Of a stretch of 64,000 bases of DNA, positions 1 through 64,000 are shown piece after piece (the first letter of the stretch is position 1; every line of letters starts with the position of its first letter). The notes below the pieces were generated by a model. That model did no database searches, was not told the DNA's origin, and was given only the letters and a program-made list of their open reading frames with translations. Both the position numbers and the translations under genes were made by a program. This DNA comes from a virus: the IMG/VR virus record IMGVR_UViG_3300020579_000006, positions 30,865-94,864 of that record. One strand, given 5' to 3'.

Positions 1-108
1 GCCGGATATTCTTATGGTTCTAAAGTACAGAAAGCAGTAGAAGCTAAAGTCGCATCCGTTGCGGGTTCGGTAGCTGCTTCTGCTAGTTCTGTAGCAAAGA
101 AAGTCTAA
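1..108 (+). CDS. C-terminal fragment of an unknown gene cut by the window edge
   Basis: The first 35 codons read openly and end in TAA. The visible tail is rich in Ala, Val, Ser and Lys in a repeating small-residue pattern and ends KKV. The start lies outside the window, so neither length nor function can be judged. It runs in the same direction as the tRNAs and structural genes that follow. Confidence 0.6.
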   Translation, partial: AGYSYGSKVQKAVEAKVASVAGSVAASASSVAKKV

Positions 109-113
109 CTAAT

Positions 114-130
114 TGTCCGGTTTCCGGACA
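114..130. repeat. palindromic copy of the dispersed TCCGG motif
   Basis: TGTCCGGTTTCCGGACA is a perfect inverted repeat of TGTCCGG around TTT. It lies between the stop of the first gene and tRNA-Gly. It belongs to the motif family described in the findings and is the most symmetrical form. Its function is unknown. Confidence 0.75.
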
Positions 131-131
131 T

Positions 132-208
132 GCGAGGCTAGTGTTTAAAAGCCAGCACACCGGTCTTCCAAACCGGTAGTATCGGTGCAACTCCGATGCT
201 TCGCTCCA
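132..208 (+). tRNA. tRNA-Gly (anticodon TCC)
   Basis: A full cloverleaf can be drawn. The acceptor GCGAGGC pairs with GCTTCGC (one G-T pair), the anticodon stem CCGGT/ACCGG encloses loop CTTCCAA with anticodon TCC, and the T arm is ATCGG/CCGAT. The discriminator is T, normal for bacterial tRNA-Gly, and CCA is encoded. It begins one base after the palindromic motif and is followed five bases later by tRNA-Asp. Confidence 0.92.
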
Positions 209-213
209 TTTAA

Positions 214-287
214 GGAGTCGTCGTCTAGTGACAAGACGCTCGACTGTCGCTCGAAGAACGAGGGTTTGATTCCCTTCGACTCCGCCA
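214..287 (+). tRNA. tRNA-Asp (anticodon GTC)
   Basis: Acceptor GGAGTCG pairs with CGACTCC. The D stem is GTCT/AGAC, and the anticodon loop CTGTCGC gives GTC after U33. T stem GAGGG/CCCTT encloses TTTGATT. The discriminator is G, the Asp identity base, and CCA is encoded. The anticodon stem has one C-A mismatch at its outer pair. It is the second of a tandem pair. Confidence 0.92.
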
Positions 288-299
288 TTTTGGTGTTAA

Positions 300-698
300 A
301 TGAAAATCCCATACTGGAAACTCGCCTTCGGTCCAGCCATACTATTTGTTCTCGGGTTTTTAATGAATGCAATAGTAGTAGCCGACAACAGCGGGACTAT
401 GCCTGTCCTAGTTCATAACTGCACCCAAGAATTAATGGGCGAAGATGATGACCTTCATGTGTGTATGGGCGAGGAAGCTCATCTTAAAATCCTGGCAGAC
501 TGGATACTGTGGAATCACGTAGGGGTTTTTAGTCCCGGTGATTTTTTGGAGATAGCAGGAGAGCTAACCTTTAACCCGTTTTTAATAGCGTGGCTAGCGT
601 TCGTAATAAGAGATTATAACCGTAGAGGAATAGATGGCGGTAGAACACATTCTTGGTGGGAAAGAAAACAAACAACTAGAACGCCCTATCCTGATTGA
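300..698 (+). CDS. small membrane protein, unknown function
   Basis: The 132-residue product begins 12 bases after tRNA-Asp. Residues 8-27 form a hydrophobic helix. A second hydrophobic stretch lies near residues 87-103, before a basic tail with RRGIDGGR. A central Cys pair and the motif NSGTMPVLVHNC loosely recall DUF5317-like membrane proteins, but this is a weak impression. The last 65 bases overlap the next gene in another frame. Confidence 0.6.
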   Translation: MKIPYWKLAFGPAILFVLGFLMNAIVVADNSGTMPVLVHNCTQELMGEDDDLHVCMGEEAHLKILADWILWNHVGVFSPGDFLEIAGELTFNPFLIAWLAFVIRDYNRRGIDGGRTHSWWERKQTTRTPYPD

Positions 699-1233
699 CC
701 CGGTTGATGATGAAGGATATTTTCTATTACCCGAAGAATTTAGTCCTAAAGATGAAGTAAGATGGGCTAAACGCCGTCAGGATTCTATTCGTGTCGCCCA
801 GTATGCGGATTCTAAGTGCGGGCTTCCTAATACCTATGACCCCGAAGGCGCTTATTTATGCGGTGGGTGTGGAGACGGCAGTTCGAAACCTTGTAACAAA
901 CTAGTAATTGAAAATAGTGAATGCTTAATTCGCATAGCTCCTATAAATAAACCCGACCTACAAAGTTGTGGCTATTGGGAGATACAAAACGCAGGAGACC
1001 CCGAGGGTCGATACTGCGATAAAGGAAAGTTAGAAGACGACCGTATAGGGTTTGGTGAAACCGAAAACCCCAAAGGATTTGGCTGCATAAGATGTGAATA
1101 TGGTCAGCAAGGAATGCCCCGTCCTGATAGCGAAGGTCGTACTCTGTGGTGTAAGAAAAAAGGACACCCGGTAGAAGAAAACGCCTGCTGTGAAGATAAC
1201 GAACCTCTAGAAAATGAAGAGAGCGAAGAATAG
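634..1233 (+). CDS. cysteine-rich hypothetical protein
   Basis: The 199-residue product starts at ATG inside the 3' end of the preceding gene. More than a dozen Cys residues, including CGGCG, CIRCEYG and NACCED, are spread over residues 60-190, suggesting metal binding or disulphides. There is no signal peptide and I cannot place the family. The C-terminus is strongly acidic. Its stop TAG overlaps the GTG start of the next gene (TAGTG), so the two are probably translationally coupled. Confidence 0.65.
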   Translation: MAVEHILGGKENKQLERPILIDPVDDEGYFLLPEEFSPKDEVRWAKRRQDSIRVAQYADSKCGLPNTYDPEGAYLCGGCGDGSSKPCNKLVIENSECLIRIAPINKPDLQSCGYWEIQNAGDPEGRYCDKGKLEDDRIGFGETENPKGFGCIRCEYGQQGMPRPDSEGRTLWCKKKGHPVEENACCEDNEPLENEESEE

Positions 1234-1682
1234 TGAGAGCGGACCAACTAATCTATCACCAAGGAATGTGGCGGGCCGAAGTCGGTGGTAAGCACTATTG
1301 CGCTCAAACCAAAGAACTTCTAAAACTCGGCTTAAAGCATGTAGGTATCTCAGTAAGTGAACCACAGTATATCGAGTTTGATGACCGTACTCCAACCGAA
1401 GTTTATATAGACGTGCTTCGTAGCCCTGAATCTCCTCTACTAGTTAAACAAGAAACCCTGATACGTTTGTTTACGTTAGCTAATCAGGGCGACCCACTAG
1501 CCGAAGAACTCGTAAATGCCATTCCTACTGACCGGTCGTTTGATGCTCAGTACTATACTAAACAAATAGGTAAAACTGATTTTCTATTTGTGGGCGTTGC
1601 CGAACTACATGAGTACGTAGATAACATAGTGCTACGGTCTAAGCTTATAACAGAGCTTGGCAATTTATATAAGAGAATCTAA
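1233..1682 (+). CDS. hypothetical protein
   Basis: A 149-residue soluble protein starting at GTG in a TAGTG overlap with the preceding stop. No recognisable motif is seen. The mixed charged and hydrophobic composition fits a compact globular protein. It precedes the fibre block by two bases and runs with it, so it may be a minor virion or assembly protein, but that is inferred from position only. Confidence 0.6.
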   Translation: MRADQLIYHQGMWRAEVGGKHYCAQTKELLKLGLKHVGISVSEPQYIEFDDRTPTEVYIDVLRSPESPLLVKQETLIRLFTLANQGDPLAEELVNAIPTDRSFDAQYYTKQIGKTDFLFVGVAELHEYVDNIVLRSKLITELGNLYKRI

Positions 1683-1684
1683 AG

Positions 1685-2326
1685 ATGCCAATAGGACCGT
1701 CAAATGCACTTGCCCCGTATATAGGCCCCGGAGGGTTAATAGTAGTTATTGACCCCGCAGTTATCATTAGTAATAACGTACTAAATGTGCTTCCTCAAAC
1801 TAATGTAATAGTAGCTCCCAACACTACTAATTTTATTTTCTATAACGCGGTGTCTAACGCAATTCAAGTTAATACCTCCGGTTTTCCTAGTCAAGTTATT
1901 CCTATCGCTACCGCCACTACATCTATGAATGGCAACATGGTTCTTCTTGATAATAGACCAGATTTCACTATTATCAGTCTTCCTACTGCTTTAGTTAACG
2001 CTCCGGGTACTTCGCTAACAACAGGTAATTTTTCATTTTCCGGATGGGGAACCGGAGCCAGTCTAGTAGTTAATTCCGGCACTCAAACCGGATTTTCGAT
2101 TACTATAACCGCCGGTACTAGTCCTAGTCAACGTCCCACTATCACCCTAACTTTTAATACGTCTTATTCAAATGCTCCTATCACGATAGCTCAAGTCAAT
2201 GGTGGAACCGGAATGGTAACTGATATTACTGCTGCTAACACTACTACTCAATCAGTCATGACCTATGACGGTCTTCCAGTAAATACAAAAACATATACTA
2301 TACAGGTTTTTACCCTTGGTCAATAA
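1685..2326 (+). CDS. putative virion surface protein, beta-rich
   Basis: The 213-residue product is rich in Thr, Asn, Ser, Val and Ile, almost lacks charged residues and has no Cys. This composition is typical of beta-sandwich appendage or decoration proteins. It has no signal peptide, unlike the four larger proteins that follow. Its 3' end overlaps the next gene by 11 bases. A capsid or tail decoration role is inferred from composition and context. Confidence 0.6.
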   Translation: MPIGPSNALAPYIGPGGLIVVIDPAVIISNNVLNVLPQTNVIVAPNTTNFIFYNAVSNAIQVNTSGFPSQVIPIATATTSMNGNMVLLDNRPDFTIISLPTALVNAPGTSLTTGNFSFSGWGTGASLVVNSGTQTGFSITITAGTSPSQRPTITLTFNTSYSNAPITIAQVNGGTGMVTDITAANTTTQSVMTYDGLPVNTKTYTIQVFTLGQ

Positions 2327-5300
2327 ATTCATAAAATTTATATTTGGGTTGGCATTACTACTCGGGATAACCCTGCCTACTCGTGGCCAAACCAGTTTAA
2401 CAGGCCGTATAGTAGAAGACGTAGCGGCTAATCGTCCCACTACTTGCACGACCGGCGATGTTTATGTAGATACAGATGATGCCAATAGTTGGAGATGCTT
2501 TCCTAATAATGTTTGGGTTAGTTTCGGTGGCGGTTTAGTAAGTCCGATTACTGCTCCTAATCCTTTACAGTTTAATGTCGATTTAATATTTAAAGGTCCT
2601 AATCCTGCGTATGATGCTCGTGTTTCAGGCGTTCGGTCAGTTAGTGTTGGTTCGGTACCGGCTATCCCCGGAACTACCGTATCTATTAATGCCGGTTCTG
2701 CTTCCGCTATAATTTCTAGTTCTTCTGGTTTTCAAACCGGAGACGGCGTTGTTATTTATGGTGCGGGCGTCACTAATCCTATTTCAACCCCTTCCTCCCC
2801 GACTGTTACTCCTGTTAATGCAGTTGGCCTGACCGGCACACTGTTAGACACCGCCAGTCCTAGTGGTTCTACTACCTATCAATATTGTGTAGCAGCCTGG
2901 GGCGGACCTGTCGGCCAAGCAGTTACGGCCTGCAGTGCTAATACTAGTATAAGTACGGGTCAGGCGTCTCTAGGACCGCAAAGTGTTTCGATTACTTCAA
3001 TCGCTAACTCTAATGGTACTTTTTCAATCGTAACATCTTCTGCCCACACAGTTGCGGTGGGTGCTTTAGTGCAAATACGAGGGGCGCTCCCGGCAAATTT
3101 TAACGGATATTTTCGTGTATTAACTGCTGTAGATAACACCCATCTAACCGTAAGTACTTCTTACGATACCCGAAACGGAGCTTTGGTTGCGCCAACCACG
3201 GCAGGCACTTTGACTTGGTGGAATTCTAATAGAATTACAGTCGCCGCCGCTACAGGTTCTAGCAACGGTACTAAGTACCTAGTATACGGCCGTACCTCTG
3301 GTTCTATGACTTTGCTCGGAGTGATGTGGCCACAAAACTCTAATTTTAACACCGACCCCACATATCTCGCTTTTGATGATTACGGACCTACTTTTACTGT
3401 TGCGCCAAACCTGCCGTTTTATATTTCATCTTCCCCTCCTGTTTCCTCTACAAATGACTCTTTAGTTACTACCATTGTTTCTGGACTACCGAGCACCACG
3501 ATTATCTTAGCTGCTACAGCTAGTAATTCGGTGTCTGGTGCTACAATTCTATTCGACGACGGCGTAACACTAGCTGCCGCATCTCTAGCCGCTAAAAACG
3601 AAGGAGCCAAATTAGTACTTCCGGCTGGAGGTACATATCCTATTAACTCGCCAACAACACTCGCTAATAGCGGAGAGCTGGATTACTATGGCGGATTAAA
3701 CCTAAACGAAACTTTAAATATTAGTACGAATACGGTTTCCGGACAATATATCCCAAACGGTTCAGCAGCATCGTTTGGATTGAACCCCTCCCCGGTGATA
3801 AATGTACTTCGCGGTTGGCCCGGATTATACGCCACTAATAACGTCTATCTTCACTATTTAACTATTAGTAGTGGCGAGTCAGCAAATTTATTTATGCAAG
3901 ACGGTGGTACCGGTCAAATTCCGGCCAGTACTTTTGACCGTACACAGTGGACTCTTAGTGGTAACGGGTATACTAGTACCGCACAAGTATTTCGTACTAA
4001 CCATACGAACTCTTTTGCGGATATTTTTTATAGTGGTACACTTCTTACAGCCGGTCAATTAGGTTCCGGTTCCATGTCCACACCTGGAATTTTTTGGAGT
4101 GGGCCGGGAAATCCGGTAATGCGAGATACTTTCCTAAGCGGTAAAGGTATGCTGCTTCGTCCTGCGGTATCGGGTTCGACCTACGTAATGGACTGGGTTT
4201 ATAGTCAAGCTAACTACATGCCGTACTTATCAGTTATTGGCGTGGATGGAGGCGGAGTAGGAATAACCGGAAGAATCAACACCGTTTTATTTGACACTAC
4301 ACAGGCACCGCTAATAGCGAATCTTGGCGGGGTCATTCTCTCCTTAGTGACCGATAGTATTCCAAGTCAAACATTGATTTCTTCTCCTAATAGCGACACC
4401 TCTATCGTAGGTCCACCCGTAGGAAGTCTTGGAACCAATGTTAGTACGATATCAAACGAGCCGACTTTTTTTTCTGTGAACGATGGAACGTTTAATGCGG
4501 GGGTTATTCAGGCTAATCAAGTAACACCACAGTATCCAATTAATTCTTTTGTTCCAATTGGGCCAGCCTTTGCAGTATTTGTTGAAGACCTTCCAGGAAC
4601 TGCCCCTACTTGTTCTGTAGTCAATAGTGGCACTTTCTTTCCGTCGGCGGGCACATGGTTTTTTGAATATGCATATAAATACGCTAATGGAGGAATGGGA
4701 ACTCCTTCGTTTCCGAGTACCGGTTGTACTGTTAACGGGACTAGCCAGGATATAAACGTAGTTTTACCGACAGCTCCTGCTACTATTGGTTTAGGCGCGT
4801 ATATTATGGCGGCAAACGCGGCTAATGGACCTTACTTTTATATTGGAGGGTCAGACCCGACAACCCAAGGAGCCGCTTGGAATGCGTCAACTAACACGTA
4901 TTTATTTTCAGGTTTTGCGTCTATTCCGTCTCCTACATCAGCAGGTTCAGGACCGTCAGGGATAAGTAGTGGTTTAATCTGGGGTAAAGTGGTTTCTATA
5001 GGCTCAAGTACCATTAGTGCCCCGAATAATACAGTTCCCCGCAATTTAACTCTTCCCGATACTTCTGGCACCGTCGGGATTATGACTGGTTCTTTCACCA
5101 ATGCTCACTGTTTACAGGCTAGTGTTATTGGAGGAGTTCTATCAATAGCAGATACTGGCGCTACTTGCGGAAGTGGCGGCGGTGGCGCTACCTTTCAGGT
5201 TAATGGCACTAATACTAGTAGCCAAACTACTATAAATTTTCAAAGTGCTGCTACCTTTAATGGTATAACCGCAGCGTTTTCTAATCCTTCCGCTGGAAAC

Positions 5301-7925
5301 GTCCTTCTTACTTTAAGCGGCGCGGCAACAAATGCATTTCTTCTAAACTCAAGTGTAACTATCAATACGGCTTTACCTTTAACCGGCGGAGGAGTACTCG
5401 CCCTTGGTGGAACGTTAAATCTTACTTGTCCAAATTGTAGTTCTGGAGGAGTTAACTCTCGTACTACGAATTATAACCTCGTATCTACTGACGATGGATT
5501 CTTGGTATCTTCTAATGGCACTAGTTTAACTGACACACTTCCTTCTACACCTCCTAGTGCTTTTTGGGATGTAGATATTCAGAATCTGAATGCTACAAAC
5601 CTGACTATTAGTAGAAACGGACTTCTTATCAATGGAGCGGCTAATAATATAGTAGTTCCTCCATTCCAATCGGTTCGAATTTTTACAGATAGCGCTAACT
5701 ATTTTAACCCTAATCCTCCACTTATAGCCGGGACTAATATTACAATTACCGGAGCACCAAACGGTATTACTATTGCAGCTTCTGGAACAGGAGTAGGAGG
5801 TTCTGGTACAACAGGATTTTTCTCTTGTTGGACTTCTTCATCTAATCTCGGAAACTGTCACATGGATGACGGTGTAACTACGGCGGCTACTATAACCGCT
5901 ACAGAACCTATAGTAGCTCCAAGTGTTACCGCTAATGGCTTATGCAATGCTGGAACTACAGGTTGCGTAATATTAACCGCCGGTACTGCCCCATCTTCTT
6001 TTAATACTAACTCGTTTACTCTATATGCGCCTACATCTATCTCTACTCCATATGGTTGGGTAGTACCTAGCGCCGCTGCTACTGGTATTCTACATCTTAC
6101 TAATGCAGCTAACGTAGTTACCTTATCTGTTAGCGCCATTAATCTAGCTGGTGCTGATGTAACCGGAAACCTGCCTTTCAGTCAGTTAAGCGCGGCTACT
6201 AACTCAAATCCCGGCACTTTTGCGGTATCTAGTAACACATGGGATTTTAGTGCTGCCACCTTAATTAAGATGCGCACTGCCGCAGGTTTAACGACCACGG
6301 TTAACGGTGATATAGGATACGATACTACTAATAAAAACTGGCATGCGTTTCAGAATGGCGTAGATAGCTATCAATTTGGCGGTCCAGTTTCCGGAACTTA
6401 CACTAGCGGAGACTGCGTAGAGTTTAGTAAAGTATCTAACGTTATTACACTAATTGATGCTGGTGCCGCTTGCGGGTCTGGAGGCGGTGGAGGAGCTACT
6501 CTTCAAACTAACAGCGTAAATAATACTAGTCAGACTACGCTCAATCTTATTAATAGCGCCGCTACAAACGGTATTACTCTAACTGTTACCAACACTTCTG
6601 GTGGTACAGTACAACTGGGATATACTGGTACTCTAAATAACTCTGGTTTAACAAATTCATCTACTACTATTGATGGGGTTACTTGTACTCTTGGTTCTAC
6701 CTGTACTCTCACTCTAGATGAAATTAGCAACCCAGTTGCATCTAAAACCTTTACTTTTCCTGCTACGAACGTACTAACTATTTCTGGTACTGCTCCTGCT
6801 AGTCAAAGCGGAGCAGGCCTTAACGCCGGTACTTTATTTAGCGTAACAGGTGTTACTGGTTCAGCTACAACCGGGTCGGCTACTACCGCCGGTAGTGGGT
6901 CTTTTATTTCTCTAACTTGCGGTAATGGCGGGTCCGGTTCTGGAGGCACAAACGCAGTGGGTGGTCAAGGCGGAGACTGCACTATTATTGCAGGTAATGC
7001 GGGTGTTTCCGGTGGTACGGCAGCTAATGCAAGAGGTGGTAATATAGTACTAACTTCTGGTTTAGCAGGTAGCGGTGGTTCAGGAGCCGCTGGTGCAGCC
7101 GGTATTATTCAACTTAATGGAGCTACAATACTTGCTACTCCAAGCACATCCGCTGTTAATAACTCCTGGTCATTTCAAATCCAGGGTGAGTATCAAAACT
7201 CCGGAACACCAACGTTCACTACAGATACTTGGACTGTTCAGGATATAATCGGCTCTGGTACTAACGGTACTAGTACTTTAACTTTTAGTCATTTAGGTTC
7301 CACCGGGTCTTCGGCAGTTAACGTACCTTTACTAACAGTCGGTACCGCTCCTGCTTGTGTACCAGGAACCGCTGGTGGAGAATGTTTTACCCAAGGTACT
7401 GCATTTACTAACGTAGCTGGTTCTGCTGGTTTTTATCCAGATTCAACCACAAACGAATTCATGGCCGCTACAAATGGCTCTAGTTCCTTTGGTATGCTAG
7501 TACGCAGTCAGCCATCTCCTATACATCAAACTGGTAAAACGGCGGCTATTTCTACCGCTACTTTGTGTGCTGCTTCCGCAGGTGCTTGTAACACTGCTGG
7601 TGAATATCACTTACATTTTGATTTTATAGAAACCGGAACCGCTTGTACAGTTCCCGGAACCGGCGGTGTTACATTCTTACTAACTTGGACAGATAGTAAT
7701 GGAACGGCCCACTCAGCAGTTTCGCTAGGAATGGACGATGCGTCTACTATTAATGCTGTTTCGCAGACCTTCCACTTTCAGACTTCACTTGGAGCGGCGT
7801 GGGGAAGCGGAGACTTTAACATCTCGACCAACGGTTCGGTAATTCAATATGCTACGGGCTATACCGCTTGTGGTACTGGAACCGGTACATACCAACTAGA
7901 TGCAGCTATAACGAGACTACAATAG
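2316..7925 (+). CDS. giant fibre-like protein with signal peptide
   Basis: The 1869-residue product starts at TTG (2316); ATA at 2331 would give an even cleaner leader. The N-terminus has a basic n-region and a long hydrophobic core ending in TRGQ, a typical Sec signal peptide. The rest is low-charge and rich in Ser, Thr, Gly and Asn. Two related fibre-like modules begin ATFQVNGTN and ATLQTNSVN at about 5190 and 6498, each preceded by a Gly-rich linker. A collagen-like Gly-rich stretch lies near 6880-7100. The last 130 residues resemble the C-terminal domain encoded at 31.4-31.8 kb. A host-binding fibre or exported adhesin is likely. Confidence 0.75.
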   Translation: MVNKFIKFIFGLALLLGITLPTRGQTSLTGRIVEDVAANRPTTCTTGDVYVDTDDANSWRCFPNNVWVSFGGGLVSPITAPNPLQFNVDLIFKGPNPAYDARVSGVRSVSVGSVPAIPGTTVSINAGSASAIISSSSGFQTGDGVVIYGAGVTNPISTPSSPTVTPVNAVGLTGTLLDTASPSGSTTYQYCVAAWGGPVGQAVTACSANTSISTGQASLGPQSVSITSIANSNGTFSIVTSSAHTVAVGALVQIRGALPANFNGYFRVLTAVDNTHLTVSTSYDTRNGALVAPTTAGTLTWWNSNRITVAAATGSSNGTKYLVYGRTSGSMTLLGVMWPQNSNFNTDPTYLAFDDYGPTFTVAPNLPFYISSSPPVSSTNDSLVTTIVSGLPSTTIILAATASNSVSGATILFDDGVTLAAASLAAKNEGAKLVLPAGGTYPINSPTTLANSGELDYYGGLNLNETLNISTNTVSGQYIPNGSAASFGLNPSPVINVLRGWPGLYATNNVYLHYLTISSGESANLFMQDGGTGQIPASTFDRTQWTLSGNGYTSTAQVFRTNHTNSFADIFYSGTLLTAGQLGSGSMSTPGIFWSGPGNPVMRDTFLSGKGMLLRPAVSGSTYVMDWVYSQANYMPYLSVIGVDGGGVGITGRINTVLFDTTQAPLIANLGGVILSLVTDSIPSQTLISSPNSDTSIVGPPVGSLGTNVSTISNEPTFFSVNDGTFNAGVIQANQVTPQYPINSFVPIGPAFAVFVEDLPGTAPTCSVVNSGTFFPSAGTWFFEYAYKYANGGMGTPSFPSTGCTVNGTSQDINVVLPTAPATIGLGAYIMAANAANGPYFYIGGSDPTTQGAAWNASTNTYLFSGFASIPSPTSAGSGPSGISSGLIWGKVVSIGSSTISAPNNTVPRNLTLPDTSGTVGIMTGSFTNAHCLQASVIGGVLSIADTGATCGSGGGGATFQVNGTNTSSQTTINFQSAATFNGITAAFSNPSAGNVLLTLSGAATNAFLLNSSVTINTALPLTGGGVLALGGTLNLTCPNCSSGGVNSRTTNYNLVSTDDGFLVSSNGTSLTDTLPSTPPSAFWDVDIQNLNATNLTISRNGLLINGAANNIVVPPFQSVRIFTDSANYFNPNPPLIAGTNITITGAPNGITIAASGTGVGGSGTTGFFSCWTSSSNLGNCHMDDGVTTAATITATEPIVAPSVTANGLCNAGTTGCVILTAGTAPSSFNTNSFTLYAPTSISTPYGWVVPSAAATGILHLTNAANVVTLSVSAINLAGADVTGNLPFSQLSAATNSNPGTFAVSSNTWDFSAATLIKMRTAAGLTTTVNGDIGYDTTNKNWHAFQNGVDSYQFGGPVSGTYTSGDCVEFSKVSNVITLIDAGAACGSGGGGGATLQTNSVNNTSQTTLNLINSAATNGITLTVTNTSGGTVQLGYTGTLNNSGLTNSSTTIDGVTCTLGSTCTLTLDEISNPVASKTFTFPATNVLTISGTAPASQSGAGLNAGTLFSVTGVTGSATTGSATTAGSGSFISLTCGNGGSGSGGTNAVGGQGGDCTIIAGNAGVSGGTAANARGGNIVLTSGLAGSGGSGAAGAAGIIQLNGATILATPSTSAVNNSWSFQIQGEYQNSGTPTFTTDTWTVQDIIGSGTNGTSTLTFSHLGSTGSSAVNVPLLTVGTAPACVPGTAGGECFTQGTAFTNVAGSAGFYPDSTTNEFMAATNGSSSFGMLVRSQPSPIHQTGKTAAISTATLCAASAGACNTAGEYHLHFDFIETGTACTVPGTGGVTFLLTWTDSNGTAHSAVSLGMDDASTINAVSQTFHFQTSLGAAWGSGDFNISTNGSVIQYATGYTACGTGTGTYQLDAAITRLQ

Positions 7926-9322
7926 TGAAACGTTTATTATTGACTGTCCTATTCATAGTTTCATTTGGATTTCCGGCCAAAGCTGCAAATCCTACTTTTG
8001 TAGGTAGCGCAACTCCAGTTACTAGTACTAATGGTACTGACACTTCAATAACTATAACCTACAGTCCTTCTTCTGGAAACTGTGTACTTATTGCTTTAGG
8101 TTCTAATGTTAGTACTCTTTCTATCTCATCCGTAAAAGATAGTAGTAATAACGTAATCCCTCTCTTAGTTTTAGATACTAATGGAAGCAAATTTTCTGCT
8201 ATTTATGGTACTACTGGTGTCGCTTCTGGAATAACGTCTTTTACGGTCACGTTTACTGCTGGACCACATATTTGGGGCACAGTAGCGGAATATTCCGGTG
8301 TATCTAACTTCGGTCAAATAACCGACGGAGATACGGCTGGAACGGTAACATCTGCTAGCCTAAGTATAACTACTCAAGCCAACAATAACATATTTGTTGG
8401 AATGTTTACTATATACGGTAGTGCTACAGGTATTACTGGTACCGGGTCCACTAACGTTCGTCAAACCAGTAGTTTTTCTGATGTAGGCGCTTTTGCGGAC
8501 ACCGCTCTGGCTACTGCTGGTTCTATATCGACCGCTATTAGCTGGACCGTGGCTTCGCCATATGCGGCGGTAGGACTTGAACTATCTAGTAATCCTATGA
8601 ATATAGTACAGTTTATCGGGGCTAATTGCAACTCCGCTACTACTTGTTCCGCCACATTTACTCAGGCAGTTCAAATAAGTAACTATGTTATTCCTGTTTC
8701 ATATGATGGTACATCGTCTTCAGCAAATGATACTTTTTCAGACGGTACAAATAGTTATACTCAAGTAATGCCTACTACTGGCGGCACTCCCCACTCTTTT
8801 TGTGGTCTGTCAGTGGATGGAGATACTGTAGCTATGTCTTATGCTAAAGCCACCACTAACGTTGCTCTGACCGTTACTATAGCGAATGGTGGGACAAGCG
8901 GTCATAAAATCATCTTATTAGCGGAAGTTAACGGACTTGCATCTTCTAGTCCTTTAGACCAAACGTCTAGTTGTATTAATACTTCTGGAGTTACTTCTTT
9001 AACTACTGGTAGCGTAACTACGGGTTTTACAAATGAAATTATACTAGCAGTTTTTGGTTTAGCTGCATCAGCTACTTTTACTCCAGGAACAAACTATATA
9101 CTATTATCTCAAATACCTAGTGGAGCAGGCAACGGAGTGGAAGGAAATGAGTCTAGAGAAGTAACGTCTATAGCCAGCTACAACGCTTCTATGACTATTA
9201 GTGCTTCCCAAGAAATGGCCGGATTTTTAGCTACTTTTAAAGCGGCTATTCAGCCTGTTCCTACTACGGCTTCTATGACATTCGGACCAACAAAAGTACT
9301 AGGAGGCACTACTAAATGGTAA
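7925..9322 (+). CDS. secreted or virion beta-sandwich protein with two repeats
   Basis: I start this gene at GTG 7925, overlapping the previous stop as TAGTG, because this places MKRLLLTVLFIVSFGFPAKA, a textbook signal peptide with AKA cleavage, at the N-terminus. The 465-residue product holds two weakly similar halves of about 200 residues, each starting near an F(V/I)G motif and containing a D(S/G)-x-N-x-Y/I turn. Charged residues are rare. It overlaps the next gene by seven bases. It probably works with the neighbouring fibre proteins, but its ligand is unknown. Confidence 0.7.
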   Translation: MKRLLLTVLFIVSFGFPAKAANPTFVGSATPVTSTNGTDTSITITYSPSSGNCVLIALGSNVSTLSISSVKDSSNNVIPLLVLDTNGSKFSAIYGTTGVASGITSFTVTFTAGPHIWGTVAEYSGVSNFGQITDGDTAGTVTSASLSITTQANNNIFVGMFTIYGSATGITGTGSTNVRQTSSFSDVGAFADTALATAGSISTAISWTVASPYAAVGLELSSNPMNIVQFIGANCNSATTCSATFTQAVQISNYVIPVSYDGTSSSANDTFSDGTNSYTQVMPTTGGTPHSFCGLSVDGDTVAMSYAKATTNVALTVTIANGGTSGHKIILLAEVNGLASSSPLDQTSSCINTSGVTSLTTGSVTTGFTNEIILAVFGLAASATFTPGTNYILLSQIPSGAGNGVEGNESREVTSIASYNASMTISASQEMAGFLATFKAAIQPVPTTASMTFGPTKVLGGTTKW

Positions 9323-11934
9323 GAGCACTCCTAGCAACGATTATTCTCCTTTTAACTAGTATATCGGCTTTTAGTCAAACTCAAATAACAGGGTCTACTA
9401 CTATAGCCGGAAACATTTCTCTTGGTACTGCTGTAGCAATAGGCCCTAATACTGGTTTACCTCCCGACCAGCTTCCAGTAGGTTCTGGTTGGCACGACCT
9501 AGGAGTCCAGAGTTCTCTAAACGGAAGTGGTCAATGCTTTACTCCCGCTCCTCCTGGTTCTACTGGTTGCGAATCCGTTCTTGGTTCTTGGGGTAGTGGA
9601 GCCATGATGCAAATGTCTGCCCAAATGTGCGTAAATGGCGGCGGGCACGTAAACTATAGCGGTAACGAAATATATTGTTTAACTCTAACCGGTTCTAGTG
9701 GCTGGACATGGGTACGTATAACAAATCCTACTTCTCCTTACTCCACTACTAGCCAAGACTGTTTACCAGAAGGGTTTAATTGCAGTTCTTTAACTGTAGG
9801 GTCTACAAACGGATTTCCGCAGTCTGTCCATCCATATAACGGATTAACATCCATTCCTAACCAAAATCGTATGGTACGCTGTATGGGTTCTAAGGCCGTT
9901 AGTGGAAACACAACTCTGTGGTGCTGGTCGTATGATTTTACAAATAATTTTTGGACTTTAGAAGATAAGTCAGTTGTTGGTAGTAATTGCTCTGGCGCTA
10001 CTGCACAAGGACTTGGTGGTCACGCAGTATACGATAATTATACAGGTCATGTTTTTATAAATAGTGTTGGGTGCTTATACGAACTCGACCCAGTTGCACA
10101 CACAACGATACAACTGGTTTCTTTTGATAACGTAGCTATAGATGACCACTTAACGTCTGATATAGACCCTATTCGTCATTTAATGGTGTATGTTGGTTGT
10201 GCCGGATGTAGCGGCAGCCCTAGTGGTATTGTTACTACAGATATTACTCCAGGCAGTGCTCATACTCACACCAATCTAACCTCTTCCATGACCGGTTGCA
10301 CCGCTATTGGCGGTCAAAGTTATAATGGTATTGCCTATGACCCGGTAACTACTCTCATGGTTGTGTTGCTTACTGACGTTTCGCACATGTATTACGTAAA
10401 CGTAAGTGCGAATGCGGTACTGACACAACAAGGTTCAATTGCAGCTAAAAGCTGTGTCGAGATTACTGGTTTTACCGGCGGACCAACTAGTGCAGGTCTT
10501 TCAGGTAATTATAACGGTCTTTTTAAGCGCTGGTCTTATGCGGCATTTTGCGACTGTTTTGTTTATGTAGGAGACTTTAATCAGGATAGTTTTATCTTCC
10601 GGCTACCAAGACTTCCTGTTGACCAGCAACAGTTCGTGGCATCTTCGGCTAGTCCGCAAGTGTTCCGCGCACTTGGCCTAAACGTGGCTTGCGACCTGAC
10701 AGATGGCTGTGATGGCACGTTCGATGGTTTCAAATCGAACGACCTACCCGCCAATCCGCCGGTATTAGATAACGCTGTCGCAGGAACCGTAGGAGCCATC
10801 AAGTTTACGGTACCAGCGCAAGGCGGACCAAATGACGCAGGGTCTATTCGTTACAATTTTAATCCTATCGGTGCAACTACAAACCAGTTCGGAACCGGCG
10901 GAGAGTTCTGGGTAAAGTATCGCGTCCGTTGGGATAATTGGGGAACGTGGGCCGTCACCGCTGGACAGAGCGCAGCGGGGCCAAAGTTCGATATAACCGG
11001 TGCTGGACAGTCAGCAAGCGATGTTAGCCTAGAAGTAGGTTCCTGCACCATTCTTGAACAGACCACGCAGGATGTTGCAGGACGTAAGTTTATTCAGATG
11101 TACACTTCTTGCGGAAATTTTATCAGCTACGAGGCTCCCGCTGTTGGTTCTACATTTGACCTTGAACCCGGTTTGAACGGGCAGTGCCTATACCAATCCA
11201 CACAAACTGACTGTTACAAATATCTAAATAACCTAAACACATGGGTTGACATTGTAAAACATGTCAAAATTAACGAAATGTCTGGTCCTGGTAAAGGAAC
11301 ATCGAAGATTGAGCTATGGGCAGCACCGGACGGCCAACCACTGCAAACCTTGGTTAGTGTTTCTGACGCAGGAATATATCCAGATAATACCGGCTCCGAC
11401 CCGCATAGTTCGCTATTGTACGGTAAGGTCTGGCTACTTCCCTACATCTCGAATCGCGACAACACGGTCAACGACGGCTTCGTGACGCACGTCTGGTACG
11501 ACAAGCTTGAACTCTCGCGGGGCTGTATTACCGTTCCCGGACCGCTCATCTCCGTGCAAGGTATTTGCCCGGCGACGCTCATCAAGGCGACAGACGTAGA
11601 TAGCACGCACGTCACCGTGACTTGGCAACATAACGACCTTTATGGGCTAGACACCTATATAGTGGAGCGTTGTCCCGGTGTAATTAACGATTGTGGCAAG
11701 AACCCGGCAGCGAACTTTACGCAAATTGCTATTACTGATACCGCGAATCACATTTGCACCAACCTTTTGGCCTGTAGCTTTACGGATTCGACTGTAACAA
11801 CCGGTCACACTTATAGTTACCGCGTTCGTCCTGTGCGGCTTATCTATGGCATTACTTATAAAGGACCATACACCGGCGGATTGTGCTACCTTGGTGCTAC
11901 TGGAACTTGCGACCCCACAACTACAACACCATAA
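9316..11934 (+). CDS. multidomain fibre or carbohydrate-binding protein with signal peptide
   Basis: The 872-residue product starts with MVRALLATIILLLTSISAFSQ, a signal peptide. Residues about 90-430 resemble a repetitive propeller-like module with GSGAMMQMS and recurring Gly/Asn turns. Residues about 470-740 resemble a jelly-roll lectin or lyase-like fold, with GEFWVKYRVRWDNWG and WVDIVKHVKI. Residues about 770-850 look like a fibronectin type III domain (VTVTWQHND, YSYRVRPV). From about 10.62 to 11.65 kb the DNA becomes richer in G/C at third positions than its surroundings, suggesting domain acquisition. No catalytic residues can be assigned by eye. Confidence 0.72.
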   Translation: MVRALLATIILLLTSISAFSQTQITGSTTIAGNISLGTAVAIGPNTGLPPDQLPVGSGWHDLGVQSSLNGSGQCFTPAPPGSTGCESVLGSWGSGAMMQMSAQMCVNGGGHVNYSGNEIYCLTLTGSSGWTWVRITNPTSPYSTTSQDCLPEGFNCSSLTVGSTNGFPQSVHPYNGLTSIPNQNRMVRCMGSKAVSGNTTLWCWSYDFTNNFWTLEDKSVVGSNCSGATAQGLGGHAVYDNYTGHVFINSVGCLYELDPVAHTTIQLVSFDNVAIDDHLTSDIDPIRHLMVYVGCAGCSGSPSGIVTTDITPGSAHTHTNLTSSMTGCTAIGGQSYNGIAYDPVTTLMVVLLTDVSHMYYVNVSANAVLTQQGSIAAKSCVEITGFTGGPTSAGLSGNYNGLFKRWSYAAFCDCFVYVGDFNQDSFIFRLPRLPVDQQQFVASSASPQVFRALGLNVACDLTDGCDGTFDGFKSNDLPANPPVLDNAVAGTVGAIKFTVPAQGGPNDAGSIRYNFNPIGATTNQFGTGGEFWVKYRVRWDNWGTWAVTAGQSAAGPKFDITGAGQSASDVSLEVGSCTILEQTTQDVAGRKFIQMYTSCGNFISYEAPAVGSTFDLEPGLNGQCLYQSTQTDCYKYLNNLNTWVDIVKHVKINEMSGPGKGTSKIELWAAPDGQPLQTLVSVSDAGIYPDNTGSDPHSSLLYGKVWLLPYISNRDNTVNDGFVTHVWYDKLELSRGCITVPGPLISVQGICPATLIKATDVDSTHVTVTWQHNDLYGLDTYIVERCPGVINDCGKNPAANFTQIAITDTANHICTNLLACSFTDSTVTTGHTYSYRVRPVRLIYGITYKGPYTGGLCYLGATGTCDPTTTTP

Positions 11935-11942
11935 GGAGAAAC

Positions 11943-12338
11943 ATGAAAAAGATATTACTTATTGTCGGATTTTTAATTTTAGCGGGTTTTGCTTCTTATA
12001 AATACGCATATGGTCAAGGTCCGAATCCGGTTCCCTTACAGCTAACTTTATCAGGGGTTCATACTCAGTGTGTTCCTAATGCGGCTACTACTCCCGCTCA
12101 TTTAGATGTTTGCGGAGCAGGAGATGGAATATTTCTTGCTAATAATGGCGGTGCTTTTGTACAAGTAGCAACTGTTACGGTAACTGCTCAAGGAGTAACA
12201 CAAATTACTATTTGTAACGCTGCCGGTGCATCTTGTGGTGCTGCTCAAACCGGAGCAGTTAGTATAAATATCCCTAAGTCAGTCGTGGTAACTGCGCCCG
12301 CTACTACGACCGTAACTCCTACTGCGACACTACAATAA
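11943..12338 (+). CDS. small exported protein with signal peptide
   Basis: I chose ATG 11943 because AAGGAG lies just upstream and the protein then begins MKKILLIVGFLILAGFASYK, a signal peptide or membrane anchor. The 131-residue product has two Cys pairs and a Thr/Pro-rich tail. It is the last of four consecutive genes with export signals, and its stop overlaps the next ATG as TAATG. Function unknown. Confidence 0.7.
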   Translation: MKKILLIVGFLILAGFASYKYAYGQGPNPVPLQLTLSGVHTQCVPNAATTPAHLDVCGAGDGIFLANNGGAFVQVATVTVTAQGVTQITICNAAGASCGAAQTGAVSINIPKSVVVTAPATTTVTPTATLQ

Positions 12339-12571
12339 TGGTACCAGATACATTCATCAAAGAGATATTTAACGAAGAGAACGGTAAAACCAGCTTTGCT
12401 CGAATAGGCAGTTTCCTTTCTCTTCTTGCGGGCGTGGGATGGGTATCATACTTAGTGTATAAAAACCACGTTCTTCCTGACCTGAGTGGTATCTCTTTAT
12501 TTATAGGAGTGCCTTATGGTACTAATAAGTTCACTAATTTTATCGGCCAGTTTACAGGCAAAGGACAATAA
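12338..12571 (+). CDS. small membrane protein, holin-like in size
   Basis: The 77-residue product has an amphipathic N-terminal helix and one strong membrane segment near residues 25-42 (IGSFLSLLAGVGWVSYLVY), followed by a second weakly hydrophobic stretch. Size and layout fit a holin or membrane adaptor, but there is no endolysin beside it, so this remains a guess. It overlaps the preceding gene by one codon. Confidence 0.6.
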   Translation: MVPDTFIKEIFNEENGKTSFARIGSFLSLLAGVGWVSYLVYKNHVLPDLSGISLFIGVPYGTNKFTNFIGQFTGKGQ

Positions 12572-12576
12572 ATACT

Positions 12577-12592
12577 TGTCCGGTTTCCGGAC
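12577..12592. repeat. dispersed TCCGG motif, palindromic form
   Basis: TGTCCGGTTTCCGGAC lies between two genes, 18 bases before the GTG start at 12610. It is nearly identical to the copy at 114-130. Confidence 0.75.
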
Positions 12593-12609
12593 TTTAAAGG
12601 AGTACTTCC

Positions 12610-12990
12610 GTGGCAAACAGCTATAACAGCAACCCTCTAATTTTCGATACCGATACAACACAGGGTTGGCGTTCATTACAAACTCTTAATACCGGAAACC
12701 TACCTACGACCGCACAACAACTTTCTGGAGCCGTAACTAGACAGTGGGGTGTTCGAGTCACTAAGATTGTTCTAGAGTCTAATGGAACTACTGTTGCAGG
12801 AGTAGTAACAGTAGCAGACCCAAATGATGGAACTATTTTATGGAATTCGGGCGTGGCAGCGGCTGCCGGGGCTACCGGTACCATACTAACACGAGAAGAT
12901 TTTGCTGACCACTTTCCCGCTTGGAGAGATTTTAAGATAACAGGCTTAACCGCGACTGTTACAAAAGTATACATATGGTATAGAAGTTAA
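12610..12990 (+). CDS. putative virion protein
   Basis: The 126-residue product starts at GTG behind AAAGGAG. It is a compact, beta-rich, low-charge protein ending KVYIWYRS. Similar small proteins in phage structural blocks are decoration or head-completion proteins. That role is inferred from position and composition; no motif identifies it. Confidence 0.6.
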   Translation: MANSYNSNPLIFDTDTTQGWRSLQTLNTGNLPTTAQQLSGAVTRQWGVRVTKIVLESNGTTVAGVVTVADPNDGTILWNSGVAAAAGATGTILTREDFADHFPAWRDFKITGLTATVTKVYIWYRS

Positions 12991-12999
12991 AGGACTTAT

Positions 13000-13275
13000 A
13001 TGGCTAAAGATAGAGTATCAGAAGTAATGGGTGGAAAGAAATCCAGCAAGAAACCGGCCAAGAAAAAGGGCGGGAAGAAAACCAAAGGTATGCATGTACG
13101 AAAAGCCACTAGCGGTGGTTACATTGCCAAGCATGACGCACCCGAACCCGGTGCGGAGCAGGAAGAACACGCCCTTCCAGACATGGCCGCCCTTCAAGAA
13201 CACATGGCTCAGAATCTACAAGGCGAAGAAGAACCCGGTGGCGGCATGCCCGCACCCGCCCAAGCGATGGCTTAA
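13000..13275 (+). CDS. Lys-rich small protein
   Basis: The 91-residue product has a Lys/Gly-rich N-terminal third (GGKKSSKKPAKKKGGKK) that should bind nucleic acid, a middle HVRKATSGGYIAKHD segment, and an acidic, Pro-rich C-terminus. This bipolar layout suggests a DNA-associated or packaging-related protein. Its stop overlaps the start of the next gene (TAATG), pairing the two. Confidence 0.62.
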   Translation: MAKDRVSEVMGGKKSSKKPAKKKGGKKTKGMHVRKATSGGYIAKHDAPEPGAEQEEHALPDMAALQEHMAQNLQGEEEPGGGMPAPAQAMA

Positions 13276-13538
13276 TGTCTAGGTTTAAAGCTGCCCGCCA
13301 TGTTCTTGGCGGTAAATCTCGCAAGAAAATTCGTTCAGTTCGTGGTCGCCGAAAGATTAAGAAAACTGTGGATGAGTGGAAAGCGGGAACTCTGCATAGC
13401 GGGTCTAAGACAGGTCCTGTAGTTAAGTCACAGAAGCAAGCGGTCGCAATTTCGCTCTCGCAAGGTCGCAAGCACGTAAGGAAGGGTAGTCCGGAAAATG
13501 AACACAATAGAACCAGCACCTCCGAAACAGGGGTGTAA
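13275..13538 (+). CDS. basic DUF6496-like protein
   Basis: The 87-residue product is strongly basic. The stretch EWKAGTLHSGSKTGPVVKSQ followed by KQAVAISLSQGRK closely matches the core pattern of DUF6496 proteins (HG-x-L-x-SGS... VKSRKQAIAI). The family's function is unknown. A copy of the dispersed motif lies at 13489-13503 inside the gene. The last ten bases overlap the following tRNA. Confidence 0.65.
   Translation: MSRFKAARHVLGGKSRKKIRSVRGRRKIKKTVDEWKAGTLHSGSKTGPVVKSQKQAVAISLSQGRKHVRKGSPENEHNRTSTSETGV
13489..13503. repeat. dispersed TCCGG motif inside a gene
   Basis: GTCCGGAAAATGAAC lies in the 3' part of the DUF6496-like gene, 25 bases before a tRNA. Confidence 0.7.
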
Positions 13539-13616
13539 GCCAGTAAATGGAAGCTGTCCGGTTTTGGAAACCGGTGTCGCAAGACTTTAGAGGTTCGAGT
13601 CCTCTCACCCCTACCA
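13529..13616 (+). tRNA. tRNA with anticodon TGG and long variable arm
   Basis: Acceptor AGGGGTG pairs perfectly with CACCCCT, followed by A and CCA. The anticodon stem CCGGT/ACCGG encloses TTTGGAA, giving TGG (Pro). T arm AGAGG/CCTCT holds TTCGAGT. Unusually, a variable arm hairpin GTC-GCAA-GAC makes it 88 nt, the type II form of Ser, Leu and Tyr tRNAs. A Ser GGA reading would need a shifted loop that does not pair. That a tRNA gene is present is secure; the amino acid is not. Confidence 0.8.
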
Positions 13617-13620
13617 TCTT

Positions 13621-13695
13621 TGCTCTGGAGAACCGGCAGTTCAAGCAAGCCTCATAAACTCGCCTCCGTGGGTTCGACTCCCACCCGAGCAACCA
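13621..13695 (+). tRNA. tRNA-Met-like (anticodon CAT), irregular
   Basis: A 75-nt tRNA begins four bases after the previous one. Acceptor TGCTCTG/CCGAGCA has one mismatch. D stem GAAC/GTTC has a very short loop, and T arm GTGGG/CCCAC holds TTCGACT. The anticodon loop CTCATAA gives CAT, but the stem below pairs poorly. CCA is encoded. It could be elongator Met, an Ile tRNA if C34 is modified, or partly degenerate. Confidence 0.7.
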
Positions 13696-13710
13696 TCTTA
13701 AAGGCAGAAA

Positions 13711-15573
13711 ATGGAATATGTAGAGTTTTCAGATGACGAACTATACGAAAAAATGGCGGACGTTAGACAGAAGTTTCCTCCTAAAGATACCGCTGAATTT
13801 GAAAACTACAAAAAGCTATTACCTCTGACCGACTTAGGAAAAGAAGTCCGCCGTAGGGCGGAGACAGATTTATTCTTTTTTGCTAAGTATTTTATAGGTT
13901 ATGACAATCAGAAAAATGACATGATTGTTGACCATGTTCACCGCCGGTTGTGTGAACTGTTCGTAAAAAAAGATAAATCAAAAGATATTAAAAGTCAGGA
14001 CACCCGCAAGGAAAGACTTGTTCTTTATCCTCGCGGAAGCTTAAAAAGTACCATAGATGTCATAGACGCGGCCCAATGGATTCTGAATTTTCCTAATATC
14101 CGAATCCTGTTCCTGACTGCTGCCGATGACCTAGCTGTTGGTTTCGTAGACCAGTTAAAGAACTTTTTTATTATCAGAATGGATTCTCCGAGTTTTATGA
14201 ATCTGTTCTTTCCCGAGTTTTGTATACCGGATACTAAAACCGCACTAGGGAGCGCGTTTACTTTTAACTGTCCTAAGCGCACTATCTTTGACGATAAAGA
14301 TTCTACAGTCAGAGCACTGTCCGTTCTTTCGACCGGTTCGGGTTTTCACTTTGACGTAATGAAAGCTGACGACGCGGTATCTGACCGTAATTCTGAAAAC
14401 GAAGAACAGTGCATCAAAGTAACTAAAAAGATTAATCTAGCTCGCAAGATGCTGATGGCTTGGGGTTTTTTCGACCGTATCGGAACCCGGTATCACGAAA
14501 TAGACAACTACGGACAGACACTTGAAAAAGAACTTATTGGCGAAGTCGAACGCCATAGCGGACCTTGTTGGGAACAGATAGACGTAAAATCGTCCGGTTT
14601 GCGGATTTTAATTGGCCGCGCTATTGTTCTGAAACCCGGCAACGAAAATAAGACTTATGGTGATGCAGGCGAAGAAGGCTGTAATCTTCTGTTTCCTGAA
14701 TACATGAGTTTTAGTTGGCTGATGAATGAACTCCATAAAGACGAGTTTATTTTTGAAGGCCAGTTAAACCAGAATCCCCGCCCTAAAAGCCACATTACTT
14801 TTGACCGGCCTTTACTTCTAAGTCATACAGTTCCTTTTAAAGAACTTCCGGTAAACGGACCAATTGCTATAACCTGGGATTTTGCTTTCAGTCAGAAAAA
14901 AGACCGGGACTATAGTACAGCAGCAGTTGGTATTTGGAACGACAAAGGCCAGCTTTTCATTTTAGATTTAGTCCGGGCTAAATTTAATCACACTACCTTA
15001 GCAAAAGCCATAGTTGATTTAGCAGCACACTGGCATCCTATGATTATAGGAATTGAGGATGCTGCGGGTTCTAGATTCCTCGAACCTACTATTATTAATG
15101 AAGCTCGTAATCGCGGAATGGCAGATGTACTAGCTATCTGTAGTAAGATAGACTGGTTTCCGCCGGAACAACAGAAAGATGCTAAGAAATCGCGTATGGC
15201 AGCCCTTCATCCTTGGCTGGTTAACAACATGCTTTATTTCGCTGCCCATCTTCCGTATCTGGAAATTCTTTACAGCGAGTTTGAGAAGTGCTTAGTCAGT
15301 CATCATCACGACGATATACCAGACGTGATTTCTCAGCTTCCTCGTTACGCACCTCGCATGAATAATATGATTGCTAAGAATGAAGTCGTGACGATGACGC
15401 GCGAGGAAGCCGCGTTTAATTTAATGTTTAATGAAGGAACCGACCCATATGGCCGAATTGGTCTGGGTTTTGTACCTCAACCTTTAACACCCAGTATTAC
15501 AGATGTAGGACCAGAAGCGCAAACACCTCATGGAGACCTAGCACCATTACTCGGGGCCGGGTTATGTGGATAA
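13711..15573 (+). CDS. terminase large subunit
   Basis: This 620-residue motor packages DNA into the procapsid through the portal and cuts concatemers. The ATPase Walker A is YPRGSLKST (residues 106-114), and the Walker B-like segment is FDVMKADD (214-221). The C-terminal RNase H-fold nuclease shows ITWDFAF with Asp390, GIEDAAG (Glu449/Asp450) and a late HHDDIPD acidic cluster near 550. Length fits the family. It sits directly after four tRNAs and upstream of the portal; no small subunit is recognisable next to it. Confidence 0.92.
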   Translation: MEYVEFSDDELYEKMADVRQKFPPKDTAEFENYKKLLPLTDLGKEVRRRAETDLFFFAKYFIGYDNQKNDMIVDHVHRRLCELFVKKDKSKDIKSQDTRKERLVLYPRGSLKSTIDVIDAAQWILNFPNIRILFLTAADDLAVGFVDQLKNFFIIRMDSPSFMNLFFPEFCIPDTKTALGSAFTFNCPKRTIFDDKDSTVRALSVLSTGSGFHFDVMKADDAVSDRNSENEEQCIKVTKKINLARKMLMAWGFFDRIGTRYHEIDNYGQTLEKELIGEVERHSGPCWEQIDVKSSGLRILIGRAIVLKPGNENKTYGDAGEEGCNLLFPEYMSFSWLMNELHKDEFIFEGQLNQNPRPKSHITFDRPLLLSHTVPFKELPVNGPIAITWDFAFSQKKDRDYSTAAVGIWNDKGQLFILDLVRAKFNHTTLAKAIVDLAAHWHPMIIGIEDAAGSRFLEPTIINEARNRGMADVLAICSKIDWFPPEQQKDAKKSRMAALHPWLVNNMLYFAAHLPYLEILYSEFEKCLVSHHHDDIPDVISQLPRYAPRMNNMIAKNEVVTMTREEAAFNLMFNEGTDPYGRIGLGFVPQPLTPSITDVGPEAQTPHGDLAPLLGAGLCG

Positions 15574-15787
15574 TATGGAAGATAAAAGAAATCGACTCAC
15601 TACAAAAGCTGTGGTCTATGACGATTTAGATACAGACGAAATAGAGATTAAAATAGTATTGAAAGAAGGAAAAACCTCTAAGGATTGTAGTCCATTTGTA
15701 ATGGAGAGAGTGTTACTCAATCATATGTTTCGCAGTTGGCCAACTTGGTGGGAATATTGGATGAAACCAGGAAGTACACTAGGATAA
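15566..15787 (+). CDS. hypothetical protein
   Basis: A 73-residue product whose GTG start overlaps the terminase stop; ATG at 15575 is an alternative. It is acidic in the middle (DDLDTDEIEIKI) with a Trp-rich C-terminus (SWPTWWEYWM). No family recognised. It is tightly packed between the terminase and the next small gene. Confidence 0.55.
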   Translation: MDNMEDKRNRLTTKAVVYDDLDTDEIEIKIVLKEGKTSKDCSPFVMERVLLNHMFRSWPTWWEYWMKPGSTLG

Positions 15788-15788
15788 T

Positions 15789-16016
15789 ATGGAACATGAA
15801 ACGCCAGACAGTTTTATTGTGAACCCCCCAGTAGGAAACTCGAACTTAGAGTTCAGAGCGGAGTGCATAAAGTATGTGGAGCCGTACGTACGAGAAAACG
15901 GTATCCCACTCGACTGGAATAAATTTAATGCATTAGTTTTCGACGGTTCTTTAGAAGGAATTGTTTCAGGAGACCCTGAAGTAATAGAAAAATCTTTACA
16001 TAAGATGAAAGAATAG
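15789..16016 (+). CDS. hypothetical protein
   Basis: A 75-residue acidic protein starting at ATG one base after the previous stop. No recognisable motif is present. Its TAG stop overlaps the ATA that I propose as the start of the following GIY-YIG gene (ATAG). Confidence 0.55.
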   Translation: MEHETPDSFIVNPPVGNSNLEFRAECIKYVEPYVRENGIPLDWNKFNALVFDGSLEGIVSGDPEVIEKSLHKMKE

Positions 16017-16549
16017 TCTTTAAAATATATTTGGTTACTAACATTGTTAATGGCAAAGTCTATGTTGGCAAAACAGGTCAGACCATAGATGCTAGATGGA
16101 AAGAACATCTTAAATTGGCCAGACTAAACTATCCTTCTTACTTTTACAGAGCAATGAGAAAATATGGACCGGATATGTTTAAGGTAAGAGAAATAGATTG
16201 TGTAGAGACCAACGAACTTGCTAACGTACGAGAAACTTACTGGATAACTCAAGTCTTCAAATCCCACTGTTCGGAAAACGGATATAATTCAACACTTGGT
16301 GGAGAGGGAGTTATAAGAAACGAAGAGTCAGAAAGAAAAAGAATAGATGCCCTACAAGGTAGAAAAGTTTCTGAGGAAACTAGAAGAAAAATTAGCGTTG
16401 CAAATTCAGGGAGAAAATTTTCTGATGAACACAGAAAGAAATTAAGTGATGCAAAATTAGGGGACAAACACCCTCTTTTTGGTAAGCATCATTCAGAAGA
16501 AACTCGTAAGAAGATGAGTAAAACTCACCTACGACGACAAGAGTTATAG
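16013..16549 (+). CDS. GIY-YIG homing endonuclease with no ordinary start codon
   Basis: From TTG 16031 the frame lacks the first strand of the GIY-YIG fold. Four codons earlier it reads TTT AAA ATA TAT TTG GTT, giving FKIYLV, exactly as in the complete paralogue at 27318. No ATG, GTG or TTG lies upstream before a TAA at 16001, so I propose ATA 16013 in an ATAG overlap. Motifs are KIYLV, KVYVGKT, RWKEHL and ENGYNSTLGG, followed by NUMOD-type DNA-binding repeats (SEETRRKIS, SDEHRKKLS, SEETRKKMS). It is free-standing between the terminase and portal genes. Start-codon decay of a dying gene is the alternative. Confidence 0.75.
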   Translation: MVFKIYLVTNIVNGKVYVGKTGQTIDARWKEHLKLARLNYPSYFYRAMRKYGPDMFKVREIDCVETNELANVRETYWITQVFKSHCSENGYNSTLGGEGVIRNEESERKRIDALQGRKVSEETRRKISVANSGRKFSDEHRKKLSDAKLGDKHPLFGKHHSEETRKKMSKTHLRRQEL

Positions 16550-16570
16550 TAAAATTCAAGGAGTAATAAT

Positions 16571-17209
16571 ATGAAAGTTGTTGCTGGAAAAGGTACGAAA
16601 GTAGACCCTAAGAAACCAAATCGGGCATGGGAAAATGAATCCTACGAGTTGGTTGAAAATGTAAACCAAGGTCCGGCTGGTGCTCGCAAAGGTAAAGTTA
16701 TGGGTGGGCATAATCAGACCTCCGATAACATGGCTGAAAAGAACCAGTTAATCGGAATAGACGGTGCTAAACAAGACCCGTATCGCGCCGAAGGTTCTGA
16801 CTGGCCTGACGGCAAAACTAGCGCTGACGCCGACCACGGTCAAGGTGGGGGGGCTACGTATGAAAACCCCAATGGCGGCGGCAAGAACGAGTTAGTTATC
16901 GATTCCGAGAATCAATGCGGGCCGCGTCACGTCGAAGATGATGGTTCTGGAGAACACGGTGCTGGTACACCCGTACCCGGCAATCGCGCTGCCCGAGTTG
17001 CATCGAACTTTCCTATTGACTGGAATGATGGCGAAAGCCGTTCAGATGGCGGAGAAATAAGCATCTGGCAATCTGTTGACCTACAAACCGGTCATATCGT
17101 TGGTGGCGAACAAACCAGAGTTATGGATGTTCCTGATTTCAACGTTCACATACCGTCGGCTAAATCTGCCGGTTCTAAATCAGGCCGAGTAGCACGCGAC
17201 CTAAAGTAA
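16571..17209 (+). CDS. hydrophilic hypothetical protein between terminase and portal
   Basis: The 212-residue product starts at ATG behind AAGGAG. It is rich in Gly, Asp, Asn and Lys with few hydrophobic residues until the C-terminal third, so it is probably largely disordered. Position just before the portal would suit a packaging accessory or head protein. No motif supports a firmer call. Confidence 0.6.
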   Translation: MKVVAGKGTKVDPKKPNRAWENESYELVENVNQGPAGARKGKVMGGHNQTSDNMAEKNQLIGIDGAKQDPYRAEGSDWPDGKTSADADHGQGGGATYENPNGGGKNELVIDSENQCGPRHVEDDGSGEHGAGTPVPGNRAARVASNFPIDWNDGESRSDGGEISIWQSVDLQTGHIVGGEQTRVMDVPDFNVHIPSAKSAGSKSGRVARDLK

Positions 17210-17211
17210 TA

Positions 17212-17226
17212 GTCCGGAAACTGAAC
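17212..17226. repeat. dispersed TCCGG motif before the portal gene
   Basis: GTCCGGAAACTGAAC lies in the 44-base gap between the preceding stop and the portal start. It is the standard asymmetric form of the motif. Confidence 0.75.
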
Positions 17227-17253
17227 ACTTAGAAGGGGCGGAGACAGCACAGA

Positions 17254-19326
17254 ATGTTACTGGATAAACCGAGCGTAGACACCCACGCCCCTATTCTTTT
17301 GGACGAAGCCAAACAGGTAATGTCTACAGGAGTTTGGGGGGACGATGCCGCCCTCAAGCTTGTAATTAAAGATGCTATTACTGCCGAGAACTTCGAACAA
17401 ACTAAGCAATGGGTAGCTCTTTGGCCGACTGCTACTATTCTTTACCAATCACCTTTTACTGCCCGTTATTGGGAAGGTACTCAGGTAGAAAAAGCCAACA
17501 TTCCATTTTTTACGGTTGCTACTGCCGTAAACTCGTTATCTCCTAAAATCTTGAACGGTCTTTTCTACGAAGACCCCCCGTTTATGATTCGTAAACGGCC
17601 AGGAACTACAGAAAATGCTACCCGAGCAGTAGGAGCTATTCTAGCATACCAACTCGAAGACATTGGTTTCAAAGAGACTCTTCGTCTCGGAGTTACTAAT
17701 GCTATCCTATTTGGAACGGCTATATGGAAGTGGGGTTGGGAAACGTATACGGAAGAACGTACTGTCTACAAACGTAAAACTCCTCCAGTAACTATTCCAA
17801 ATGCTCCTGGTTTAGAAGACATACAAATTCACCCGGTCGATGAGGAAATCGAAGAAGAAGTAATCGAAGAGTATATCGACCGGCCTACTTTCGAACACAT
17901 AGTAAATCTCCGCCACGTTCTGCCCGACCCCGGTCTTAATTTACCGGATATTAGAAAAGGTAAGTACGTAATCCACCGGATGTATCCGACTTGGAATGAC
18001 TTAGACAAGTTACGCGACCGTCCTGGATTTAACATACCGTCTCGTGAGAAACTGCTTGAATTATTCTTTGCTCCTAAAGAAGTAGCCGAAGCTAACGCGG
18101 CGGAACTATCGGTTCAGAATCCACTATATGATTTAAGAGCAGCACCTCGTTACGAAGTCACTACAGAAGACCCTTTTGCTCAACCACTAGAGTTACTAGA
18201 GCGTTGGGATAAAGACCGGTATATAGTAGTACTTAATAAAAAACTCGTAATTTGTAGTGACGAAAACCCATACGGAGTGATTCCATTCCTATCCGTCAAC
18301 TGGTGGGATGTACCAGAAGCTTTTTGGGGTATGGGTCTTGCGAAAACCATCGGTTCTGAGCAGAGACTCCAGCAAGGTATCACAAATGCTTGGCTAGATA
18401 ACGTAGCGCTAAATCTTAATGGCGTCTACGTTCGTGTTATGGGTAAGGGCGTACCTACCCAAAGTATTCGCGTATCTCCGGGTAAAATCGTTAATGTTGA
18501 TAACAAAGACGACTTCAAACCGCTGGATAGACTTCCTGCCGTGCCGGAAGCTGGCGCAGCCTTATCTATATCGCAAGCTAGAGCGGAGCAGGTGTCAGGA
18601 GCCAATGAGCCGGTTGTACAGGGCAGTATGGGCGGACCAAAGACAAGCATGGGACGCACTGCTACTGGCGCAAATCTTATTGCCGGTGGTTCGGACTCTC
18701 GAATCCAGGATTTTGTAGAGAAAATAGCCAATCAAGTTTTTATACCGTTTTTGTACCAAGCCCATATTCTTAATTGTGGATTATTACCCTTATCCACAGT
18801 CCGCCATATTCTTAACGACGAACTCGAACATGAGTACGTAAAAGAGAAACAAGGCGACATACTAGATATCATTAATGCACGAGTTAAGTTCTCTATTGGT
18901 GCGGGTGCGCGTTTAGCTGCCCGTCGCAATATGGCCCAGTCCTTACCTTTGATTATGCAGTATCTAGCCAATCCCGAAGTAGTCCAGTCTTTGGCCGTCG
19001 AAGGTAAGAAAGTAGACCATGACGAGTTAATGGCGATGGTTTGGGAAGTTTCAGATTGGAGAAACTTCAGAGACGTAATCAAGCCTATGGATAAACAAGA
19101 CATGCAGAGATGGCAGTTAATGCAACCGGGAGCCAAGGCTCAAGTACAACTCCAAGGTAAAGCCCAATTACAACAACAGAAATTTGAACAAGAACAACAA
19201 CTCCGGGAAGATGATAACTTCGGACGTGCTGGCCGTGAAATTCTACGGTCGGCCATAGAAAAGGCTGGAGAACCAGACGCGATAACCGGGGTTCCGGGTG
19301 GCGTCGGGTTCGGAAGTAACACATAA
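17254..19326 (+). CDS. portal protein
   Basis: The 690-residue product matches large portal proteins of podovirus-like phages in size and layout. An N-terminal alpha/beta wing includes ATILYQSPFTARYWEG and PKILNGLFYEDPPF, a central LLERWDKDRYIVV strand region precedes the clip and stem, and a C-terminal Gln-rich helical barrel (QVQLQGKAQLQQQKFEQEQQ) follows. It forms the dodecameric ring at the capsid vertex through which the terminase drives DNA. It lies between a hydrophilic gene and small genes leading to the scaffold and capsid. Confidence 0.85.
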   Translation: MLLDKPSVDTHAPILLDEAKQVMSTGVWGDDAALKLVIKDAITAENFEQTKQWVALWPTATILYQSPFTARYWEGTQVEKANIPFFTVATAVNSLSPKILNGLFYEDPPFMIRKRPGTTENATRAVGAILAYQLEDIGFKETLRLGVTNAILFGTAIWKWGWETYTEERTVYKRKTPPVTIPNAPGLEDIQIHPVDEEIEEEVIEEYIDRPTFEHIVNLRHVLPDPGLNLPDIRKGKYVIHRMYPTWNDLDKLRDRPGFNIPSREKLLELFFAPKEVAEANAAELSVQNPLYDLRAAPRYEVTTEDPFAQPLELLERWDKDRYIVVLNKKLVICSDENPYGVIPFLSVNWWDVPEAFWGMGLAKTIGSEQRLQQGITNAWLDNVALNLNGVYVRVMGKGVPTQSIRVSPGKIVNVDNKDDFKPLDRLPAVPEAGAALSISQARAEQVSGANEPVVQGSMGGPKTSMGRTATGANLIAGGSDSRIQDFVEKIANQVFIPFLYQAHILNCGLLPLSTVRHILNDELEHEYVKEKQGDILDIINARVKFSIGAGARLAARRNMAQSLPLIMQYLANPEVVQSLAVEGKKVDHDELMAMVWEVSDWRNFRDVIKPMDKQDMQRWQLMQPGAKAQVQLQGKAQLQQQKFEQEQQLREDDNFGRAGREILRSAIEKAGEPDAITGVPGGVGFGSNT

Positions 19327-19541
19327 TGAAAAGAATAATTGAAATAGTTAATGAACATGATGCATTCGAATATTGTATAGATGGTTCTGGTCCTAAAATA
19401 GAAATTACAGAAGATACAACGGTTGTTTCGAATTCAGACCCGACACGTCCTATAAAAATAACAACCTTGCATAAATATCGTATACCAGAAGGTTACAAAG
19501 TTAGTATGTTTGAAATAGCGAAAACCGAAGTATATAAGTAA
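19326..19541 (+). CDS. hypothetical protein
   Basis: A 71-residue product with its ATG overlapping the portal stop by one base (TAATG). It is acidic and beta-rich with no recognisable motif. It ends two bases before a dispersed motif copy. Probably a small head accessory or non-essential gene. Confidence 0.55.
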   Translation: MKRIIEIVNEHDAFEYCIDGSGPKIEITEDTTVVSNSDPTRPIKITTLHKYRIPEGYKVSMFEIAKTEVYK

Positions 19542-19542
19542 A

Positions 19543-19557
19543 GTCCGGAAACTGAAC
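19543..19557. repeat. dispersed TCCGG motif
   Basis: GTCCGGAAACTGAAC lies in the 32-base gap between two small genes, 16 bases before the next ATG. It is identical to the copies at 17212 and 27302. Confidence 0.75.
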
Positions 19558-19573
19558 GCGAAAGGTTCAAGAG

Positions 19574-19942
19574 ATGCAATCAGAAGTAGCTTACAACCGT
19601 ATTGAAAAAATGCGTGGGGAGGAACTAACCCCCGAAGAAAAATATGAGATAGACCAGTATTTTCGTGGTCGAGCGTTATCTCAAATAACCGTTACTGAAG
19701 GATACCAAGAAATTTTAAGTATGCTTCAAAGCTACGTAGTAGACGCGGTTGAAAAACTCGTAGCGGTGGACCCGGCTGAAACCACAGAAGTACTGGCTTT
19801 TCACGCGGTAGCTTATGCAGCCAGTAAAATACACTCGAAGTTTCAACAAGATGTAAATGCGGCGGTTGATGCATCAAGAACAACCCCGTCAGCTATTAAA
19901 CAGTTTGCAAAAGCGGCCCCGGTACCCGCAGGAAGTTTGTAA
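19574..19942 (+). CDS. hypothetical helical protein
   Basis: The 122-residue product is mostly alpha-helical with charged N-terminal heptads and an Ala-rich C-terminus. It starts at ATG 19574. Lying between portal and scaffold, it may be a head assembly or completion factor. No family motif was seen. Confidence 0.6.
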   Translation: MQSEVAYNRIEKMRGEELTPEEKYEIDQYFRGRALSQITVTEGYQEILSMLQSYVVDAVEKLVAVDPAETTEVLAFHAVAYAASKIHSKFQQDVNAAVDASRTTPSAIKQFAKAAPVPAGSL

Positions 19943-19990
19943 CCGGAAATCCCGTAGTCGTTTCGGATTAAACGATACAAGGAGAATGAT

Positions 19991-21190
19991 ATGAGTGAAC
20001 CACTCGCAGTAAATAGAACGCCCGTAGACCCGTTTAGTTTTGAAGACCCTCGATTTGCAGGGGTCGATACAGCAGTGCGCAGAGAAGATTTACCGGTCGC
20101 AGACGATGACGGTTGGGAAGACCCTGGATTTCAAGCTACACAACGGGTTCCAGCTAGTAACCAATTTTTTAAAGACCTAAGCGATATCGCAGACGAGACT
20201 CCTGAAGTACAGGAAGTTCTCGATGCCGAAGTACTAGCAGCTACTCCTCCGCCTCCCGCTCCAGCGGTTGCCACAGTTGTAGTACCCGACCAACCTGAAG
20301 TTATCGAATATGACGATGGTTCCTCAGTCACCATAGAAAAGACAGCCAAGGGATGGAGCGCTACTTTAGATAGTAATACATCTAGTGGCGTAGAAATCTT
20401 CCGTGGTAAAACCAAAGACGAAATGTGGCGTAATCTAGCGGCAGGCAAAATTAACGCTACCCGTAAGATTAATTCACTGAATCGTCAGATTAAGTTGGGT
20501 CAACCCGAGGTTTCTCAGACTCAACCTGCCGCACCAAAAGTCCGGGAACTGACCGCCGACGAAGTGTTCGAGCTTAAAACTCAACTTCAGAATAACCCCG
20601 ACCTAGCATTCCAAAGTTGGTTCCAAAAGAAAACCGGTAAAACTGTGGAACAACTAACCACTCTAGCTGAAAAAGGCGAAGAGGCTAACGAGAATCTTCG
20701 TCAGGAATATGAAGCTAAATCGTTTAGAGCTGAATATCCTGAATATTTTAATACTGACGAAAACTATCAGTCACTTCTAGCTTGGCTCAGAAAACACAAA
20801 AACCTAGATAAAGATATTTTACAGTTTAACGCAAAGAATTTAGGAGAAGCTTTTGAAGACCTATCCTCTGACGGATTGTTAGATGAAGCTCCGAAAGTAG
20901 CTCCAGTAAGACGAGCATCTGCACCACAACCTACCCCAGTAGCCGCTACCCCAGTTCCTGATGTTGTGCCTGCACCCGCTCCAGCGCCTGCTCCCGACCC
21001 ACGGATTGTGGGAACGACAAAGCGGCGAGTACGTGGTAATTTCGGTATACCTCAGAGCGCTATTACCAACGCTCAACCGGTCGCTGAAACCGCACCTACA
21101 GACGAAGAGTTGGATAATCTTTCTAACGATGAAATCAACCAGTTATTCTCTGGTGTTCGACGTTTAAGAGCACAATCCGCTCGGCGCTAA
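19991..21190 (+). CDS. putative capsid scaffold protein
   Basis: The 399-residue product starts at ATG behind AAGGAG. The N-terminus is acidic (VRREDLPVADDDGWEDP), a Pro-rich stretch covers residues about 75-95, a predicted coiled-coil or helical core lies near residues 180-270, and a second Pro/Ala-rich linker precedes a short C-terminal charged segment. This acidic-helical-basic layout directly before the capsid gene is typical of scaffolding proteins. No protease residues were seen. Confidence 0.7.
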   Translation: MSEPLAVNRTPVDPFSFEDPRFAGVDTAVRREDLPVADDDGWEDPGFQATQRVPASNQFFKDLSDIADETPEVQEVLDAEVLAATPPPPAPAVATVVVPDQPEVIEYDDGSSVTIEKTAKGWSATLDSNTSSGVEIFRGKTKDEMWRNLAAGKINATRKINSLNRQIKLGQPEVSQTQPAAPKVRELTADEVFELKTQLQNNPDLAFQSWFQKKTGKTVEQLTTLAEKGEEANENLRQEYEAKSFRAEYPEYFNTDENYQSLLAWLRKHKNLDKDILQFNAKNLGEAFEDLSSDGLLDEAPKVAPVRRASAPQPTPVAATPVPDVVPAPAPAPAPDPRIVGTTKRRVRGNFGIPQSAITNAQPVAETAPTDEELDNLSNDEINQLFSGVRRLRAQSARR

Positions 21191-21217
21191 GAACTAAACG
21201 ACTCTAAAGAGAAATCT

Positions 21218-21337
21218 ATGAGTTATTCTCCCGCGAGTATTCAGACTTCCGGTGCGCTTCCTAACTTGGTTGCGATTTACTACGAACGTCAGAGTATTCC
21301 TAACCTGAAGGCCCAAACACCCTTCTTATCCATGACT
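21218..21337 (+). CDS. major capsid protein, first segment (residues 1-40)
   Basis: Starts at ATG behind AAAGAG with a typical capsid opening, SYSPASIQTSGALPNL, and reads to PFLSMT. The next codon ATT is followed by TAA at 21341. The reading frame and the family pattern resume at 21380 in the same frame. The three segments together encode about 328 residues of an N4-gp56-like capsid subunit. See the insertion at 21338-21379. Confidence 0.8.
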
Positions 21338-21379
21338 ATTTAAGCTGCTTGGTCATGCAAACCGAAGTGGTAGATATTG
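21338..21379 (+). other. 42-base insertion with in-frame stops in the capsid gene
   Basis: The insertion preserves frame but contains TAA (21341) and TAG (21371). Just after the TAA, CTTGGT and ACCGAAG can pair, with one bulged G, around loop CATGCAA. It is far too short for a group I intron and lacks its core. Removing 21338-21379 gives PFLSMT-KQKPLPLRSGN, a continuous capsid sequence. Options are translational bypassing, a collapsed intron in the assembly, or a lesion. Confidence 0.6.
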
Positions 21380-21530
21380 AAGCAGAAACCACTTCCGCTA
21401 CGGTCAGGAAATCAGATTCAATTTTTCACCTATGCTCTATTGGCGGCTAATACCAACCAAGCGGCAGAAGGTACTGTTGGGTCTCCAATTTCCGAAAGCT
21501 CCACTAAAATCATAGCGACAATTGGTCAGT
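21380..21530 (+). CDS. major capsid protein, second segment
   Basis: Reads KQKPLPLRSGNQIQFFTYAL through GTVGSPISES to ATIGQ. Its last base, T at 21530, would be the first base of the Tyr codon completed by ACG... of the third segment after intron removal, giving IGQYADFINSSDLAM, the expected capsid pattern. It lies in the same frame as the first segment. Confidence 0.8.
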
Positions 21531-22193
21531 TGAAATCATCGGCTGACTTTAAATTTGGCTATATCCGTTAACCCCTTATTAGCATCTAATATAAGAAGAG
21601 ACGGAGGTAAGATTCCAATGGCTATTATAAGTAAAACGAAATGGGCATACGTCGCCGCAATGGTGGACGGAGAAGGTCACATTTCCATAGCAGGGACCAA
21701 ATCAGGGCAAGGCTATAAAGGCAAACCCTATTGGTTAATAGATTGTAAGATTGGTATTTCAAACACTTCTGTGGAACTAATGAAGTGGCTAAAAGAGAAT
21801 TTTGGCGGCGAATATCATGACGGTGGACAAGGTTCTAGAAGAATTTGTTATAGATGGAACCTTCAAAACTACAAACAAATGGAAAAATTTGTTCTTGCAA
21901 TCCTGCCTTATATGGTTATTAAGAGAAAACAGGCACTTTTAGCTCTTGAGTTTTTTCGTATGTTTGGGCAGAAAAACCCGGCTAAACGATTAGAACTAGC
22001 TAGAAGATGCCAAGCTCTTAATAGAGGAATAACCCCAGAGACTAATACGCCAAACCCGGTTTTAGAACCGGTGAAGATAGAGTCCGAACTTACTAGTGAT
22101 AGTAAGAGTGCAGCAGTAGTGATACTGCCAGATAACGTCGATTTTAAAGTACGCTATCTTACCGCAGAAAACTCGGTAGCCTAAACACATTTG
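21531..22193 (+). mobile_element. group I intron in the capsid gene, carrying a homing endonuclease
   Basis: The 663-base intron follows T at 21530 and ends in G at 22193, as group I introns do. Core elements are visible: R-like AGAGACTAATACGC (22037-22050), P8 hairpin CCGGTT-TTAG-AACCGG (22056-22071) and S-like GAAGATAGAGTCC (22073-22085), with P7 pairing GACT with AGTC. A P9-type hairpin GCAGTA-GTGA-TACTGC follows near 22113-22128. The R, P8 and S elements lie inside the endonuclease frame. Splicing restores capsid residues IGQYADFIN. Exact borders are inferred. Confidence 0.85.
21618..22184 (+). CDS. LAGLIDADG homing endonuclease in intron
   Basis: I chose ATG 21618 because GGAGG lies nine bases upstream. 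The 188-residue protein shows one LAGLIDADG-type motif, YVAAMVDGEGHISIAG (residues 10-25), so it probably acts as a dimer. TSVELMKWLKENFGGEY and YMVIKRKQALLALEFF are typical family helices. It should cut intron-free capsid alleles and spread the intron. The C-terminal third is encoded by the intron core, so sequence there is constrained by RNA folding as well. Confidence 0.88.
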   Translation: MAIISKTKWAYVAAMVDGEGHISIAGTKSGQGYKGKPYWLIDCKIGISNTSVELMKWLKENFGGEYHDGGQGSRRICYRWNLQNYKQMEKFVLAILPYMVIKRKQALLALEFFRMFGQKNPAKRLELARRCQALNRGITPETNTPNPVLEPVKIESELTSDSKSAAVVILPDNVDFKVRYLTAENSVA

Positions 22194-22909
22194 ACGCTGA
22201 CTTTATTAACAGTTCCGACCTAGCTATGGACGTAGCGATTGACGACCCGTCGTTACTTCAGAACCTAGCAACCGAACTAAATTATCGCCTTGCTCTTACC
22301 CTCAACTCGCTCGTTCAGCTTACCTCTGACAGCGCGGTTGGTGTTGATGGCACGGTTAACATCCAGTTAGCAAACGGTTCATACCTTACTGCTAACAACC
22401 TCCGTACCGCTACTCAGCAATTGGCTGGCGTAAATGCCCGTCCACTTACTAAGGACGGTTACTGGGGCGGAATTATCCATCCGTTCGTTGTACACGACGT
22501 GCTAAACGACACGTCCGTCAATGGATTGACTGACATCCTAAAGCGCAACGGTGATTCAGCACAAAAACTATTTGCGCCCCTGTCAAACGAGGAAGTTATC
22601 GAGTTCGCTGGCTGCCGTTTCAAACAGACCACGACCGCACCTTCCGTAACCATCTCCAGCAACACGTACTACAATACGTATATTTATGCTGATGATGCCC
22701 TCTTTAGTGTCTTCCTTGGAAAAAATCCTGAGTCCGGTGAAAAGAACTACCGACTTATGATACAAGAAGCTCCTAGCCAGGGTTCAGTGAGCGACCCCGC
22801 ACGACAGATAGGAGGTTGGGTTTCGTACAATGTTAAGTATACCAACACTCTTCGTCCCGGTTCCACTATGGTTCTTCGACGCCTACAATCGGAAACTTCG
22901 AGTTCGTAG
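22194..22909 (+). CDS. major capsid protein, third segment
   Basis: After the intron the frame reads ADFINSSDLAMDVAIDDPSL, LNYRLALTLNSLVQL and WGGIIHPFVVHDVLND, and ends VLRRLQSETSSS. The pattern of long helix, HP...V/HDV motif and beta C-terminus fits N4-gp56-like HK97-fold capsid proteins, which build the icosahedral shell. Third-position G/C is higher than in the neighbouring fibre genes, as expected for a highly expressed gene. GTG, TTG or ATG starts within it are not used if the intron splices. Confidence 0.85.
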
Positions 22910-22922
22910 GAGTAACCTTTTC

Positions 22923-23029
22923 CACTTAGTTAGCATCTAATTAAGTGCGGTTCAGTGCAGAGAAATCTGCGCTCCACTCTGGTCCCAGAGTAATGGGCAA
23001 CTGGAAACGGGGGTGCCTCGAACACCCCC
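22923..23029 (+). other. array of four hairpins after the capsid gene
   Basis: Four stem-loops follow one another: 22923-22947 (11 bp around CAT), 22957-22970 (GCAGA-GAAA-TCTGC), 22977-22990 (CTCTGG/CCAGAG) and 23009-23029 (GGGGGTG-CCTCGAA-CACCCCC). None is followed by a T-run. The region could protect or end the capsid mRNA. The first hairpin shares TTAGCATCTAAT with the capsid intron (21579-21590), hinting at intron-derived RNA. Confidence 0.6.
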
Positions 23030-23054
23030 TATCCAACTCTTTCGAGGAGAGAAA

Positions 23055-23591
23055 ATGAAGTTTATTATTTATATTGTAAGAAACAAAATTAACAATAAGG
23101 TTTACGTTGGCAAAACATCTCAAAAACTCCGTCGCAGATGGTCCCATCATATCTCCCATGCTCCCGGCGACCCGTATTACTTCCACAGAGCTATTTGTAA
23201 GTATGGCTCAGAGAACTTTGAAATATCTGAAATTGACTGCGCCGAAGAACTAACAACTGCAAATCAGCTAGAACAACAATATATACAAGAGTTTAAATCT
23301 TATAACCCCGAGTTTGGTTATAACAGTACGTTTGGCGGGGACGGGGTGCCTTGTACTCCCGAAGCAAAAGAAAAACACCGTCAATCAATGATTGGCAAAC
23401 CCAAATCTATAGAATCTCGGCAAAAACAAAGTATTTCCGTAACAGGTGTAAACAACCCTCGTTATGGCTGTCCGGTTTCGGAAGAAACCCGTTTAAAGAG
23501 AAGTCTAAAATTAGCAGGCAGACCGAGACCTAAAGAAGTTATAGACAGAATCACATTAGCCAAGTTTCTTAAAACAGTAGCTTGGGGTTAA
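23055..23591 (+). CDS. GIY-YIG homing endonuclease
   Basis: ATG 23055 is preceded by GAGGAG. The 178-residue product has the complete catalytic fold: IIYIVRNKINNKVYVGKTSQ, RRRWSHHI, a helix with CKYGSENFEISEID, Glu-rich middle, and GYNSTFGGDGVP. NUMOD-like tail repeats (SIESRQKQS, SEETRLKRS) should bind DNA. It lies free between the capsid gene's hairpin array and small unknown genes, so capsid alleles are a plausible target. Confidence 0.88.
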   Translation: MKFIIYIVRNKINNKVYVGKTSQKLRRRWSHHISHAPGDPYYFHRAICKYGSENFEISEIDCAEELTTANQLEQQYIQEFKSYNPEFGYNSTFGGDGVPCTPEAKEKHRQSMIGKPKSIESRQKQSISVTGVNNPRYGCPVSEETRLKRSLKLAGRPRPKEVIDRITLAKFLKTVAWG

Positions 23592-23592
23592 G

Positions 23593-23766
23593 ATGTATAA
23601 ATGCTTTGTTCTACACAGCATGAGTTCTCTTCTCCAACGAGCATATTGGAGAAGTATAAACGAGTTTTTTGAAGTACAACCGCATCATTTAGCGTTTAAA
23701 GAACATAGAATTAGCGAATTTGGAAACTGCCAGAGATGTGGCTGGCGTCCTAAAGTAAAGGAGTAA
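23593..23766 (+). CDS. small protein with CxxC motif
   Basis: A 57-residue open frame from ATG 23593 directly follows the GIY-YIG stop and ends before the next ribosome site. It ends NCQRCGWRPKVKE, a CxxC with a basic tail, and begins MYKCFVLHSMSSLLQ. Tight spacing on both sides supports a real gene, but nothing identifies it. Confidence 0.5.
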   Translation: MYKCFVLHSMSSLLQRAYWRSINEFFEVQPHHLAFKEHRISEFGNCQRCGWRPKVKE

Positions 23767-23794
23767 CATGACTTAGTAACCAATGGAGGTTTCT

Positions 23795-24112
23795 ATGTCA
23801 CGGTCATATCGTCGGCCTGCTAGCGCAATTACTACGTGTAATAGTGCGAAACAGGATAAGATTTTAGCTCATCGTGGAGTACGTCGGGCGCAAAACCATG
23901 CTCTACGTACCTGTCAAGATTGGGACGAGTTGTTAATTCCCCATAAATACGAGTGTTCTTGGAACGAAACGTATTGTTGGGGTCGAGACGGAAAACAAAG
24001 ATTATATTTTCTATCTGATTTTGAATACCTATGGGTTCACCCAATCACAGGAATAATTGAACCGTTACATGAAAATGGAGCGGAAATGTTTGCAGCACTA
24101 AAAAGAAAATAG
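23795..24112 (+). CDS. hypothetical protein
   Basis: I start at ATG 23795 because GGAGG lies six bases upstream; the in-frame ATG at 23783 overlaps that site. The 105-residue product has an Arg-rich N-terminus, two Trp/Cys-containing segments (YECSWNETYCWGRDG) and FLSDFEYLWVHPITG. No family recognised. Confidence 0.6.
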   Translation: MSRSYRRPASAITTCNSAKQDKILAHRGVRRAQNHALRTCQDWDELLIPHKYECSWNETYCWGRDGKQRLYFLSDFEYLWVHPITGIIEPLHENGAEMFAALKRK

Positions 24113-24141
24113 CAAAAAGCATATCAGAAGGATAATTAGAA

Positions 24142-24624
24142 ATGGCGCATCCTAAAGAACATCTAGTATACGACTCCAGAGGGGTTGTTACTTACAATAC
24201 AGAGACTAACGGCCAGTTGACATTGGGGCATTTGTCCCCGGAAGTTTTACGCGACCTAGCCCGCAATGAAGCCGCCAGTCATGAATGGCGGAAAGCTGCT
24301 GTCGAGTTGCTGCTGGAAAAACAACACCCGCACGCTAACCATCCTGAGTTGCGCGAACTAGTGTTTCAGATTAAAGCTGAAAAAGAAGCTCGGGTTGAAG
24401 TCGAAGCTTTGGCTGCCGAAGCCAAGCATGAAGAACCATTTGCTAATGACCAGACTGCGGAAGCTTTGGTTGACGAGTTTATAAACCAGCCAGAAGCTCG
24501 GGCCGAGTTAGTGAAGGAAGAAGCGGTTCCAATTGAGGAGCACCCGTTTTTTAAACAAAGTCCGGTTTCCGGACAATGTGAAGCTCAAGATATCGAATCC
24601 TTGGAAAAACTCGCAATAGAATAA
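24142..24624 (+). CDS. hypothetical helical protein
   Basis: A 160-residue acidic, Ala/Glu-rich protein, mostly helical, starting at ATG behind AAGGATAA. A palindromic dispersed motif (24560-24574) lies inside it and encodes SPVSGQ. The stop overlaps the next start as TAATG, so it may be expressed with the phosphatase-like gene. Function unknown. Confidence 0.6.
   Translation: MAHPKEHLVYDSRGVVTYNTETNGQLTLGHLSPEVLRDLARNEAASHEWRKAAVELLLEKQHPHANHPELRELVFQIKAEKEARVEVEALAAEAKHEEPFANDQTAEALVDEFINQPEARAELVKEEAVPIEEHPFFKQSPVSGQCEAQDIESLEKLAIE
24560..24574. repeat. dispersed TCCGG motif, palindromic form, inside a gene
   Basis: GTCCGGTTTCCGGAC occurs within coding sequence and is identical over 15 bases to the intergenic copies at 115 and 12578. 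Confidence 0.75.
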
Positions 24625-25256
24625 TGGACGGTCAGAAACATCTGCTTGTTCTAGCTGTCCGCCACGGCCAGACAATCCTTAACGCTAAAGATGCTTTCAG
24701 GGGACCGATAGATGCGCCTTTGGACGCACAGGGTTTTAGAGATGCTAACGAAGTAGCTCACTATCTAGAATCAGAACCAGTTTCCGCTATATTCCATTCT
24801 GATAAAAAAAGAACTCGCGCTACTGCCGAAACTATCGCCCGTCTAAAAAAAATGGAAGTTTACCCAAACCCGAATTTAGCGGCTTGGAATGTAGGGGACC
24901 TTGGCGGTCAACCTAAAGATGAAGAGAATACTGAGTTAGTACACTGGCATGTAGAACACCCAGATGTACCGCTTCCTGGTGGCGAATCGTTAAATCAGTT
25001 TAAAGCTCGTATCCACCCGCTAATTATAGATGCTACAGACCTAGCGATGAAAACCGGTTTACCGGTAGTACTAGTAGTACACTCCAGCGTAATACATGAA
25101 ATCGGCAATATGATTGGCGGCCATCACGAATACACCCTTGTCGAACCCGGTGGCGTAGCGGCTATTTATATACAAGATGGTAAACTCGACGCCTGTCCTA
25201 TATTCAAGGCAAGACCTGAAAGCAAGTCCCGCCGTCGCGCCGATATAATGACTTAG
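24624..25256 (+). CDS. histidine phosphatase (phosphoglycerate mutase-like)
   Basis: The 210-residue product has the catalytic VRHGQT motif at residues 12-17, a conserved Arg in FRGPIDAPLDAQG, SDKKRTRATAE with the second Arg, the acid residue region in LPGGESLNQF, and the second catalytic His in VVHSSV near residue 152. This family removes phosphate from sugars, nucleotides or proteins through a phosphohistidine. It starts in a TAATG overlap. Its location among capsid-proximal genes is unusual, and the substrate is unknown. Confidence 0.85.
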   Translation: MDGQKHLLVLAVRHGQTILNAKDAFRGPIDAPLDAQGFRDANEVAHYLESEPVSAIFHSDKKRTRATAETIARLKKMEVYPNPNLAAWNVGDLGGQPKDEENTELVHWHVEHPDVPLPGGESLNQFKARIHPLIIDATDLAMKTGLPVVLVVHSSVIHEIGNMIGGHHEYTLVEPGGVAAIYIQDGKLDACPIFKARPESKSRRRADIMT

Positions 25257-25325
25257 TTGTAAAACCTCTCAAGTTCTTACCCGTTAAAAGGTACCGTTTT
25301 TCAAATCTAATTAAAGGATAAACTC

Positions 25326-26024
25326 GTGTCAAATTCTGATACCATCTTTGCATTACAGGGACTAGGCGTTGCTACTCCCCCTCGAAATCAGCTAGCTACC
25401 CTGACTGCTTTAGGTACTGGCGAAACTCTACTTACTATGGGTTCTGATGCCGGTACTAACGTAACCGCGTTTCTTCCGTTTCCCGGACAGTCGGATATAG
25501 TGGGGTCTTCTAGTCCCGCAGACGTTAATGCTAACGCCGCGATTCTTCTAGATAATACGGGCGGAAAAACATCGTCTAATCGTGGAGCTAGTCGTCCATA
25601 TTTTAATACACTAAGTTTTGACGGTCGAGCCTTTCGAGTACGAGTGCAGGGTCGTTTTGTTTCCAGTGCGGCTGCTAATACCTTAACTCTAAAGTTTTAT
25701 CAAAACACTAAAGCTGCTGGTCCGGTCACTGCTGGCGCAGGTTTATTTGCTACAGTAGCTATCGGCGCTGCCGCTTTAGGTTCTGTCAGTGGAAACTTCA
25801 TCGCAGAAGCCGCTGGTGAATGGGATTCCGTTAGCGCCAAGATGCAGGGAGCAGAAGCTTGGGGAGCTGCCGCCGGATTCTACGCTGCTAGGGCTGTAGG
25901 TCAGTCCACACCTTTTGCGGTGGCTGCCCCTCTTAGTAACTCCCTTATGTTCATTTCTGCTACCTTCGGCGCGGGCGCTGCTAACGCAATCACACCCGTC
26001 GAGATAAGTTTTGAGGATATTTAA
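25326..26024 (+). CDS. putative structural protein
   Basis: The 232-residue product starts at GTG behind AAAGGA. It is rich in Ala, Gly, Ser and Thr and poor in charged residues, with beta-strand patterns such as FRVRVQGRFVSS and NTLTLKFYQN. It probably forms a decoration or minor head or tail protein. The role is inferred from composition and position. Confidence 0.6.
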   Translation: MSNSDTIFALQGLGVATPPRNQLATLTALGTGETLLTMGSDAGTNVTAFLPFPGQSDIVGSSSPADVNANAAILLDNTGGKTSSNRGASRPYFNTLSFDGRAFRVRVQGRFVSSAAANTLTLKFYQNTKAAGPVTAGAGLFATVAIGAAALGSVSGNFIAEAAGEWDSVSAKMQGAEAWGAAAGFYAARAVGQSTPFAVAAPLSNSLMFISATFGAGAANAITPVEISFEDI

Positions 26025-26033
26025 AATCACAAA

Positions 26034-26052
26034 TTTTGCGCGAAAGGCAAAA
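26034..26052 (+). promoter_or_regulatory. hairpin covering the ribosome site of the next gene
   Basis: TTTTGC (26034-26039) pairs with GCAAAA (26047-26052) around GCGAAAG. The loop and stem hold the AAAGG that would serve as ribosome site for ATG 26055, so folding could limit its translation. Confidence 0.4.
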
Positions 26053-26054
26053 CG

Positions 26055-26732
26055 ATGCATGAAGTATTACCCGTTCCAACAGAAGTGTTGGACCAACGCA
26101 ACACCCGTCTTCATTGGAAGGAATGTTGCAGTTGTTTTAATGTAAAACCATTCGGCCAGTTTAGAACTGATTCCAGCTTCCGTGAGGGAGTAAGGGACCA
26201 GTGCTACGAATGCGAGTCTACCCCTCGATTATCCACAATTGAACACACTCACAGGCTTCGGGAGAACACGTACTCTTCTGAAGCCGTGCGTGCTCAAAGA
26301 TGGGGTAAGGACCAACTCGACTGTATAGACGAAGAAGCCCGTCAAGGTAGATATAGGTATTCGTCTGAAATATACGGGTTTTTGAAAGATGAAATTCCTA
26401 GTCTATACTTTACAGATGGCAATTTTATCGGCGATGTGTCCATTTACCGGACATATGGCTGCCCGCAACCGCAACTAGAAGGTAGAACATTCCAGTACCT
26501 TTTTTACATGCCTTTAGGCTGGATGCGTGAATACTCTATTTACGAGTTTGACCATAGGGATGTACCGGTCAGGGAAAAAGAGCGAGGTTGGAGAACCGTT
26601 TTATTGCGGTTTATAAAAACCCGATTACTGAGTGAATCACGAGTTAATAATACTTTTGGAGAACCTTACGGACCCGGTTCTATACACTACCAGAGACAAC
26701 TTTGGCGGTGGAGAAACAATAAGTCCGATTAA
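26055..26732 (+). CDS. zinc-ribbon-containing hypothetical protein
   Basis: The 225-residue product opens with a four-Cys ribbon (CCSC and CYEC, residues about 25-57) spaced by FGQFRTDSSFREGVRDQ. The same layout occurs in the N-terminal ribbons of the endonuclease VII-like gene at 30073. No His-Asn-His or DHD nuclease core follows; the rest is Tyr/Trp/Arg-rich. It may be a relic or relative of those nucleases, or a separate nucleic-acid-binding protein. Confidence 0.6.
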   Translation: MHEVLPVPTEVLDQRNTRLHWKECCSCFNVKPFGQFRTDSSFREGVRDQCYECESTPRLSTIEHTHRLRENTYSSEAVRAQRWGKDQLDCIDEEARQGRYRYSSEIYGFLKDEIPSLYFTDGNFIGDVSIYRTYGCPQPQLEGRTFQYLFYMPLGWMREYSIYEFDHRDVPVREKERGWRTVLLRFIKTRLLSESRVNNTFGEPYGPGSIHYQRQLWRWRNNKSD

Positions 26733-26769
26733 ATCCCGCGCCATTCGGATTAATGGCAGGAGAATGAAC

Positions 26770-27300
26770 ATGTTTGAAAATGAAGAATCAGAAGTAAAGG
26801 GAGTACTAGGCGGAAAACCCGCGCCTAAGAACTCCAAAGTAGAAATGTCTTTAGGCGAACTCGAAGGTCTGATTAGTAAGATTACCGAACAGTCGGATAA
26901 GAAACTGGAAGTTTTCGCCAAGATGCTTTCAGAAGCTTTACTTGAGTCGCGGAAACCTTACGTTTCTGAAGCTCAGAAGCAAAACGAATCGAGCATGCGC
27001 GAGTCCATGAAGACTCAGCGTGAACGGATTATGGCGGATATTCGCGCCAGCCAGGACGTTTGCCCGCATCTTCAAGGTTCTAATGCTCTTAGTGAGATGT
27101 CTGGTCAGTTAACTTCGATTATTCATCACAGGTTGGATACCGGTCAAGTTATAGGTATTTGTACTAACTGCCAGCGTTTGTTTAGACCCGGCGACCCGGA
27201 TTATCTACAGCAGATGAAGCGTAAGAGTGGAAACAAGATTTCCTCTGCTGGAGTCCGGTTTTTCCTTGACCCCCGAGCAGTAGCCGCAGCGGGTATCTAA
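26770..27300 (+). CDS. coiled-coil protein with CxxC motif
   Basis: I start at ATG 26770, behind AGGAGAA, rather than further upstream within the previous gene. The 176-residue product has a central helical segment (ELEGLISKITEQSDKKLEVF) and a C-terminal region with CPHLQG and CTNCQRLFRPGDPDY, a possible zinc site. The stop is two bases before the dispersed motif at 27302. Function unknown. Confidence 0.62.
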   Translation: MFENEESEVKGVLGGKPAPKNSKVEMSLGELEGLISKITEQSDKKLEVFAKMLSEALLESRKPYVSEAQKQNESSMRESMKTQRERIMADIRASQDVCPHLQGSNALSEMSGQLTSIIHHRLDTGQVIGICTNCQRLFRPGDPDYLQQMKRKSGNKISSAGVRFFLDPRAVAAAGI

Positions 27301-27301
27301 A

Positions 27302-27316
27302 GTCCGGAAACTGAAC
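27302..27316. repeat. dispersed TCCGG motif before a GIY-YIG gene
   Basis: GTCCGGAAACTGAAC fills almost the whole 17-base gap between a stop codon and ATG 27318. Confidence 0.75.
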
Positions 27317-27317
27317 A

Positions 27318-28049
27318 ATGTTTAAAATATATCTGGTTCATAATCTGGTTAACGGTAAAGTTTATATAGGTAAGACTTCTCTAACTATTGCCGAACGTTG
27401 GGCAGAACATTTAAAAAGAGTGAAGAATGGTTCGAGTTTTTACTTCCACAACGCTATCCGAAAACATGGGCCAGATATGTTTAAACTTAGAGAAATCGAC
27501 CTGTTAGAAACCGAAGATTCAGCTAACAAGCGCGAAATTTACTGGATAACGGAGATTTTTAAATCCCATTGTCCGGAAAATGGATACAATCTTACTCTCG
27601 GTGGAGATGGAGTTAGCCCCAACGAAAACACCAAAAACAAAATTCGTAACTCCAAAAAAGGTCATAAATCTTATAACTACATTCACAACATGACCGAAGA
27701 AACTCTTAGAGAGTTATTTGATAAACAAAACTTAAATATCACTCAGATATCCGAAATATTTGGTTGCGCGATTTCCACTGTTTGGTCTAGATTAAAACTT
27801 TTGGGTTTAGATACACATAAAAACACTTATACTAGAAAAAGAACGTTTCCCGGAAGAGTGCTGTCTGAAGAACATAAAACAAAATTGAGTGCGGCTTTTA
27901 AAGGCGAAAAACACCCTTTTTTTGGTAAACATCATTCTGAAGAAGCTAAACAAAAAATGCGAGTCGCTAAACTAGGAAAACATCTATCGGAAGAACATAA
28001 AAAACATATAGGTGAATCTCTATTACAGAGAGCAAATGCCGTCAACTAA
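27318..28049 (+). CDS. GIY-YIG homing endonuclease with DNA-binding tail
   Basis: The 243-residue product begins FKIYLVHNLVNGKVYIGKTS, with RWAEHL, KHGPDMFKLREID, YWITEIFKSHC and ENGYNLTLGGDGV completing the nuclease domain. A helix-turn-helix-like segment (LNITQISEIFGCAISTVWSR) and NUMOD repeats (SEEHKTKLS, SEEAKQKMR) follow. It is the closest intact relative of the 16013 gene. Its end overlaps the start of the next structural gene by 14 bases. Confidence 0.9.
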   Translation: MFKIYLVHNLVNGKVYIGKTSLTIAERWAEHLKRVKNGSSFYFHNAIRKHGPDMFKLREIDLLETEDSANKREIYWITEIFKSHCPENGYNLTLGGDGVSPNENTKNKIRNSKKGHKSYNYIHNMTEETLRELFDKQNLNITQISEIFGCAISTVWSRLKLLGLDTHKNTYTRKRTFPGRVLSEEHKTKLSAAFKGEKHPFFGKHHSEEAKQKMRVAKLGKHLSEEHKKHIGESLLQRANAVN

Positions 28050-28761
28050 TACTTTACTAAGAGCTGTGAATTTAAGTTCGGCATTTTGCAACTTGAGACC
28101 GCTAACCGGAATAGGCGGGTTCATTGACGAACCGGCGTTCTCTATAGGAGATTGGTGTCGCCAATTTATTTTAGGCCCGCCGTTCTCTTGGAGATGGAAT
28201 CGTACTTTTGTTCAGTTTGCTCTATCTCCTGGGGTACAAGACTATCCGCAGAATCTCCCACTATTTGGCTGGATGGAAAAAACCACTATTTTTGATAGCA
28301 CAGTGAATCCGAGTGTTACTAAAGAATTAAACGTAAAGCTGAATTTAGGAGAAAGTTCCGTCATTGAATCTCCGGTAGAAGTTTCTCCTCGACTAGATGA
28401 TGATAATGGAAATATAACGTTCCGTTTCATGCCGGTACCCGATAAAGCGTACACAGCGGTAGTTACCTATCAGATGGCCGCTCCTATATTTAAAAGTATT
28501 AACGATACTTGGGCACCTATTCCGGACTATCTTTCGTATCTTACTAACCAAGGATTCCTAGCTAAATCTTACGAGTTCATTAATGATGAACGTTGGGGTC
28601 CAGCTATGCAGTTATTTGTCCGTCAAGTCATAGCGGCTAATCAAGGTCTTTCAGATTCTGAGGTTAATATCTTTCTAGGCGAGAGACTCGATAGCGCTCG
28701 CCAACAGCAAAACGTACTTGGTAATAATCAATCTGCCCGACAGGGTAGAGGAGCCTTCTAA
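28036..28761 (+). CDS. putative head-tail connector protein
   Basis: I start at ATG 28036, inside the end of the GIY-YIG gene, giving MPSTNTLLRAVNLSSAF. The 241-residue product has FALSPGVQDYPQNLP, FRFMPVPDKAYTAVVTYQ and PIPDYLSYLTNQGFLAKSYE, a layout often seen in adaptor or tail-tube connector proteins of short-tailed phages. The following gene has the related pattern PIPDEYGYLFRQGFIALCKE. It should join portal to tail. Its TTC TAA is overlapped by ATC of the next gene. Confidence 0.65.
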   Translation: MPSTNTLLRAVNLSSAFCNLRPLTGIGGFIDEPAFSIGDWCRQFILGPPFSWRWNRTFVQFALSPGVQDYPQNLPLFGWMEKTTIFDSTVNPSVTKELNVKLNLGESSVIESPVEVSPRLDDDNGNITFRFMPVPDKAYTAVVTYQMAAPIFKSINDTWAPIPDYLSYLTNQGFLAKSYEFINDERWGPAMQLFVRQVIAANQGLSDSEVNIFLGERLDSARQQQNVLGNNQSARQGRGAF

Positions 28762-30041
28762 TCGCTACTACTATAAATCTTCAGCAAATAATTACAAGTG
28801 CTCGCGCTTATCCTGAATTAACAGTAGTATTGGGTACAAGCGGTTGGGAACGGGAACCCGCATTAACTATCGCTAATGATGTAATGCAGCGGTTTCTAAG
28901 CAATCAACTCGACTGGAAATTTAACCGGTCGAACGTACCGCCTTTTCTGACCGTAGCTCTCCAACAAGATTACGTAATGAATGTAGTAGACCTTTCGTGG
29001 TTAGAACAAATGTGGCGGGTTGATATTAATAATAATCAAAACCCACAAGGTCCTAAACCGATTTTTGCTATGGAAGCGGTCAGAGATTTACAGCAGACGG
29101 CTTATCAGGCTACTCCTTTTAATTGTTCGTGGGTACCTAATTACTTGGCCGTCATGGGTGTATGGCAAGCTAATACACTTTATCAATCCGGATATGGACA
29201 GGCGCAAACCCCTGCTTCGCCACTTCAGCAGTTTAGAGATGTTAACGGAAACATACTTTTTATAGACAGCGGTTCACTCGGCTTAAATATTAGCAGTCCC
29301 GGCGTATCCGGTAGCGGAGGTTCTGTACCTCTACCCCCTGGAAACCCGTATGGTATTAGTGGGTCTATCCAACCATCTCTCCCGCCTAATTCGTGGGCAG
29401 CTATAAGTTCCGTGTCTATTTCCGGTAACATAGCTACATACATCGCTAATAACAATTTCATAGCCGGACAAAGCGTTACAGTTAATGGTATTCGTGGAAA
29501 CGGTTCGGTTTTTAATGTTATTAACCAACCTATTACTAGTGCTACTCCTACTCAATTTCAAGTAGCTATCAATAATGGCAACATGACATTACCCTCTGTT
29601 TCTGAAACCGCTAGTGCAGGTCTAAACGTAATCGACGGCACTGTTCGTTGGACTGTTGCTAACCCTAATGGAGTAGCAATGCGAGTAGCACCTTTACCAG
29701 CGTTTTCCGGCATTACTTGGCTGTTATTTCCAGTTTATCAGCGCAAACCGCCCATACTTACTTCTCTACAACAACTGATATCCCCTATTCCGGATGAATA
29801 TGGATATCTTTTTCGTCAGGGGTTTATCGCACTTTGTAAAGAGAACGCAGGGTCTAAAGACTCGCGAGATGCTTATTTAAAATGGGAAGAAATGATTATG
29901 AACGCTCTGCGGTCAGGAGACCGGGAACGCGAGCAAGCGAGTTTCTATCCGACCGAAGGTTTAGTTAGTGGTAGTAGTGGTGGTTATTACCAAGGCATAC
30001 CCATCGGGCCGGGTTTCCCATATAGTCCTTATCCTTTCTAA
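28761..30041 (+). CDS. putative connector or tail protein starting at ATC
   Basis: Open frame runs from ATC 28761 (TAATC overlap with the previous stop) with AGGAG seven bases upstream. It reads (M)ATTINLQQIITSARAYPELT, a normal protein start, whereas the first ordinary start, TTG 28830, would remove 23 conserved-looking residues. In-frame TAG at 28746 excludes a start further up. The 426-residue product ends with PIPDEYGYLFRQGFIALCKE, similar to the preceding protein, and a Gly/Tyr-rich tail. Role inferred as connector or tail component. Confidence 0.7.
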   Translation: MATTINLQQIITSARAYPELTVVLGTSGWEREPALTIANDVMQRFLSNQLDWKFNRSNVPPFLTVALQQDYVMNVVDLSWLEQMWRVDINNNQNPQGPKPIFAMEAVRDLQQTAYQATPFNCSWVPNYLAVMGVWQANTLYQSGYGQAQTPASPLQQFRDVNGNILFIDSGSLGLNISSPGVSGSGGSVPLPPGNPYGISGSIQPSLPPNSWAAISSVSISGNIATYIANNNFIAGQSVTVNGIRGNGSVFNVINQPITSATPTQFQVAINNGNMTLPSVSETASAGLNVIDGTVRWTVANPNGVAMRVAPLPAFSGITWLLFPVYQRKPPILTSLQQLISPIPDEYGYLFRQGFIALCKENAGSKDSRDAYLKWEEMIMNALRSGDREREQASFYPTEGLVSGSSGGYYQGIPIGPGFPYSPYPF

Positions 30042-30072
30042 CCCTTTTATTTTCAGTAACTTACAGACAAAA

Positions 30073-30726
30073 ATGAACCGTATAGAAAAAGAAAAACAAA
30101 TAATCTCAAATCTGAAGTTTTGTATTAGTTGTGAAATTTCTAAACCCATCAATATGTTTAGTATTAATAATACTACTTGGGATAGCGTTCTCTATCAATG
30201 TAAACAATGCCGAAGAGAATATGAACGGTCAAAATGGGTGATGAGCGATAAAACTAAAAAGTTTAGACTAAACCAAGAAATGCAAGTTATGCTGGGAATG
30301 AAAACTTGTACTTGTTGCGGACAACCAAAACCTTTGAATATGTTTCATAATAACAGGGATAAATGGGATGGATTAGTAGATGCTTGTAAACCCTGTAACA
30401 GATTAAAAGTTAACAAGTGGCGCAAGGATTTTCCTGAAAAAGCTAAAAACGCAGATATCAAAAAGAACTACGGTATTACACTATCTGACAAACTTAACAT
30501 GCTCGAATCTCAAGGTCGAGTTTGTGCCGCCTGTGGCACCGACCAACCCGGTGGTAAATACAACGAGTGGCATATAGACCATAATCACGCTACAGGAAAA
30601 GTAAGAGAACTTCTTTGCGCCGACTGCAATATGGCTCTCGGGGTTGTAAGAGAAAGCATCCCTCGTTTAGAAGGACTTGTCCGGTATATGAACAAACACA
30701 CTCAAGCGGCGGTGGTTTATTCCTAA
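30073..30726 (+). CDS. endonuclease VII-like homing endonuclease
   Basis: ATG 30073 gives a 217-residue protein with two tandem N-terminal four-Cys ribbons (CISCE...CKQC and CTCCGQ...CKPC) that should contact DNA. The nuclease core is CAACGTDQPGG, WHIDHNHATGKVRELLCADC and NMALGVV, matching the recombination endonuclease VII family (zinc-bound beta-beta-alpha-metal site). It lies between two virion genes, and its 3' end overlaps the proposed ATT start of the next. Confidence 0.88.
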   Translation: MNRIEKEKQIISNLKFCISCEISKPINMFSINNTTWDSVLYQCKQCRREYERSKWVMSDKTKKFRLNQEMQVMLGMKTCTCCGQPKPLNMFHNNRDKWDGLVDACKPCNRLKVNKWRKDFPEKAKNADIKKNYGITLSDKLNMLESQGRVCAACGTDQPGGKYNEWHIDHNHATGKVRELLCADCNMALGVVRESIPRLEGLVRYMNKHTQAAVVYS

Positions 30727-31801
30727 GACCATAAGCGGAAATTTTCAGTTCCCAGACGGCACTCCAGCCGCCAATGCTATCTTGTATCTAAAATTATCTC
30801 AAGATGCTATAGCTACGGGTATTAGTCAAATAGCCCCTCGGGTTTTAGCGATTGGTCTAAATTCTCTTGGACAAATTCCTGCTGGTACTACTATCTATGC
30901 TAATGACGAATTGACGCCTAGTGGTACGGTTTACATAGCGTCAGTCATAGCTCCGGGTGGAGGTTTAGTCTATGGACCCGAACTTCTTGCTCTTATTGGC
31001 ACATCTCCCATTAATTTGAACAGTTTAATCCCAACCAATGTTGGAGGAATAGTGATTAGTTTTCCAAGTCCGGTTTTACAGAATCCATCGGCTCCGCAGA
31101 CAATTACTGGTCAGTCTCTGACCTTAACTAACACTGCACCACTTTTTGTAAACAGTGCTCTTACTTTCGCCAATCTTATTTCTAATTCTCCGAGTCCTGC
31201 TCAGTCTGGAAATATTCGCCTAGCTAGTGCAGACGCTATTAGCTGGAGAAATATTGGCGGTACCGGAGACTTAAGTCTCAGTAAAAATAATTTAGACCAG
31301 TTAGTATGGCCTACTGGATTTATAATCGCTAACACCATTATTAATAGCGGCGGCATAATAAGCAATTACGCAGGTGTAAATACTGTAGCAAACGGGGTAC
31401 CGAGCGAGGTAGCTGCCGTAAATCTGACTGCTCAAACTGCCGCTATTGCTACTACTACTTTATTTTTTTTAACCCCTTTATTTGTAGCTTCTGGTCAATA
31501 CCGACTATCCTGGAACGCCAAGGTAACAACCGCCGCAGGCACTAGTTCTACTCTCGGCGCGTTAACTATAGTATACACAGACCCCGATGGAGTAGTACAA
31601 ACCATTACGGCGGCTGCCCTGTCTCACGCAGGAGCAGTAGAAACAACGGATACCGGTAACTCGACTACTACAGTTTTACTCGGCATTCCTATACTAATGA
31701 ACTGTAAGGTTAGTACTTCAATAACATATGCTTTCGCGTACGCTAGTAACGCCGCCGCAGCGATGAACTATAATCTAAATCTTCTCTTAGAGAGAATCTA
31801 A
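30719..31801 (+). CDS. tail fibre-like protein with non-AUG start
   Basis: TTG 30782 would begin inside an obvious domain. Upstream the frame reads ATT CCT AAG ACC ATA AGC GGA AAT, giving (M)PKTISGNFQFPDGTPAANA, a common fibre N-terminus. No ATG, GTG or TTG exists between the TGA at 30689 and 30782, so ATT 30719 or ATA 30731 must be used. The 360-residue product is low-charge and Ser/Thr/Asn-rich. Its last 130 residues (QYRLSWNAKVTT, LTIVYTDPDG) resemble the C-terminal domain of the giant fibre at 2316-7925. Confidence 0.7.
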   Translation: MPKTISGNFQFPDGTPAANAILYLKLSQDAIATGISQIAPRVLAIGLNSLGQIPAGTTIYANDELTPSGTVYIASVIAPGGGLVYGPELLALIGTSPINLNSLIPTNVGGIVISFPSPVLQNPSAPQTITGQSLTLTNTAPLFVNSALTFANLISNSPSPAQSGNIRLASADAISWRNIGGTGDLSLSKNNLDQLVWPTGFIIANTIINSGGIISNYAGVNTVANGVPSEVAAVNLTAQTAAIATTTLFFLTPLFVASGQYRLSWNAKVTTAAGTSSTLGALTIVYTDPDGVVQTITAAALSHAGAVETTDTGNSTTTVLLGIPILMNCKVSTSITYAFAYASNAAAAMNYNLNLLLERI

Positions 31802-34395
31802 TCTCGGACCCTGCCATTTTACAATTAGAAGGGTCACAGCCTAAAACGGCTGTGCGTTTCGTACCGCTATCTTTACAGAAGTTTTTTACTGGTTTATGGA
31901 CCCAACGCTCTCCTTTTAATTCGCCAGACAATCGCTATAATACCCGGTTTCTTGGCGGTCGGCCAGAACTTTTGACCGACGGATTGAACGTAGAGATTAC
32001 TAACTACGGTACTATAATCCGCCGTCCGGGAACTGTACAATATTCTACTGCGGTTTTATCGTCTAAAGGTCTTGCTTTTTATTCATTTCACGACTTAACC
32101 GGCGCTATCCGAGTTATGGCAGATACAGTTTTAGATGTCTCAGTTTTAACTTCTACTAGTGACACGGTTATTTTTACTAAGACGGCTGGTTCAGGTCAAA
32201 CAGATTTTATAGGAGTTGGCAACACACTTTTTTTTGGTGATGGTATAGACCTTCAGGCATACCAGCCAAACAATAACCCGGCGGCAACCCGTAACTGGGG
32301 AATAGCTATTGGTTCCATGAATGATGCGGTTGGGCCAACTATTGCTGGTACTGGTACTAACGTCACAAGAACCGGGTTTGCTACTAACTGGACTAATCCA
32401 AACAATGTTACTGCTACAGATACTGTAAATTTTGCAGTAGGAACTGCAAACACTAATTACTTATTTGCTAGTAATTTCGGGTTTTCTATACCTTTTACAA
32501 GTGTTATTAATGGTATACAAGTTAGTTTTTCAGGGTTTAGAGGCTCAACAAACGCAGGTCTTCCTATAGATGTACAGTTAGTAAAAAATGGTAGCCCTGT
32601 AGGAACAATAAAAAACACAAGACTTAACCCTACCCAAAGTACTTACACTTTAGGAGGTACTTCTGATTTATGGGGCACTACTTGGTCTCCTAATGACATC
32701 AGTCAGAGTACTTGGGGGGTTTATTTTTTCATTCCCGGTTCTGCTCTTTTAAGCGCTAACATAAATAATGTTCAGGTAACTATATTCGGCACCGGCGGGC
32801 CTACCGTAGTTCTGCAAACAGGAAACGGTACTCTTGATACCTTTAACGGCGGTTGGGAATATGTAATAGCCTACGGGAATTCAGTTTCCGGACATATCTC
32901 GAATCCAACTTCAGCTTCTGCATCAACAGGTAATTTTGGTGGTCAGGGCTTTGTAAATACTTCGGGTACAGCGGTTACACTGGTTTCAGGTGCGAATTTT
33001 ATACAGGGTTCTACTTGGAACGGTCGTACTATAGTTATTAACGGTACTAATTTTACCGTTTCTGCTGTTACTGGTCCAACTACTCTAACATTAACCACAT
33101 CTGCCGGTACTTTGACGGACGTAACTTATTTAGTTGGTTATGCGGGCGTACAAGTAGATTTAGTAGCTAGTACCGACCCGCAAGTAAATCAGATTCACGT
33201 ATATAGAACCAAAGACGGTGGTAGTGTATTCTATGAGTTGCCGACATCTCCTTACCCGAACACTACCCAAAATATTATAGATACTTCTACAGATGCCGGG
33301 CTACAGCAACTTATATTCTGGCCATTTGTTCCCACGCTTTCTAATACTCCTCCTCCTGCCGGTTTAGTACATTACGTTTATCATCTTGGGAGAATCTGGG
33401 GAGTAGTAGGTAATTTCGTTTATTACTCCGCCGGTCCTGACGTTCTACTAGGCAGCGGTAACGAATCGTTTCCACCAGCTAATAGTTTTCTGTTTCCTTC
33501 CACTGTAGTACGACTAGTACCCATATCCAGTGGTTTATTGGTTTTTACTACAGATGATACTTATATTATCCTTGGTACTAACACAGCTACTTTCTATGCT
33601 ATGCCGTTTCAACTCGGATTAGGTATATTAGGTTATAACGCTTTAGATGTACAAGGTAGTAATATTTTCCTTTACACATCTGACCGTCAGTTTATACAAA
33701 TGACTTCGGCGGGCATTAACCAAATAGGTTATGCTATTGGAGATACCCTCCAGGCTCAATTCGACCCAACCACCGATATCCACGTAGCTTCGTTAATTCA
33801 AGGCACTTTCGACCAAGCGGTTTTTATTGGCGATGCCGTCGGTAGTTGGTATCGTTGCAATTGGAATCAACCGCCCGAAGGCGGTCCTGCATTTAGTCCT
33901 AAAGCACTTATCACAAATGGGTTTACACATTTTCAACAAGTAGAAACATCTCCGGGTTTTCACCAACTTTTAATGTTTCAGAACTTAGGTGCTCAATCTA
34001 TAGTTCTTTATCGAGACCCCAATACTTTTACCGATAACGGCACTTCTTACGGAGCTTTCCTGACTGTTGGTTCTATAGTTTTAGCTCAACCCGGCCAACT
34101 AGCCGAAGTAGTTAGCATTACTACTGAGTTACAACAACGTGGTACCCAACCCGCAGTTTCGGTACTGTTAGAAGAAATAGCAGGTAACTTTGAAGTCCTT
34201 CCAAACGGAGTACCTGACCCTCCTGGGTTAGTACCTAGTAACAGTGTTCTTGCTCAAAGATTTTATCTTACTCAATCCCAAAATACCGTAGACTGTCGTC
34301 ACCTACAAATTAAACTACAATTTATTCCTGAACCGTTTAAAAACGAATTGCTTACCCTAAGTATTTGGGGAGCATTAAAATATACTGGCGGTTAA
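31801..34395 (+). CDS. putative tail nozzle or tube protein starting at ATC
   Basis: The frame opens with ATC 31801 in a second TAATC overlap: (M)SDPAILQLEGSQPKTAVRF. No ATG, GTG or TTG lies between the in-frame TAA at 31771 and GTG 31852. The 864-residue product has GLNVEITNYGTIIRRPGT near the start, beta repeats, and LGRIWGVVGNFVYYSAGPD, VVRLVPISSGLLVFTTDDTY and TSDRQFIQMTS in the second half. This resembles propeller-type nozzle proteins of short-tailed phages (P22 gp10, T7 gp12 role). Assignment is by resemblance only. Confidence 0.7.
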   Translation: MSDPAILQLEGSQPKTAVRFVPLSLQKFFTGLWTQRSPFNSPDNRYNTRFLGGRPELLTDGLNVEITNYGTIIRRPGTVQYSTAVLSSKGLAFYSFHDLTGAIRVMADTVLDVSVLTSTSDTVIFTKTAGSGQTDFIGVGNTLFFGDGIDLQAYQPNNNPAATRNWGIAIGSMNDAVGPTIAGTGTNVTRTGFATNWTNPNNVTATDTVNFAVGTANTNYLFASNFGFSIPFTSVINGIQVSFSGFRGSTNAGLPIDVQLVKNGSPVGTIKNTRLNPTQSTYTLGGTSDLWGTTWSPNDISQSTWGVYFFIPGSALLSANINNVQVTIFGTGGPTVVLQTGNGTLDTFNGGWEYVIAYGNSVSGHISNPTSASASTGNFGGQGFVNTSGTAVTLVSGANFIQGSTWNGRTIVINGTNFTVSAVTGPTTLTLTTSAGTLTDVTYLVGYAGVQVDLVASTDPQVNQIHVYRTKDGGSVFYELPTSPYPNTTQNIIDTSTDAGLQQLIFWPFVPTLSNTPPPAGLVHYVYHLGRIWGVVGNFVYYSAGPDVLLGSGNESFPPANSFLFPSTVVRLVPISSGLLVFTTDDTYIILGTNTATFYAMPFQLGLGILGYNALDVQGSNIFLYTSDRQFIQMTSAGINQIGYAIGDTLQAQFDPTTDIHVASLIQGTFDQAVFIGDAVGSWYRCNWNQPPEGGPAFSPKALITNGFTHFQQVETSPGFHQLLMFQNLGAQSIVLYRDPNTFTDNGTSYGAFLTVGSIVLAQPGQLAEVVSITTELQQRGTQPAVSVLLEEIAGNFEVLPNGVPDPPGLVPSNSVLAQRFYLTQSQNTVDCRHLQIKLQFIPEPFKNELLTLSIWGALKYTGG

Positions 34396-34396
34396 A

Positions 34397-34690
34397 ATGC
34401 CTCTGATAAATGAACGTATCTCAAATCCGGAAAACGACCTAAACTATAACCACCCTATTCCAGTTAACCATCCGGGTCCTGTGGGCTCTGGACCTATAAA
34501 CTCCCTTTCTCCTGACGGCAACCCCGCGCCAAATCGAGGGATATTTCCAATAGAAAATATGTACGACGAGCAAATCTACCGGTTTTTTCCGGCTACCCCG
34601 TATTTTGTCCGGGCCAACGTAGACGTTAATTTATCAGTACGAAATCTAGCACTCCAAGCATACGTCCGCTCTGGCGGTACTATAAACTAA
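34397..34690 (+). CDS. hypothetical protein
   Basis: A 97-residue product from ATG two bases after the previous stop. The first half is Pro/Asn/Gly-rich and probably unstructured; the second half (YRFFPATPYFVRANVDVNLS) looks folded. Its position between nozzle-like and membrane genes suggests a minor tail protein. No family known to me. Confidence 0.58.
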   Translation: MPLINERISNPENDLNYNHPIPVNHPGPVGSGPINSLSPDGNPAPNRGIFPIENMYDEQIYRFFPATPYFVRANVDVNLSVRNLALQAYVRSGGTIN

Positions 34691-34697
34691 GGTATTT

Positions 34698-34961
34698 ATG
34701 AATGGCGATATTTTAGAACTAGCAAGGCTAATAAACGAGTCTGAAAGAAAGGTTTCAGATAACATCCGAAGTCTAGTAGGTGAAGTAGGAGAGTTAAGAG
34801 GTACGGTTACTACAGGTTTACAAAGTACTAACCAGCGAGTTTCAGACCTAGAAGAAATTAACGACAGAGAAGAAACCCGTCATTGGGTTAAGATTAGCGT
34901 AGTAATACCAGTAATGCTCGCTATACATAAAGCTTTAACTGCTTTAGGATTTAAGATTTAG
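34698..34961 (+). CDS. coiled-coil membrane protein (XhlA-like)
   Basis: The 87-residue product has an N-terminal coiled coil with heptads (LINESERKVSDNIRSLVGEV) and one C-terminal membrane segment (VKISVVIPVMLAIHKALTAL). This layout matches haemolysin XhlA-like phage proteins that help holins, but sequence identity is unproven. It starts at ATG behind AAGGTA. Confidence 0.6.
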   Translation: MNGDILELARLINESERKVSDNIRSLVGEVGELRGTVTTGLQSTNQRVSDLEEINDREETRHWVKISVVIPVMLAIHKALTALGFKI

Positions 34962-34972
34962 GAGGTTAGGTA

Positions 34973-35335
34973 GTGGCTAGAATACCGCACAATAAAAAGT
35001 GGGCAACCAGAAAAGAAGCAAAAGCATATAAAGATAGAAGATACTACTTAAATAACTATGCTAAGATTAAAAATAAGACTTTACTTAAAACATATGGTAT
35101 AACGTTAGAACAATATGAACTTTTATTAAAAAAGCAAAACAACCGTTGTGCCATATGTGATAAACCCGGAGAAGAAAGTAGACACGGAAAACTGTATGTG
35201 GACCATTGCCATACTACTAAAGTGGTCAGAGGTCTCTTATGTGACCAATGTAATTTTGCTATCGGATTACTAAAAGATAGTCCCGTCTTATTCATGAAAA
35301 CTGCCAATTATTTGCTCTCAGGAGAAATAAAGTGA
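34973..35335 (+). CDS. endonuclease VII-like homing endonuclease
   Basis: A 120-residue product from GTG behind GGAGG. The family pattern is clear: KTYGITLEQYELLLKKQ, CAICDKPGEE, LYVDHCHTTKVVRGLLCDQC, NFAIGLLKDS. The four Cys hold zinc and the DH-x-H contains the catalytic His. The N-terminus is basic and short, without the extra ribbons of the 30073 gene. It ends in an overlap with the next gene's GTG. Confidence 0.88.
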   Translation: MARIPHNKKWATRKEAKAYKDRRYYLNNYAKIKNKTLLKTYGITLEQYELLLKKQNNRCAICDKPGEESRHGKLYVDHCHTTKVVRGLLCDQCNFAIGLLKDSPVLFMKTANYLLSGEIK

Positions 35336-35796
35336 AAAACCACGTTTTTGTTCGGCCAGCACGGATAGAAGATAAAGAGTTGTTCGTAAACTGGACAATC
35401 GGAACTAAATATAACTTATTTGATTCAAAAGTAATTACATACCCCTCTACATATATTCGTTGCGCGTTCAATAAAAAAGGACCTATTATATTCTTGCCCG
35501 TCCAACGGCCATTAATGATGGAAGCTTTAGCTATAAATCCGGATGCTGACAAAATTGATGTAGCAGTAGCCCTAAAAGAACTAACCCAAGATACTGTCAG
35601 TCAAGCGTATGCGAATGGGTCTGGCGAGATTTATTTCCTCTGTCAAGAGGAATCTACAGAAAAGTTTGCAGAACACAACGGGTTTGAACGACTCCCGTAT
35701 TCAGTATTTCGTATGAAGCTGTCTGACCTTGAGAGAAAAGATGAAAAAACCCTACCAGCTAGTGTGGAAAAGCCCGCAACCCTTGATGAAGGGTAG
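35332..35796 (+). CDS. acyltransferase-like protein
   Basis: The 154-residue product starts at GTG overlapping the nuclease stop. FVRPARIEDKELFVNWTIGT and FAEHNGFERLPYSVFRMKL recall the first and last parts of GNAT folds, as found in proteins beside internal virion genes of some short-tailed phages. The acetyl-CoA pyrophosphate loop is not evident, so it may be a non-catalytic structural relative. Its 3' end overlaps the next gene by about 55 bases. Confidence 0.5.
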   Translation: MKNHVFVRPARIEDKELFVNWTIGTKYNLFDSKVITYPSTYIRCAFNKKGPIIFLPVQRPLMMEALAINPDADKIDVAVALKELTQDTVSQAYANGSGEIYFLCQEESTEKFAEHNGFERLPYSVFRMKLSDLERKDEKTLPASVEKPATLDEG

Positions 35797-36454
35797 TTCG
35801 GCTCAAGAAGAACTAGCTAGCGAACAAGCAGCTTTTTATAAAACTTTGACTGCGGACTATGCTACACAGTTTGCTCAACAAAGTGCGATTCTTAGTTCTT
35901 TAAATACCGCTTTTCAACCTATCATAGAAGGTGGAATAGGTCAGTACGGGTTTACACCTCAAGAAGATACGTCTATTCGTACAAGTGCTTCGGATTCTAT
36001 TGCTCAGAACTTCGCTAGCGCTCAAACCGCACTAAACGAAAATATAGCATCTCGTGGTGGTGGAAACACGTTCCTACCTTCCGGTGCTACTTCTCAGCTA
36101 GAAGCAGGGCTATTAAGCTCGGAGGCTTCTCAGCAAGCGTCTACTTCTAATCAAATTACTCAGGCTGGATATCAACAAGGCCGTCAGAACTTTTTGTCTG
36201 CTGCCGGTATTCTCGGCGGTGTAGCTAGCCAATATAATCCGACCGGATACGCTGGTGTAGGTAATACCGCTGGTCAGGATGCGTTTAGTTCCGCTACTAC
36301 TCTTTATAACCAAGGTAATGCTTGGGAAGGTATAGTTGGCGGAATTGTTGGCGGGGCCGCAGGAGCATTCTTAGGTAATCCATCTCTAGGTGGGATTCTA
36401 GGGGGTTCGGGCGGAGGCGGTATCGGAAACACCGGCGGAAATAGTGGAGAATAA
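35741..36454 (+). CDS. putative internal virion protein with glycine zipper
   Basis: I start at ATG 35741 because GAGAGAAAAG lies just upstream. The 237-residue product is Ala/Gln/Ser-rich and helical through residues about 20-150, then has a glycine-zipper membrane-like segment (GGIVGGAAGAFLG) and a Gly-rich tail. Such proteins are ejected to form the channel through the cell envelope in short-tailed phages. Role inferred from layout and neighbours. Confidence 0.62.
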   Translation: MKKPYQLVWKSPQPLMKGSSAQEELASEQAAFYKTLTADYATQFAQQSAILSSLNTAFQPIIEGGIGQYGFTPQEDTSIRTSASDSIAQNFASAQTALNENIASRGGGNTFLPSGATSQLEAGLLSSEASQQASTSNQITQAGYQQGRQNFLSAAGILGGVASQYNPTGYAGVGNTAGQDAFSSATTLYNQGNAWEGIVGGIVGGAAGAFLGNPSLGGILGGSGGGGIGNTGGNSGE

Positions 36455-36459
36455 ACAAC

Positions 36460-36852
36460 ATGGCCGTTAGACGTTTAGAGGCCCTTGTAGATGCGGTGTG
36501 CGACCTATTCGGAGGTATGTATCCGGGTTCGGAAGCATACAATCTTCGTAATCCTTTACTTGTGAAATCCTGGGCGCGGGCGGGTAAACATGAGATTGAC
36601 GAACAAGGTCGTCGTGTGTTTTCTTCTTTTCTTAATGGCTATAAGGCTGGCTTATACGATATCGAGCTTAAAGCTCGGGGTACTTCTCGGGCGAACGTAT
36701 CGCCGGACAGTCCGCTTTCTGATTTATTACTTTGCTACCAAATCGAAAATCGAGCCAGTCAGCAAAAAGTAGTGAGTTTTCTAAAACGTGCGCTAAATGA
36801 TGAGTCGATTTCTATTAATACACCCGTAAGCTTTTTCGTGGAGTCTAATTAA
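36460..36852 (+). CDS. hypothetical protein
   Basis: A 130-residue soluble protein starting at ATG four bases after the previous stop and ending just before the next start. It has LFGGMYPGSEAYNLRNPLL and a helical C-terminus. It lies within the internal virion protein cluster and is probably part of it. No recognisable motif. Confidence 0.6.
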   Translation: MAVRRLEALVDAVCDLFGGMYPGSEAYNLRNPLLVKSWARAGKHEIDEQGRRVFSSFLNGYKAGLYDIELKARGTSRANVSPDSPLSDLLLCYQIENRASQQKVVSFLKRALNDESISINTPVSFFVESN

Positions 36853-38630
36853 TGCCTGATGCAGCCATTGATACACAGCAAGGTCCGGACACAACAGCTT
36901 CAGTTCAACCCGAACAAACGAGTGATATGCCTGTTGGTAGTCAGTTACAAGAACCGCAACAGCCTTCTGCTATTCAGGGAAGTATTAATGCGGGTCAAAC
37001 TACGGGTCCAGTTTCCGGACAATCCGCTCCTCCTGACCAGGCGTTGGTCAGTCACGTTTCTAAGTTAGCTCAACTAGGTCACGTAGCTTCTAGATTACTA
37101 GGTGAACAACAGTACCAGTATCAGGTAGACCCAAAAACCGGTAAGACCGTGGCTATTCCGGTTAAACAAAAACCCGGAGAAGTATTCAGACACATAGTAG
37201 CAGGCGCTATTCTTGGCGGAATGTCTAGTGCGGGTGAAAAACACATTGGACCCGGAATCGTCAAAGGTACTGAAGTAGTAACCGCTCGCAATGACCAGCA
37301 AGCCGCAATCGCACGTCAACAGACTCAGCAACAGTATCAAAATCAATTAGCGGCACAAAAAGAACAGAGAGAACAATCAGCTTTTAAAACAGAAGAAGAT
37401 TTAAAAAGAATAGAAATGGCGCATTACAATGCCACTATTGCGGAAACCGCAACCAGAATCCAAGGTCAATCCGCCGAGTTACACCAAAAATTGGCGGATA
37501 GTGGAAAAGTAGAACTACAGTCGTGGTTAGATTCTGGGGTTAAACCTCCACATTCAAATGTGTCTGAAAGTGAAATGACTCAGTTTCTTAAAGACCATCC
37601 AGGTGCTAGTAGTAATGTACAGTGGTTTCCTTCAGGCATGAGATACGGTTTAGATAAAAACGGCAATCCTACATATGAAAACTCTTTTACGGCTATAGAT
37701 TCGAACGCCAAAGTAAAAGTCACACAGGCCCAGATAGACCAGTGGAAAAAAGTGGGTGTAGATAAACATAGTGATTCTCTTTTTGACCCGCAATTTATAA
37801 AAGCGGGTCGTGAAATAGATGCGTCTACTATGCGGGCTTTACAGCGTCAGTATCAGGTACTATATAACCGGGATTTAAAAGAACAAACCGACAAATCAGA
37901 TATTGCTGAAAAGAATGCTAAAACGAGCCAGTATTTGGCCGCTGCCGCTCGCGACCGAGCAGAAACTACTAAACTCGGAAAAGAAAGCAAGCAAGCCGAA
38001 GTGTTTTCAGACGCTCTTAAAGAACTAAGTTCTGAAAAAGTGAATGGAAACTGGGACGCACTATCTCCAGGTTCTAAACTTGTTTTAGGAGAGTCCGCTA
38101 ATAAAATGATGGCTGATGATATTTCTGGATACAAAGCGGCTCTTGCTCAACCAGGACATGACGAAGAAGCTCAAAAGTTTTTAGCTGATTATCAGTTTTG
38201 GCAAACTCTCGCTCAAAAATCTGTGGTTCAAAAACCACCTCCTCCACCTCCAGGAGAAACTCCTGTTGACACTTCTACCCCAGAAGGCAAGGCTATAGCT
38301 AATTTTCGTGAATCTGAAAAATCAGATGTAGCGGCTAAACAAAAAGCAGAAGCGGATAAGGTACAAGCTCGGCTAGAAAGACCGGCTGAAAAACCAGTTC
38401 TTCCGGTCCTAGGACCTAGGGCGTTTCCTCTGCCTAATCCTGCCTACGATGCTACAGAAGCATATTTAGCTAAACATCCTGAACTTAGTCCGGCACAACG
38501 AGCTGCGGTACGTAAAAACGCAACTGCTGTGGTTAAAGTTCAGATACCAGGACAACCTGCCGGTCAGATACCTAGAAATCAATTAGAAGCTTTTAAGAAA
38601 GCAAATCCTAAAGCTGTTATTATAGAGTAA
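36852..38630 (+). CDS. putative internal virion protein, helical
   Basis: The 592-residue product has a Gln/Pro/Ser-rich disordered N-terminus, a helical central region rich in Gln, Ala, Lys and Glu (AAIARQQTQQQYQNQLAAQK) and a Pro-rich linker (PPPPPPGETPVD) before a helical tail. One motif copy (37005-37020) lies inside. Layout and position between the zipper protein and a giant protein fit the middle ejection protein of short-tailed phages. Confidence 0.65.
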   Translation: MPDAAIDTQQGPDTTASVQPEQTSDMPVGSQLQEPQQPSAIQGSINAGQTTGPVSGQSAPPDQALVSHVSKLAQLGHVASRLLGEQQYQYQVDPKTGKTVAIPVKQKPGEVFRHIVAGAILGGMSSAGEKHIGPGIVKGTEVVTARNDQQAAIARQQTQQQYQNQLAAQKEQREQSAFKTEEDLKRIEMAHYNATIAETATRIQGQSAELHQKLADSGKVELQSWLDSGVKPPHSNVSESEMTQFLKDHPGASSNVQWFPSGMRYGLDKNGNPTYENSFTAIDSNAKVKVTQAQIDQWKKVGVDKHSDSLFDPQFIKAGREIDASTMRALQRQYQVLYNRDLKEQTDKSDIAEKNAKTSQYLAAAARDRAETTKLGKESKQAEVFSDALKELSSEKVNGNWDALSPGSKLVLGESANKMMADDISGYKAALAQPGHDEEAQKFLADYQFWQTLAQKSVVQKPPPPPPGETPVDTSTPEGKAIANFRESEKSDVAAKQKAEADKVQARLERPAEKPVLPVLGPRAFPLPNPAYDATEAYLAKHPELSPAQRAAVRKNATAVVKVQIPGQPAGQIPRNQLEAFKKANPKAVIIE

Positions 38631-38631
38631 A

Positions 38632-41600
38632 ATGGCGGACCAAGACCCCTACGCATCGTTCGGTGGTTCGGCGGTCAAAACAGAGGTACCTAGTGCTCCT
38701 GCGCCTACTCCACAGTTAACACCATCTGGCGACCCTTATGCGAGTTTTGGGGGTCATGCTATAAGTTCGTCTGCATCGTCAAAACCCGCCTCTGACCCAT
38801 ATGCAGAATTTGGGGGTAGTTATAGTCCGGGAACTGAACAATCTCCTAAGAAGTATGAAACCGGCAATCCCAATATGCCTTGGTACGAGCGGGCATGGGA
38901 CTGGGCAAACACCCCATTAGTAAATCTGAATTCTGAAAATAAAGGCGGGTTTGTTGGCGGAACCGAAGACGTGGTTTCCGGTCTAACTAGCCCTCTTTCC
39001 ATCGGCCTCACTGTCGCAACTCTCGGCGGTGGGGCTTTATTGCGTGGACTCGGTTTAGCCGCAGAGGAGCTTCCGGTCGCAGTACGGGGTTTGAAAGCCC
39101 TCGTAGATGCCGGTTTTACCGCACAGGGAGCCTTGCAGGCGGCCAAAGAGTCGCCTCGGGTACTAGATGCCCTAAAAGAGGGAGATTACGACACAGCGAA
39201 GCGCCTAGCGGTTCATGTGCTTGCCGGGGGTGCGGTTGCTACTTTAGGGGCTAGAGAAGCATTCCACTATGATGCTCCTATGCTAAACCCGCTACTAGAA
39301 AAAGCGGGTACTAAGTTCCGGTTTTCAGAAGAGAATCTGAAATTAAGAAGGGAAGAAGGTATCCGCCAAAGAGAACAACAAGCAGGTGCTGCAGAGGGAA
39401 GATTATACAAAGCTGCCCAAGAAAAGAAGTACAAAGAACTCGACGATATTTCCAGAGCCGGTACTGGCAAACTAATGGAAGCCGGGTTAAACACTAACCA
39501 AATAGGAAGACATCTTAATTATCTTTTGGATGCTGCCGGTCGGTCAGATGAAAAGGTGCCGGTTGTTAGTCCGGAAAATGAACTTCGAACCCCCGAACAA
39601 ATAGCTGACCGTCATGGTATACCGTATCGAGGAGAGGTTTCTCCTGGAACGGGGGTGCATGATTTTCAAGCCCCTGACGGCGGGTCGATAGGTCTCCGCC
39701 CGGAAGAACTAACGGACAAATTTGTAAAAGAAAAATTAGCAAGACGTAAAGAAGAAATTAATCCTGCTAATTTAGACCCTGCTTTAGCTGCTAAAAAGCC
39801 TGTCACTATAGAAGAAGAAGCTCAAGCATCTCCCCGACTTCCTAATCCTGATGAAGCAGATACCCCCCAAGAGGAATCTCGATATCAAGAACTAGCAGAC
39901 CAACAACTTCTTAAAAACTCGAAAAACTATAATCAAAAACAACTAGACCGTTTAATCGATATTTATAAGGCGGCATATAAACCATCCCCATTAATGCAAG
40001 AATTAGCCAGAGACAGCCGTCTTAAACTAGATGAGATGTATGAAATAAATCACCAAAAAGGGGTGGTGTCGAGTTTCATAGAAAACTATCTTAGTCATAG
40101 ATGGGCGAAAGACCTAGACAACCCTGCGGCTAATACTTTAATGCACGATGCTAAAAGTGGTTACTTTGAAACCCGAGGGTCTATGGGTATGCATCGAGTT
40201 TTTAGAAACGCGTTTGAGGGAGAACTTCTAGGTCGAAGACTAGATATCGACGACCCGATAGATATAGTTGCTCATCACATAGCTAAATCCAGAGAAATTA
40301 TAGCTAACCGGGATATGCTCGATAGAATTACAGGTACGGAAGTTACCGACCCCGCTACTGGTAATAAAATACCGTATCCTGAATTACGAGCTTCTGACGG
40401 TCGTCCTGCTACTGCTTTATCCGGAACCGGACAGTTAGTAGAGGAAGACGGTAAAAACCCGGCTTTGTTATTAGACGGTAATAAAATGCGTCCTATCCAA
40501 ATGACTGATGCTAAAGTAGAAGAATTAAAGGCCACAGGTACTCTAGATAAACTTATCTCGGATGGCACTATTCTTAGACTCGAACACGAAGGAGAGAAAC
40601 CTATTTATAAATGGAGTACTAAAGATTATAGGGTTATTCCTCACTCGGCGTTCTCGAACTGGAACTTCGGTGCCCACGCTCCAGACGGCACTCCTGCTTT
40701 TGTGAAATCTGAACTTAGGGTACATCCTGAGTTTTATGATTATTTAAATAAACTAATTAATCCCGAAAAACCAGGACCATTAGTAGGCGCTGCTCTTAAA
40801 GCAGGCAGCGTTCTTAAGCACACTATCCTATCTTTTTCGCCGTTTCACATAGCTCAAGAAGGATTAAGAGCTTTAATGACCGGTATCAATCCATTCAAAG
40901 TAGATATAGCCGACATACACGGCGATGATATGCTGAGACGTGGTGCAGAAGAAGGCGCTACTTTTTATCCAGATAAAACTACAGAAGCCCAATACCAAGA
41001 TGGACTCGCTAGTGGACCCGATTCATTATTTAAGAAAGTACCACTTTTAGGTACTACTCAAGCTCATCTACAAAAATTCCTCTTTGAACAATACATACCA
41101 TCATTAAAAGGTCGTGCTTTTAAAGCTTTAATGGACCGCTATGGAAAACGACTAGACAACGCAGAAACCTTTGCTAAACTAAAAGAAGACCGTTCAGACA
41201 TGGCCGGTTATGACAAAGTACGAGCAGCGGCTAGACTCGCCGCCGAAGACGTTAACGAGCGTTTTGGCGGATTAAACTATCGCCAATTTGGACGTTCAGC
41301 GGCTACACAAGATTTTCTTAAACTAGCGACCCTCGCGCCTGACTGGATGGAATCTGAAGTCCGGTTTGCTAAGAGACTATTTACTCCTGGTATTCAAGGA
41401 GCGGTAGCTCGTCACGATATGGTGGCGTTCACTGCCGCTATGTGGGGGGCCGCTAGAATTCTAAATCTTATTACGAGCGGCAAACCACATCTCGAAGCTC
41501 CGTTTGGGGTAGCTACCACAGATTCTGAAGGCCGCGAAAAGATTTATTCAATGCGGACTCTACCGGGAGATATTATGCATGCCGTCTCTGACCCCGCAGG

Positions 41601-42291
41601 TTTTATTAAAGGTCGCATTAGTCCATTAGGCAGAATAGCGTCTGAAGTTTATACCGGTCGGGACAGTCTCGGTCGTAAACAATCTGGTTTTGGTACTCTA
41701 GTAGATTTAGGCAGTCAGGTGTTGCCGATTCCTGCTCAAGCTGGTTTAAACGCTCTACGTGGTCAATCACCAGATTTAACTAACGTAGACCAAGGTGTTA
41801 AAGCTTTAGGCGGTACGGCTACAGTCTACAGAACTCAAGCACAAACAAAAGCGGCCCAACTCGCATCTGAAAAGAGCGAATCAGGCCCAGTTGACCCTGC
41901 ACAGTTACGGAAGCACCATGCTTTAATCGAGTTTGAAGACCGGTTACGGTCAGGTGAAATGCCGATTACCGATATACATAAAATGGTAGAAGATGGTGCC
42001 TTACCGGTTAAAGACGCTAAAGAGATAGTAAAAAATGTAAAAGAGACGCAAGGTCTAGACCCAGAGATGGCTAGACTACACTCTAGAGCATCAAGATTAC
42101 CAATGAGCGATTTCCTACAAGTCTATGATTTAGCTACAAACGATGAAAAAATGGCACTGGTGAAACTATTGCTCAAGAAAAAAGCCACGTACTTTAAGAA
42201 GATTGCTACAGAAACAACTCCTCAAGAGCGGCTTAGTGACCCAACTTACAACCGGCTAAGAAAATTATTTCCTCAAGCAGAACCGTGGTAA
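38632..42291 (+). CDS. giant internal virion or ejection protein
   Basis: At 1219 residues this is the last + strand gene. The N-terminus has three copies of DPYA(S/E)FGG separated by about 20-25 residues of Pro/Ser linker. The middle shows FSNWNFGAHAPDGTP and LKHTILSFSPFHIAQEGLRA, resembling LPD38-type large polyvalent phage proteins. The C-terminus is helical and charged. It should be ejected into the cell with DNA. No transglycosylase motif was found. Two motif copies (38825, 39569) lie inside. Its end overlaps the opposing GIY-YIG gene by 19 bases. Confidence 0.7.
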   Translation: MADQDPYASFGGSAVKTEVPSAPAPTPQLTPSGDPYASFGGHAISSSASSKPASDPYAEFGGSYSPGTEQSPKKYETGNPNMPWYERAWDWANTPLVNLNSENKGGFVGGTEDVVSGLTSPLSIGLTVATLGGGALLRGLGLAAEELPVAVRGLKALVDAGFTAQGALQAAKESPRVLDALKEGDYDTAKRLAVHVLAGGAVATLGAREAFHYDAPMLNPLLEKAGTKFRFSEENLKLRREEGIRQREQQAGAAEGRLYKAAQEKKYKELDDISRAGTGKLMEAGLNTNQIGRHLNYLLDAAGRSDEKVPVVSPENELRTPEQIADRHGIPYRGEVSPGTGVHDFQAPDGGSIGLRPEELTDKFVKEKLARRKEEINPANLDPALAAKKPVTIEEEAQASPRLPNPDEADTPQEESRYQELADQQLLKNSKNYNQKQLDRLIDIYKAAYKPSPLMQELARDSRLKLDEMYEINHQKGVVSSFIENYLSHRWAKDLDNPAANTLMHDAKSGYFETRGSMGMHRVFRNAFEGELLGRRLDIDDPIDIVAHHIAKSREIIANRDMLDRITGTEVTDPATGNKIPYPELRASDGRPATALSGTGQLVEEDGKNPALLLDGNKMRPIQMTDAKVEELKATGTLDKLISDGTILRLEHEGEKPIYKWSTKDYRVIPHSAFSNWNFGAHAPDGTPAFVKSELRVHPEFYDYLNKLINPEKPGPLVGAALKAGSVLKHTILSFSPFHIAQEGLRALMTGINPFKVDIADIHGDDMLRRGAEEGATFYPDKTTEAQYQDGLASGPDSLFKKVPLLGTTQAHLQKFLFEQYIPSLKGRAFKALMDRYGKRLDNAETFAKLKEDRSDMAGYDKVRAAARLAAEDVNERFGGLNYRQFGRSAATQDFLKLATLAPDWMESEVRFAKRLFTPGIQGAVARHDMVAFTAAMWGAARILNLITSGKPHLEAPFGVATTDSEGREKIYSMRTLPGDIMHAVSDPAGFIKGRISPLGRIASEVYTGRDSLGRKQSGFGTLVDLGSQVLPIPAQAGLNALRGQSPDLTNVDQGVKALGGTATVYRTQAQTKAAQLASEKSESGPVDPAQLRKHHALIEFEDRLRSGEMPITDIHKMVEDGALPVKDAKEIVKNVKETQGLDPEMARLHSRASRLPMSDFLQVYDLATNDEKMALVKLLLKKKATYFKKIATETTPQERLSDPTYNRLRKLFPQAEPW

Positions 42292-42893
42292 CGTTTTTTC
42301 TGACTTTCACTCATTTTCTTTCGAGTCATTTCTGAGTGAAATTTCCCGAGTCGGTGTTTATTTCCCAACTGTGTTCCCGTTACAACGGCACTAATTTTCT
42401 TTTTTGTTTCTTCAGAGTGCGGTAGACCGGTTCTACTTTTATTACCCATGTGGGATAAACTCATTTGATGTTTAGATTCTTCAGTATGAGTCTTACCATA
42501 AAACGGATTCTTATCCCCTGTGTGTCCAAACATGGGATGTTTTTTCCCTTGCAGAGACTCACGTATTTTTTGCCTAGTTTCCAGATTAGGAATAACTCCG
42601 TCTCCACCCATAGTACTGTTGTAGCCAATTTCGGGTTTATAGGACCAAGTAATTGCTATGTACCAACTCTCCAACCAATTCGCTTGTTGTTCATTTTCCG
42701 TACAATCAAGTTCTTTGATAGTGAAGTTTTCTGGTCCGTACTTAGAAAGAGCGTTATAAAAGTAAATATTTCTATACTTTTTAACTTTCGTGTCTCTTTT
42801 ATGCCAAACCCATCTTTGCTCTAAAGTTTTAGATGTTTTACCTATATAGCTTTTACCATTAATTTGGTTGGTTATTTTATAGATTTTAAACAT
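42273..42893 (-). CDS. GIY-YIG homing endonuclease
   Basis: I start at the ATG complementary to 42891-42893, which gives MFKIYKITNQINGKSYIGKT as in its relatives. The 206-residue product has RWVWHKRD, KYGPENFTIKELDCTENEQQ, GYNSTMGGDGVIP and NUMOD tail repeats (SEETKKKIS, SEMTRKKMS). It is closest to the 63171 gene, sharing CTENEQQANWLESWYI. It is the last gene of the - strand operon and overlaps the + strand operon's end. Confidence 0.88.
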   Translation of the reverse strand: MFKIYKITNQINGKSYIGKTSKTLEQRWVWHKRDTKVKKYRNIYFYNALSKYGPENFTIKELDCTENEQQANWLESWYIAITWSYKPEIGYNSTMGGDGVIPNLETRQKIRESLQGKKHPMFGHTGDKNPFYGKTHTEESKHQMSLSHMGNKSRTGLPHSEETKKKISAVVTGTQLGNKHRLGKFHSEMTRKKMSESQKKRYHGSA

Positions 42894-43197
42894 ATTTAGT
42901 CGTTCTAGCAGGAATAAATGGGCTTTGCTTATACTTCTGGCCGTCAATGATAAGGTAGTTGTGTTCGGAGAAAACTGAACCGTCTATTAGTAGAATCTCA
43001 TCTACTGTTAAATCTTCTATCATGTCTGCTACATCGAAAGGATGGATATACTCATATTCTCCGGGTTTTCCGGTTAACTGGTTAATTATCTCAGTTTGAG
43101 TTTTTACAGAATCTCGAAGATATTCTATTTCTCTCAACAACTCGCGTTTTTCTTGAACCCACAGCATTGGCTCTGTGGGTTTTTCATTTTCGTTCAC
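42886..43197 (-). CDS. hypothetical protein
   Basis: The 103-residue product begins at GTG inside the motif copy at 43192-43206, with the gene order stop-TAG, motif, GTG. It has a helical N-terminal half (QEKRELLREIEYLRDSVKTQ) followed by an acidic region and a basic tail. Its end overlaps the GIY-YIG start by eight bases. Function unknown. Confidence 0.6.
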   Translation of the reverse strand: MNENEKPTEPMLWVQEKRELLREIEYLRDSVKTQTEIINQLTGKPGEYEYIHPFDVADMIEDLTVDEILLIDGSVFSEHNYLIIDGQKYKQSPFIPARTTKYV

Positions 43198-43206
43198 TTT
43201 CCGGAC
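43192..43206. repeat. dispersed TCCGG motif overlapping a start codon
   Basis: On the - strand it reads GTCCGGAAAGTGAAC, where GTG is the start of the gene ending at 42886. The same form with the same GTG use is found at 51648-51662. Confidence 0.75.
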
Positions 43207-43208
43207 TC

Positions 43209-43394
43209 CTAACGTGTCGTCTCCAAAGGCTTCAAAACTACGAGCGGTGCATATGAAAATCCGTAATAGCGAAATCTCGCATCTTCCAAAGGTACTTCAG
43301 CATGAGTACGAAAACTCAAAGGCTGCATAGCATCTCCTTCTTTACGGGCGATTACTTGGCCATCATTATCTAATAGGTCAATTCGAACTAGCAT
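43209..43394 (-). CDS. small beta-rich hypothetical protein
   Basis: A 61-residue product from ATG, overlapping the end of the upstream gene by 17 bases. It is beta-rich (MLVRIDLLDNDGQVIARKEG) without Cys or membrane segments. No family recognised. Confidence 0.55.
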   Translation of the reverse strand: MLVRIDLLDNDGQVIARKEGDAMQPLSFRTHAEVPLEDARFRYYGFSYAPLVVLKPLETTR

Positions 43395-43620
43395 ATCCGA
43401 GTTTCACTAAAATCAGAGAGATTTTATTTTTAACTGTGTTTGTTTCTTTTTCAATTTTATCTAATTCTTTTTTATCTATTTTATCTGAATTAAGAATGTT
43501 TAAGATGTTGTCTAGTTTACCAAAAGCAAACCCAAATTCTTTCAATATCTCATCGCTATGTTTTATCACAATTATATCCTTTCCGTTAAAAATTATTAAG
43601 TCTCCTACAGTATACTTCAC
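43378..43620 (-). CDS. hypothetical protein
   Basis: I start at GTG 43620 because AGGAG lies six bases upstream and an earlier start would overlap the neighbouring zinc-ribbon gene. The 80-residue product has a beta-rich N-terminus (KYTVGDLIIFNGKDIIVIKH) and a Lys/Asp/Glu-rich helix. Function unknown. Confidence 0.6.
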   Translation of the reverse strand: MKYTVGDLIIFNGKDIIVIKHSDEILKEFGFAFGKLDNILNILNSDKIDKKELDKIEKETNTVKNKISLILVKLGYASSN

Positions 43621-43628
43621 AAATTCTC

Positions 43629-43841
43629 CTAAACTTCGGTGTTTCCGGTCTGTAGATGAACACACGGTACTAATACTTGTTTCTGTTTTAACTCGGGTGT
43701 TTCTCCGAAACAGAGAGTACATAACATCGCGTCCATTTGACGACGGCGGGTTTTCCATCCCTCTTCAGTATAATTAATATATTCTCCACAATATGCCGGG
43801 ATATCGGCTTCGCATTTTTTACACTTAAATATGTATAACAC
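43629..43841 (-). CDS. small zinc-ribbon protein
   Basis: The 70-residue product starts at GTG behind AGGAG. CKKC near residue 7 and CTLC near residue 41 form a likely four-Cys zinc site; a further Cys lies near the C-terminus. Small ribbons of this type often bind nucleic acid or other proteins. Its stop TAG is part of the TAGGAG ribosome site of the next gene. Confidence 0.6.
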   Translation of the reverse strand: MLYIFKCKKCEADIPAYCGEYINYTEEGWKTRRRQMDAMLCTLCFGETPELKQKQVLVPCVHLQTGNTEV

Positions 43842-43892
43842 TGCTCTCCTAAACCTTTAAACTTCGGCGCTCTGCAAATTCATATCGAGTTT

Positions 43893-44045
43893 TTAAACAG
43901 TATTAGCTAGCCATCGAAGAGGCAGCCAAGTTAAAGGAATCCCCTTTATTATGGCCGTCGTCCCTCCGAAATATCCGTTTACCGGACAAACCGGATTATG
44001 CCTAACCCGGCTCCGAGTTCGAGTAAAACCGGCAAAGCGCCTCGT
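43893..44045 (-). CDS. possible 50-residue protein with ACG start
   Basis: The 225-base gap here has one long open frame. AGGAG lies five bases before ACG 44045-44043, and the frame reads TRRFAGFTRTRSRVRHNPVC followed by PVNGYFGGTT and ends WLANTV. No ATG, GTG or TTG is available; an in-frame TAG, the stop of the upstream gene, precedes it. The good ribosome site supports translation, but an open frame of this length could arise by chance, so confidence is low. The remaining 50 bases hold only the ribosome site of the next gene. Confidence 0.35.
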   Translation of the reverse strand, partial: TRRFAGFTRTRSRVRHNPVCPVNGYFGGTTAIIKGIPLTWLPLRWLANTV

Positions 44046-44066
44046 TACTTCTCCTACCTGAGAAGA

Positions 44067-44480
44067 CTACAAAATCCTCCGTTTATGTTTTCGTTCTAAA
44101 AAGTAAAGAGCATCCGGCCATGTCTCGAAGTGCCGAACGTCCGAAAGATTATGGAATATATTTTCTTTAGGGCCGACTACAACAATGGGTTTTCTGATGC
44201 CGAGTGCGTAGCCAAACTCAACGTGATGACCGCCCCGTAAAGTAGCCACAGTCGGGTCTACTGAGAAAAACACCATCAGGTTTGCCTGACTTAGTTCGAG
44301 TAAATTCCGGTAAGCGTATTCAGTAATTAGTTCTGGCGCTACTTCACTCATTTGAGTATTCGGAGCGTGGGGTTCTTCCATCCAAGTTGAGGTTACTTGT
44401 ATGCCTTTTCCTCGTAGTTCATCGGCTACTTTTTTCATCAGGTGTTTTTGTGAATATTGGTTAGCGATATAGATTTTCAA
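44067..44480 (-). CDS. nucleoside 2-deoxyribosyltransferase-like protein
   Basis: The 137-residue product opens MKIYIANQYSQKHLMKKVAD, has WMEEPHAPNTQ, an acid near MVFFSVDPT and GGHHVEFGYALGIRKPIVVVGPKENIFH. This matches the Nuc_deoxyrib_tr/YtoQ-type Rossmann-like fold that cleaves or transfers the base of deoxynucleosides or nucleotides. It lies in a row with nucleotidase, dNTP diphosphohydrolase-like and ribonucleotide reductase genes, so a role in the nucleotide pool is plausible. Substrate is unknown. Confidence 0.75.
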   Translation of the reverse strand: MKIYIANQYSQKHLMKKVADELRGKGIQVTSTWMEEPHAPNTQMSEVAPELITEYAYRNLLELSQANLMVFFSVDPTVATLRGGHHVEFGYALGIRKPIVVVGPKENIFHNLSDVRHFETWPDALYFLERKHKRRIL

Positions 44481-44489
44481 GTTAACCTC

Positions 44490-44630
44490 CTAGAATGTTA
44501 CTGAAGCGGTCAGTGTAGCGGCTGAACCCCAATATATTGCTCGTCGATAATCCTTAGCAAACAAATATCCTACACAAGCGCTAATACTAATTACTATACT
44601 CACACAAGATAGAAACCTTCCCCAATTCAT
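44490..44630 (-). CDS. small membrane protein
   Basis: A 46-residue open frame starts at ATG in a TAAAATG junction with the upstream stop and has AGAGGT before it. Residues 6-24 (FLSCVSIVISISACVGYLF) form one membrane segment, then KDYRR and a second weakly hydrophobic stretch. The next gene's ribosome site follows directly. Role unknown; lysis accessory is one possibility. Confidence 0.55.
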   Translation of the reverse strand: MNWGRFLSCVSIVISISACVGYLFAKDYRRAIYWGSAATLTASVTF

Positions 44631-44631
44631 T

Positions 44632-45225
44632 TTAACCTCTTTTCTTAATAATATCCGTAAAGTGGTCTACTGTGTAAACTCGCGGTTCGGTAGAAATTTG
44701 ATTCCAAGGGCGGTCGAGTAAATAGGCGCGGTGTCCGGAAACTGAATTACACTGAGTAACGGTTTCCTGCTTATCGTCTATGCTGAAATCTATTTCTAGT
44801 TTTTTCATTAACCCGGCTTTTTCAGATGGGTCTTTTACGATAATAGGAGTAGTTACTTCTTTATCGAAAGGATAAAGATTGTGGTCTACTAGCCAGTCGA
44901 GAGTTTGGTCGTAAGCAGTACCGCCCTCAGTATCTGGCCGTTGAGTCATAAAATAAACCGTTACTTCCGGGTTACTATGAATAAACCGGATAGCGGAATC
45001 CACGTTTGTTTTATACGCCGGTTCTCGACGCCAGAAGTTGGGAGTTTTCTTAATAACATCGAAAATCGGACCCCAGTCTTCTCGGGTCAACCCGTACATG
45101 GTATAATACCAGTCATTAGGTTGGGGGTCTGCCGGTACTTTATTAGGCCATTTTTCATTAATAATCGGTGCTACGTTAGCACCAAAATTCGCAAGTACCC
45201 CGTCAATATCGAAGCTTACTTTCAT
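44632..45225 (-). CDS. 5'(3')-deoxyribonucleotidase-like HAD phosphatase
   Basis: The 197-residue product has the HAD nucleophile motif FDIDGVLA (residues 5-12), the second motif in VYFMTQRP, a Lys near VKDPSEKAGLMKK and acid motif FSIDDK. This fits the NT5C family that removes phosphate from deoxynucleoside monophosphates. A dispersed motif (44733-44747) lies inside. It follows the dNTP diphosphohydrolase-like gene with a four-base overlap, suggesting consecutive steps. Confidence 0.8.
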   Translation of the reverse strand: MKVSFDIDGVLANFGANVAPIINEKWPNKVPADPQPNDWYYTMYGLTREDWGPIFDVIKKTPNFWRREPAYKTNVDSAIRFIHSNPEVTVYFMTQRPDTEGGTAYDQTLDWLVDHNLYPFDKEVTTPIIVKDPSEKAGLMKKLEIDFSIDDKQETVTQCNSVSGHRAYLLDRPWNQISTEPRVYTVDHFTDIIKKRG

Positions 45226-45698
45226 TTATTACTCCGTTCTGCTATTACTGAATTCAGATGGTTTAAAACTTGATTAAACTGTCCATTTTCCGGACGGTCG
45301 TCAACAAGGTTTCCGGTTTCTTGGGCGTCTAGTAAAATCGCACAACAAGCGATAGCGTGTCCTAAATGATGAACCCCGCTGTCTTGTGCTAGTTCTTCCT
45401 TTGAGTCGAACCACGCGCTCAAGTGTCTCATTGCAGCGTCTATATAAATACTCGCTATTACTTTTTTTGCCCGCCAGTTATAAGGGCCGTATTTATCTGC
45501 TCCATTCATCATAGCGTGAGCACCATGCAAAACAGCTACTAAAGGCAGCTTTGAAATAGAAACTTTCTTTGCTCCTAGTAAATCTTTAGGATTAGAAGTT
45601 TCTGCTTTAGAATATTGTCCTGGTTTTATTACCATAGTTTGGTCGGGGTCTAATTTAAGATTATGTACCATACTAGAATTTGGTAATAGATTAGACAT
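45222..45698 (-). CDS. dATP/dGTP diphosphohydrolase-like protein (PF18909/DUF5664 type)
   Basis: The 158-residue product shows SNPKDLLGAKKVSISKLPLV, GADKYGPYNWR, YIDAAMRHLSAWFDSKEE and HHLGHAIACCAILLDAQ, the characteristic pattern of phage dATP/dGTP diphosphohydrolases (formerly DUF5664). They trim dATP or dGTP and in some phages help replace adenine by 2-aminoadenine. No PurZ is visible in this window, so base replacement cannot be claimed. Confidence 0.82.
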   Translation of the reverse strand: MSNLLPNSSMVHNLKLDPDQTMVIKPGQYSKAETSNPKDLLGAKKVSISKLPLVAVLHGAHAMMNGADKYGPYNWRAKKVIASIYIDAAMRHLSAWFDSKEELAQDSGVHHLGHAIACCAILLDAQETGNLVDDRPENGQFNQVLNHLNSVIAERSNK

Positions 45699-46143
45699 GC
45701 TTTAAAACCTCCTTTGACTTTATAAGATACTTTATAGCTTTTTGTAGAAGTTTAATATCGTCTTTAAAATCTCCTAGTCCTTTATTACAGGAGATGCACA
45801 GTAACCCTCTTATACATTTTCCACATATTTTGCGACCCGAACAACAACTGTGGTCGTGGTCTATCTGCCAACCTCTAGAACCAGGGTCTGTGGTCTGACA
45901 TATTCGGCACTTCCCATCTTGAGATTTTAATAGTGCCTCCCTTTTCTCTATAGAAAGATTAAATCTTTGCCTTAAATGTTTTTCAATGGCGTGATTAGGA
46001 TGTTTTTCTAAATATATTTTATGTCGTAAATTATCACAAGTTTTACAATATAGGAATACTCCTAGTATACCGTTTTTATCTTTATAAAACTCGTCTAATG
46101 GTTTCTCTCTTCCGCACTTTTTACAAACTTTTGTTTGCGTCAA
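45691..46143 (-). CDS. endonuclease VII-like homing endonuclease
   Basis: The 150-residue product starts at TTG in a TTGA overlap with the recA stop. An N-terminal four-Cys ribbon ([13 protein letters not shown] and CKTC) precedes the core: [50 protein letters not shown]. An extra [11 protein letters not shown] insert lies within the catalytic loop. It is free-standing beside recA. Confidence 0.87.
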
Positions 46144-47114
46144 ATAAAAATCTTCTTTCTGATAAGCGATTCTATTTCATCTCTTACTTTAATATTTTCT
46201 CGCAGCCAAGTTTTGGCATTCTCTGCTCCCTGGCCTATTCTCTCGCTACCGTAACTAAACCACGCACCACTTTTCTGAATTATTTCTTTTTCTACTCCTA
46301 AACTTAAAACGTCAGCTTCCTTGGAAATCCCCTCACCGTAAATTAAATCTACCTCTGCTTCCTTAAAAGGAGTAGACACTTTATTTTTAACCACTTTAAT
46401 GCGAGTTCTGGCTCCTATTACTTTATCTCCATCTTTGATTTGTTGAATTCTTCTAACGTCCAGTCTTAAACTTGCGTAGAACTTCAGAGCACGACCGCCA
46501 GTGGTGGTTTCGGGACTACCAAAAAGAACGCCTATTTTATCTCTCAACTGGTTAATAAAAATGATACAGGTGTTGGACTTAGCAACTACGGCAGTCAGTT
46601 TACGGAGAGCTTGACTCATCATTCGAGCCATTAAACCCATCTGAGGGTCGCCCATCTCTCCCTCTAGTTCTGCTTTAGGTACCAAGGCCGCGACGGAATC
46701 TATTACTATAATACTCACATCTCCGGAACGAACCAAAGCTTCGGCTATTTCTAAAGCCTGCTCGCCGTTGTCGGGCTGGCTCACAAAGAGATTATCAATA
46801 TCTACCCCTAGTTTTTGAGCATAAGAAGTATCTAAAGCGTGTTCCGCATCAATAAAAGCACACAAGCCGCCTTTTTTCTGAGATTCTGCTACTATATGTA
46901 GAGCTAAAGTAGTCTTGCCTCCAGACTCCGGGCCGTAAACTTCTATAACTCTACCCATAGGTACCCCACCCACGCCTATAGCTACGTCCAAAGCTAAAGA
47001 ACCGGTACTTACGGTTTCGGTATCAAAACTAGTTTTCTCCCCCAACTTAAATATAGCTCCGCTTCCATGCTGCTTTTTAATAGCTGTTACAGTTGCGTCT
47101 ATATTAGCTGCCAC
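46140..47114 (-). CDS. recA: RecA recombinase
   Basis: The 324-residue product forms ATP-dependent filaments on single-stranded DNA for strand exchange. Walker [10 protein letters not shown] is at residues 61-69, Walker B is [10 protein letters not shown], and the L1/L2 regions are [15 protein letters not shown] and [20 protein letters not shown]. It begins at GTG. The acidic tail of bacterial RecA is missing; the protein ends RKKIFI next to the inserted endonuclease gene. It follows the reductase gene with an 11-base overlap. Confidence 0.93.
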
Positions 47115-48747
47115 AACTTTCCCCTTTCGTTATACTACACACATCCGAGTTTTCTATAAATATCTCGCCGGTGTGTTTTATCGCAGTCGAGTATTTCACG
47201 GCAGTCAGTGGTTGGCCGTTTCGACTACCGTCCGGATACACCGTCAATCCTCTTAGATGCGGAAGATAGCCAATTAGCATCTTTCCAAATTTCTGCACCT
47301 GAGAATCGTTGTTAAGTTCAGTACCCCATGCAGGCAAGTTGATAGTGGATGAAATCGAATGGTCTACGTATATTTGCATCCATACGTTGAATAAAACTCG
47401 ACGTTCCACGTCTTCGGCCAGGGTGTAGGCATCTTCAATCGAGTCTGCGTCAACTCCGCTATCGATTAATCTTTTTGCTGTGGGGTCTATTACATATTGG
47501 TAATTCCAAATATTACCCTTTAGATATCTACGCTTGTAAGCTACACAAAACAAAGGCTCTACACCGGTAGACGTTTCTCCTAAAATCCCGATAGTTCCTA
47601 CTGGCGCTATCGCCCTAGTTTTGACCGGCGTACTTAAGTCCCACTTTTTGGCCCAAACTTTAGCAAACTCTCCACTACGTTGATAAATCTCTAAATACTT
47701 AGCTAGGTCGTCGTCAGGTCCGTACTGTTTGCCATGAGTAAGCAACCATTCGTGAAGACCCATCAAGCCGAGTCCTAGTCTCCGGTTTTTTCCTCTGACG
47801 AGGTCAACTTTGGAGAAGGGTACATCCGAGTAAATTGTTCCCGCCAAGAGGAAGGCAGTAGCCAATTCCACGACTTCCGCCATTTCCTGCGTGCTATTGA
47901 TTCTAGCGAGATTAATGGAACCAAGATTGCACACGTCTGAATCATCTTCGGAAGTAATCTCGGTACAAGCGTTACGTAAAGTCTCTCTGGAGTTCTTTCC
48001 AGTATCAATAGAGAATCCGGGCTCTCCAGTCTTAAGCATTTGTCGAACGGTAGTCCAGTAAACGGACTGCGCTTGCGAGTGATGGGTATGTTTTTCGTCA
48101 TGATACGCTTTAAAAAAATCGTCATCTAGTTGTACTGAAATATTAGTGCCGTCCATATTAGCTGGAAAATTAAAATCTTTAGATTTCATTTCCCGGACTT
48201 CTGGTATCCAGTTTTTGAGGGTTATAAATTTATTAATATCTTGATGCAGCCAGTTTAAACCCGCCCAAATAGCCGAGCGCCTACTACCACCCTGCATAAT
48301 TCCACGACCGCACTCATTCACCATCCCCGCCAGGGCCAACGGACCTGTAGCAAATCCTCCGGTTTTTCGTATGGGTTTTCCTTCAGGTCTAATCTGACTA
48401 TAGTCTATTCCAATACCTCCGCCAGTCATTAGAGCTAAAGCAGATTTTTGAAGTAACTCTGCCCACCCCTCCCTGCTATCTTCCGCCCGAAACAAAAAAC
48501 AATTATTGACCTGATGATAAGGGCGACCAGTAGCGTAGAGATAGCGACCCCCAGGAATAAACTTGCGCTGTAAAATAATTCCGCGAATATCCTCAACCAA
48601 ATCATTAGATGCTCCGACTGCTTTCATCACATTCTTACTGACTCGATAAGCTATGTTCTCCCAGGTTTCTAAATTTTCGTCTTTCTTAGTATGACTATAT
48701 TTCTGAAACATTACCGTTTCAGCAAACTTACTCATCTCAACCGTCAT
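47104..48747 (-). CDS. class II-like ribonucleotide reductase
   Basis: The 547-residue enzyme reduces ribonucleotides to deoxyribonucleotides. Active-site Cys83 in NNC, the NACTEI motif (259-264, radical Cys and Glu), Cys273 in [14 protein letters not shown], and the C-terminal redox tail GESCGS are present. Small size, no ATP cone and no adjacent small subunit point to an adenosylcobalamin-dependent class II enzyme. It overlaps thyX upstream as TAATG, linking it to dTMP synthesis. Confidence 0.88.
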
Positions 48748-49430
48748 TATCTCGCCTTTTTAAGATTATCTATTTGTCGCGCATTTGGTTCTATGTCTTC
48801 ATAGAGGATTGGTACGAGTTTTTTAAACCGTTCTAACAGCGGGTTCATTACTTCTCGCATATCCGGGTGTGATTCCTTGGTAGTACGCATTAAAAACAGG
48901 TGCCGCCAGTTTCTAAGATTGCCGGTCATAGCGATGGTGCTTGCCAAAGCGTTCGGTAATACAGACCTAGCTTCTTGGGGTCTAGCTCCAAGTTTCAGCA
49001 ACTCGAAGTATTCTTTTTCACAATTTATTAAAGCTTGTTCCCAGTTCCAAAGTCCGTTTTCCGGAAGATTTACCGGTTTAATAAACTCTAGTTCTTCTCC
49101 TTTTTTAGCGTAGTTCACGAAGCGGGTTGACTCCTGTGTAAAGGAAAACAACCTGTGCCTGACTAACTCATGGGTTAGGCCCCGGTCAACCCGAAATAAA
49201 ACCGTAACACTAGAATGTTCTACTACCGACCAATCACCATGCTGTATCACGACCGCCGGAATGAACTTCTTCCACGAATCTGGAGTCATCCAATCCTCTG
49301 ACCGGTGTGAAATACGGGCTTGCGCTTCTATGTGTTGGAGAAGTTTAACCCCATCATCGTACTTAAAATCTTTCCAGGGAGAAACCGGTGGTGGCAGAAT
49401 AACAGTAGCACTAGGTTGGATTATTTTCAT
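48747..49430 (-). CDS. thyX: flavin-dependent thymidylate synthase
   Basis: The 227-residue product makes dTMP from dUMP with FAD and methylene-tetrahydrofolate. The signature RHRLFSFTQESTR at residues 91-103 and the later RPQEARSVLPNAL and GNLRNWRHLFLMR motifs are diagnostic. It begins at ATG in TAAATG after the phosphoesterase stop and overlaps the reductase start. A motif copy (49052-49066) lies inside. Confidence 0.94.
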   Translation of the reverse strand: MKIIQPSATVILPPPVSPWKDFKYDDGVKLLQHIEAQARISHRSEDWMTPDSWKKFIPAVVIQHGDWSVVEHSSVTVLFRVDRGLTHELVRHRLFSFTQESTRFVNYAKKGEELEFIKPVNLPENGLWNWEQALINCEKEYFELLKLGARPQEARSVLPNALASTIAMTGNLRNWRHLFLMRTTKESHPDMREVMNPLLERFKKLVPILYEDIEPNARQIDNLKKAR

Positions 49431-50738
49431 TTACACGCTTGCCGGTTTATTTGAAGCTTTTTCGATTAAAGCGTCATCATCTGTGTATATCACTATCCCA
49501 ATTAATCCTTGTTCTTTATCCCAAACAAAAGCTTCGGAACTTCGAAGATTACCTACATATCCATTTTCTGAATGCCAAGCATCTGGCGGACAGAGGGCGG
49601 AAAGAATTCTCACTCTAACTCCATGTTTCTCGTCCACCTTTAAAGTATGAATATGACCGGTATGAATTTCATGAAATTTCGTCGCTCCAAATAACTCTCT
49701 AGCTTCGGTAGCCATTAACATCGGCAAATCTTTTAGTTTACCTTTGTCTCCGTGGGCATAGCCAATTAACGTTTGTCCGAACTGATGATATTTACGAGAA
49801 CACGGTCTATTATCCACGGTAACATCTTCGTGTTTTGAGAAGTAAAGTTCTAGCGAATCTCCTAAATGCCATGTAGCATTGTGGTCATGATTTCCCGGTA
49901 CTACTATCACTCTGACTTTTCCTGCTAGAGGACGCAGTTTTTCTATAGCTTGTACCATTAGAGTTCGTACCGTAACGTAAGTTTTCTCATGTCTTACGTC
50001 GCTTTCAACTTGAGTACCGGAGGTGGTTCTGCCTTGAGTATCATCTGCGTTAAATAAATCGTTTCCTACTACAAACCATATTTCTTCATAAGAAGAAAAC
50101 GGGGCACGAGAAAGAATAGTATCTAGTGCCCGGTGAAAAACTTGAGTGGCTATTTTAACGTCGTAATTAGCTTGTCCGGTTTCCAATCCCCACGCTAACT
50201 TTCCAAAATGATGGTCGGTCAGGTTAATTTCCAACATAACTGGTTGAGTTTTAGGTTTTTTGAATGTGTTTTTCGGCGCAGAAATTCCTGTTTTAGATAG
50301 TTCTTTTAAGTCTTGAATTTCTTTTAACGCGAATACAATAGCCTTTTTACGACGAAGAAAAGCTTTAACCTGATATAAAGGCTCAATAATAGGTTCCGCA
50401 TCGAATCGCACCCATGCTGGAATTCGTCTTCCATCTTCGGTTTCCATATATTCCGTGGTAGCAGGGGGTTTCATTCCCACTTCCCACTTATTTACAACAA
50501 AACGTTCGACTTCCCAAACAGTTAAATCGACCTTACAAAACTCTAAAAGTTGCTCCAAAGTATGTATTCGAGTTTTAGGAAGAGTAATTGTCCAAGTATC
50601 TTGTGTAATTTCATTTTTTTCAGTTAAAACCGGTTGTTCAGTTTGCGGATTTTTATTGCACCCGCACGTCTTTTGGTCTGACCGGTATTCCTTAGTTTCC
50701 CCACAACCCGGACACTTACGTTTTACTGGTTTTGCCAT
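49431..50738 (-). CDS. calcineurin-like metallophosphoesterase with zinc ribbon
   Basis: The 435-residue product starts with a four-Cys ribbon (CPGCGETKEY, CGC). The phosphoesterase motifs follow: NLTDHHFG, WFVVGNDLFN, VVPGNHDHN, GYAHGDKG and HTGHIH, all metal or active-site blocks in the expected order. It may act on DNA ends, like Mre11/SbcD relatives, or on nucleotides. A motif copy lies at 50173-50187. It sits between a membrane coiled-coil gene and thyX. Confidence 0.85.
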   Translation of the reverse strand: MAKPVKRKCPGCGETKEYRSDQKTCGCNKNPQTEQPVLTEKNEITQDTWTITLPKTRIHTLEQLLEFCKVDLTVWEVERFVVNKWEVGMKPPATTEYMETEDGRRIPAWVRFDAEPIIEPLYQVKAFLRRKKAIVFALKEIQDLKELSKTGISAPKNTFKKPKTQPVMLEINLTDHHFGKLAWGLETGQANYDVKIATQVFHRALDTILSRAPFSSYEEIWFVVGNDLFNADDTQGRTTSGTQVESDVRHEKTYVTVRTLMVQAIEKLRPLAGKVRVIVVPGNHDHNATWHLGDSLELYFSKHEDVTVDNRPCSRKYHQFGQTLIGYAHGDKGKLKDLPMLMATEARELFGATKFHEIHTGHIHTLKVDEKHGVRVRILSALCPPDAWHSENGYVGNLRSSEAFVWDKEQGLIGIVIYTDDDALIEKASNKPASV

Positions 50739-51466
50739 TAAAATCTCCCCGTCACTATCGCTTTAGTTACTAACCCTAAACCATAGAAGAATAAGTCCCA
50801 CTTACGGTGTTTTTTCTTTTCTACGTCTACTGCGGTTTTTATATCGAGTTTACAGGCTTTATCTTTATCCACTATTTGCTGGTTCAACCCGGTTACTTGT
50901 TTGGTCAAATCTACGTTTGTATCAGTCAGTTCTACGGTTTGCTTAACCCGGTCTTGTACTATTTCATTCAAACTATTTACATTAAGCTGTAGCGGTTCTA
51001 CCATTTCAAGTTTCTGCGCCACGACCACAGCTTCTGGCCGGTCAAGTAAATAGGTGTTATCAGTTTTTGCCAGAACAGTTCCGCCAGGAGCTAGCGTAAC
51101 AATCCGAGTCGCTAACTGGTCTCCCGATAAACCCGCGTCAACTTTCTGCTGCGTACTGGTTGTGGTGTTTCGTGCTTGTATGGAGTTTTGTAACGCTTGA
51201 ATCTGCGGCAGAATCTGGTCGAGCAACTGCTTGTAGTTAGCGGCGTCTGTGGCGGATTGTGCAGCAAGTTGTTGATTCGAAACGACTTGTTGTTGCAAAA
51301 CCGCATCGGCTTTATCGCTTTTTGCTTTATCCCGGTCTGAGAGGTAGTTTATAACTTTATAATGACCGATTAGTAAAGCCCCGAATACTACTACAAACAA
51401 TAAAAATCTTTCGTGGGCTTTAAACCAAGTAATTTCGGGTTGGATTATTTGTTCAAAAATATTCAT
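50738..51466 (-). CDS. membrane-anchored coiled-coil protein
   Basis: The 242-residue product has one N-terminal membrane helix (FLLFVVVFGALLIGHYKV, residues 21-38), a long Gln/Ala/Asp-rich coiled coil to about residue 110, a beta-like middle, a second coiled coil, and a hydrophobic C-terminus (LFFYGLGLVTKAIV). Anchored coiled coils of this type resemble inner-membrane spanins or virion membrane proteins. No lipoprotein partner is seen nearby. Confidence 0.62.
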   Translation of the reverse strand: MNIFEQIIQPEITWFKAHERFLLFVVVFGALLIGHYKVINYLSDRDKAKSDKADAVLQQQVVSNQQLAAQSATDAANYKQLLDQILPQIQALQNSIQARNTTTSTQQKVDAGLSGDQLATRIVTLAPGGTVLAKTDNTYLLDRPEAVVVAQKLEMVEPLQLNVNSLNEIVQDRVKQTVELTDTNVDLTKQVTGLNQQIVDKDKACKLDIKTAVDVEKKKHRKWDLFFYGLGLVTKAIVTGRF

Positions 51467-51472
51467 ACTTTC

Positions 51473-51652
51473 CTACTTTGCCGGATTCAGGTCGTGGACA
51501 GCGCCTTCTAGTTCTGCGAGTTTTCTTAAAGCTTTATCGCTAAGATTCACATAACCTGCTTTTATTATTAATACAAACTGGTTAGGAGTGATATTTTTAC
51601 CATTGACCCAGTCCAAAAGCGCTGAATCTTCGGGTGCTAGTTCGTCGTTCAC
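51473..51652 (-). CDS. small hypothetical protein starting inside the motif
   Basis: A 59-residue frame from GTG 51652 in GTCCGGAAAGTGAAC, preceded by GAGGAG. GTGA overlaps the upstream nuclease's stop. The product has PEDSALLDWVNGKNITPNQF and a helical C-terminus (DKALRKLAELEGAV). It may carry a small helix-turn-helix, but evidence is weak. Confidence 0.6.
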   Translation of the reverse strand: MNDELAPEDSALLDWVNGKNITPNQFVLIIKAGYVNLSDKALRKLAELEGAVHDLNPAK

Positions 51653-51662
51653 TTTCCGGACT
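51648..51662. repeat. dispersed TCCGG motif at a stop/start junction
   Basis: On the - strand GTCCGGAAAGTGAAC contains the TGA stop of the nuclease and the GTG start of the next gene. Confidence 0.75.
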
Positions 51663-52089
51663 CCTCAAACTCGTCTAGATAATTAGCCAAATTCCTTAAC
51701 CTGACCGCCGGTTTTAGCGGTGCTTTGCTATCTTCAAGTAAAGCCAGCGCCTTATTGCATCTTAAACACAAAATCCCTCTAATTGACTGTCGTCTAAACA
51801 TTCTTTTTGACTCTTCTATAAAAACCTTCTTATTGTGTACATTAAAAGTTTCTTTTTCACCGCTTAATTTTACAACTATAATATTCCAGATGTTACCAAG
51901 TTTTCGAGACTTAATTTGAATGCGGTCAAAGCGGTGGTCGTGGTCTAGACTAAGCCGGGTCTTACCAGGGGGACGCGCGCATCCTTTGCAGACACCCCCC
52001 TGCCGCGCTAGTAACTCGTTGTATTCGGCCAGAGTAATGCCGAAGTTTTTTTGATAGTACTTATCGGCGGCTTTTTCTTTGTCGGTCAT
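51649..52089 (-). CDS. endonuclease VII-like homing endonuclease
   Basis: I start at ATG 52089, giving MTDKEKAADKYYQKNFGITL; a longer frame upstream would run through the neighbouring gene. The 146-residue product has LARQGGVCKGC, RLSLDHDHRFD, then a 35-residue insertion, RGILCLRCNKALALL. The insertion between the DHD and the second Cys pair is longer than in the siblings. It ends by overlapping the next GTG. Confidence 0.82.
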   Translation of the reverse strand: MTDKEKAADKYYQKNFGITLAEYNELLARQGGVCKGCARPPGKTRLSLDHDHRFDRIQIKSRKLGNIWNIIVVKLSGEKETFNVHNKKVFIEESKRMFRRQSIRGILCLRCNKALALLEDSKAPLKPAVRLRNLANYLDEFEESGK

Positions 52090-52090
52090 A

Positions 52091-52591
52091 TTAAAAGTCG
52101 GACGAACTTGAACTACTGCTATCTGAAAAATTACTGGTGTCGCAACTCGAACTAGAATCGTAAGAACTCGAAGACGAATAATCACTAGATGAACTAGAAT
52201 CGTAACAAGAGCTAGTATCTAGTGGAGGTGTATCCGGAAGTTGAGATTCGTTGTGGTAGTCTGGTAAGGAATCATTATTACAACTTGCCAATTCGGCCCC
52301 TATGATTCCTCCGGTTACTCCTCCAATCGCGGCCCCGATAAGTTCACTTTCCGGACAACCTCCACTCAGGGCGTCAGCCACTAAAAACCCTGTCAGAGCG
52401 TCGTTGCTATTATCCCTCACAACTACGGTTTCACGAGTAGTTTCATGATACGTATTAATAGGTCTGTTATAGGTTTGAACAGGAATTCCGCTTAATCCCG
52501 AAGTTGTTTGAGCCATTATTCTGGCTGTCTGACTTTTGGAAACCGGTTTCTCAGATTCTTCTTTCTTATTTTTCTTCTTAAATGGCCACAT
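52091..52591 (-). CDS. glycine-zipper protein with Ser/Asp-rich tail
   Basis: The 166-residue product has a basic N-terminus (MWPFKKKNKKEE), a glycine-zipper segment (GAAIGGVTGGIIGAELASC, residues about 87-105) and a 45-residue tail almost only of Ser, Asp, Tyr and Cys. The zipper suggests membrane insertion. The tail's tandem Ser/Asp/Tyr codons suggest recent repeat expansion. Motif copy 52342-52356 lies inside. Function unknown. Confidence 0.6.
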   Translation of the reverse strand: MWPFKKKNKKEESEKPVSKSQTARIMAQTTSGLSGIPVQTYNRPINTYHETTRETVVVRDNSNDALTGFLVADALSGGCPESELIGAAIGGVTGGIIGAELASCNNDSLPDYHNESQLPDTPPLDTSSCYDSSSSSDYSSSSSYDSSSSCDTSNFSDSSSSSSSDF

Positions 52592-52598
52592 AGCTCTC

Positions 52599-52862
52599 CT
52601 AATTTACCAACGGTTTGCCACTATTTATTAACTTCTTAATTTCATCTTGTAGAAAATACACGATTGCTTTACCGAGATTTTGACATTGGTCGTCAGTCAA
52701 GGTAGCGATTACGGGTTTTTCGAGCAGAGCTTTCTTAAGAAAATCTAACTCCATTGCAAGTTGAGCTTTCTCAAGTGCGAGTTTTTGATACATCTGAAAT
52801 AACTCGTTATATCTTTGGTGCTCTACTTCGAAGGGGGTTCTGTTATCGGGTTCGAGGCTCAA
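52599..52862 (-). CDS. coiled-coil hypothetical protein
   Basis: The 87-residue product starts at TTG with AAGGAG five bases upstream, overlapping the upstream gene by 20 bases. It has a helical N-terminal half (QMYQKLALEKAQLAMELDFL) and ends KLINSGKPLVN. No family recognised. Confidence 0.55.
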   Translation of the reverse strand: MSLEPDNRTPFEVEHQRYNELFQMYQKLALEKAQLAMELDFLKKALLEKPVIATLTDDQCQNLGKAIVYFLQDEIKKLINSGKPLVN

Positions 52863-53073
52863 CTTCTGCTCCTTGTTCTAAGAGTGCGGACACCGGAATC
52901 GTCATCTTTCCGTCTGAATAACTCGCGTTACTTCTGTATAAAAGAGGTATCAAATCGCTCGAAGCTTTCAGATGTAACCAAATATAAGCGAGATTATAGC
53001 CATCCAATGCTATGGCTGAACCGTCCGTAAAATGAACATATAGACTATCCGGGATTTTGCTCTCTAGGTCCAT
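52843..53073 (-). CDS. hypothetical protein
   Basis: A 76-residue product from ATG with beta-rich N-terminus (SLYVHFTDGSAIALDGYNLA) and SDGKMTIPVSALLEQG. It overlaps both neighbours slightly. Nothing identifies it. Confidence 0.55.
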   Translation of the reverse strand: MDLESKIPDSLYVHFTDGSAIALDGYNLAYIWLHLKASSDLIPLLYRSNASYSDGKMTIPVSALLEQGAEVEPRTR

Positions 53074-53236
53074 CTTTTACCTCCGCAGCTTTCTGTTTTT
53101 GTTTCTGCTTCGCAAGTCTCCAAGCTTTTCTTTCGGTGAATCTTTCTTTATTCATACTCCACACGGACCATTCGAAGTAGCAAACGAAGAAACCCTGCAA
53201 AACTATTAACCAGAGTAAGAAGTTTTCTTGGGTCAT
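53045..53236 (-). CDS. small membrane protein
   Basis: A 63-residue product from ATG with AGGTGGG upstream. Residues 5-24 (FLLWLIVLQGFFVCYFEWSV) form one membrane helix, followed by a basic, Lys/Gln-rich cytoplasmic-type tail. Such small proteins often assist lysis in phages. It overlaps the next gene by 29 bases. Confidence 0.6.
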   Translation of the reverse strand: MTQENFLLWLIVLQGFFVCYFEWSVWSMNKERFTERKAWRLAKQKQKQKAAEVKDGPREQNPG

Positions 53237-53244
53237 AAACCCAC

Positions 53245-53415
53245 CTAATTCTGAATTCCGTAGCGGGCGTCGCGCTTTGCTGGTACTGAAAAAACTTGTT
53301 CCGTACTATATTTACACTTTGGACACTTCGGGTTTTTGTCCGGAAACCGGACGTGAAAAATCTCGAAGCGATGGCCACATTCTAGCCGGTGACAAACGTA
53401 CTCGTAAATTGGAAT
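53245..53415 (-). CDS. FmdB-type zinc ribbon protein with ATT start
   Basis: The frame reads ATT CCA ATT TAC GAG TAC, giving (M)PIYEYVC, the typical opening of FmdB-family regulatory zinc ribbons, followed by CGHRFEIFHVRFPDKNPKCP and KC. AGGAGG lies five bases before the ATT. An in-frame TAG is four codons upstream, and no ATG, GTG or TTG exists anywhere in the 56-codon frame, so a near-cognate start is required if this gene is expressed. The motif copy at 53338-53352 encodes VRFPD. Confidence 0.75.
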   Translation of the reverse strand: MPIYEYVCHRLECGHRFEIFHVRFPDKNPKCPKCKYSTEQVFSVPAKRDARYGIQN

Positions 53416-53424
53416 GACATCCTC

Positions 53425-53745
53425 CTATTTCTTAGATACAGCCGGTGCCTTGGCTGGTTCGGGTTTTGGCGCTTCTGAAAACCGGAGCGTATTAGGGTCA
53501 AAAACCGTAGTATCCGGCCATTTATTCTCAGTAACTACTTTCTTGCCTTCGTTTTGCAGGTCGGTCAGTGCGCCCTGAAACTTGACTGTAGCTTCCTGCA
53601 TTTCCTTTTGTGCAATTTGGGCGTCTTTCTGCTTAACTTGTAACCGCAAACTTTGGACTTCGGTAGGGGTCAAAGCCGGTGCTACTGACTGCCCGAACAA
53701 ACCCGTCGCAAATAACAATCCAACTGCTAAATATTTAGTCTTCAT
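53425..53745 (-). CDS. exported coiled-coil protein
   Basis: The 106-residue product has a signal peptide (MKTKYLAVGLLFATGLFGQS), then a helical Gln/Lys-rich segment (LRLQVKQKDAQIAQKEMQEA) and a Pro/Ala/Lys-rich tail. It lies directly downstream of the SleB-type hydrolase and may be a periplasmic lysis component such as an outer spanin-like protein, but no lipobox is present. Confidence 0.62.
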   Translation of the reverse strand: MKTKYLAVGLLFATGLFGQSVAPALTPTEVQSLRLQVKQKDAQIAQKEMQEATVKFQGALTDLQNEGKKVVTENKWPDTTVFDPNTLRFSEAPKPEPAKAPAVSKK

Positions 53746-53760
53746 TATTCTCCTTTATTT

Positions 53761-54195
53761 TCACTTGAAAAACGTGGTACGTCCTATGACGGCGCATCGA
53801 GGATGCAGGTCGGGTTTATTGGCTATGTTCTCAAAAAACCAGCCTGAAGTTGAATCCGCGAGCACAGCGTAATACAAAGCTCCGTTTGTAGTATCTACAG
53901 GAGGATTTTCTCCGTAGAAATTGTCTAAAAACTGCAAGAACTTATTAAATTCGGGTTCTCTGGAGTCCGGAAAACGGACAGTGTTTGGGTCGCCTTTTAT
54001 GCTCATAGAACTTAGCTGATTCAAAGCAATAGCATTTTCATACATACTACTTTGATGCCAGCCCGCCTTAGCTCGATTATGTAAAACTTGCGCGACGGAA
54101 ATCATCCCGTTCGTCCCTTCACCTCGCATTTCTCGCCAGCAAGCTAGCGCTACAATTGCTTTTTCAAATTCCTGGCCGAGCACGCACCCTCCCAT
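53761..54195 (-). CDS. cell wall hydrolase, SleB family endolysin
   Basis: The 144-residue product shows CWREMRGEGTNGMISVAQVL followed by HNRAK, the family's catalytic Glu region, then SGWFFENI and HPRCAVIGRTTFF. SleB-type (Hydrolase_2) enzymes are lytic transglycosylases that break peptidoglycan, so this is the best endolysin candidate. No signal peptide is evident, so a holin or another export route is needed. It starts inside the end of the ClpP-like gene. Confidence 0.82.
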   Translation of the reverse strand: MGGCVLGQEFEKAIVALACWREMRGEGTNGMISVAQVLHNRAKAGWHQSSMYENAIALNQLSSMSIKGDPNTVRFPDSREPEFNKFLQFLDNFYGENPPVDTTNGALYYAVLADSTSGWFFENIANKPDLHPRCAVIGRTTFFK

Positions 54196-54637
54196 CGTAT
54201 ATTTCGTCGATAAAGCCCAACTTTAGCGCAGTCTCTACTCCAAATATTTTCCGGTTTAATGCTATTTCATAAGCTACTTTTTTTATACCCCGGTTTTTAA
54301 ACAACTCGAAAATTACCACGTCGTAGTGGGGTTTAAAATCTTTGTTATCTTTTAACTCAGAAAATTCCACAAGGTGGAACATGAATTGTGTGGTAGGAGT
54401 AGCCCGCCTTATCTTGGCCGCCTGTAAAATTACGGTAGCTGCACTAGCCACTACGCCCGTACCGGTTATTATGCTATTAGGTACCGATTGGATTTTGTCG
54501 TATATCGCAAACCCGTCAGTCAGTGTTCCGCCAAAACTGTTTAAAAAGAAATTACATCTCTTCGGATTTTTGTCTAATCTTCGGCACACGTCCAAAGCCA
54601 TGTCGGGTCCAACGTCGCCAAAAAGGTAAATCGCCAT
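54164..54637 (-). CDS. ClpP-like serine protease
   Basis: I start at ATG 54637, in a TAATG overlap and behind AGGAG, giving MAIYLFGDVGPDMALDVCRR. The 157-residue product has LNSFGGTLTDGFAIYDKIQS (oxyanion loop), GVVASAATVILQAA with the catalytic Ser, FMFHLVEF with the catalytic His and LKLGFIDEIYD. It is shorter than cellular ClpP. In other phages such proteases mature heads, but here it lies beside lysis genes, so the role is open. Confidence 0.82.
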   Translation of the reverse strand: MAIYLFGDVGPDMALDVCRRLDKNPKRCNFFLNSFGGTLTDGFAIYDKIQSVPNSIITGTGVVASAATVILQAAKIRRATPTTQFMFHLVEFSELKDNKDFKPHYDVVIFELFKNRGIKKVAYEIALNRKIFGVETALKLGFIDEIYDGRVRARPGI

Positions 54638-55014
54638 TACTTCTTCTCCTGTGGAACGTAGACGACTCCGCAGACGCAACAAACGTGGACAACGAAATCC
54701 AGCTTGCCTTCATCAAACACGGTTATCAGTGCTGTGCCTCGACTTCCATCAGCATACTCCTGAGTGCGTGGCTTCTGCGCGTGCCCAAGCGAGCAGTACT
54801 CCTCGCCGGGTTTCAGCTCCTCTACTTTGGACATCTTTTCGAGTTCTTCTACTGACTTCCAAACCCATCGTTTGCCGTCCCACATATCGACCCCGCCGCC
54901 TATGCCATTAGTGTCGCGTAGTTCTCCAATGGACGGTTTGTGCTCCTGTCCCATCGCCACTCCCGCGAGTCCTAGCATCCCTGCCAGTCGCAGCATGAAT
55001 CCTTTACGTGTCAT
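54637..55014 (-). CDS. exported protein with two CxxC-like motifs
   Basis: I start at ATG 55014 in a TAAAATG junction. The 125-residue product has an N-terminal signal (MTRKGFMLRLAGMLGLAGVA, then MGQ), a Trp-rich middle (VDMWDGKRWVWKSVEELEKM) and a C-terminal VCCVCGVVYVP metal-site-like segment. Export and a CxxC motif suggest an envelope role. Not recognised further. Confidence 0.58.
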   Translation of the reverse strand: MTRKGFMLRLAGMLGLAGVAMGQEHKPSIGELRDTNGIGGGVDMWDGKRWVWKSVEELEKMSKVEELKPGEEYCSLGHAQKPRTQEYADGSRGTALITVFDEGKLDFVVHVCCVCGVVYVPQEKK

Positions 55015-55015
55015 T

Positions 55016-55468
55016 TTAATCATATACCTCTGGTCCGTCGTCTAGTTCGGTACTATCTCCGGTTGCATCGGGTAGCGGAGCGCCCACACCGAGATTATCT
55101 CGCAAGTCCGGAAACTGAATAACTTTACCCCTCTCCGTAGGGTTTGGTAAAGTAGTAGCCAAACTTGGGTCTGCTTGTAATTGTTCCGCAAATTTATCGT
55201 TCACCGCTTGCTTTTCAATTTCAGCTTGTTCCGCCTGTTCTCGCGGAGATTTCAGTGGCTCGAAGGTTTTAAGATGTGTCAGCAGACAGTACTTCGAACA
55301 AAAACCTTTTACTTGGCCGTCAAAAGTAGCGAAAGTAAGTAAGCGCCAAGCTGAGTCCGGCAGCGCGTTCGGGTTTGCTTGTACTTCTTGCTGGACCCAA
55401 ATAATCTTAGTACTACACCCTTCGCGGTCGCATGTAATTTCTACAGTCTCTCGTTTATTAGTACCCAC
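55016..55468 (-). CDS. zinc-finger-like hypothetical protein
   Basis: The 150-residue product starts at GTG in TAAGTG. Cys pairs in CDREGC and FCSKYCLLTH are arranged like a small treble-clef zinc site. A helical Gln/Ala/Glu-rich segment and an acidic C-terminus follow. The motif copy 55106-55120 encodes IQFPDL. Possibly a DNA-binding regulator; unproven. Confidence 0.6.
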   Translation of the reverse strand: MGTNKRETVEITCDREGCSTKIIWVQQEVQANPNALPDSAWRLLTFATFDGQVKGFCSKYCLLTHLKTFEPLKSPREQAEQAEIEKQAVNDKFAEQLQADPSLATTLPNPTERGKVIQFPDLRDNLGVGAPLPDATGDSTELDDGPEVYD

Positions 55469-55618
55469 TTAAATCTTCTCCTTAATTAAATACACCGCCC
55501 CGACTACTAGCATTGGTACTCCAAATATTAATTCTGCTAAAGACGCCGTTCTAAATAAAAAATCTAGTAGAAACGCTATGCCACTCGCCGTTACCACGGC
55601 TGCTATGAATGCCTTCAC
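55469..55618 (-). CDS. small membrane protein
   Basis: A 49-residue frame from GTG 55618, overlapping the upstream stop as GTGA and preceded by AAGGAG. Two hydrophobic segments (AFIAAVVTASGIAFLLDFLF and AELIFGVPMLVVGAVYLI) are joined by RTAS; the end is basic. This is a plausible two-helix holin or lysis membrane protein near the endolysin. Role inferred. Confidence 0.6.
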   Translation of the reverse strand: MKAFIAAVVTASGIAFLLDFLFRTASLAELIFGVPMLVVGAVYLIKEKI

Positions 55619-56103
55619 TCTATCTCCTTTATATTCAACATCTTGCGTGCTTTTTTAACGCCAGAGTCCTTTTTACGTTTCACCCATAGTACCGGTTTTC
55701 CGAACCACTTGGATATTTTTGGTATACTCTGAGCCGGGTATCCTATACCATAAAAAAGTTCTAGTACTAACCGTTCAGCCATATTGGGGAGTTTTTCGAC
55801 CGCTTCTTTAATATTTTCTATATCTAAGTTCGGGTTTTCCGGTTTCTTAGAGTTCTGGTTTTCAGCAATCCGGAAAACGGACGGTTCGGTTAAACTAATT
55901 TCTCTTTGTTCCTTTCGAGTTTTTCTTAAATAAACTTGTACTAATTCTAAAGCCAATTTTGACGCTCGTTTTTTATTGAGACCCGTAGCCTCAAGCAACC
56001 CGAGATAAACTGACTGACGTATATCTTTCTTAATTTCCTCGTTTAAGTTACCTGCTTTTTTCTGAATAGCTTCCTCTACCTCATTCCAATAATCCAAAAT
56101 CAC
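55615..56103 (-). CDS. sigma-factor-like protein
   Basis: The 162-residue product starts at GTG. Its C-terminus (AVEKLPNMAERLVLELFYGI, then SIPKISKWFGKPVLWVKRKK) follows the layout of sigma-70 region 4: LP-x-ER-x-x-L...helix-turn-helix. The N-terminal IKKDIRQSVYLGLLEATGL recalls region 2. It could redirect host RNA polymerase to phage promoters. It is divergent, and an HTH regulator of another kind remains possible. Confidence 0.6.
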   Translation of the reverse strand: MILDYWNEVEEAIQKKAGNLNEEIKKDIRQSVYLGLLEATGLNKKRASKLALELVQVYLRKTRKEQREISLTEPSVFRIAENQNSKKPENPNLDIENIKEAVEKLPNMAERLVLELFYGIGYPAQSIPKISKWFGKPVLWVKRKKDSGVKKARKMLNIKEIE

Positions 56104-56111
56104 CTAAGCCC

Positions 56112-56354
56112 CTAGCTCATCGCGTCAAAACCGCAGTTATCGCATTTAAACTCGTAATCGTCAAACTCTTCCGCTAACTTAAACCCGCAAATAGGACAGA
56201 CATTTTTTCCATGAGGCCAAGCGGTATATTTCCCCATTATTTTCAGACGTTCTTCCTCTGTTATGACCGGCGGTTCTGTACAGAGAGTGCAGTACTTCGC
56301 TTTAGTCTGACCAGCTAAATATACACCGTGTTCACATTTATCCGTTGGTTTCAT
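56112..56354 (-). CDS. double zinc-ribbon protein
   Basis: The 80-residue product carries CEHG...YCTLC at the N-terminus and CPICGFKLAEEFDDYEFKCD with NCGFD at the C-terminus, two likely zinc sites. It starts at ATG inside the end of the neighbouring nuclease gene. Small ribbons of this kind often bind RNA polymerase or DNA. Next to a sigma-like gene, a transcription role is possible but unproven. Confidence 0.62.
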   Translation of the reverse strand: MKPTDKCEHGVYLAGQTKAKYCTLCTEPPVITEEERLKIMGKYTAWPHGKNVCPICGFKLAEEFDDYEFKCDNCGFDAMS

Positions 56355-56745
56355 TGCTATTCAACTTTAAATATTCAATTAAGTTTTGTAAAATATAAAT
56401 ATTATCTTTTGTATGACCAAGAGCTAAATTACAATTCGTACATAAAACTCCTCTTAACACGCCAAATATTTTATGGTCTGCAACCCATTTGTTGTCTCGT
56501 CCCCCAGGATTTTCTGTTCTACATACTGCACACTTTCCACCTTGTTTTGCGAGCATTTCTTCTTTTTGTTTTAATGTTATTCCTTTAGTGAGACGAAGAC
56601 TTCTATCTTCTGCCCACCGAGGATACTTTCTATATCTTTTTCGTTCGTATCCTCGGACCTTATCCCGATTATTTTTTCTCCACTTACTCATGTATTCTGA
56701 GTGTTTTTTACGTTTATTAATTAAAGTGGAGTTTTCTATTTCCAT
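56338..56745 (-). CDS. endonuclease VII-like protein, possibly inactive
   Basis: The 135-residue product has a basic N-terminus (RKKHSEYMSKWRKNNRDKVR), GITLKQKEEMLAKQ, CAVCRTENPGG, WVADHKIFGVLRGVLCTNC and NLALGH. Its siblings have DH-x-H-x-T in the catalytic loop; here the second His and two residues are missing (DHKIFG). It may therefore be weak or inactive. It overlaps the upstream HNH gene by 29 bases. Confidence 0.8.
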   Translation of the reverse strand: MEIENSTLINKRKKHSEYMSKWRKNNRDKVRGYERKRYRKYPRWAEDRSLRLTKGITLKQKEEMLAKQGGKCAVCRTENPGGRDNKWVADHKIFGVLRGVLCTNCNLALGHTKDNIYILQNLIEYLKLNSNETNG

Positions 56746-57049
56746 GCTCTATGTCCATATGACAAGTGTAACACACTAAAATCGAATTTTCTAGCGATAC
56801 TTCCCCTCCGTTGCCCCTGTGTATTTTTTCATGCATGTGAGCAGTATTCCAAGTCAGTGCGGTTCCGCAATCGTCGCAGGTATTGTGCGAACGCTCAAAA
56901 ACACGTTGTCTAATCGTACTAACCGCATCTCTGCGAGGAAACTCTCTAATTCGGTCAAGTGGAATGCCAGAGGTAGCCGCCGCATGCCAGTTTTTGAAGA
57001 TTCTACATGGTCCAACACTGTCAAATTCAACCCAACACCTTCCTCTCAC
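56717..57049 (-). CDS. HNH endonuclease
   Basis: The 110-residue product starts at GTG in a GTGA overlap. RQRVFERSHNTCDDCGTALT, WNTAHMHEKIHRGNGGEVSL and ENSILVCYTCHMDIEHGNRK form a classic HNH core with two Cys pairs, unlike the endonuclease VII type elsewhere in the window. It could be a homing nuclease or a packaging-linked HNH protein. Two nuclease genes overlap here. Confidence 0.8.
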   Translation of the reverse strand: MRGRCWVEFDSVGPCRIFKNWHAAATSGIPLDRIREFPRRDAVSTIRQRVFERSHNTCDDCGTALTWNTAHMHEKIHRGNGGEVSLENSILVCYTCHMDIEHGNRKLHFN

Positions 57050-57366
57050 TGATTAAGCCACCTTAAAACTTCCTCGTTCCAACTATAATCTTCTACTACT
57101 TCTTTAAGTTTATTCTCATCGTCGGCCTGTGCCAATGACCGCTCGGTTTCTTTATGCTTAATTAGATGTATCAAAGCGCACGGTGGTTTCGGCATACTTA
57201 CCGGTTTCATTAGTGGTATCTGAGTATCCGTTGCTATTGCGTAACCGCCAAGAGAACTGACTTGTTCGTTCGCTAGCGCCAGATTTTCACATACTAGTAA
57301 ATACGGGTTATTATTAGTTTTCGGGTTTCCTGGATAATCTTTTACAAATACTACCCAAACTATCAT
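57046..57366 (-). CDS. hypothetical protein
   Basis: I start at ATG 57366, in an ATGA overlap with the upstream stop. The 106-residue product opens MIVWVVFVKDYPGNPKTNNN and ends in an acidic helix (VVEDYSWNEEVLRWLNQ). No motif recognised. Confidence 0.58.
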   Translation of the reverse strand: MIVWVVFVKDYPGNPKTNNNPYLLVCENLALANEQVSSLGGYAIATDTQIPLMKPVSMPKPPCALIHLIKHKETERSLAQADDENKLKEVVEDYSWNEEVLRWLNQ

Positions 57367-58055
57367 CCTTGACCTTTTGCCACCAATGCCTCGTAAGTTG
57401 CTAAAAACTCCCGGCACAGCCTTAACATAATTTCTTTTCTCTGAACGTGGTCCGGCAGTTCTTGAGAAATAACAGGGTCTACTTTTTTAGCACATTCAAA
57501 TGCTCTGGTCACTTCATCTTTTTCATCGGCGGTCAGGTAAGAGCCGCCCCAATCCCAATACTTTCCTTGTTCAGTTTCCGGATTTCCGTTCTCGTTTTTA
57601 AATAATAGAGCTTTGAGTTCTTGGGCGTCTACATTCGGGTTTTGGGCAGCCTCCAAAGCTTCGTCAGTAGGTGCCTTACCGGTTTGTTTCATTGACTGTT
57701 TGAGAAGTGTCGCTTTAGTGATACCGATTTCAGCCAACTCGTCTGCATCGACATACGGTAATAACTTATCCGCCACCCCAATGACCGAATAGAGTTGCGT
57801 CCTTCCTTTACCCACTTTTCCTTTAATTGCGTCGATATAAGACCCGAAAGTAGGGTATCCAAGTGCAAACCAGTATTTACGAGTTCGCATTCTTAGAAGT
57901 AAAGTACCGAGTTGCGCGAAGTTTCTACGTACCTCGGTTTCACTCGACTGAATTCGCTCCAATAGCTGGCCGACTTCTTTGTTAGTAGTTTCAGCTTCGA
58001 GTTTTTCTGAGTCGGTCAGATTTATTGAGTCGAGTATTTCAGGGTCGTGAACCAT
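57363..58055 (-). CDS. putative DNA-binding protein
   Basis: The 230-residue product is helical. LLLRMRTRKYWFALGYPTFG followed by SYIDAIKGKVGKGRTQLYSV resembles the DNA-binding helices of phage proteins related to DUF3102-type regulators, and LAEIGITKATLLKQ looks like a second helix pair. The motif copy (57569-57583) encodes NPETE. It may be a regulator or a replication accessory. Moderate to low certainty. Confidence 0.6.
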   Translation of the reverse strand: MVHDPEILDSINLTDSEKLEAETTNKEVGQLLERIQSSETEVRRNFAQLGTLLLRMRTRKYWFALGYPTFGSYIDAIKGKVGKGRTQLYSVIGVADKLLPYVDADELAEIGITKATLLKQSMKQTGKAPTDEALEAAQNPNVDAQELKALLFKNENGNPETEQGKYWDWGGSYLTADEKDEVTRAFECAKKVDPVISQELPDHVQRKEIMLRLCREFLATYEALVAKGQG

Positions 58056-58057
58056 TG

Positions 58058-58273
58058 TTATCCTTTTTGTAGAGATGCAAAAGCAGTTTTATAATCGTAA
58101 CTATGTGTTTTCACATAATCTGAATCGGATACTGCTCCGGTGTTTTCAACTAGCCATCCATCTTCGTCTAATAGTTTTACATATTTTCCAGTTTGTGCAT
58201 ACTCAGATGGAATCCAAGCGTGTTGCACAATACTGCCACGTCTTAAAGTACATTGAGTATGAGTATTTTTCAT
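58058..58273 (-). CDS. hypothetical protein
   Basis: A 71-residue product from ATG 58273 in a TGATG overlap. MKNTHTQCTLRRGSIVQHAW, GKYVKLLDEDGWLVEN and a helical tail give an SH3-like beta pattern. Family unknown to me. Confidence 0.58.
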   Translation of the reverse strand: MKNTHTQCTLRRGSIVQHAWIPSEYAQTGKYVKLLDEDGWLVENTGAVSDSDYVKTHSYDYKTAFASLQKG

Positions 58274-58653
58274 CAAAACGCTCCGTTTACTTTAGATGAA
58301 ATTAAACCCGCCGAGTTACCGGCTATGGCAACCGGTAAAACGAACTGCTCTATCTTATGATGCCCGGTTTTGTGTAATAGATACTTTGTTCCTACAACTA
58401 CTCCGACGGCCAATGCGGAATAGGCTAAAATCCCTCTACATGACTGGGTGGGTACTAGTACTTCTCGCCCGCCGTGATTCAGATTATAACAAGTTTGACC
58501 AACATCCGCACCACCGACCAAACCCCAAGTAACAAACTCGATTTTAGCGGGTTTGTCAAAAAACTTATGTACTTTGGGTTTTGGAGTATCCGGCAAAACT
58601 TGTCCGGAAACTGAACTCGCTAAGAATAAAAACGCTAGTAAGTATTTAATCAA
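58273..58653 (-). CDS. exported membrane-associated protein
   Basis: The 126-residue product starts at TTG in a TTGA overlap with the primase stop; ATT next to it would also fit. The signal peptide is IKYLLAFLFLASSVSGQ. Later segments VTWGLVGGADVGQTCYNL and GILAYSALAVGVVVGTKYLL are hydrophobic and Gly-rich. The motif copy at 58601-58616 encodes VSGQ at the cleavage site. Its link to replication genes is only positional. Confidence 0.62.
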   Translation of the reverse strand: MIKYLLAFLFLASSVSGQVLPDTPKPKVHKFFDKPAKIEFVTWGLVGGADVGQTCYNLNHGGREVLVPTQSCRGILAYSALAVGVVVGTKYLLHKTGHHKIEQFVLPVAIAGNSAGLISSKVNGAF

Positions 58654-60524
58654 AATAACACATCCTCTTCTGGTGGTGTCTGAAAACTTGGTTCGTGAAA
58701 CATAGCCCACTCTCCAATAAAGTTTAAAACCGCAAAAGTACCGCCGTCTCCTTTGGCTCTAGCCCCAAGTAAGTGTACTTCAGTTTGAGGGCTGTAGTCA
58801 TCTTTGGGTGGATTTGTAGGGTCTTTAATTTTTATGTTATCCCGGTGTATTACAAAAATCGCATCCGCATCTGAACCAAAGGTTTCAGACCCTTTTAAAT
58901 CCGCTATGTGAATCACCTTTCCCTTAGATGCTTGATTTGCCTTCCGTGGTTGCCCCACGACGATAAATTTTACACCGTAGCGGACAGCCATATTTTTTAT
59001 TCGCTGAAAAGCATTAGCCTGGGCTTGAATTTCATTAGTTTCGTTACGGCATATAAAATGAAGGTGGTCGAGCACAACCGTTGTAGCTCCAAGTCTTCTA
59101 ATTGCTGCTTCGATAAGGTCAAGGACAGGAGTAACAGTGTTGAGAGTTGGATTTCTTCCGATATAGTATCTTGCATCTCCCATCCTTTTGGCAGCTTCTT
59201 TGTAGTCGTCTTTGCTTAAACTATTTCGATTTTTCTTAAGTAAGTAAGCCGCCACCATGTTGCTATACTCATCAACACTTAATTCACACTGATAGTTTAA
59301 AACCACTTCGTCGTACTTCATAGCATCTTCAATAGTTTTATTCATTACGAAAGTGGTTTTTGCCATTTTTGTATTTGTGGCGCTTAAACTTATTACAGAC
59401 CCTGGTAAAAGTATTGCCATTTTATCAACCGACGGCCAAGGAAAACGGGAGCGCTGCGGGTGCTCACTAAGATTTGTCCGGTTTCCGGAGGCCATACTTT
59501 CCGCGAGCGAAAAAACCGACGGCATCGGGTTTGACTTGGCCTGAGTAACACACTCGTTTACTACTTTTTTAAATACTTCTGTGTTCCCTCCACACATTTC
59601 CATCAGAACTTGGTTGGCATCCTTCCAACCTTCCGGCCACTTTAGCAAATAGGTTCGTTCCTGTAGCTCGTTCCAAAGTCTGTTCATAACTTCTTGCCCG
59701 GGTTGGTCTGAATCTCCTGCTAAAATAATTTGATTAGCTTGTAGAATCTCATCTTTTATTTCTGGAGGTAACTTTGCAGAGGCGTTGGGTAATGAAATTG
59801 CACGAAACCCGGCTTGCACAAGGCAAGCAGCGTCAAATTTTCCCTCAGTAATGAAAATTGCTTCCAGAGGTTCGACCGTTTCGATATTAAAAATTCCCGT
59901 TTCCATGCCTGCCTGACGGAAGAAAGATTTTTTCGCAATTCCTCTGTACTCGATGGATATAACGTTTTCATTCCTAATAGATGGAATCGAAATCCATCCC
60001 ATTTTGTCAGAGTCAGGGTCACTGCTGCATATTTGTCCAAGTGTCCGTCGAAACCCAAAATGTAACCTTTTCGCGGTTTCATAAGTAATTCCTCTTTCTT
60101 TTAGTAAAAATTCTTTTGCTTCCTTCGAGTTCGCCAGCGCCTGCTCTAACGGATAGTATTTTTCGAGTGGGATTACTAGCTTCTTAGTTTCGTTTTTTAT
60201 AACCGGTTGAAACGCGGAATCTACGAGTTTTTTGTTTTCTTGCCAGTCGTTGCCAAGTTCGGTCTGAATCGTCTTAATCGCAGGTCCGAAACCTACTTTA
60301 TCGAAGCCCATAACAAAATCTAATACCGAACCACTAGCACTGCATGCAAAACATTTATAGAGTAATTTACCATCTTTTGATGAGATTGTAAACGAAGGGT
60401 TTTTATCTGGGTGAAATGGACATTTCCCGGAATACTCCACCCCATTTTTGGTTAACTGAACCCGGTTTGAGTAAACCCGTAGTACTTGGGGATTCGATTT
60501 TAATTGTTCTAGGTCGGTTTTCAC
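58650..60524 (-). CDS. primase-helicase
   Basis: The 624-residue product combines a CHC2 zinc finger (Cys35, His38, Cys58, Cys61), a TOPRIM primase core (ITEGKFD near 225-231, AGDSDQPGQE near 269-278) and a DnaB-like RecA fold. The ATP loop reads SATNTKMAKTT (381-391) where GxxGxGKT would be expected, so the Gly pattern is degraded though KTT is kept; Walker B is TTVVLDHLHF. It should prime and possibly unwind DNA at the fork. GTG start lies just beyond a motif copy. Confidence 0.87.
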   Translation of the reverse strand: MKTDLEQLKSNPQVLRVYSNRVQLTKNGVEYSGKCPFHPDKNPSFTISSKDGKLLYKCFACSASGSVLDFVMGFDKVGFGPAIKTIQTELGNDWQENKKLVDSAFQPVIKNETKKLVIPLEKYYPLEQALANSKEAKEFLLKERGITYETAKRLHFGFRRTLGQICSSDPDSDKMGWISIPSIRNENVISIEYRGIAKKSFFRQAGMETGIFNIETVEPLEAIFITEGKFDAACLVQAGFRAISLPNASAKLPPEIKDEILQANQIILAGDSDQPGQEVMNRLWNELQERTYLLKWPEGWKDANQVLMEMCGGNTEVFKKVVNECVTQAKSNPMPSVFSLAESMASGNRTNLSEHPQRSRFPWPSVDKMAILLPGSVISLSATNTKMAKTTFVMNKTIEDAMKYDEVVLNYQCELSVDEYSNMVAAYLLKKNRNSLSKDDYKEAAKRMGDARYYIGRNPTLNTVTPVLDLIEAAIRRLGATTVVLDHLHFICRNETNEIQAQANAFQRIKNMAVRYGVKFIVVGQPRKANQASKGKVIHIADLKGSETFGSDADAIFVIHRDNIKIKDPTNPPKDDYSPQTEVHLLGARAKGDGGTFAVLNFIGEWAMFHEPSFQTPPEEDVLF

Positions 60525-60525
60525 T

Positions 60526-60540
60526 GTTCAGTTTCCGGAT
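60526..60540. repeat. dispersed TCCGG motif spanning a stop codon
   Basis: On the - strand ATCCGGAAACTGAAC holds the TGA stop of the initiator gene, and the primase GTG follows two bases later. Confidence 0.7.
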
Positions 60541-61640
60541 TCCGCTTCTAAAAACCGCTCAGAATCGGTTTCTGACGGGTTTTCTTCGATTCCGAAGGTC
60601 TCCATAGCATCTTTCAATAATTCTTCGTCTACAAGGCTAGAAACCGCACTGGCGGCCATCCTAGAAGACTCCTCTGCCTGTACTTGTGCCTTCAAACGCT
60701 CTATTTCGGTATTCTGACGGTCAAGTTCGAGTTTTTGCTTCCGAGAAACCAGAATAATCTGGCCGGCCTTCTCTACGAAGTTTTTAGCCCCCCATTCGGC
60801 TGAAAGTTCATTTTCCGAACAAAACTTTCTGAAAGCTGAAATTACCTCATCTCGGCTAAATTCAGACAAAAGTTGGGCTAAACCTGTTAAATCACGACGG
60901 CCAAATGTAATAATTCCACCTGATTCATAGCTTAAATCCACCGCTAAGTCGTTGATTCCATTACCTTTAAGAGATTCAGATGGCACCATCGCCACCCCTT
61001 GGTACTGCTTCAAAAAACTCGTAATGGGCTTTTTGTACCCCTGATTCTGGTTAATTTCAGCCCAAATCTCAAAATTCGCTAAAACCGTTTCTTCTGAATT
61101 CAGCCGAATTAATTCTCGCAGTTCTTTTCTGAAAAGTTTTCTGTCTTCTACTGGCCGTCCGGTTATTTCTTCCCAAAGTTCGGAAATTTTTGTTTCCGGG
61201 TACTGTGCTTTCTGTAGTGTCTTGTATTGTACTGTATTGTTTGTTTGTATGGGGTTAGGGCCTACCGAGGGCCTACCGAGGGCCTCCCCCTGTTTGCCGG
61301 TCTTAAACCATTCATTAGAATACTCCGTAAGTTTAGGAATACAAACGACTTGTTGCTTCCAGGCCGTTGCGTCTATAATACCAGCTTTTGCTAAGATTTT
61401 CAAAGTCTTGATGACTTCTTCCTCAGAAATTCCCAATTCTTTTGAAAAAAACTGAGTATTTCCGGGTCCGTTGCCTATTTTTAGTGAAGGAACTGCCGAA
61501 TTTTTATTCTGCCATTCACCTGAAAAAATCTCATAAAGTTTGAAAACTCTGGCGTACCCGGCGTCCGTTCCTAACTGGTCACACACCCACTGTATTTTTT
61601 TATTCCTACGAGCATCTGCTTCGTGTCGGAACCATTTCAC
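60528..61640 (-). CDS. replication initiation protein, DnaD-like
   Basis: The 370-residue product opens MKWFRHEADARRNKKIQWVC, the typical N-terminus of phage DnaD/Lin1244-type replication proteins, and contains winged-helix-like segments (GISEEEVIKTLKILAKAGII). A coiled coil (RKQKLELDRQNTEIERLKAQ) and acidic tail follow. It should bind the origin and load the helicase. Short direct repeats inside the gene (61208-61287) could be the origin. It is followed directly by primase-helicase. Confidence 0.75.
   Translation of the reverse strand: MKWFRHEADARRNKKIQWVCDQLGTDAGYARVFKLYEIFSGEWQNKNSAVPSLKIGNGPGNTQFFSKELGISEEEVIKTLKILAKAGIIDATAWKQQVVCIPKLTEYSNEWFKTGKQGEALGRPSVGPNPIQTNNTVQYKTLQKAQYPETKISELWEEITGRPVEDRKLFRKELRELIRLNSEETVLANFEIWAEINQNQGYKKPITSFLKQYQGVAMVPSESLKGNGINDLAVDLSYESGGIITFGRRDLTGLAQLLSEFSRDEVISAFRKFCSENELSAEWGAKNFVEKAGQIILVSRKQKLELDRQNTEIERLKAQVQAEESSRMAASAVSSLVDEELLKDAMETFGIEENPSETDSERFLEAESGN
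61208..61287. repeat. direct repeats inside the initiator gene, candidate origin
   Basis: GGGCCTACCGA occurs twice in tandem plus a third partial GGGCCT (61258-61285), next to an AT-rich stretch with TGTATTGTACTGTATTG (61224-61240). Repeats beside an AT-rich stretch within an initiator gene recall the lambda origin inside gene O. Function is inferred. Confidence 0.45.
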
Positions 61641-61978
61641 TAAGATACTCCTAAACCGTTATATTCGTCTGTTTTTATAGGACAGTATGCCCCATCCCAC
61701 AAAGGACGTGGATAAATTAAAGCGTGAAATTCATCGCTTTCACCACCATATCCAGGTCCTGGATGGACGGTGAAAACCGGCATCAGTTTTGACAACACGG
61801 TCAACACTTTCGCCTGATTATCTTTTACATAATCATTTTTGGCTTTAACTTCTACTGCTTTAATGGAATCTCCTTTGACTAATAGAAAGTCCGGCCAGCC
61901 ACTATTTAATATAGTCCACCCCTTCTTTTTATAGTGCGTATACATTTGATTTTCAAATTTACTGTTTTTGTTAGGCAT
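61640..61978 (-). CDS. VRR-NUC domain nuclease
   Basis: The 112-residue product has GWPDFLLVKGDSIKAVEVKA and KNDYVKDNQAKVLTVL, the PD-(D/E)XK core of VRR-NUC proteins, which act as small resolvase or structure-specific nucleases. It starts at ATG three bases after the motif copy 61981-61999. It lies between an exonuclease-like gene and the initiator. Confidence 0.82.
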   Translation of the reverse strand: MPNKNSKFENQMYTHYKKKGWTILNSGWPDFLLVKGDSIKAVEVKAKNDYVKDNQAKVLTVLSKLMPVFTVHPGPGYGGESDEFHALIYPRPLWDGAYCPIKTDEYNGLGVS

Positions 61979-61980
61979 TA

Positions 61981-61999
61981 TTGTTCATTTTCCGGACAA
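61981..61999. repeat. dispersed TCCGG motif upstream of the VRR-NUC gene
   Basis: On the - strand it reads TTGTCCGGAAAATGAACAA, nearly filling the gap between two genes. Confidence 0.75.
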
Positions 62000-62002
62000 A
62001 AT

Positions 62003-62803
62003 TTACTCGTCAAGCCACGTCTTCGAAGTATCTAACTCTTTACTTTCTTTTTTTATTTCAGACAGTCGTGTGTATAGTTTTAAAGCTCCAAGAAACCCGT
62101 TCCAATCCGGTTTTAGCGACTTTCGGTTTTTGATTTGTGAGTAAAAATGCCCATCAGTCTTGCCCAATCGGATTACTAAACGCTGGTCTATTTCAGGAGC
62201 ACCTTTATGTTCTTCTTCCCAAGCAAAATTGTAAGCTGCCGTTTGTAGCCATGCCTCATCATAAATGTTATTTCCGCTCTTAAAATCGACTAGAGTTGGA
62301 GTATTATCTACGGAGGCTATTCCGTCCATTCGTCCAGAGAACTTATATTTTACACTATATATCGGTTGCTCGTTAAATAAAAATTCTACTTTGTGTTGTT
62401 CAACCCACTTCAAAGCGGCTTCTACTGCTTGTCTATGATGTTCAGATTCTCCGGGAAGTTGCGGATTTTTACCGGAAAAGTATAACTCTAACCATTTGTG
62501 AGTATCTGTTCCTATGTTAGCGGCTTCTTTTTTCTTGTAATAAGACTGTTTTTTAGCGGTCGCTAAGATTTGTTCGAGTTCAGTTTCCGAATATGGGCGG
62601 TCAGGTTTAACGGTGTCTCGAATGTAGTTTACTACATTGTTAGTAGCCCACCCGATAAGAGGACCCGACTTGTCCACAATCCCAGTCACGCCCGTTACAC
62701 TGACCGGCTTAAAAGTCTTACCGCCGACGGTCACGGTGTATTTGTGTTTATTAGGCTCAAATTGGAGTTTTACTTTTCCATTATATAGTTCGAATGTTTC
62801 CAT
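62003..62803 (-). CDS. PD-(D/E)XK exonuclease (RecB/Cas4-like)
   Basis: I start at ATG 62803 in a TGATG overlap with ssb. The 266-residue product has IGTDTHKWLELYF, FSGRMDGIASVDN, TLVDFKSGNN and WLQTAAYNFAWE, the motif order of RecB-like nucleases (His, Asp, D-x-K, Gln/Tyr). Between SSB and the VRR-NUC gene it may serve recombination or degrade DNA. No four-Cys iron-sulphur motif typical of Cas4 is visible. Confidence 0.8.
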   Translation of the reverse strand: METFELYNGKVKLQFEPNKHKYTVTVGGKTFKPVSVTGVTGIVDKSGPLIGWATNNVVNYIRDTVKPDRPYSETELEQILATAKKQSYYKKKEAANIGTDTHKWLELYFSGKNPQLPGESEHHRQAVEAALKWVEQHKVEFLFNEQPIYSVKYKFSGRMDGIASVDNTPTLVDFKSGNNIYDEAWLQTAAYNFAWEEEHKGAPEIDQRLVIRLGKTDGHFYSQIKNRKSLKPDWNGFLGALKLYTRLSEIKKESKELDTSKTWLDE

Positions 62804-63180
62804 CAAAAACCTATATTTTCGTCTTCATCCGGTTTTTCTGTCCGGTTTCCGGACTTTTCAACCACTTCGTAAACTTCCGGAAACCCGATACTTGAAGCCA
62901 CCACTTCTACGACTGTCTTTTCATTACCTTCTCGGTCTTTAAACTTACGAGTTTGTAGACGGCCAGTTACAGTCGTCATTACACCTTTTTTTAGATTTTC
63001 AGACGCTTGTTCCGCGAGTTTTCCCCAAGCTACTATATTAATCCAGTGGGTAGACTTAGTTTCTCCAAACCCGTTAACTACCGCTAACCCGAAATTAACA
63101 ACTGGCCGACTCGATTGAGTATACTTTAAATCGATATCTTGGCCTACGCGGCCCTGTAAGACCGTCAAATTTACTGACAT
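62803..63180 (-). CDS. ssb: single-stranded DNA-binding protein
   Basis: I chose ATG 63180 because AAGGAG lies upstream. The 125-residue product has an OB fold with SVNLTVLQGRVGQDIDLKY, STHWINIVAWGKLAEQASEN and LKKGVMTTVTGRLQTRKFKD, and an acidic tail DEDENIGF like the DDDIPF protein-binding tip of SSB. The motif copy at 62839-62857 lies inside. It starts within the end of the GIY-YIG gene. Confidence 0.92.
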   Translation of the reverse strand: MSVNLTVLQGRVGQDIDLKYTQSSRPVVNFGLAVVNGFGETKSTHWINIVAWGKLAEQASENLKKGVMTTVTGRLQTRKFKDREGNEKTVVEVVASSIGFPEVYEVVEKSGNRTEKPDEDENIGF

Positions 63181-63938
63181 AGAGCTATTCTCCTTTTTTC
63201 TTGATTTTCTCCGAAACCACGAGGTAACATTTTCACCCCGCTTTTTAATAGTCTGCCGGTTATACATGGTTGAGAAGCACCCAGTAGTTTACCTATTCTC
63301 GTAATTCCTATTCCTTGCATATATAGTTTTACGATTTCTTCAGATGAAATGTCATCTCGTGTCGAACCCAATCCTATTTTTCTTTTATGTTCTTCAGTAA
63401 GTTTTCTACCAAGCATGGCCTGTCGTTGTTTTTCATTCATTTCGGGAGTTCTTGTTCTTCCCTGTACAAATATCCAGTGTTTATTTCCGGAACGATTTTC
63501 TGCGCCTCTTCTTACAGATTCTGGAGAACGTTTTTTACCTATGTTAGCGGCCCTCAATTTTAGTTTAGTTTCTTCTGAGCATACTTTCCCAGTATTAGAT
63601 ACACTTATTTTTCTGCGAGTTTCTTCTGTTGGAATTACTCCTCTTCCTCCCATTGTACTATTATAACCAACTTCTCTTTTGTAGCAGCCGGTTATCCCTA
63701 TATACCAACTCTCTAACCAATTCGCCTGCTGTTCATTTTCCGTACAATCTAGTTCTTTGACGGTGAAGTTCTCGGGGCCGTGTTTTCGAATAGCCGACAT
63801 GAAATATCTATTAACACCAACGCCTATATTAGCTCTTGAAGTGTGTTCGTGCCATCTCTGATTTAATGAACGGGAAGTTTTACCTATGTATATTTTACCG
63901 TTAATATTGTTTGTAACTTTGTATATTTGAAATATCAA
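63171..63938 (-). CDS. GIY-YIG homing endonuclease
   Basis: The 255-residue product starts at TTG in a TTGA overlap; the next codon ATA aligns with the ATG of its relatives. FQIYKVTNNINGKIYIGKTS, RWHEHTS, KHGPENFTVKELDCTENEQQ and GYNSTMGGRGVIP form the nuclease. NUMOD repeats (SEETKLKLR, TEEHKRKIG) and a helix-turn-helix tail (ITRIGKLLGASQPCITGRLL) bind DNA. It lies just upstream of ssb. Confidence 0.88.
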   Translation of the reverse strand: MIFQIYKVTNNINGKIYIGKTSRSLNQRWHEHTSRANIGVGVNRYFMSAIRKHGPENFTVKELDCTENEQQANWLESWYIGITGCYKREVGYNSTMGGRGVIPTEETRRKISVSNTGKVCSEETKLKLRAANIGKKRSPESVRRGAENRSGNKHWIFVQGRTRTPEMNEKQRQAMLGRKLTEEHKRKIGLGSTRDDISSEEIVKLYMQGIGITRIGKLLGASQPCITGRLLKSGVKMLPRGFGENQEKRRIALCQ

Positions 63939-64000
63939 CTAACAGCCTTTCTTTTTTCTTCGTATCGTTTTCTTAGTTTTTCTATATTAAAAATCCCCAC
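63935..64000 (-). CDS. C-terminal fragment of a gene cut by the window edge
   Basis: Twenty-one codons read openly from the right edge and end in TGA, which overlaps the next gene's TTG. The visible peptide is very basic (EKLRKRYEEKRKAVS), probably a helix. Function cannot be judged. Confidence 0.5.
   Translation of the reverse strand: MGIFNIEKLRKRYEEKRKAVS

What the first reader, a model, noticed from the sequence alone, without database searches (positions are those of the whole stretch)
53245..53421. FmdB-type zinc ribbon gene whose only possible start is AUU
MPIYEY is the usual beginning of this family. Here the codons are ATT CCA ATT TAC GAG TAC, with AGGAGG at ideal distance. The 56-codon frame contains no ATG, GTG or TTG at all, and an in-frame TAG lies four codons upstream. 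Known bacterial AUU starts (infC, pcnB) are regulated by IF3, so this gene might be controlled the same way.
Basis: partly seen in the sequence, partly recalled or inferred. Interest (0 to 1): 0.8.

Follow-up and report, generated by a model that had tools for sequence, protein, structure and literature searches.

The report
Phage zinc-ribbon gene starting with AUU
A small phage gene for an FmdB-type zinc-binding protein really does begin with the very rare start codon AUU, and unrelated phages carry the same kind of gene with AUU or AUC starts, so this looks like a genuine weak start that gene-finding programs overlook rather than a sequencing mistake.

Summary
Confirmed. On the minus strand at 53415-53245, ATT CCA ATT TAC GAG TAC opens a 56-codon FmdB zinc-ribbon frame (PF09723 E=1e-10; TIGR02605 42.6 bits, cut-off 31.3). 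It holds no ATG, GTG or TTG. AGGAGG lies 5 nt upstream, overlapping the previous gene's TAG, and the frame fills an otherwise empty 188-nt gap in a tight operon. The window is a metagenomic phage contig.

A scan of 2.9 million viral contigs for ATT/ATC/ATA at the Met position of PIYEYxC found about 14 distinct FmdB genes, most with a well-placed Shine-Dalgarno sequence. The matched control (AAG/ACG/AGG) found none. One ATT pair kept its start across 46% synonymous against 7% nonsynonymous divergence; three related phages all use ATC. Separately, one Gemmatimonadota group (12 contigs) has AUA in a chromosomal FmdB gene.

This argues against sequencing error or decay, and for real initiation at AUU: weak, rescued by a strong SD and probably coupled to the upstream gene. 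IF3 control follows from precedents (infC, pcnB, sigR) but was not shown. Enrichment in FmdB over other phage genes is only suggestive. Caveats: one contig without reads, no close relative, atypical codon use.

The parts
53245..53415 (-). FmdB-type zinc-ribbon gene, 56 codons plus TAG, read from ATT
   Evidence: Translation; PF09723 above cut-off with Met written first and on the raw DNA frame; TIGR02605 above cut-off
53413..53415 (-). ATT start codon at the family's Met position
   Evidence: Only near-cognate start codon between the upstream stop and the conserved PIYEY; same codon position is ATT/ATC in about 13 other phage FmdB genes
53421..53426 (-). Shine-Dalgarno AGGAGG, 5 nt before ATT
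   Evidence: Sequence; SD-to-ATT spacing computed
53425..53745 (-). Preceding gene (106 aa, unknown function); its TAG overlaps the SD, so translation of the two genes is probably coupled
   Evidence: ORF list; no convincing family; coupling is inference
53418..53420 (-). Out-of-frame ATG touching the SD (zero spacing), opens 12 codons only; judged not a start
   Evidence: Sequence and translation
53045..53236 (-). Next gene (63 aa), ATG 8 nt after the FmdB stop
   Evidence: ORF list; start context

Best explanation
This is a real phage gene for a small FmdB-type zinc-ribbon protein, translated from AUU. A full Shine-Dalgarno sequence 5 nt upstream, placed so that ribosomes ending the preceding gene at its overlapping TAG are already in position, lets the initiator tRNA start at AUU with a small fraction of AUG efficiency. 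The likely effect is to keep this protein scarce relative to its operon neighbours. The gene and the position of its start are supported by sequence and comparison; coupling, low yield and sensitivity to IF3 are inferred from precedents.
For: ATT is the only start compatible with both the SD and the family N-terminus. The frame fills a 188-nt gap in a tight operon. About 14 distinct phage FmdB genes have ATT/ATC/ATA at this position while the matched control AAG/ACG/AGG has none in the same collection. Ten of ten with no other usable start have an SD core at good spacing against 58 of 96 canonical FmdB genes, p about 0.01. L049 and L065 keep ATT with pS 0.46 and pN 0.073; L052, L070 and L076, related phages, all have ATC. 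Published AUU/AUA starts with strong SDs give about 10% of AUG yield (PMC13009471).
Against: Single metagenomic contig, no reads; no close relative of this very gene. Codon-use score of the frame is below that of the phage's other genes and below one antisense frame. Distant relatives mostly start ATG. No expression data.
Confidence: 0.74

Rival explanations
1. The ATT is a base-calling or assembly error, or a fresh start-loss mutation, in a gene that normally begins ATG.
For: One contig without reads; most FmdB genes start ATG; codon use atypical.
Against: Error or decay should also produce AAG/ACG/AGG at this position, and none exists in the collection against about 14 ATT/ATC/ATA genes. The window gene keeps a full AGGAGG at proper spacing and an intact frame and cysteines. 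One ATT pair is under purifying selection. The control speaks for the set; for this one copy an error is not excluded.
Confidence: 0.14
2. Weak AUU/AUC starts occur at low frequency in phage genes of all families and are merely easy to see in FmdB because its N-terminus is fixed; nothing ties them to FmdB.
For: In L070 a second, non-FmdB gene has ATC with an SD where its homologue has ATG. The FmdB fraction of perhaps 2-3% rests on a rough denominator. (This rival concerns breadth and is compatible with the best explanation for the window gene.)
Against: Only one credible case among roughly 320 aligned non-FmdB starts in the fetched contigs; no other case was found in the window's phage by comparison with a related genome.
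Confidence: 0.45
3. The protein is made from another start: the out-of-frame ATG followed by a frameshift, or GTC one codon before ATT, or read-through of the preceding gene's TAG, which is in the same frame.
For: An ATG touches the SD; GTC is a proven start in Streptomyces sigR (PMC5472188); the upstream gene's TAG is in frame with FmdB.
Against: The ATG has 0 nt and GTC 2 nt spacing to the SD; no slippery site was seen; other ATT/ATC FmdB genes lack these features, with the upstream in-frame stop at 3 to 15 codons and often not the neighbour's stop.
Confidence: 0.06
4. The AUU start makes the gene a sensor of IF3: translation rises when ribosomes outnumber IF3 during infection.
For: IF3 represses non-canonical starts in E. 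coli and Streptomyces (PMC2268962, PMC5472188).
Against: No evidence of regulation here; no phage IF3 gene; S. aureus cvfC1 AUU showed no medium-dependent change (PMC13009471). Simple attenuation explains the data as well.
Confidence: 0.2

Closest known systems
E. coli infC and pcnB (AUU starts)
   Same: Gene begins AUU; initiation inefficient and discriminated by IF3 (PMC5472188 for infC; Binns and Masters 2002 and Sacerdot 1996 as cited in PMC13009471 and PMC2268962)
   Different: Cellular genes for IF3 and poly(A) polymerase; autoregulation shown for infC, nothing shown here
Staphylococcus aureus cvfC1 (AUU), ccpN and infC (AUA)
   Same: cvfC1 is a small (61 aa) putative zinc-finger gene with a conserved AUU and strong extended SD; about 10% of AUG yield (PMC13009471)
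   Different: Chromosomal operon of staphylococci, mapped by ribosome profiling; relation of CvfC1 to FmdB not tested here
Streptomyces sigR (GTC start)
   Same: Non-canonical start behind an extended SD (AGGAGGTG), overlooked by annotation, limits yield and is repressed by IF3 (PMC5472188)
   Different: Different codon and gene; regulation demonstrated there
T4 gene 26* (internal AUU start; from own knowledge, not found in the library)
   Same: A phage protein started at AUU
   Different: Internal start inside a longer gene; here AUU is the only start of the gene
FmdB-like genes of T4-related phages (e.g. Enterobacter phage myPSH1140)
   Same: Same protein family, small phage gene
   Different: Annotated and read from ATG (ATG CCA TTG TAT)

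Membership tests
FmdB zinc-ribbon family (PF09723 / TIGR02605) | Profile match above curated cut-off over the whole domain | tested here: met
   PF09723 41.8 bits (cut-off 34.4); TIGR02605 42.6 bits (cut-off 31.3); raw frame 35.2 bits
FmdB zinc-ribbon family (PF09723 / TIGR02605) | N-terminal (M)PIYEY and two cysteine knuckles | tested here: met
   IPIYEYVCHRLECGH...KCPKCKY; the first knuckle has a longer spacing (C-x4-C) than the usual CxxC
FmdB zinc-ribbon family (PF09723 / TIGR02605) | Binds zinc / acts as regulator | not testable with these tools
   Needs purified protein or genetics
Genes with natural AUU-type start codons (infC, pcnB kind) | No canonical start available; AUU at the conserved N-terminus behind an SD | tested here: met
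Genes with natural AUU-type start codons (infC, pcnB kind) | Non-canonical start conserved among relatives | tested here: inconclusive
   Conserved within other phage groups (L049/L065 ATT; L052/L070/L076 ATC), but no close relative of the window gene exists in the collections
Genes with natural AUU-type start codons (infC, pcnB kind) | Yield rises when AUU becomes AUG; repressed by excess IF3 | not testable with these tools
   Needs reporter experiment

The most novel reading that the evidence does not exclude
Phage FmdB genes are under repeated, convergent selection for IF3-discriminated start codons (AUU, AUC), so that their translation either reads out the ratio of ribosomes to IF3 during infection or fixes a low dose of the protein within its operon; the same family in one Gemmatimonadota group has moved to AUA for the same reason.
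Probability: 0.18. Interest if true: 0.75.

Novelty: new member of a known kind. Interest (0 to 1): 0.55.

Why it matters
Few natural AUU/AUC/AUA starts are documented, partly because gene finders admit only ATG, GTG and TTG. FmdB, with its fixed MPIYEY N-terminus, makes such starts visible from sequence alone. The scan supplies a set of phage genes and a bacterial group on which AUU-type initiation can be tested directly, and it implies that annotated phage genomes miss or truncate some genes.

Tried and rejected
Close relatives of the region: none in annotated phages; the exact start sequence is in no other listed viral contig. The record holding L028, 66% identical in a nearby gene, ends before the region and gave no match to this FmdB or to the ClpP-like gene. 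Isolated phages with an ATT FmdB gene: four queries found no match. Tunturiibacter phage Tunturi_5 looked promising because its annotated gene begins late, but an in-frame TTG behind GAGGTGG explains it. L058 was dropped because ATG lies two codons upstream; L047 and L068 dropped as doubtful; L052, L062, L064 and L070 kept as probable only, since a canonical codon lies further upstream in frame. About ten ATH hits are chance, short frames or unrelated proteins. Wider AUU use in this phage: comparison of 47 homologous frames with the related genome gave no convincing second case. Start-region RNA fold: ordinary, z = +0.46. Phage-encoded IF3: none found.

Full report
What is there. The window is bases 30865-94864 of a 94,864-base virus record. 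On its minus strand the sequence reads AAG AAA TAG GAG GAT GTC ATT CCA ATT TAC GAG TAC GTT TGT. The frame from ATT (53415-53413) to TAG (53247-53245) is 56 codons and holds no ATG, GTG, TTG or CTG. With Met written first, the protein passes the curated cut-offs of PF09723 (41.8 bits) and TIGR02605, 'FmdB family zinc ribbon protein' (42.6 bits), both from profile position 1. PF09723 also passes on the raw DNA (35.2 bits). AGGAGG at 53426-53421 overlaps the stop of the preceding gene and lies 5 nt from ATT. The next gene starts 8 nt after the FmdB stop. Left uncalled, the gene would leave a 188-nt hole in a tightly packed operon.

Alternative starts. Between the upstream TAG and ATT lie only GAG GAT GTC. 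GTC would have 2 nt to the SD; an out-of-frame ATG would have 0 nt and opens 12 codons. Other genes of this strand show usual spacings. ATT is therefore the only start that fits both the SD and the family's N-terminus.

Error or decay? The first relatives search used peptides that include Met and is therefore biased towards ATG; it found ATG genes at 35-52% identity. I then scanned 2.9 million viral contigs with the start codon open. ATH (ATT, ATC, ATA) before CCN ATH TAY GAR TAY NNN TGY gave 31 stretches. Translation showed that about ten are chance and the rest FmdB genes; after removing duplicates and doubtful cases 14 remain, the window included. The matched control AVG (AAG, ACG, AGG; also three one-step neighbours of ATG) gave none; the V code was checked in a window search. 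A sub-pattern occurs 17 times in all, 3 of them in that sample, so the canonical total is roughly 700 with a wide error and ATH is perhaps 2-3%. If ATT arose by error or decay, the second-base control should not have been empty.

Signs of function. Ten ATT/ATC genes with no other usable start all carry an SD core of four or more bases at 5-10 nt, against 58 of 96 canonical FmdB genes (two of the ten, L054 and L066, read by eye; Fisher p about 0.01). L049 and L065 both start ATT and differ at 46% of synonymous but 7% of nonsynonymous sites, so the protein is under selection while ATT is kept; an ATG relative is about 66% identical. L052, L070 and L076, from related phages that share other genes at roughly 42-60% identity, all use ATC. 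On a poorly resolved tree the start type changes at least 11 times. Some of these genes lie in structural operons: after a major head protein in L054 and, by my reading of neighbours that matched no profile, near portal-like or sheath-like genes in L059, L057 and L076. In Tunturi_5 a divergent homologue lies between genes annotated tail terminator and tail sheath. In the window itself the minus-strand neighbourhood holds a UvsX-like recombinase, ribonucleotide reductase, endolysin-like, ClpP-like and endonuclease VII genes.

Cells. The same ATH scan of about 85,000 bacterial and archaeal species gave 49 stretches. Only 12 are FmdB genes, from Gemmatimonadota as far as titles tell, all with ATA after ATC and nearly the same C-terminus. 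Pairs among them show pS mostly 0.46-0.81 with pN 0.05-0.25. Among 298 Gemmatimonadota genomes nine matches are ATA and the rest ATG. Canonical matches occur in 39 and 34 of 398 genomes in two other phyla, so ATH appears much rarer in cells than in phages. In this group the start could be ATA or the ATC just before it; SDs are weak or absent in several.

Is FmdB special? Aligning start positions across homologues in 1.7 Mb of fetched viral contigs, among about 320 non-FmdB starts without an upstream alternative only one convincing case was found: ATC with an SD in L070, where the homologue in L057 has ATG. This hints at enrichment in FmdB, but samples are small and contigs were chosen for FmdB. 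I leave it open.

Mechanism. Known cases show that AUU/AUA starts can work at about a tenth of AUG with strong or extended SDs (PMC13009471) and that IF3 discriminates against non-canonical starts (PMC5472188, PMC2268962). S. aureus cvfC1, a 61-aa putative zinc-finger gene with a conserved AUU, is strikingly similar, though whether it is FmdB-related was not tested. By analogy the window gene should be translated weakly, helped by ribosomes terminating on the overlapping TAG. Whether IF3 makes it a switch is unknown; the record encodes no IF3.

Limits. One contig, no reads, no close relative; collections may withhold records very near the window. The codon-use score of the frame is below that of the phage's other genes, perhaps from a short Cys-rich composition or recent acquisition. 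Literature searches found no report of this pattern, but most subscription papers are not held.

Noticed in passing
L200, L201, L204, L208, L216, L221, L223, L232, L233, L235, L241, L243: A chromosomal FmdB gene of a Gemmatimonadota group has ATA (preceded by ATC) where sister genomes have ATG; no canonical start lies close upstream, and the protein is under purifying selection.
   Followed up: partly
L070:6989 onward, + strand: A second gene in a phage whose FmdB starts ATC also begins ATC behind GGAGGG, where its 60% identical homologue in L057 has ATG.
   Followed up: partly
L292 (Tunturiibacter phage Tunturi_5), 1495-1905: The annotated gene gp325 starts at an internal ATG; homology and an SD point to an upstream TTG, so the annotation is probably truncated by 15 residues.
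   Followed up: partly
window 54164-54682, - strand: A ClpP-like protease (PF00574; best PHROG 'head maturation protease') lies among lysis-like and metabolic genes on the minus strand.
   Followed up: no
window 51649-52185, 56338-56745 and 45691-46176, - strand: Several endonuclease VII/HNH-like genes are scattered through the minus-strand gene cluster, with a further similar frame on the plus strand near 34970-35335.
   Followed up: no
window 53181-53417, + strand: An antisense frame opposite the FmdB gene is open and scores better in codon use than the FmdB frame; judged a shadow frame, since it has no canonical start for 32 codons and no supporting match was sought.
   Followed up: no
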